This document shows, piece by piece, positions 1 through 20,791 of a stretch of 20,791 nt of DNA (its first letter is position 1; every line of letters begins with the position of its first letter). A program made the position numbers and the translations under genes. Origin of the DNA: Candidatus Aminicenantes bacterium UBA4085. Its GTDB lineage: Bacteria; Acidobacteriota; Aminicenantia; Aminicenantales; UBA4085. Location: positions 4,351-25,141 of the forward strand of contig DFYJ01000003.1 of the NCBI GenBank assembly GCA_002383325.1. Direction: 5' to 3'. A model generated the notes under the pieces. It was not told where the DNA came from and did not search any database. It saw only the letters and a program-made list of their open reading frames with translations.

Positions 1-722
1 TGCCGCCAGATCTCGAGAACCGTGTGAACAACGGCGGCCAGCCTCTTGGGGCGCTCCCGGACCGGCAGCCAGGAGAAGGCGCGGAGCGCTTCCAAGGTCG
101 TCTGCGGGCAAGGCTCGCCCTTGCGGCCGGGGCCGCGGAACCCCGTGCCGGGGTCCGGGCGGCAACCCCAAGCCGGGCCGAGGTCGGTCTCGACGATATC
201 CGACTCCGCCGCCGCGAGAGCCCGGCGCACGCGGGGATCATCCGCCCAGCCGTGCTGTCCGGCCGCTTCGACGATCGCGTGCGTGTCGCAAGGCACGCAG
301 CCCCAGATGGCCGGTCCGGATCTCTGGGCACCGAAAGCCTGGAAGCGGCCGTCGGCGTCGGAGTGGGAGAGCAGCTGATCCAAAAGTCGGGCTATGCGGG
401 GTTCGGTTCCTGCCTTCAGCCCAAGCTCGGCCAGAAGGTCGAGGAGGTTGGTGACAAGCTCGGGCTTGTCATGGCCGCTGACGCGGGCGGGTTCGTTCCC
501 GGCCTTGGGCAGCATCGCCAGCAGCCGCCGGGTGGCCGGATGGGAGCGGACATCCTCGGTCGCGGCGGCCAGGGCGGCCTTGCGCGCAGCAGGGCGACCT
601 TTCGGTCCATCGATAGGGAGAAAGGCCAAGGCCAAGCGGCGCGCCTGCGCATCGTCCGAGGAGAGGATCCACGGCACGGGATCGGCCCGACCCAACCGAC
701 GGAAGAGATCCCCCGGGCTCAT
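1..722 (-). CDS. Terpene-cyclase-toroid-like (prenyltransferase/squalene oxidase repeat) protein, 3' end off window
   Basis: An open minus-strand frame runs from ATG at 722-720 to the left edge (240 codons, no stop), so the C-terminus lies outside the window. Residues 12-72 resemble the N-terminal helical part of prenyltransferase/squalene-oxidase-like toroid proteins (WILSSDDAQARRLAL). Residues 89-165 carry the repeat-like pattern LLDLLAELGL, then DGRFQAFG, then WGCVPCDTHAIVEAA and DDPRVRRAL. A cysteine-containing segment follows (WGCRPD, EPCPQTTLEALRAFSWLP). Relatives are often mislabelled 'nitrogen fixation protein NifH'; none of the features here suggest nitrogenase. The codon pattern is far more protein-like than the overlapping plus-strand frame, which is Arg/Gly/Pro-rich. 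No Shine-Dalgarno precedes the ATG and the promoter places the transcript start at about the ATG. The biochemical role is unknown. The family call is from memory of the motifs, moderate confidence. Confidence 0.6.
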   Translation of the reverse strand, partial: MSPGDLFRRLGRADPVPWILSSDDAQARRLALAFLPIDGPKGRPAARKAALAAATEDVRSHPATRRLLAMLPKAGNEPARVSGHDKPELVTNLLDLLAELGLKAGTEPRIARLLDQLLSHSDADGRFQAFGAQRSGPAIWGCVPCDTHAIVEAAGQHGWADDPRVRRALAAAESDIVETDLGPAWGCRPDPGTGFRGPGRKGEPCPQTTLEALRAFSWLPVRERPKRLAAVVHTVLEIWR

Positions 723-729
723 AGAGCCA

Positions 730-759
730 AGGATAGAGGATGTCGCCCAGGACTGTCAA
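730..759 (-). promoter_or_regulatory. Sigma70-type promoter of the leftward toroid-like gene
   Basis: On the minus strand a perfect TTGACA (759-754) and TATCCT (735-730) are separated by 18 bases. The expected transcript start falls at about 722-724, on the ATG itself, and no Shine-Dalgarno is visible, so a leaderless mRNA is predicted. Confidence 0.5.
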
Positions 760-797
760 GGATGGCGCGGCTTCGGTTCATGAGATCGAATCCTATT

Positions 798-816
798 GGA
801 TATCGGTTCAATATCC
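798..816. promoter_or_regulatory. Inverted repeat in the divergent intergenic region, possible operator
   Basis: GGATAT (798-803) and ATATCC (811-816) form a 6-bp inverted repeat around 7 bases. It sits in the 134-bp gap between two divergent genes, 41 bases before the TonB_C gene. A weak -10-like TATGAT (830-835) lies just downstream without a good -35. A regulator site is only a guess; a 6-bp repeat can occur by chance. Confidence 0.2.
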
Positions 817-856
817 TCCAAAGAAATCGTATGATAGGAGGGGGAGGCAGGTGATC

Positions 857-2593
857 ATGCGAAATCTCCTGTGGGGGGCATTATTAACAGGATTGATCGC
901 AGTTCCCGCGTTGTTTCCGAATCAACCAGGGGACGGGCTCCTCATACGAGTCGTTCTTCTCAAATCAGAGGCGGGCGAGTCCGTGCCGGAGCAGGTTGAG
1001 GTCTTGACATCGGCATCCCGCCCCGAAATCGGGTCCCTCCGCAGAGCTGTCCCGGGATCCTTGAGCGCGTTCGCTTCCGCGGCGAACGAATGTCTTATGG
1101 ACATCCAGACTCTCGATGCCGTCGACACTCTTTTCTTTATCGAAAAGCCCTGGAGCGGCCAGAGATCCACCCAATGGAGCGATCTCATCGCGGGAGAGAA
1201 GACCTTCTATAAGCTCGGCCTCTATCCAAAGCCGCTTGCCGATGGGCGGATTCCTCTCCGACTGACGATATCGAGCGGGACGACTCGCGCCGCGCCGGAC
1301 GCCTTGTTTGATCGAGACGTCCTCTTGAACAGAAACGAGCCCACGATTTTAACCGCGAAGCGAGCTGGGCAAGCCTACTACGCCGTCGTCGTCGTCCAGA
1401 CCCCCCCGTCGACCGAGAAGGGGGCAGCGGCACAGACGTCCTCCAAAATACAAATCGTTCCGGCGCCTGCGGCCGAACGCCTCGTCCGCCCGACTTATCC
1501 CGAAGCGCTGCGGAAACGCGGCATCGGAGGAGTTGTCCGTCTCTTCATCCAAATCGACCATAGCGGAAAGGTCCGCGCCGTAGGGGTTGATCAACCGGCT
1601 CATCCCTACCTCGACTATGCCGCCGTCCAGGCCATGCTCCAATCGGCATTCGAACCGGTATTTCTTGACGGAAAGCCCGCCGCCGTGGGATTCGTCCTCT
1701 CCTATCGCTTCGAGCCTTTGAGCTATAAACCCGACCCGCGTCCAACCAGTCCTTGGCCCGAATCAAGCTCCTATCCCTCCGCCATCGTCGCTCAGGTTCT
1801 GGCTCAATCCGGCCAGTATAGCCGGAGGCTGTCCGACGCCGTCATGGATTTTATCTGCGAAGAGATGATTCGGGACACGCATTTCAGCCTGAGGAACAAC
1901 CTGAAGATCGAAAATGACCTTATCCTGGTCGGGAAGGAGCGCGAATATCCGCGAATCGCCGCCATGATTCCCCACTTTGTCATGGACCCCTCAAAAACGA
2001 AGCGGATCACCTATGTCTGCGATTATCAGGTCATCAGAAAAGACGGCGCATTGAGCGAGAGAAGAATCCTGCTCAAAGAGAACCGCATCTCCTTCCATGA
2101 TCCGGCCAAGCTATTGGAAGACCGACGCATCGCCTTATTAAGCCCCCTCTTCGCCCCGCTAAGGCTTCTTCTCCCCGAAAAACAGTCCGCTTTCTTCTTC
2201 CGAATTCGGGAGGAAGACACGATTCGCGGGCGGAGGGCCTATCTCCTGGAAGCAAGCCCCAAATCGGGAGATGAAGATGGAATCGGATCCGCGAGAGTTT
2301 GGATCGACAAAGAAAAATTCACCATCCTCAAATGCGAGATCGAGGGAATTCCCGTCGAGGGATATGAAGATATCCTGGAGGATTGCGCCAATCTGAACAT
2401 ACGCCCCAGCTTCGTGACGACGCATGAATACAAGCTCGAGAAGGAAGGCATCCTCTTCCCCTGGCGGTCCCGGGTCCGCGTCGGCTATCCCGATATAAGC
2501 CCGGAAGTGTCCATTCCTATAAACGATATCGTATTCTCCTATGATCAATATCGTTTCTTCACCGTCTCCTCGGAACATCAGATCATCCGGTAA
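857..2593 (+). CDS. Signal-peptide protein with TonB C-terminal domain and LolA/RseB-like C-terminal half
   Basis: A 578-residue protein starting at ATG 857, with GGAGG at 843-847; GTG 851 in the same frame is an alternative start. Residues 1-22 are a hydrophobic export signal (MRNLLWGALLTGLIAVPALF). Residues about 25-185 are an unassigned beta-rich-looking domain. Residues about 206-288 match the TonB C-terminal fold (RPTYPEALRKRGIGGVV, then GKVRAVGV and a closing FEPVFLDGKP segment). Residues about 325-578 resemble the outer-membrane-lipoprotein-sorting (LolA/RseB) fold: FFFRIREEDTIRGRRAYLLE, VWIDKEKFTILKCEIEG. The gene uses visibly more A/T-rich codons (ATA, TTA, AAA, AGA) than the genes to its right. 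No proline-rich spacer or ExbB-contact SxxxH motif is visible, so a role as a true energy transducer is doubtful. It may be a periplasmic envelope-maintenance protein. TonB_C is confident; the C-terminal assignment is tentative. Confidence 0.8.
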   Translation: MRNLLWGALLTGLIAVPALFPNQPGDGLLIRVVLLKSEAGESVPEQVEVLTSASRPEIGSLRRAVPGSLSAFASAANECLMDIQTLDAVDTLFFIEKPWSGQRSTQWSDLIAGEKTFYKLGLYPKPLADGRIPLRLTISSGTTRAAPDALFDRDVLLNRNEPTILTAKRAGQAYYAVVVVQTPPSTEKGAAAQTSSKIQIVPAPAAERLVRPTYPEALRKRGIGGVVRLFIQIDHSGKVRAVGVDQPAHPYLDYAAVQAMLQSAFEPVFLDGKPAAVGFVLSYRFEPLSYKPDPRPTSPWPESSSYPSAIVAQVLAQSGQYSRRLSDAVMDFICEEMIRDTHFSLRNNLKIENDLILVGKEREYPRIAAMIPHFVMDPSKTKRITYVCDYQVIRKDGALSERRILLKENRISFHDPAKLLEDRRIALLSPLFAPLRLLLPEKQSAFFFRIREEDTIRGRRAYLLEASPKSGDEDGIGSARVWIDKEKFTILKCEIEGIPVEGYEDILEDCANLNIRPSFVTTHEYKLEKEGILFPWRSRVRVGYPDISPEVSIPINDIVFSYDQYRFFTVSSEHQIIR

Positions 2594-2607
2594 AGAGAGG
2601 ATTAAGA

Positions 2608-2658
2608 GCCGCCGGGAGCGCCGTCCCGATACGCATCGGAAAGCATAGTCGCGGCGGC
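2608..2658. other. GC-rich nested hairpin after the TonB_C gene
   Basis: GCCGCC (2608-2613) pairs with GGCGGC (2653-2658). Inside it CCGAT (2626-2630) pairs with ATCGG (2635-2639) around a 4-base loop. It lies 15 bases past the stop and has no T-run, so it is at best a weak transcript-end structure. The rest of 2594-2710 shows nothing clear. Confidence 0.25.
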
Positions 2659-2710
2659 CCACGCACATCCCACCTAGACCAGGCGCTCGGATATTGAGAT
2701 TTTCGCTCAT

Positions 2711-2740
2711 TTGACCCTCAGGCCGGGAGCGGGATATATT
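2711..2740 (+). promoter_or_regulatory. Sigma70-type promoter of the discoidin/Agl23/protease unit
   Basis: TTGACC (2711-2716) and TATATT (2735-2740) are separated by 18 bases, predicting a start near 2747 and a short leader of about 24 bases ending in GAGGAG (2758-2763). Confidence 0.6.
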
Positions 2741-2770
2741 ATCCGTCCGCAAATAATGAGGAGTCGCCCC

Positions 2771-3454
2771 ATGGCCAAGAAGACCTTTTTGATCCTTCTC
2801 GCCGCGGCCTCGCTCGCCGCTCTCGTGGCGGCCGCCGTGCCGGCCCAGCAGGATCCGTCCAAGGAAGAGCTCAAGCTGAGCCTGCCCAAGCCGATGTTCG
2901 TCGGCACCCCGCGCAACATCAAGACCCCCAACCTGGAGCTCGTCACCGGCAAGCCCCGCGGGCCGTTCTTCGTGGCCAAGGGGACCAAGCTGCTGTCCCT
3001 CAAGAAGCCGGTCAAGTCGAGCGACATGCAGCCGGTCATCGGCGAGCTTTCCTTCGTCTGCGACGGCGAGAAGTCGGGCGAGGACGGCTACTTCGTCGAG
3101 CTGGGCCCCGGCAAGCAGTGGGTCCAGATCGACCTGGGCGCCTCCTTCGCGATCGGCCCCATCCTGGTCTGGCACTACCACAGCCAGGCCCGCGTCTATC
3201 GCGACATGGTCATCCAGGTTTCCGACGACAAGGACTTCCTTAAGGGCGTCATCACCGTCTACAACAACGACCACGACAACTCCGCCGGCCTGGGCCTCGG
3301 CAAGGACAAGGAATACATCGAGACCAACGAGGGCCGCCTGATCGACGCCAAGGGTGCCAGGGGCCGCTTCGTCCGCCTCACCTCCGGCGGCAATACCTCG
3401 AACGACATGAACCACTACGTCGAGGTGGAGGTCTACGGCCTGCCGGCCAAATGA
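2771..3454 (+). CDS. Exported discoidin (F5/8 type C)-like galactose-binding-fold protein
   Basis: A 227-residue protein from ATG 2771, preceded by GAGGAG 7 bases upstream. An in-frame TTG at 2711 is rejected because it falls inside the -35 box. Residues 1-26 are a clear signal peptide (Lys-Lys, a hydrophobic Leu/Ala core, AQQ near the cut). The rest resembles a discoidin-type jelly roll: WVQIDLGASFAIGPILVWHY, then YRDMVIQVSDD, RFVRLTSGG, and a closing HYVEVEVYG. It has no catalytic signature, so it probably binds glycan or another surface ligand outside the cytoplasm. Its last codons overlap the next start (ATGA, 3451-3454), which implies translational coupling to the glycosyltransferase. 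The fold call is fairly secure; the ligand is unknown. Confidence 0.75.
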   Translation: MAKKTFLILLAAASLAALVAAAVPAQQDPSKEELKLSLPKPMFVGTPRNIKTPNLELVTGKPRGPFFVAKGTKLLSLKKPVKSSDMQPVIGELSFVCDGEKSGEDGYFVELGPGKQWVQIDLGASFAIGPILVWHYHSQARVYRDMVIQVSDDKDFLKGVITVYNNDHDNSAGLGLGKDKEYIETNEGRLIDAKGARGRFVRLTSGGNTSNDMNHYVEVEVYGLPAK

Positions 3455-5043
3455 GCAAGTCGTCCTTCCGCCTAGCCGTCCTGGCCGCCCTGATCGCGGC
3501 CGCCGTCCTGCGTTTCGACCGCCTCGAACGGAGGCCGATGCACCACGACGAGGCCAACCAGGCCGTCAAATTCGGCACGCTGCTCGAGACGGGCCGCTAC
3601 ACCTACGACAAGGCCGATCACCACGGGCCGACTCTCTACTACCTGACCCTGCCGGCGGCCTGGGTCCGGGGTCAGAAGACTATGGCCGCCCTCGACGAGA
3701 CGACCCTGCGGGCCGTCCCGGCCGTGTTCGGGCTGGGACTGGTGGCCCTCCTTCTTTTCCTGACGCGGGCCGTCGGGCGCTGCGCGGCGGCCGGAGCCAT
3801 GGTCCTGGCCGCCGTCTCCCCCGCCCTGGCTTATTACAGCCGGTCCTACATCCAGGAGATGCTGTTCGCCTTCTTCGCCTGGGGATTTCTCATCGCCTTG
3901 GGCTGGCTCTTCGTCAGGCCGAGCGGCTGGAAAGCCGTCGCGGCCGGAGCCGCGGCCGGGATGGCCTTCGCCACCAAAGAAACGTCCGTTCTGGTCTTCG
4001 CCGCCGCGGCGGCCGGGATCGCGGCGGCCTGGCTTCTGACCAAGCCGGAGCCTAGATCGAAGAGAAAGGTTCCGAAGCCGGGTCACATTCTGGCCGGTCT
4101 GGCTTCGGCCGCCGGATCCGCCTTCCTTTTCTATTCCTCGTTCTTCCGTCATCCGGCCGGCATCATCGACTCCCTGACAGCGTTCAAGGATTACGCCGTC
4201 CGCGGCACGGAGGCGGGCCTCCACTCCCAGCCCTGGTTCTACTACCTGAAGACGCTGGCTTGGACGCGGACGGAGGGCGTCACCTGGACCGAGGCCCTCA
4301 TCCTGGGACTGGCCCTGATCGGGGTCGTCGCGGCGGTCCTCCGCAGAAAGCAGAAGCCGGAGGCCGTCCAGGTTATGTCCGAAGAGGCCGCCTCAAGCTG
4401 GGCCAAGACCTTTTGGCTGCGCTACTTGGCCGTCTCGACGCTGGGGCTGGCCATTCTGTTCTCGGCCCTATCCTACAAAACGCCCTGGAACACGGTCGTC
4501 TTCCAGGCTGGATTCGCTATCCTCGCCGGGATCGGAGCCGATGTCCTTCTTCGGCTCGTCCGTCCCCAGGCAGCCAGGATGGCCCTCGCCGCCGTTCTGC
4601 TCCTGGGCGTCCTCCATCTGGGCCGCCAGAGCCTGCTGGCCAACCAGGTCTATCCGGCCGATCCCCGCAATCCCTATGTCTACGCCCAGACCAGCCCCGA
4701 CTTTCTGCGCTTGGTGGATCGGGTCAAGGATCTGGCCGGCTATCATGGCGACGAACAGGCCATGCCGATCAAGGTCCTGGCCGAGCCGTCGGAGCAGTGG
4801 CCCCTGCCCTGGTATCTGCGCCGCTTCACGGCCGTCGGATATTGGACCGAAGAGCCGGCGGCCGGGAGCCTGGAGGGATTTCCCGTCGTCATCGCCTCGC
4901 AGAAGCTCGCCGAGCCCGTCGAAGCCGCGGCGGGCGAAGCCTACCAGCCCTCCCATTACGGCCTGCGCCCCGAGGTGGTCCTGACCCTTTTCGTCGAGCG
5001 GACCCTCTGGGAGGATTTTCTAAGGAGCCGGATCCGCCGCTGA
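3451..5043 (+). CDS. Agl23-like (TIGR03663) family 39 glycosyltransferase, polytopic membrane protein
   Basis: A 530-residue multi-pass membrane protein of the GT-C/GT39 type. It carries the hallmarks of the TIGR03663 'flippase activity-associated protein Agl23' family: MHHDEANQAV at residues 30-39 (D33/E34 are the expected first-loop acidic residues), YYSRSYIQE, ATKETS, and SYKTPWN. Numerous Leu/Ala-rich segments span residues about 5-415. The C-terminal ~115 residues look soluble and extracytoplasmic. Such enzymes use lipid-linked sugars, and Agl23 is linked to N-glycan assembly in archaea; the bacterial role is not established. No Shine-Dalgarno is needed because the start overlaps the upstream stop. 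The protease gene follows 41 bases later. The family call is confident; donor and acceptor are unknown. Confidence 0.88.
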   Translation: MSKSSFRLAVLAALIAAAVLRFDRLERRPMHHDEANQAVKFGTLLETGRYTYDKADHHGPTLYYLTLPAAWVRGQKTMAALDETTLRAVPAVFGLGLVALLLFLTRAVGRCAAAGAMVLAAVSPALAYYSRSYIQEMLFAFFAWGFLIALGWLFVRPSGWKAVAAGAAAGMAFATKETSVLVFAAAAAGIAAAWLLTKPEPRSKRKVPKPGHILAGLASAAGSAFLFYSSFFRHPAGIIDSLTAFKDYAVRGTEAGLHSQPWFYYLKTLAWTRTEGVTWTEALILGLALIGVVAAVLRRKQKPEAVQVMSEEAASSWAKTFWLRYLAVSTLGLAILFSALSYKTPWNTVVFQAGFAILAGIGADVLLRLVRPQAARMALAAVLLLGVLHLGRQSLLANQVYPADPRNPYVYAQTSPDFLRLVDRVKDLAGYHGDEQAMPIKVLAEPSEQWPLPWYLRRFTAVGYWTEEPAAGSLEGFPVVIASQKLAEPVEAAAGEAYQPSHYGLRPEVVLTLFVERTLWEDFLRSRIRR

Positions 5044-5084
5044 CGGCGGCGTCGAAAGAAGCCGGGAAGAAAGGAACTGCCCCG

Positions 5085-5882
5085 ATGAAACACGCCGCGC
5101 CGATCCGCAGGTCAGTCCTGGGCTGTCTCGCCGCGCTCATCCTTGTCCTCGGCCTTCCGCCGGCCAGCCCGGCCGGCCGGCCCGACGGCCAGGCCGAAGC
5201 CGTCGACCTGCGCCCGACGCTGGAAGGATACGGCCTGACGCCCCGGGTCCAAGGCCGGCGGGGCAATTGCTCGGTCTTCGCCATGACCCAGGCCATCGAG
5301 TTCGCCCTCGCGCGCAAGGGGGACCCGGTCCAGCGGCTCAGCCCCGAGTTCCTCAACTGGGCCTCCAACCAGGCCGCCGGCGACAAGGACGACGGGAGCT
5401 TCTTCTCGGACCTGTGGAAGGGCTTTGCCGGCCACGGCATCTGCGGGGAGGGCGACATGCCCTACGCCGAGACCTTCGATCCCGCGGCCGCGCCGAGCCG
5501 GGCGGCGCTGGAGGATGCGGCGACCCGACGGGAATCGGGCCTGCGCTTCCATTGGATCAAGGAATGGGATCCGAAGCGCGGATTGAACGAAGCGGAGCTG
5601 GCCGTCGTGACCGCCACCCTGGCTAAGGGCTGGCCGGTCAGCGGCGGCTTCCTCTGGCCCAAGAAGGCCGTCTGGACGGAGGGCGTTCTCGGGATGTGCC
5701 CCCGGGACCAGGTCTTCGACGGCCACAGCCTGCTCCTGGTCGGCTTCCGGAACGATCCGAAGATGCCCGGCGGCGGCGTCCTCCTCATCCGCAACTCGGG
5801 CGGACCCTCCCGCGACGGATTCGTGACCTACGAGTACGCCCTGGCCTACATGAACGACGCGGCCTGGATCGACGTCGAATAG
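5085..5882 (+). CDS. Exported papain-like (C1A) cysteine protease
   Basis: A 265-residue protein from ATG 5085, preceded by AAAGGA (5070-5075). Residues 1-31 are a signal peptide (RRS, hydrophobic core, SPA). The papain catalytic set is present: oxyanion Gln56 and nucleophile Cys62 in the QGRRGNCSVFA block, His214 in DGHSLLLVGF, and Asn237 in IRNSGG. Lys/Arg residues replace the first cysteine of the usual QGxCGSCW motif, so the common papain disulfide there is absent. There is no recognisable inhibitory propeptide; mature sequence begins soon after the signal. It closes the unit with the discoidin-like protein and the Agl23-like transferase, so it may process a surface protein. The substrate is unknown. 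Confidence 0.85.
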   Translation: MKHAAPIRRSVLGCLAALILVLGLPPASPAGRPDGQAEAVDLRPTLEGYGLTPRVQGRRGNCSVFAMTQAIEFALARKGDPVQRLSPEFLNWASNQAAGDKDDGSFFSDLWKGFAGHGICGEGDMPYAETFDPAAAPSRAALEDAATRRESGLRFHWIKEWDPKRGLNEAELAVVTATLAKGWPVSGGFLWPKKAVWTEGVLGMCPRDQVFDGHSLLLVGFRNDPKMPGGGVLLIRNSGGPSRDGFVTYEYALAYMNDAAWIDVE

Positions 5883-5918
5883 GGCCGAATCCCGGGAGCC
5901 CTTCTAGGTATCGACGCA

Positions 5919-5947
5919 TTGACCGGGCCGGATCGCCCCTCTATACT
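5919..5947 (+). promoter_or_regulatory. Strong sigma70-type promoter of the 100-residue protein gene
   Basis: TTGACC (5919-5924) and TATACT (5942-5947) are separated by 17 bases, the ideal spacing. AAGGAGG (5961-5967) lies 4 bases before ATG 5972, so the leader is very short. Confidence 0.7.
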
Positions 5948-5971
5948 GTTGGCGACGAACAAGGAGGGACC

Positions 5972-6274
5972 ATGAATCGTCGAGCGGTGTGTCTGTCTGT
6001 CCTCGTCCTCATCGTTGCCCTGATGGCCTGGAGCTGCGCCGCCGGGCCCAATTCGGCCGAGAAGACGGCCCGGGCCGACGGCAAGGTCGCCGGCTTCTGG
6101 ATGGGCCTGTGGCACGGCATGATCTCGCCGGTCACCTTCATCATCTCGCTGTTCTCCAAGACGGTCCGGCTCTACGAGGTCCACAACAGCGGAAGCTGGT
6201 ACAACTTCGGCTTCGTCCTGGGCGCGGGCTTGTTTCTCGGCGGCGGCATCTTCGGCCGCAAAAAGTGCGGCTGA
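5972..6274 (+). CDS. Small conserved membrane/lipoprotein-like protein, function unknown
   Basis: A 100-residue protein with a near-ideal AAGGAGG Shine-Dalgarno. Residues 5-20 form a hydrophobic export segment ending in AWSCAAG, where Cys22 could be lipidated although the lipobox is weak (Trp at -2). Residues 41-81 hold a distinctive block (FWMGLWHGMISPVTFI, then YEVHNSGSWYNFGFVLG) that I recall from uncharacterised small bacterial proteins. The rest (78-94) is Gly/Phe-rich and membrane-like, ending in a basic GRKKCG tail. It stands alone under its own promoter, and the next gene's promoter overlaps its 3' end. I cannot assign a function. Confidence 0.75.
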   Translation: MNRRAVCLSVLVLIVALMAWSCAAGPNSAEKTARADGKVAGFWMGLWHGMISPVTFIISLFSKTVRLYEVHNSGSWYNFGFVLGAGLFLGGGIFGRKKCG

Positions 6275-6277
6275 TTC

Positions 6278-6286
6278 TGGTATACT
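6278..6286 (+). promoter_or_regulatory. Extended -10 promoter of the aldolase gene
   Basis: TGG directly precedes TATACT (6281-6286), forming the TGn extended -10 motif. No acceptable -35 is seen at 16-18 bases upstream. The predicted start is near 6293, with a 32-base leader carrying AAGGAG (6312-6317). Confidence 0.45.
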
Positions 6287-6324
6287 GTCGCGTTTGAACC
6301 GCCCCTGACGCAAGGAGTCCGCTG

Positions 6325-7740
6325 ATGCATCACACCGCGCTCGACCGCCTGCTCGAGTCCCTGGCCGGAGCCGTCTCCGTGGCCGACGGCCGTCTGGCCG
6401 TAAAGAACGCCGAAGCCCTCCCTTCCCTCATGGACGAGCTCATACGCCGGGCCGTCTTCGGCGATCCCGAGACCAAGGCCGCCGCCCGCTGGATCATCGG
6501 CGAGGCGGCCCAGGCTCTAGGCATCCGGCCCGCTTCCATCCACAGCCTCTACATGGCCATGGGCCAGGGCCGGATCGAGCGCTGGTTCACCGTTCCGGCC
6601 ATCAACCTGCGGGTCCTGGCCTACGACGCGGCCCGGGCCGTCTTCCGGGCCGCCCGCAAGATCGGCGCGGGCGCCTTCATCTTCGAGATCGCCCGCAGCG
6701 AGATCGGCTACACCGAACAGAGACCGTCGGAGTACGTGGCCGCCGTCCTGGCCGCGGCCATCCGCGAGGGCTTCCGGGGACCGGTCTTCATCCAGGGCGA
6801 CCATTTCCAGATCTCGTCCAAGAAATACGCCGCCGCGCCCGAGCCCGAAGTCAAGGCCGTGCGCGACCTGATCGAGGAGGCGATCGCGGCCGGCTTCTAC
6901 AACATCGACATCGACACCTCGACCCTGGTCGACCTGTCCAAGCCGACACTCGACGAGCAGCAGAGGCTGAACTACGAGCTGTGCGGCGACTACCTGAGCT
7001 TCATCCGGAGCCGCGAGCCGGACGGGGTGACGATCTCCGTCGGCGGCGAGATCGGCGAGGTCGGGCAGAAGAACAGCACGCCGGAGGACCTGGACGCCTT
7101 CATGCGGGGCTTCCAGTCCCGCCTGGACGGCCGGACCGGCATCAGCAAGATCAGCATCCAAACCGGCACCAGCCACGGCGGCGTCGTCCTGCCGGACGGC
7201 AGCCTGGCCCAGGTGGCCATCGACTTCGAGGCCCTGCGCGAGGTCAGCCAGCGGGCCCGGGCGGCCTACGGCATGGGCGGCGCCGTCCAACACGGGGCCA
7301 GCACCCTGCCCGAAACGGCTTTCCACAAGTTCGTCGACGTCAAGGCCTGCGAAGTCCACCTGGCCACGGCCTTCCAGACCCTGGTCCTCGACCACCCGGC
7401 CGTACCCGAGAGCCTGAAAACCGAGATGGTTGAGTGGGTCAAGATCCACGCCGCCGACGAGCGCAAGGCCAAGGACTCCGAGGCCCAGTTCATCTACAAG
7501 GCCCGCAAGAAGGCCGTTGGCCCGTTCAAGGAGAAGTTCTGGTCGCTGCCGGAGGGCGTTCGCGCGGCGATCGGGGCCGACCTGGAGAAGACCTTCGCCT
7601 TCCTTTTCGGCCAGCTGGCCATCGAGGGCACCGTCAAAGCGGTGGCCGAGCATATCCGGGCGCCGGAGATCCGCAAGCCGCGGCCGGGCGAGGGCATCCA
7701 GGCCTCAAAGAAGGAAGACGTCTCCGGCCTGGCCGACTGA
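6325..7740 (+). CDS. Long-form class II (zinc) aldolase, fructose/tagatose-bisphosphate aldolase-like
   Basis: A 471-residue protein from ATG 6325, with AAGGAG 7 bases upstream. The class II aldolase core spans residues about 88-345: FTVPAINL, then QGDHFQ (Asp159 catalytic, His160 metal ligand), VGGEIGEVG (acidic ligand region, Glu242/Glu245), QTGTSHGG (His284 ligand) and VQHGAST (His323 ligand). The usual length is about 285-360 residues; this one has roughly 85 extra residues before and 120 after the core (WVKIHAADERKAKDSEAQFI and on). It probably cleaves a ketose bisphosphate or a related sugar phosphate in the cytoplasm, but the extensions make the substrate uncertain. It has its own promoter and is convergent with the ThuA-like gene. 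Confidence 0.85.
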   Translation: MHHTALDRLLESLAGAVSVADGRLAVKNAEALPSLMDELIRRAVFGDPETKAAARWIIGEAAQALGIRPASIHSLYMAMGQGRIERWFTVPAINLRVLAYDAARAVFRAARKIGAGAFIFEIARSEIGYTEQRPSEYVAAVLAAAIREGFRGPVFIQGDHFQISSKKYAAAPEPEVKAVRDLIEEAIAAGFYNIDIDTSTLVDLSKPTLDEQQRLNYELCGDYLSFIRSREPDGVTISVGGEIGEVGQKNSTPEDLDAFMRGFQSRLDGRTGISKISIQTGTSHGGVVLPDGSLAQVAIDFEALREVSQRARAAYGMGGAVQHGASTLPETAFHKFVDVKACEVHLATAFQTLVLDHPAVPESLKTEMVEWVKIHAADERKAKDSEAQFIYKARKKAVGPFKEKFWSLPEGVRAAIGADLEKTFAFLFGQLAIEGTVKAVAEHIRAPEIRKPRPGEGIQASKKEDVSGLAD

Positions 7741-7767
7741 CGGACGGGGAACGCGATGAGCCTGGCG

Positions 7768-7801
7768 GCCGGCCATCTCGATGTTCCTCGAGACGGCCGG
7801 C
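7768..7801. terminator. Strong hairpin between convergent aldolase and ThuA-like genes
   Basis: A 14-bp stem with one mismatch (7768-7781 and 7788-7801) encloses the 6-base loop TGTTCC. It lies 27 bases after the aldolase stop and 16 bases beyond the ThuA stop. No T-run follows on either strand, so it is a likely two-way transcript-end or RNA-stabilising structure rather than a canonical intrinsic terminator. Confidence 0.5.
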
Positions 7802-7817
7802 GCCCCTATCTGCCGAT

Positions 7818-8612
7818 CTATTTATAGGGATTGGTCGGCTTGGGATCGTCCCCCGAGCCGGGCACACGGGCCGCCCAAAGGAGGCCCAGCTTGACGATCT
7901 CCAGGGCCTGCGGCACCTTGAAATCGGCCGAGACATGGCCGAGCGAGGTGTAAAAGACCCGACCCTGGCCGTACATCTTCTTCCACACGACCGGCATGAC
8001 CGTGCCCTTGGTCCAGGGCGCATGCTCGCCGCTGAAGGTCGTGGTGGCCAGCACTTCGACGTTGGGATCGACCAGCATGTAATACTGCTCGGACTTCATA
8101 TGGAAGCCGGTCAGGCCTTTGGTGATCGGATCGGTCCGATTCCGGATATCGACATCATAGTCGATGACGCCGCCGGGGTGGGCGGCCCAAGCACCCCCGA
8201 CCATGAACTCGTACTCGGTGTTGTTGCGAAAGGAATCGGCCAGGCCGCCATGCCAGCCGGCCAAGCTCACGCCGCTTTTAACGGCCTCCTCCAGATTCTT
8301 TTCCTGGGTTCCGGAGATGGTGGCCATGGTGAAGATCTGGATGATCAGATCGAGTCCCTTGAGCTTGGCCCCGTCGTTGTAAGCGTCCAAGGTGTTGGCG
8401 ATCTCGACCTCGAAGCCCAAACCCTTGAGCCAAGGGGCGAAGATGTCAACGCACTGCTTGGGCTCATGGCCGTCCCAGCCGCCCCAAACCATTAAAACTT
8501 TCTTGCCGGCGCCAGGTAGAGGTTGCGCGGAAATCGGAACCGCTGAAAGAAGAACGGAGAAGAGGATCATCGCCACCCATGCGGCAGCAGCCTTGGTCCG
8601 AGAACTTGTCAT
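7818..8612 (-). CDS. Exported ThuA-like protein
   Basis: A 264-residue protein read leftward from ATG 8612-8610, preceded by AAGGAG. The longer frame starting further upstream has no Shine-Dalgarno and adds non-protein-like residues. Residues 1-30 are a signal peptide (hydrophobic core, SAQ). The mature part matches the ThuA (trehalose utilisation) fold: [10 protein letters not shown] (43-51), then AGWHGG (118-123), EQYYML (175-180) and [10 protein letters not shown] (217-226). ThuA proteins have a class I glutamine-amidotransferase-like fold. In rhizobia ThuA/ThuB take part in 3-keto-disaccharide metabolism, and relatives sit near DUF1080 proteins and Gfo/Idh/MocA oxidoreductases, as here. 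It follows the DUF1080 gene after 136 bases with its own candidate promoter. Confidence 0.85.
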
Positions 8613-8677
8613 GATCGACTCCTTTGACCGGCTGGGGAACCCGCGCCTTGGGTACAGGCTCGCCACATCACCCACGG

Positions 8678-8705
8678 TCGATATCGTTGGCTGATAATCC
8701 GTCAA
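8678..8705 (-). promoter_or_regulatory. Candidate promoter of the ThuA-like gene
   Basis: On the minus strand TTGACG (8705-8700) and TATCGA (8683-8678) are 16 bases apart. The spacing is slightly short and the -10 matches only in part. It would give a leader of about 60 bases. Confidence 0.35.
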
Positions 8706-8713
8706 CAAACGTT

Positions 8714-8750
8714 GTCAGAAACCTCAAATTTTGAGACCTGACCCCTTTTT
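8714..8750. repeat. Solitary palindromic element of REP/RAYT-associated type
   Basis: A nested palindrome: GTCAG (8714-8718) pairs with CTGAC (8738-8742), and CTCAAA (8723-8728) pairs with TTTGAG (8730-8735) around one base. The minus-strand reading of its end, GGGGTCAGGTCTCAAAATTT, resembles sequences I recall beside Y1-type (IS200/RAYT) transposases in many bacteria. It abuts the stop codon of the DUF1080 gene. No transposase is in the window, so this is a single mobilised copy or relic. The recognition is from memory. Confidence 0.5.
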
Positions 8751-9543
8751 AGAGGCCGCGGATCCAGATGTTGCGGAAGCGGACCGGGTTGCCGTGGTCC
8801 TGCAGGGCAATCGGCAGGTGCTCGGCATGGGCCGCGTAGGGCGGCCGGGCCTTGTGCGCGGTCGGCCCGCTCAGCTCCTGGCCGTTGTGGACCAGGATGC
8901 CGTTCCAGAAGACCGTCATCCTGGCCGGGCTGAGCAGGGCTCCGGCCTTGTCGAAGCGCGGAGCCGTGAAGACGATGTCGTAGGTCTGCCACTCGCCGGG
9001 CTTGCGGCTGGCGTTGACCAGAGGCGGGTACTGGCCGTACAGCGAAGCGGTCATGCCGTCGGCATAGGTCTTGTTCTCGTAGCAGTCCAGGACCTGGACC
9101 TCGTAGATGCCCATCAGGAAAACACCGCTGTTCCCACGCCCCTGGCTCTCGCCCTTGACTTCCACCGGCGAGGCCCACTCCACATGCAGCTGGCAGTCGC
9201 CGAAGCGGGCCCGGGTCCGGATCTCGCCGCCGCCCTGGCTGACTTCCATAAAGCCGTTCTCGACCTTCCACTTGGCCGGTTCGCCTTTGGCCGTCATCCA
9301 CTGCGATAGGTTCGCACCGTCAAACAGGATGACCGCGTCGGATGGCGCGGGCACGGGCAGTCCGGCCGGGCCGGGATCCACCACGGGCGGCATCGGCCGG
9401 CTCTCGTCGTGGACGCCCCATTTCTGAAGCTCGCCCGCCCGCGGATTGACCTGTCCAGCCTGGGACGCGGAGATCGCGGCGGCCCCGGCGATCAGGCCGA
9501 GGATCGAAACGACCGAGAAGACGATTATGGCTCTGTGTCTCAC
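8749..9543 (-). CDS. Exported DUF1080 (3-keto-disaccharide hydrolase type) protein
   Basis: A 264-residue protein starting at GTG 9543-9541. AGGAGG lies 5 bases upstream and decides the start; longer frames are not protein-like. Residues 1-28 are a signal peptide (RHR, hydrophobic core, ISASQA). Residues about 70-264 match the DUF1080/3-keto-glycoside hydrolase jelly roll: ILFDGANLSQW (72-82), WKVENGFMEV (92-101), GRGNSGVFLMG (136-145), YEVQVLD (147-153) and IALQDHGNPVRFRNIWIRGL (245-264). Family members act on 3-oxo-glycosides outside the cytoplasm. It lies 95 bases downstream of the Gfo/Idh/MocA gene and upstream of ThuA, a trio that fits oxidation and C3-keto-driven cleavage. The TAA stop merges into the adjacent repeat element. 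Confidence 0.88.
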   Translation of the reverse strand: MRHRAIIVFSVVSILGLIAGAAAISASQAGQVNPRAGELQKWGVHDESRPMPPVVDPGPAGLPVPAPSDAVILFDGANLSQWMTAKGEPAKWKVENGFMEVSQGGGEIRTRARFGDCQLHVEWASPVEVKGESQGRGNSGVFLMGIYEVQVLDCYENKTYADGMTASLYGQYPPLVNASRKPGEWQTYDIVFTAPRFDKAGALLSPARMTVFWNGILVHNGQELSGPTAHKARPPYAAHAEHLPIALQDHGNPVRFRNIWIRGL

Positions 9544-9586
9544 CCTATCCTCCTGGCGCAGCCAGCCCTGCGGGCCGGAAAAGATC

Positions 9587-9632
9587 AAAAATCGCGGCGG
9601 AATAGAGAGGTGGCCCTTCCCCAACCGCCGCG
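9587..9632 (-). terminator. Candidate intrinsic terminator between the oxidoreductase and DUF1080 genes
   Basis: Reading leftward, an 8-bp G/C stem (9632-9625 with 9600-9593) encloses a 24-base loop and is followed by ATTTTTGATCTTTT, a T-rich run. The loop is long, so termination may be partial, which would set oxidoreductase expression above DUF1080. Confidence 0.4.
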
Positions 9633-9638
9633 GAATCG

Positions 9639-10994
9639 TCAGAGCGACCAGCCCTCGCGGTAGGTCTTGTGAACGAATGGGTTGGCCTCGGGCCGGTTGG
9701 GGAACTCCATCTTGACCGGATCCCACTGCAGGATGGTCTTGCTGTCCTTGAACCGCAGGGCCACGACGCCCAGCAGCATGACCTCGGTCAGGGGCCCCGA
9801 GTAGGTCGGGATGTCGGTCGTCGACTTTTTGCCGGCCTTGATGGCCGCGACCCATTCCTCCATGATGCCCGGTGAGCGCGGGATGGTCTTATCCGGCCGC
9901 TTGTAGTCCTGCATCAGCTTTTCGGGCAGGAGGCGGGGATTCTCGCCGTAGGTCGAGCACATCAGCATGCCCTTGGAGCCGACGAAGAGGCAGCCGCCGC
10001 CGTCGTCACCCATCATCCGGCCGTTGTCCAGCAGCTCGGGTCGGGGCGGGGTCAGGCCGCCGTCGTACCAGATCATCTTGACCGGGCCCATCTTGCCGCG
10101 GGCCGGGAAGGTATAGGTGACAATCTCGGCCTCGGGGTAGGAGTCCTTATTGTACTTGCTGGAGCTGGCCTGCACGGTCAGCGGATGGCCCAGGTTAAGG
10201 GCCCAGAACGGCTGGTCGAGGAGATGGGCGCCCATATCGCCCAGGGCGCCGGTGCCGTAGTCCCACCAGCCGCGCCAAACGAAGTGGCTGAAGGCCGGGT
10301 GGTAGGGCCGCCAGGGAGCGGGCCCCAGCCAGACGTCCCAGTTTAGGCTGGACGGGCAGGACGGAATCTCCTTGGGCGCTTCCACGCCCTGCGGCCAAAT
10401 CGGCCGGTTGGTCCAGACATGGACTTCGGACACTTCGCCGATAGCCCCGTCCGCGATCCACTCGCAGACGAGCCGGGCGCCTTCCTTGGAGTGGCCCTGG
10501 TTGCCCATCTGGGTGACCAGATTGCGCTTCGTGGCCTCCTCGGCCAGCATCCGGGCTTCCTTGATGGTGTGGGTCAGCGGCTTCTGGATGAGGACATGCT
10601 TGCCCCGCTTCATGGCGGCCATGGCGATGACGGCATGGTTGTGGTCGGGGGTCGAGACCGTGATCGCGTCCAGATCCTTGACCTGGTCCAGCATCTTACG
10701 CCAGTCGTTGAACTTGGCGGCCTTCTCGTACATGGCCCGGCGCTCGGGCGAGTGCTGGTCCGATTTCAGGAAGGCGGCCATCTTTTCATCGTCGACGTCG
10801 CAGAGGGCCACGATGTTCTCGGTACTGGCTGCCTGGACGTCCGAAAAGCCCTTGCCGCCCACGGCCACGCCGGCGATGTTCAGCTTGTCGCTCGGGGCGG
10901 TATAGCCCTTGCCGCCGAGGACATGGCGCGGCACGACCATCACGCCGGCGGCCGCGGCCGCCGCCGTACCCAGGAATTCACGGCGCGTTGTCAT
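9639..10994 (-). CDS. Tat-exported Gfo/Idh/MocA family oxidoreductase
   Basis: A 451-residue protein from ATG 10994-10992 with GGAGG six bases upstream. A twin-arginine signal opens it (RREFLG at 4-9, then a run of alanines and an exit near 27). The dinucleotide-binding start is IAGVAVGGKG (40-49), followed by ALCDVDDEK. The conserved EKP motif reads QKPL (GKHVLIQKPLTHT), a variant I recall in Tat-exported members of Planctomycetes-like bacteria. Typical C-terminal barrel features follow: GWWDYGTGALGDMGAHLLDQ and IMEEWVAAIKAGKKSTTDIP. Likely activity is NAD(P)-dependent sugar oxidation or reduction, probably at C3, with tightly bound cofactor because it acts outside the cytoplasm. It heads the leftward trio and has its own promoter. 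Confidence 0.9.
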   Translation of the reverse strand: MTTRREFLGTAAAAAAGVMVVPRHVLGGKGYTAPSDKLNIAGVAVGGKGFSDVQAASTENIVALCDVDDEKMAAFLKSDQHSPERRAMYEKAAKFNDWRKMLDQVKDLDAITVSTPDHNHAVIAMAAMKRGKHVLIQKPLTHTIKEARMLAEEATKRNLVTQMGNQGHSKEGARLVCEWIADGAIGEVSEVHVWTNRPIWPQGVEAPKEIPSCPSSLNWDVWLGPAPWRPYHPAFSHFVWRGWWDYGTGALGDMGAHLLDQPFWALNLGHPLTVQASSSKYNKDSYPEAEIVTYTFPARGKMGPVKMIWYDGGLTPPRPELLDNGRMMGDDGGGCLFVGSKGMLMCSTYGENPRLLPEKLMQDYKRPDKTIPRSPGIMEEWVAAIKAGKKSTTDIPTYSGPLTEVMLLGVVALRFKDSKTILQWDPVKMEFPNRPEANPFVHKTYREGWSL

Positions 10995-11041
10995 GAGTTT
11001 CCTCCCTTGGGGATGTGTTGCGTTCCGATCCGCAGGGGACA

Positions 11042-11071
11042 ACTCTACTGCGGCCCGGCCCCAGTCGTCAA
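11042..11071 (-). promoter_or_regulatory. Promoter of the Gfo/Idh/MocA gene
   Basis: On the minus strand TTGACG (11071-11066) and TAGAGT (11047-11042) are separated by 18 bases, giving a start near 11035 and a leader of about 40 bases. Confidence 0.55.
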
Positions 11072-11117
11072 CCCGCCCGACGGTCCGTCCTCCGCGCAGG
11101 CGGCCGCCTCCCCGTCC

Positions 11118-11147
11118 TTGCTTTCGCCGCTCGGCCCGGGCTATGAT
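11118..11147 (+). promoter_or_regulatory. Promoter of the GH106-type gene
   Basis: TTGCTT (11118-11123) and TATGAT (11142-11147) are separated by 18 bases; the -10 is good and the -35 is weak. It lies back-to-back with the oxidoreductase promoter in a 246-bp divergent region, so a shared regulator site could sit between them. The leader is about 87 bases. Confidence 0.45.
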
Positions 11148-11240
11148 TTCGGGCGGCCGCCGGAGGCCGTTACCGAGCCGCGGGGGGCGGTCACGCCGCC
11201 GGACCCAACGCCGTCGATTCCAACCCAGGGAGGCTTCATC

Positions 11241-14200
11241 ATGTCCCGCCAAGCTATCGCCCGCATCGGCCTGTCGATTGCCATTCTGGGCTTCACGGCG
11301 GCGGCCTGCCGCCCCTCCCCTCCTCCGGCCGAACATCTGGCCCGCGACTTTGCCTCCCCGCCACCCTCCTCCCGGCCCTGGGTCTATTGGTTCTGGCTGA
11401 ACGGCAACATCACCCGCGAGGGCATCACCGCGGACCTCGAGGCTATGAAGACGGCCGGCATCGGCGGCGTCCTGATCATGGAAGTCGACCAAGGCGCTCC
11501 GCAGGGGCCGGTGGCTTTCGGCGGCCCGGAATGGCGCAAGCTCTTCGCCTTCGTCTGCTCCGAAGCGGACCGGCTCGGGCTCGAAGTGAACATGAACAAT
11601 GACGCCGGCTGGTGCGGCAGCGGCGGCCCCTGGGTCAAGCCGGAACACGCCGCCCAGAAGGTCGTCTGGACGGAGACCGCCGCCCGCGGACCGCAGCGCT
11701 TCGAAGGGGCCCTGCCCGCCCCGCCGAAGATCGCGGACTACTACCGCGACATCCGCGTCCTGGCCTTCCCCTCTCTCCCCGCCGGCGCGGCCCGCATCGA
11801 CGGCATCCGCTACAAGGCCATGGAAGCGTCCACCGACTTCCACTATGCGGGCCGCTCCAGTCTGCTTCCGTCGCGAGCGGTCTGGCCCGAGCCGCCGGCC
11901 GGCGAGACGATCCCCCGGAACCGGATTGTGGATCTGACCGATCGGATGGACGAGGCCGGGCGGCTCGTCTGGGACGTTCCCGAGGGCGACTGGACCATCC
12001 TCCGCCTCGGCTCTACCCCGACCGGCATCGTCAATGCCCCGGCCCCCGCTTCCGGGACCGGACTGGACTGCGACAAGATGAGCCTGGAGGCGATCAAGGC
12101 CCACTTCGACGGCTTCCTCGGCCCACTGGCCGACGCCGTGGGAGGGCTGACCGGCAAGTCCTTCGTCTCCGTCCACATCGACAGCTGGGAGACCAACACC
12201 CAGAACTGGACCGGCGACTTCGCCCAAGAGTTCCAGCGCCGCCGCGGCTACGACCTAAGGCCGTTCCTACCGGTTCTGACCGGCCGCTTCGTGGACGGAC
12301 GCGAGGTCTCGGAGCGCTTCCTATGGGATTTCCGCCAGACGATCTCCGAATTGGTCCCGGATCGCTACGCCGCGGGACTGCGCGACCTGGCCGCCCGGCG
12401 CGGCCTGCGGCTCTCCATCGAAGCCTATACCACCTGTCCGACGGATGAGCTGGCCTATGCCGGCCGGGCCGACGAGCCCATGGGCGAGTTCTGGCCGATC
12501 TGGTTCTTCAGCGGCAAGCCCTACGGCTTCGGCTTCACCTGCACCGAGATGGCCTCCGCGGGCCACGTCTACGGCAAAAAGATCATCGGGGCCGAGGCTT
12601 TCACCTCGACCGACGGGGAGCGCTGGCTGCTCCACCCCGCCCTGGTCAAGGAGATAGGCGACTGGGCCTTCGCCGAAGGCATCAACCGCTTCGTCTTCCA
12701 TCGCTACGCCATGCAGCCCTGGATCGGCGTCCGACCGGGCATGGCCATGGGCCCCTGGGGCCTGCACTACGAACGGACCCAGAGCTGGTGGGGCCTTTCG
12801 GGGGCCTGGCATGAGTACCTGGCCCGCTGCCAGCATCTCCTTCGGCAGGGGCTTTTCGTGGCCGATGTGTGCTATCTCACGCCGGAGGGGGCGCCCTTTT
12901 CGATCGGGGCCCAGCAGCGCCTCTTTTCCGGCGCTCCGGACAATCGGGACGAGCCGCGGGAGCGGACCGGCTACAATTACGACCTCTGCCCTCCAGAGGC
13001 CCTTCTGACCCGGATGTCGGTCAAGGACGGTCGCCTGGTCCTTCCGGACGGCATGAGCTACCGCCTGCTCGTCCTGCCCCAATCGGCCACCATGACCCCG
13101 CCCCTCCTGCGCAAGATCAAGGCTCTGCTCGAAGCCGGCGCGACCGTGGTCGGCCCACGACCGGTCCGCTCGCCCGGCCTGGCCGGCTACCCAGAATGTG
13201 ATTGGGAAGTCCGCAAGCTGGCCGGGGAGATCTGGGGAACGGGCGAGCCGCCTGCCGTCCTGACCTCCAGGAGCGTCGGAAAGGGGCGGCTCTACTGGTC
13301 GGCCGCCATCCAGGCCAAGGCCGTCGCCACGGCGACGCCCGGTGAGGCTCTGGGACAGGCCCGTTGGATCTGGCACCCGGAGGGCAACCCGGCCGTTGTC
13401 GTTCCGCCCGGGGTGCGCGCCTTCCGGAAAGTCTTCAGCCTGGAGGAGGGCAAGACGATCGCCTCGGCCCGACTGCTGATGCACGCCGAGGATGCCTTCA
13501 CGGCCTGGCTCAACGGACGCAAGGCCGGCGAGGGGCACAACTTCCACCGCAACGAGAACGCCGAAATCACGGCCTTCCTGAAGCAGGGGGAAAACACCCT
13601 GATCGTCGAAGCCGTCAACCGCGGCGAGAAGCCAAGCCCGGCCGGTCTGATCGGGCGCATCGCCATCCGCTTCACCGACGGGACGAGCCAGGACATCTTT
13701 ACCGACGGGGCCTGGGCCAGCACCGCGGCCGGGCTGGAAGCCGGCAAGTCCGCTCCCCCCGCACAAACGCGCTGGGCCGCCGCTAAGGATGTCGGACCTA
13801 TGGGCATGCCCCCCTGGGGCGAATGGACGCCGACTTACAACGAGGCCGACGTGATTCCCGGAGACGAAATCGCAGCCGCAGTGATGAAGGATCTCGATGT
13901 GCCGCCGGATTTCGCCCACCAAGCGGCGCTCGGCCCGAGCGCCTTGCGCACCACCCATCGATCGGCCCCCGAAGCCGAGATTTACTTTGTAGCCAACAAG
14001 CTGCCGCGGCCCGAGCAAGCCGTCCTGTCCTTCCGGACGGCGGGAAAGCGGCCGGAGATATGGCATCCGGACAGCGGCCGCATTGAACGTCCGGCCGTCT
14101 ATGACGAAGTCGGAGGCATCCCCCGCCTGCCGGTTTCTTTCGAGCCGTCGGGATCGGTGTTCGTAGTCTTCCGAGAGAAGGCCGGGAAGCCGGGCCAAAG

Positions 14201-14996
14201 GCTGAAGGCCGTTGCGCGGGATGGCCGGGAGATCTTCTCCACGGCCCGGATCAGTGTCACGGGACAGGCGCCCGGACCGATGCATTCGGCCTGGGATCCC
14301 GGTCTTGGATTGTCCTTCGATCCGGGAGGACGCGTCGAGATCCTGTCGGACAAGGGAGGCCGTTTCGAGCTGACGCGGGGCGACGGCCGGACGGAGACCG
14401 TCGATGTCCCCGCCGCGGCGCCGCGGCGGGAGATAGAAGGGGCTTGGACCGTTCGCTTCGCCCCCGGCGGCGGCGCTCCGGAGTCGGCGGTCTTCGAGAA
14501 GCTGATGTCGTGGAGCGATCATCCGGACAAGAGCATCGCCTTCTTCTCCGGGGAAGCGGCCTACGTGAAATCGTTCGACCTGGCCGCGGACGAGCTGGCC
14601 AAGCCCAGGCGCCTCACGCTCGACTTAGGCGACGTCCAGGTCATGGCCGCGGTTAAGCTGAACGGGAAGGACCTGGGCATCCTCTGGAAGCCGCCTTACC
14701 GCGTCGACATCACGGAAGCGGCCAAGCCCGGGCGCAACGAGCTGAAGATCCGAGTCGCCAACCTGCCCATCAACCGGCAGATCGGCGATGAATTCCTGCC
14801 TGAGGACAGCGGCCGCAATCCCGACGGCACTCTGAAGGCCTGGCCGCGCTGGCTCCTTGAGGGAAAGCCCAGCCCGACCGGACGGTTCACCTTTTCGTCC
14901 TGGCGGCTGTGGAAGAAGGGCGAGGCCCTGCAGCCGTCCGGTCTGCTTGGGCCCGTCGTCGTGACGGCCGCCTCGGTCTTCAAGATCGGGAGATAG
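11241..14996 (+). CDS. GH106-type alpha-L-rhamnosidase-like lipoprotein
   Basis: A 1251-residue protein from ATG 11241 with AGGGAGG (11227-11233). The signal ends in a plausible lipobox, FTAAAC, with Cys23. The mature N-terminus has the GH106 opening RPWVYWFWLNGNITREGITA, then VLIMEVDQGAP, NMNNDAGWCGSGGPWV and HIDSWETNTQNWTGDF. Candidate catalytic acidic residues are Glu394 (SIEAYTT) and Glu452 (GAEAFTS), by position and conservation only. Residues about 707-831 form an extra jelly-roll-like module (ARWIWHPEG, then AEDAFTAWLNGRKAGEG) like the accessory domain of GH78 rhamnosidases. Residues about 1066-1177 are a GH2-type sugar-binding beta-sandwich (AVKLNGKDLGILWKPPYRVD). It probably cleaves alpha-L-rhamnosides at the cell surface. 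The substrate is unknown. Confidence 0.88.
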   Translation: MSRQAIARIGLSIAILGFTAAACRPSPPPAEHLARDFASPPPSSRPWVYWFWLNGNITREGITADLEAMKTAGIGGVLIMEVDQGAPQGPVAFGGPEWRKLFAFVCSEADRLGLEVNMNNDAGWCGSGGPWVKPEHAAQKVVWTETAARGPQRFEGALPAPPKIADYYRDIRVLAFPSLPAGAARIDGIRYKAMEASTDFHYAGRSSLLPSRAVWPEPPAGETIPRNRIVDLTDRMDEAGRLVWDVPEGDWTILRLGSTPTGIVNAPAPASGTGLDCDKMSLEAIKAHFDGFLGPLADAVGGLTGKSFVSVHIDSWETNTQNWTGDFAQEFQRRRGYDLRPFLPVLTGRFVDGREVSERFLWDFRQTISELVPDRYAAGLRDLAARRGLRLSIEAYTTCPTDELAYAGRADEPMGEFWPIWFFSGKPYGFGFTCTEMASAGHVYGKKIIGAEAFTSTDGERWLLHPALVKEIGDWAFAEGINRFVFHRYAMQPWIGVRPGMAMGPWGLHYERTQSWWGLSGAWHEYLARCQHLLRQGLFVADVCYLTPEGAPFSIGAQQRLFSGAPDNRDEPRERTGYNYDLCPPEALLTRMSVKDGRLVLPDGMSYRLLVLPQSATMTPPLLRKIKALLEAGATVVGPRPVRSPGLAGYPECDWEVRKLAGEIWGTGEPPAVLTSRSVGKGRLYWSAAIQAKAVATATPGEALGQARWIWHPEGNPAVVVPPGVRAFRKVFSLEEGKTIASARLLMHAEDAFTAWLNGRKAGEGHNFHRNENAEITAFLKQGENTLIVEAVNRGEKPSPAGLIGRIAIRFTDGTSQDIFTDGAWASTAAGLEAGKSAPPAQTRWAAAKDVGPMGMPPWGEWTPTYNEADVIPGDEIAAAVMKDLDVPPDFAHQAALGPSALRTTHRSAPEAEIYFVANKLPRPEQAVLSFRTAGKRPEIWHPDSGRIERPAVYDEVGGIPRLPVSFEPSGSVFVVFREKAGKPGQRLKAVARDGREIFSTARISVTGQAPGPMHSAWDPGLGLSFDPGGRVEILSDKGGRFELTRGDGRTETVDVPAAAPRREIEGAWTVRFAPGGGAPESAVFEKLMSWSDHPDKSIAFFSGEAAYVKSFDLAADELAKPRRLTLDLGDVQVMAAVKLNGKDLGILWKPPYRVDITEAAKPGRNELKIRVANLPINRQIGDEFLPEDSGRNPDGTLKAWPRWLLEGKPSPTGRFTFSSWRLWKKGEALQPSGLLGPVVVTAASVFKIGR

Positions 14997-15030
14997 CGCG
15001 GGACGTGCAACAAAAGCCGGGATACCCGCG
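14997..15030 (+). other. Weak hairpin after the GH106-type gene
   Basis: CGCGGG (14997-15002) can pair with CCCGCG (15025-15030) around a 22-base loop that contains a smaller GCCGGGATACCCGC hairpin. No T-run follows, so it is not convincing as a terminator. Confidence 0.2.
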
Positions 15031-15099
15031 TAGAAGTAGAACAGGAGGCCTTGTTCCGGCGCATCGTATCATGAGTTCGGGCTCCGCCGCCCCGGGTTG

Positions 15100-15108
15100 T
15101 GGGATAAT
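15100..15108 (+). promoter_or_regulatory. Extended -10 promoter of the COG1237-type hydrolase gene
   Basis: TGG precedes GATAAT (15103-15108), an extended -10 motif, without a good -35. AGGGAGGG (15117-15123) follows, 5 bases before ATG 15129, so the leader is only about 14 bases. Confidence 0.4.
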
Positions 15109-15128
15109 ATTAGTCAGGGAGGGATAAG

Positions 15129-15974
15129 ATGAACTCATCATGCGTTTTTCTCGCGGCGCTCGCCGTGTTCCTGCTCGTCCCGACGGGGGTCGCCCTGTCC
15201 GCCGATCAGGCGCCCGTGTCGGACGGGCCGGCCCGCCTGACCATCCTCTACGACAACACGACGGCCCGTGAGGGCGTCCAGGGCGACTGGGGCTTCGCCT
15301 GCCTGATCGAAGGGATGGGCAAGACCATCCTCTTCGACACGGGAACCAAGCCTGAGATCCTCCTGGCCAACCTCCAGGCCCTGAAAGTCGACCTCGGCCA
15401 AGTGGACGTCATTGTCATCTCGCACCTGCACGGCGACCACACGGGCGGCCTCCTGGCAGCGCTCGAAAAGCGCCCCGGCGTCGCGCTCTATGTCCCCTCG
15501 GCCATCGTGTCCGTTCCCGAGTCGGCCTACGAGAGAGGCCGGGTTCCGTCTCTGGCCAGGCTGTCCCGTCCGGACACAAAGATCATCCAAGTTGACGGCC
15601 CGGTCGAAGTCTGCCCCGGCGTCCGCTTGACCGGCCAGATCGTCGGTCCCAATTTGATCCCCGAAGTCGCCTTGCTCCTCGAGACTCGATCCGGCGGGAC
15701 GCTCGTCACGGGATGCGCCCATCCCGGCGTCGTCCTGATGACCCGCCGCGCCGCGGCTCTGCGCGGCAAGCCGGTCGAGGCGGTCATCGGCGGCTTTCAT
15801 CTCAACCAGACGCCGGAGACCGAGGTCCGCTCGATCATCGCCGACATGAAAGCGGCCGGCGTCGTCCGCTGCGGGGCCACCCACTGCACCGGCGACGCGG
15901 CGATAGCCCAATTCCGGGCCGCCTTCGGGACGGACTACATCCCTCTGGGCGTGGGCCGGGTGATCGATTTCTGA
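15129..15974 (+). CDS. Exported metallo-beta-lactamase-fold hydrolase, COG1237 type
   Basis: A 281-residue protein from ATG 15129, preceded by AGGGAGGG. Residues 1-24 are a signal peptide (VALSADQ). The metal-binding signature is SHLHGDHTGG (His99, His101, Asp103, His104), followed by a His in CAHPG (198), GGFHL (224) and THCTG (252). The order and spacing match COG1237, the group that includes dihydropteroate-derived 4-(ribofuranosyl)aminobenzene phosphate synthase relatives, and not RNase Z or classical beta-lactamases. Most COG1237 proteins are cytoplasmic, so the signal peptide is notable. It is convergent with the PurF-like gene; only 14 bases separate the stops. The substrate is unknown. 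Confidence 0.85.
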   Translation: MNSSCVFLAALAVFLLVPTGVALSADQAPVSDGPARLTILYDNTTAREGVQGDWGFACLIEGMGKTILFDTGTKPEILLANLQALKVDLGQVDVIVISHLHGDHTGGLLAALEKRPGVALYVPSAIVSVPESAYERGRVPSLARLSRPDTKIIQVDGPVEVCPGVRLTGQIVGPNLIPEVALLLETRSGGTLVTGCAHPGVVLMTRRAAALRGKPVEAVIGGFHLNQTPETEVRSIIADMKAAGVVRCGATHCTGDAAIAQFRAAFGTDYIPLGVGRVIDF

Positions 15975-15988
15975 GGTCCGCTCTGCGC

Positions 15989-17422
15989 TCAGCCCCTCGG
16001 GAACGGCAGGGGCGGGCTCTTGACCTCGGCCCCATCCCAGCAGTAGGTGCACATCGAATCCTTGGGCTTGCCGATGGCCGCCACCAGGTCGCCGAGGTGC
16101 TGGTACTTGAGGGTGGTCAGGTTGAGCCGCTGGCGGATGCGCTCCTCCATGTCGGCATAGGCCCCACTGGCCGGGTCGGCGTAGGTCGCCAGGTCGCTGG
16201 GCGTCTCGCCCTCGATCTCGCGGATGGCCCGCCGGGCGGCCAGGTCCATCTCCGAGCGGGAGATCGAGAAATTGAGGAACTTGCAGCCGTAGACCAGCGG
16301 CGGGCAGGCCGGCCGCATATGGATCTCGCGGGCCCCGAAGTCGTAGAGCCTCTGGATGGTGTCCTTCAGCTGGGTGCCCCGGACGATGGAGTCCTCGCAA
16401 AAGAGAAAGCGCTTGCCCTGAATCAGCTCGCGCACGGGGACCAGCTTCATCCTGGCCACCAGGTCGCGGATGTCCTGGACCTGGGGCATGAAGGAGCGGG
16501 CCCAGGTCGGGGTGTACTTGACGAACGGGCGCCGGAACGGCAGGCCGGCCTCGGCCGCGAAGCCCAGGCCGTGCCCGACCCCGGAATCGGGGATTCCGGC
16601 CACGAAGTCGACGGCGGCCGGGTGGCGCCGGGCCAGGGCCGCGCCGCAGCGGTTGCGTGACCATTCCACGTTGATGCCCTCATAGCTCGAAGCGGGATAG
16701 CCGTAATAGACCCACAGGAAAGCGCAGATCTGGTCGACCGTCCCCGGGGCGCGGCGGACCTCGATCCCGTCGGCCGAGACGAACACGATCTCGCCCGGCC
16801 CCAGGTCGCGCACGACCTCGTAACCGAGGTTGGGGAAGGCGCACGTCTCCTGCGTCACCGCCCAGGCGCCGTCCTTGCCGCCGATGATGATCGGTGTCCG
16901 GCCGTAGCGGTCGCGGGCCGCGTAGAAGCCGTCCTTGGTCAACAGCAGCAGCGAGCAGGAGCCCTCCACGGCGTCCTGCAGGGCCGCGATCCCCTCCTCG
17001 AAGGTGTCGCCCTGGTCGATGAGGGCCGCGGCCAGCTCGGTCGGGTTGATCCCTCCCTGGCTCATCTCGGCGAAGTGGACTCTTCGGCTGCGCAGCGCCC
17101 CGGCCACCAGGTCATCGGCGTTCTTGATGGCTCCGACCGTGACCAGGGCGTACTCGCCCAGGTGGGAGCGGATGAGGAGGGGCTGGTCGTCCGTGTCGCT
17201 GATGACGCCGATGCCGCGGGCCGCCCGCAGGCGGGGGATCTCGGCATCGAACTTGGTCCGGAACTGGGCGTTTTCGATGCTGTGGATAGCTCTGGCGAAA
17301 CCGTCGGCGCGAACGACGGCGATGCCGCCCCGCTTGGTGCCGAGGTGGGAATGGTAGTCCACTCCGTAGTAGAGGTCCGCGATGATGTCCTGCCGGCCGG
17401 CGACTCCGAAGAAGCCTCCCAT
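15989..17422 (-). CDS. PurF-like phosphoribosyltransferase with degenerate glutaminase half
   Basis: A 477-residue protein from ATG 17422-17420, with GAGGAGG just upstream and the preceding stop 10 bases away (same unit). It aligns by motif with amidophosphoribosyltransferase throughout, but the N-terminal nucleophile Cys is replaced by Gly (MGGFFGVAG), and the usual glutamine-binding HNGN and GH(T/V)R segments are lost (TVGAIKN; GVISDTDD). The PRPP half is intact: AGIPDSGVGHGLGF and the PRPP loop CEDSIVRGTQ (342-351). All four cysteines that bind the 4Fe-4S cluster in Bacillus-type PurF have equivalents: Cys233, Cys380, Cys458, Cys461. It therefore cannot use glutamine in the standard way; it may use ammonia, act as a regulator or do something new. 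It resembles a paralogue family I recall from Bacteroidetes and Clostridia. Confidence 0.85.
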   Translation of the reverse strand: MGGFFGVAGRQDIIADLYYGVDYHSHLGTKRGGIAVVRADGFARAIHSIENAQFRTKFDAEIPRLRAARGIGVISDTDDQPLLIRSHLGEYALVTVGAIKNADDLVAGALRSRRVHFAEMSQGGINPTELAAALIDQGDTFEEGIAALQDAVEGSCSLLLLTKDGFYAARDRYGRTPIIIGGKDGAWAVTQETCAFPNLGYEVVRDLGPGEIVFVSADGIEVRRAPGTVDQICAFLWVYYGYPASSYEGINVEWSRNRCGAALARRHPAAVDFVAGIPDSGVGHGLGFAAEAGLPFRRPFVKYTPTWARSFMPQVQDIRDLVARMKLVPVRELIQGKRFLFCEDSIVRGTQLKDTIQRLYDFGAREIHMRPACPPLVYGCKFLNFSISRSEMDLAARRAIREIEGETPSDLATYADPASGAYADMEERIRQRLNLTTLKYQHLGDLVAAIGKPKDSMCTYCWDGAEVKSPPLPFPRG

Positions 17423-17432
17423 CCTGTCCTCC

Positions 17433-20400
17433 TCAGCGGGCCTGGCCGCTCAAGTCCTTGATCCGCAGTTTCCGGAACTCGACCCGCGAGCCGTGGCCGC
17501 AAAACGCGATGCGGCCGCTCATCCGTTTCAGACCGGGATGGTCGCGCCCATCGATGGTCGCCGGCGTCGAGGCCTTTTCGATATCGGCGTCGACGATCAC
17601 CGTCCCGTTCAGCCTGACGGTGACCCGCCGGCCCTGGACCCGAATCTCCTGGCTGTTCCACTCCCCCACCGGCTTCTGGAAGCCGCGCCGGGCGGGAACA
17701 ACGCCATAGATCGAGCCATGGTATTGGTAGGGCTTGAGGGTCTTGTAGATCTCGGCCCCGTCGTCCAGGACCTGGATCTCCATGCCGACGTAAGCCGCAT
17801 CGCCCTGGGGCGGCGTCCGGATGCCGATGCCGTTGTTGGCCCCCGGCGTCAGCTTGAACTCGAAGCGGAAGATGAAGTCGCCGTAGTCTCGGTCCGTGAA
17901 GAGGTTGCCGCCGCTGTCCGGCTTGACCGCGATGGCTCCGTCCTCGACGGCGTAGCCGGCCGTGTCGCCCGCCCAGCCGGCCAGGTCGCGGCCGTTGAAG
18001 AGAGAGACGAATCCGGCCGCCTTCTCCGCCTCGGGCGTCTCCCCGATCGGCGCCGGCTCGGGCATCAGGCCGGTCGTCCCGGAGACGATGCGCCGGATGA
18101 AGACGTTCTTGAAAGTCAGCGGCGTGGAGTGGGCCTGCAGCTCGATCTGCCCGGCCGGGTAGATGGGCTTGTCCCGCTCCCAGTAGTTTTCCATGACCAC
18201 GTCGTCGACGACCAGGACGCCGTTCAATCGGACCGTGACCCGCTCGCCGATCATCTTGATGTAGAAGGTATTCCACTCGCCGATCGGCCGGTCGGCCTTG
18301 ACCAGCGGGTTCTTGGGGTTCTTTTGGTTGTTGTAGAGGCCGCCCGAGCCCTCCGGCCACTGGGCCGGGTCCCAGATCTGGACCTGGGGCGATCCGCGCA
18401 AGTAGATGCCGCTGTCGCCCTTGTCCTGGATCTTCCAGTCCACGAACATCTCGAAGTCATCATAGTCGGATGCGGTGCAGAGGCTGTGGCCCTGACCGTC
18501 GAAGAAAAGCGCCCCGTCGACCACCTTCCAGTGGGCCCGCATGAGGGCATCGACTTCGGCCTGGGCCTTGGCCATCTCTTCGGGCGTCATCTTGGCCCGG
18601 GCCGGCGGATCGGCCACTAGGCCTTTCCAGCCGGTCAGATCCTTGCCGTTGAAGGCGGCTTCGAAGCCGGCCTCCCGCAGCAGGATCGCGGCATAGCTCT
18701 CGGCCTGCTCGCGGTCGTAAGCGCTCTCGACATATGGCAGGGCGCCGCGCACGGCCAGGGCGGCATCGAAGCCTCTCATCCCCGGGTAGCCGGCGGCCGG
18801 CATCACGATCCGGAGGATGGCCGCGGCGGCCTTGGCCTGCACGGCGGGTTGACCTAGGAAGGAAGCGGCCTTGCGCAGCGAGGCTTCGCCGCGCATCCCC
18901 CCCAATCCCGTCACCAACAGGCCCCTCTCATCGTCCTGACCGGCCAGGGTGAAGGCCTTGTCCCACAGCCTCATCCGGTCGGCCGGCGCGGAAGGTTCGC
19001 CCAGCAAACGGGCGATCCCCTGCAGGCCCAGGTAGCGGGTCTTGCGGTCCGACGAGGCCGCCAGCTTGAAGAGCTCGGGCTGAGCCCCGGCGTCCGGCCA
19101 GCTCGACAGGACCGAAAGGGCGGCGGCCCGGGCGGCCGGAGCCTTGCCCGAGACCTCGGCGGCAACGGCCTGAAGGGCCCGCGTCCCGCCGATGCGGGCC
19201 AGGGGGCGGATGAGGTCGGCCCGCTTGTCGTCCTTCGCCTTCTTCAGCGCGGCCAGGACCGCGTCGGCCCGCCGTTCGGGCTCGGCGATCCGCAGGCACG
19301 CCGCGGCCAGGGCGTTCTGGAGCGGCACGACCTGCTTGGGTCCCTCGGCTCTCAGGATCCGGTCGATGAGCCCGGGAATCTCGCCCGGACCCACGGTGGA
19401 CTCCAAGGCGACCAAGGCCGCTTCGCTCACGCCGGGATCAGCCGAGGAGGTCAGCTCCAGAACGGCCGGGCCGGCGCCGGGCGCCCCGCGCTCGGCCAGG
19501 ATCTGGAGGAGAGCCTTCTGGGCCGGGGGAGGGTAGCCTGAGGCCGAAGGGACGAGCCGGGCCAGGACGACGTCGGTCGGCCAGCCCCGGGCGGCGTCGC
19601 GCATCACCACAGCCTGGTCCTCGTCATCCGTGGCAAAGAAAGGCAGCAGCGTCTCAACGGCTTCGATTCCGCGCAAGCGGGCGTAAGCTTCCAGGCAGGC
19701 CAGCCGCAGGACCTTCACGTCGGAGTCCAGACCGGCTCTGAGGAACGGCTCGGCCTCCTTGTCGCCCCGTCGGCCGAACATGCGGGCCGCATCGGCCTGG
19801 GCGGGAACGGGGAAGGACGAAGCCTTCTCGATCCAGCCGGCGGCGTCGAAGCCGGGCAGCTTTTCGACCAGGCCAAGGGCCTTGGCCCTGAAGGCCGGAT
19901 CGGGGGACGCGGCGGCGCTCAGGAGATCGGGCATCGCTTCGCGGCCCAAGGTCGAGACCAGACGGTCGAGGGCGCTCGAGCGGATCTGGCTCTCTCCGGC
20001 GCCGGTCTGGCCGGCGGTCATGGCCCGCAGGATTTCCAAGCCGAGGTCGCGGTGGCCGTTGTCGATCAGGCGCTCCGCATAGCGGAGGTAGCGCGAGGCG
20101 GCGGCCAGTCGATCCGGGTGAGCGGTCTCCAGGGAGAGCGAGTCGAGGGCCGGACGGGCCCCGGGATCGCCGATCTCGGCTAAAGCGGCCAGAATTGGCT
20201 GGCGAAGTTCGGGATCAGCGGTTTCGAGCCGCGCCATGAGGGTCATGACCGCGGCCCGGCTCTTCATAAAGCCCAGCGCCTGAACGAAAGGCCGGACGGC
20301 CGCATCGCCTGGCGCAGCCAGCGCCGCGATCAGGGCCTTTTCAGCCGGCACGCCGCCGATGGTCGCCAGGGCCCGGGAGGCTGGGTCGGCCAACGCGGGC

Positions 20401-20791
20401 ATAGACAGGCAGGCGGCGATCGCGGGGACGGATTCATCCCGCCCGACCAACTGCAGCTGGCTGAGGAGGAAGGCCTTGGCGTCCGCGGCCGGCTGCTCGG
20501 CCAAACCCTTGACCAGGGCGGAGGCCAGAGCCGCCCGCTCAGGCTCGGCTCCGGCCCGCGCCGCGTAGACGGCCGCGCCGTGCAGAGCGTAGCGGACCAG
20601 GCTGTCGTCGGCGGCGCCCGTAGCGGCCAAGCCCCGGCAGGCCTGCAGCAGGCCCGGCTCGCCGAGCGCCAGGAGCTCGGCTGCCGCCTTGTCTCTGGCC
20701 GGCCCGGAGTCAGAGGGGAATTTAGCCAGGATCGAGGCGACCTTGGCGGCAGCATCGGAAGCCTGGAGGGCGGTATCGGATGCTTCGGCTC
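17433..20791 (-). CDS. Very large HEAT-repeat protein with two C-terminal DUF1080 domains, start off window
   Basis: The frame is open from the right edge to the TGA at 17435-17433 (about 1118 codons visible); the N-terminus lies outside. The first ~700 visible residues are HEAT/PBS-lyase-like helical repeats (ALATIGGVPAEKALIAALAA, AALAEIGDPGARPALDSL and many more). Two DUF1080 jelly rolls follow. The first, about 18663-18093, begins AAFNGKDLTGW and has WKVVDGALFF, GDSGIYLRG, VQIWDP. The second, about 18012-17448, begins SLFNGRDLAGW and has NNGIGIRTP, MEIQVLDD. A Pro/Glu-rich linker separates them. DUF1080 proteins act on 3-oxo-glycosides; HEAT repeats usually scaffold. Two copies in one chain suggest a multi-site or scaffolded enzyme. 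The export signal, if any, is not visible. The PurF-like gene follows 10 bases later. Confidence 0.85.
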   Translation of the reverse strand, partial: AEASDTALQASDAAAKVASILAKFPSDSGPARDKAAAELLALGEPGLLQACRGLAATGAADDSLVRYALHGAAVYAARAGAEPERAALASALVKGLAEQPAADAKAFLLSQLQLVGRDESVPAIAACLSMPALADPASRALATIGGVPAEKALIAALAAPGDAAVRPFVQALGFMKSRAAVMTLMARLETADPELRQPILAALAEIGDPGARPALDSLSLETAHPDRLAAASRYLRYAERLIDNGHRDLGLEILRAMTAGQTGAGESQIRSSALDRLVSTLGREAMPDLLSAAASPDPAFRAKALGLVEKLPGFDAAGWIEKASSFPVPAQADAARMFGRRGDKEAEPFLRAGLDSDVKVLRLACLEAYARLRGIEAVETLLPFFATDDEDQAVVMRDAARGWPTDVVLARLVPSASGYPPPAQKALLQILAERGAPGAGPAVLELTSSADPGVSEAALVALESTVGPGEIPGLIDRILRAEGPKQVVPLQNALAAACLRIAEPERRADAVLAALKKAKDDKRADLIRPLARIGGTRALQAVAAEVSGKAPAARAAALSVLSSWPDAGAQPELFKLAASSDRKTRYLGLQGIARLLGEPSAPADRMRLWDKAFTLAGQDDERGLLVTGLGGMRGEASLRKAASFLGQPAVQAKAAAAILRIVMPAAGYPGMRGFDAALAVRGALPYVESAYDREQAESYAAILLREAGFEAAFNGKDLTGWKGLVADPPARAKMTPEEMAKAQAEVDALMRAHWKVVDGALFFDGQGHSLCTASDYDDFEMFVDWKIQDKGDSGIYLRGSPQVQIWDPAQWPEGSGGLYNNQKNPKNPLVKADRPIGEWNTFYIKMIGERVTVRLNGVLVVDDVVMENYWERDKPIYPAGQIELQAHSTPLTFKNVFIRRIVSGTTGLMPEPAPIGETPEAEKAAGFVSLFNGRDLAGWAGDTAGYAVEDGAIAVKPDSGGNLFTDRDYGDFIFRFEFKLTPGANNGIGIRTPPQGDAAYVGMEIQVLDDGAEIYKTLKPYQYHGSIYGVVPARRGFQKPVGEWNSQEIRVQGRRVTVRLNGTVIVDADIEKASTPATIDGRDHPGLKRMSGRIAFCGHGSRVEFRKLRIKDLSGQAR

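Follow-up and report, generated by a model that had tools for sequence, protein, structure and literature searches.

A PurF-related protein family of bacteria and Asgard archaea that lacks the glutamine site and retains the PRPP site and the cluster cysteines

An ammonia-dependent PRPP aminotransferase has been proposed, as an untested idea, for crenarchaeal PurF' (Brown et al., 2011; PMC3261824), and the same source describes E. coli PurF with a replaced Cys1 as still able to use ammonia. Residue-level descriptions of E. coli PurF assign one wall of the ammonia channel to Tyr74 of the glutamine loop (PMC7953260) and list Tyr258, Phe334, Arg342, Lys349 and Arg371 among the PRPP contacts (PMC7953260, PMC7056826), with Lys344 also given as a contact (PMC7953260). 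The kind of bacterial and Asgard family described below was not encountered in a literature search whose coverage mostly excludes subscription journals.

The gene analyzed here lies in a window of 20,791 nucleotides (the whole stretch of DNA under study), where a single open reading frame occupies exactly positions 15989-17422 of the minus strand and encodes a protein of 477 amino acids that starts with MGGFFGV and accordingly has Gly in place of Cys1. The features of the gene as a whole are as follows.

15989..17422, minus strand: whole gene, 477 aa, PurF-like Ntn (former glutaminase) domain followed by a type I phosphoribosyltransferase domain
16748..17422, minus strand: residues 1-225, Ntn-fold domain with a predicted dead glutamine site
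17428..17433, minus strand: AGGAGG, probable ribosome-binding site read from the sequence, one base of which is also part of the stop codon of the preceding gene

The AGGAGG motif is located 5 nt upstream of the ATG and, given that it overlaps the stop of the upstream gene by one base, the two genes may be co-transcribed. The upstream gene (17433-20789, minus strand; at least 1118 aa, with the frame open at the window end) encodes HEAT repeats and two stretches matching 3-keto-disaccharide hydrolase (PF06439); it ends 11 bp before the PurF relative, and this pairing is kept in the close relatives L001 and L210. A second PF06439 protein of 368 aa (8749-9855, minus strand) and a 1525-aa GH106 alpha-L-rhamnosidase-like protein (10419-14996, plus strand) are encoded in the same window, which, given these genes, looks like a polysaccharide-degradation region. 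The window also contains a divergent aldolase relative (6325-7740, plus strand), a class II aldolase-like protein that scores above the Pfam cut-off and far under the listed NCBIfam aldolase cut-offs.

The TIGR01134 (PurF) profile covers residues 4-386 of the protein with 180.5 bits, a score that does not reach the curated cut-off of 350; B. subtilis PurF (1ao0) aligns over residues 3-414 with 171 bits, and the Pfam GATase_7 domain is matched at residues 73-192 with 31.4 bits. An AlphaFold2 model built from 32 rows, 5 of them canonical PurF, has a mean pLDDT of 87.1 and a pTM of 0.88, and its top PDB matches by Z are the PurF proteins of Arabidopsis (41.8) and B. subtilis (41.4), with 427-429 residues aligned at an rmsd of 2.1-2.3 and spanning residues 2-474. 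By alignment and structure comparison, the protein has the PRPP-binding site and the type I phosphoribosyltransferase fold of PurF. The flexible loop (about residues 301-320) is poorly modelled (block pLDDT 57-64), so its shape carries no claim.

For the comparison of individual residues, 165 distinct family members (including the window protein) were aligned with 42 canonical PurF proteins, which come from E. coli K-12 and from carrier genomes. The positions compared map to the window as follows.

17417..17419, minus strand: Gly2, at the position of catalytic Cys1; Gly in 149, Ser in 14 and a gap in 2 of the 165 family rows
17201..17206, minus strand: residues 73-74, site of the gap that corresponds to E. 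coli residues 72-79 (glutamine loop: Arg73, Tyr74, Thr76); gap in 165/165 rows
16724..16726, minus strand: Cys233, cluster-ligand position; 100% of family and canonical rows
16445..16519, minus strand: residues 302-326, flexible loop KYTPTWARSFMPQVQDIRDLVARMK
16370..16399, minus strand: residues 342-351, CEDSIVRGTQ, PRPP loop; D344, S345, V347, R348 and G349 in 100% of the family
16283..16285, minus strand: Cys380, cluster-ligand position; 100% of family rows
16040..16051, minus strand: Cys458-x-x-Cys461, cluster-ligand pair; both in 100% of family rows and 0.88 of canonical rows

The catalytic Cys is present in 0.83 of the 42 canonical rows, the remainder being gaps, and in none of the 163 family rows that bear a letter at position 2, which rejects a mis-annotated start hiding a Cys. 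The glutamine loop, with Arg73, Tyr74 and Thr76 in 42/42 canonical rows, is absent over all eight residues from every family row; in the window protein, the HNGN motif of PurF aligns to TVGAIKN and the GHTRY/glutamine-loop segment is missing. Asn101 and Asp127, which we take to be glutamine-site residues of PurF, are replaced by Val in 0.93 and by Pro in 0.88 of the 165 family rows, respectively. The PRPP site has been preserved almost completely: Tyr239, Arg319, Lys326 and Arg348, the equivalents of Tyr258, Arg342, Lys349 and Arg371, are found in 100% of the 165 rows, as is Ser310 at the position of Thr333, and Phe311, the equivalent of Phe334, is found in 94%. Lys344 is lost in the family, but likewise in most canonical rows. 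Within the flexible loop, Lys302, Arg309, Arg319 and Lys326 are invariant and the YTPTW segment is family-specific; in the PRPP loop, the final Thr of PurF is replaced by Gln (Q351) in 100% of the family. C233 and C380 have cysteine counterparts in the alignment to B. subtilis PurF (1ao0), and all four cluster cysteines (C233, C380, C458 and C461) occur in 165/165 rows, which by sequence places the family in the predicted Fe-S class. Judged from this alignment, the family as a whole, and not just this one gene, combines a lost glutamine site with retained PRPP residues and cluster cysteines. The initial annotation, which had pointed out the Gly at Cys1, the disappearance of the HNGN and GHTR-type segments and the persistence of CEDSIVRGTQ and of the four cysteines, is thus confirmed in its observations, and the strong conservation of the family supports its suggestion that selection has kept the PRPP half and the cluster ligands while glutamine use was dropped.

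The N-terminal domain appears to be under selection as well. Its identity relative to that of the phosphoribosyltransferase domain is 0.84 in the family and 0.78 in canonical PurF, a rough comparison given that the canonical set is more divergent. Altogether 53 columns are conserved for the same residue in both groups, 16 are conserved in both with residues that differ between the groups, and 28 reach a conservation of 0.95 or more in the family while staying under 0.6 in canonical PurF. The latter two sets include D22, Y23, H24, S25, T29, D76 and S86 in the N-domain and W237, E253, H284, T304, T306, W307, S310 and Q351 in the phosphoribosyltransferase domain, where R298 and Y303 are further family-specific invariants. 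Sequence decay was rejected on the basis of these newly fixed residues and of the strong conservation across bacteria and archaea. New residues would hardly become fixed in a domain that had merely lost its function; something is therefore probably bound or sensed by the N-domain.

In a tree of 51 proteins, a stem branch of 2.03 changes per column, supported at 100/100, separates the 27 family rows from three kinds of PurF (standard, planctomycete-type and long Verrucomicrobiota-type), in agreement with the separation from PurF that the initial annotation had proposed to examine by phylogeny. The Lokiarchaeal copies nest within the family. A local tandem duplication of purF was rejected because the family forms one clade, purF-adjacent copies included. 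The long (~600 aa) Verrucomicrobiota-type PurF (L257:3606-5408, minus strand, G479; L331, G961) has an N-terminal Cys and no C-terminal CxxC; the L257 protein scores far under the TIGR01134 cut-off, and the long type is another divergent PurF class.

The protein search yielded at least 7999 candidates at E <= 0.001, a count that may extend beyond the family; the best 120 of these are all at least 69% identical to the window protein and, where named by the sources, are annotated as amidophosphoribosyltransferase. Relatives are encoded in 424 genome stretches, of which the best 80 are all at least 59% identical (best segment) and, judged from their titles, come from metagenome assemblies. When phyla were sampled, the gene was found in 15/149 genomes of Acidobacteriota (the phylum of the nearest relative of the window), 21/148 of Asgard, 16/149 of Spirochaetota, 58/145 of Verrucomicrobiota, 14/149 of Planctomycetota and 1/201 of Chloroflexota, the last being the genome that led to the sample; each sample takes in its starting carrier, the phylum labels are those in the record titles of the starting loci, and Bacteroidota, Firmicutes and Desulfobacterota lie outside the survey. 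Phage carriage was checked by a single scan of viral contigs for two peptide patterns, which gave no confirmed relative. The Asgard copy in G300 (L131) is broken by several stop codons and is either a pseudogene or an assembly error. The family is widespread and forms a large, apparently uncharacterised clade of PurF relatives.

Whether canonical PurF coexists with the family was examined in 80 of 136 carrier genomes (the surveys contributed 125, including 9 of the first 20 carriers, and the other 11 of those 20 make up the rest), which were tested with TIGR01134. A glutamine-type PurF is present in 73/80 carriers, in one of them merely as a contig-end fragment: 60 hold a PurF above the TIGR01134 cut-off and 13 more hold another glutamine-type PurF (3 planctomycete-type proteins under the cut-off, the contig-end fragment in G088, and 9 long Verrucomicrobiota-type proteins detected with P0122). 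Of the relatives with a searchable genome, the two closest (G001 and G165, 88% identical), where we looked for the canonical purF that the initial annotation had suggested seeking, both hold it, so a parallel role is expected in the host of the window. In the remaining 7/80 carriers (G231, G314, G429, G433, G474, G476 and G482), no other PurF was found, a number that equals the chance yield expected of ~90%-complete assemblies. PurD, which consumes phosphoribosylamine, is above its cut-off in 7/7 of these genomes, and PurM in 5/7, with a weaker match in 2, as in the Asgard control G186. The initial annotation had held that its reading would fail if this were the only PurF of a purine prototroph. 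Such a case may exist in G433 (contigs up to 512 kb), where PurD, PurE, PurM and PurN were found and no other PurF; its prototrophy is inferred and, given that G428, with the same gene neighbours, holds a canonical PurF, an assembly gap is possible.

A further sample of 31 genomes from the bacterial family of G482 contained no PurF above the TIGR01134 cut-off, the present family in 26 genomes, the long glutamine-type PurF in 21 (checked by other means in 6 of these), and no genome with neither. Coverage and length served to sort the matches, with GlmS-like N-terminal matches put aside. In 10/31 genomes the present family is the sole match at 1e-18; this is an upper figure, given that the long type scores down to 1e-20 in that search, that the re-test with P0122 covered G476 and G482 of the ten, and that a GlmS-like match occurs in 0/10 of these genomes versus 12 of the other 21. 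The ten may therefore represent a reduced subgroup or assemblies of lower completeness, which makes them weaker evidence for the function favored below.

The clearest genomic association is with purine biosynthesis. In Asgard, canonical purF adjoins the gene in 18/21 carrier genomes, 14 of these pairs being convergent (one, in G300, with the interrupted copy) and 4 co-directional. In the Asgard locus L263 (G186), the order, as named by profiles, is purC-purS-purQ-purL-[gene]-purF, and the gene and purL overlap by 4 bases. Of the best 80 of the 424 loci, 8 carry purF directly beside the gene (5/8 Asgard and 3/72 bacterial); the bacterial cases (L016 Phycisphaerae, L046 Chitinivibrionales, L065 Anaerolineae) differ in gene order and compare with a rough chance expectation of 0.04 for 72 bacterial loci at ~4000 genes per genome, the true value being lower because some loci end early at contig ends. 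In the other 69/72 bacterial loci of this set purF was not found as a neighbour, profile searches named no purine gene in the window, and the neighbour analysis of 141 loci (some of them duplicates of one another) revealed no constant operon beyond Asgard, the naming of purine genes other than purF being limited to those neighbours that were scanned. The genomic tie to purF and purSQL in some lineages is a new observation.

Other neighbours were also considered. Lon, HypF, spermidine synthase and CDF transporters are shared, each in few loci, and were not used as evidence, whereas neighbours guessed by length to be glutamine synthetase, GlmS and glutamate synthase were discarded after the profile search (E <= 1e-40) named none of them. 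The large subunit of carbamoyl-phosphate synthase (CarB) is encoded 1-2 genes away in L046, L063, L209 and L220, which belong to different groups (named by profile in L209 and by similarity in the other three); this neighbour was picked after viewing many clusters and is a hint only. An Rfam scan at gathering scores of 60 short loci, none from Asgard or Acidobacteriota, and of the window detected only tRNAs and one RNase P RNA and so lends no support to a purine, ZTP or thiamine role.

Given that the PRPP chemistry appears to be kept and the glutamine chemistry lost, with a position in purine operons and retention of PurD, the simplest account of the family is an ammonia-using PRPP aminotransferase for purines, a reading that we favor tentatively and at a little under even chances. 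The protein would bind PRPP, and ammonia, or ammonia delivered by a partner, would displace the pyrophosphate, so that PurD would receive 5-phosphoribosylamine made with no hydrolysis of glutamine. The product would be that of PurF, formed from ammonia or a nitrogen source akin to it; a 4Fe-4S cluster would be assembled on the four cysteines, and the enzyme would be catalytic with ammonia as the nitrogen donor. It would work alongside PurF in most hosts and in place of PurF in a few; the presence of PurF in most carriers suggests a conditional or parallel role, for example at high ammonium. The invariant PRPP contacts, the lost glutamine loop, the ammonia use of E. coli PurF with a replaced Cys1, the adjacency to purF and purSQL and the PurD of all seven lone-copy genomes count for this reading. 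Against it count the glutamine-type PurF in 73/80 carriers, which makes the gene rarely the sole source of phosphoribosylamine, the number of lone-copy genomes, which incomplete assemblies alone would yield, the 69/72 bacterial loci in which purF was not found as a neighbour, the lack of a named purine gene in the window, the Lys344 contact that is not kept, and the invariants H284, R298, E253, Y303, T304, W307 and Q351 together with D22, Y23, H24, T29 and D76 of the N-domain. These invariants go beyond what plain loss of the glutaminase requires, which leaves room for another acceptor or a new N-domain ligand. A re-made enzyme, in which the N-domain pocket and the flexible loop with their new fixed residues would serve a different nitrogen donor or acceptor and provide a second cluster-containing, PRPP-dependent entry step linked with purine synthesis, distributed over many bacterial phyla and Asgard under the annotation amidophosphoribosyltransferase, is conceivable if rather unlikely.

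The same columns, several of them in the flexible loop, the PPi and PRPP loops and the N-domain, together with the roughly estimated selection on that domain (0.84 versus 0.78) and the coexistence of canonical PurF in most tested genomes, would also fit a phosphoribosyltransferase for a different amine or nucleophile, with the N-domain rebuilt for the new substrate and a purine-linked product other than phosphoribosylamine. We consider this unlikely: in overall fold and in nearly all checked PRPP contacts the protein matches PurF, the clearest genomic tie is to the purine pathway itself, and PurD is retained in all 7 genomes where another PurF was not detected. A regulatory partner of PurF with weak catalysis or none, acting in a mixed oligomer or as a sensor of PRPP, nucleotides or, via the cluster, redox state, would agree with the proximity of purF in several arrangements, with the dead active site of one domain and with the description of PurF as a tetramer with nucleotide feedback (PMC7056826). 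A mere sensor, however, need not keep all of the checked PRPP-site residues, which are nearly all invariant, and 7/80 carriers show no PurF to regulate, so that such a role seems about as unlikely as a different acceptor; both are nonetheless live alternatives to the favored reading. Accordingly, the other amine and the PRPP or redox sensor put forward in the initial annotation, the interpretation of which is partly supported, are not our first choice, the adjacency to purF and purSQL and the lone-copy genomes with PurD favoring phosphoribosylamine. That the protein is still a PurF using glutamine through another nucleophile, or a product of mere decay, is very hard to credit: the GATase_7 match and the Ser for Cys in 14/165 rows can be cited in its favor, but the glutamine loop is gone from 165/165 rows, Asn101 and Asp127 have largely been replaced, and the strong conservation across bacteria and archaea argues against decay.

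The annotation in use has practical consequences, in that genomes may be assigned glutamine-dependent entry into purine synthesis on account of a gene in which the glutamine site is gone. If the family is an ammonia-dependent phosphoribosylamine synthase, the crenarchaeal PurF' proposal acquires a large counterpart in bacteria and Asgard, one testable in E. coli; if another substrate is used, a purine operon holds a PRPP reaction that is not yet known.

Among the known systems, the B. subtilis-type Fe-S PurF (1ao0/1gph) differs from the present family in having the glutamine site and the loop that the family lacks, and the family forms its own clade (stem 2.03; 180.5 bits versus the TIGR01134 cut-off of 350). 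E. coli PurF has only the first cluster cysteine, whereas the present family has all four. The E. coli C1A/C1S mutants, as described in PMC3261824, resemble the family in that glutamine is not used and the PRPP site is kept, with the mutant using ammonia; in contrast to these mutants, the family is natural and has many more fixed changes. The closest precedent is the crenarchaeal PurF', to which the family is likened here by the description in PMC3261824 only and not by sequence. Like PurF' in that description, the family consists of PurF relatives without the N-terminal Cys, which in most tested carriers occur alongside a true PurF. PurF' is described as adjoining purF and other purine genes; for the present family, purF lies next door in most Asgard carriers and in 3 bacterial loci, further purine genes surround it in L263, and purF was not found beside it in the other 69 bacterial loci, nor was a purine gene named in the window. 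PurF' is reported from Crenarchaeota and often has Ala or Val at the Cys position (PMC3261824), whereas the present family has Gly or Ser and is found in bacteria and Asgard.
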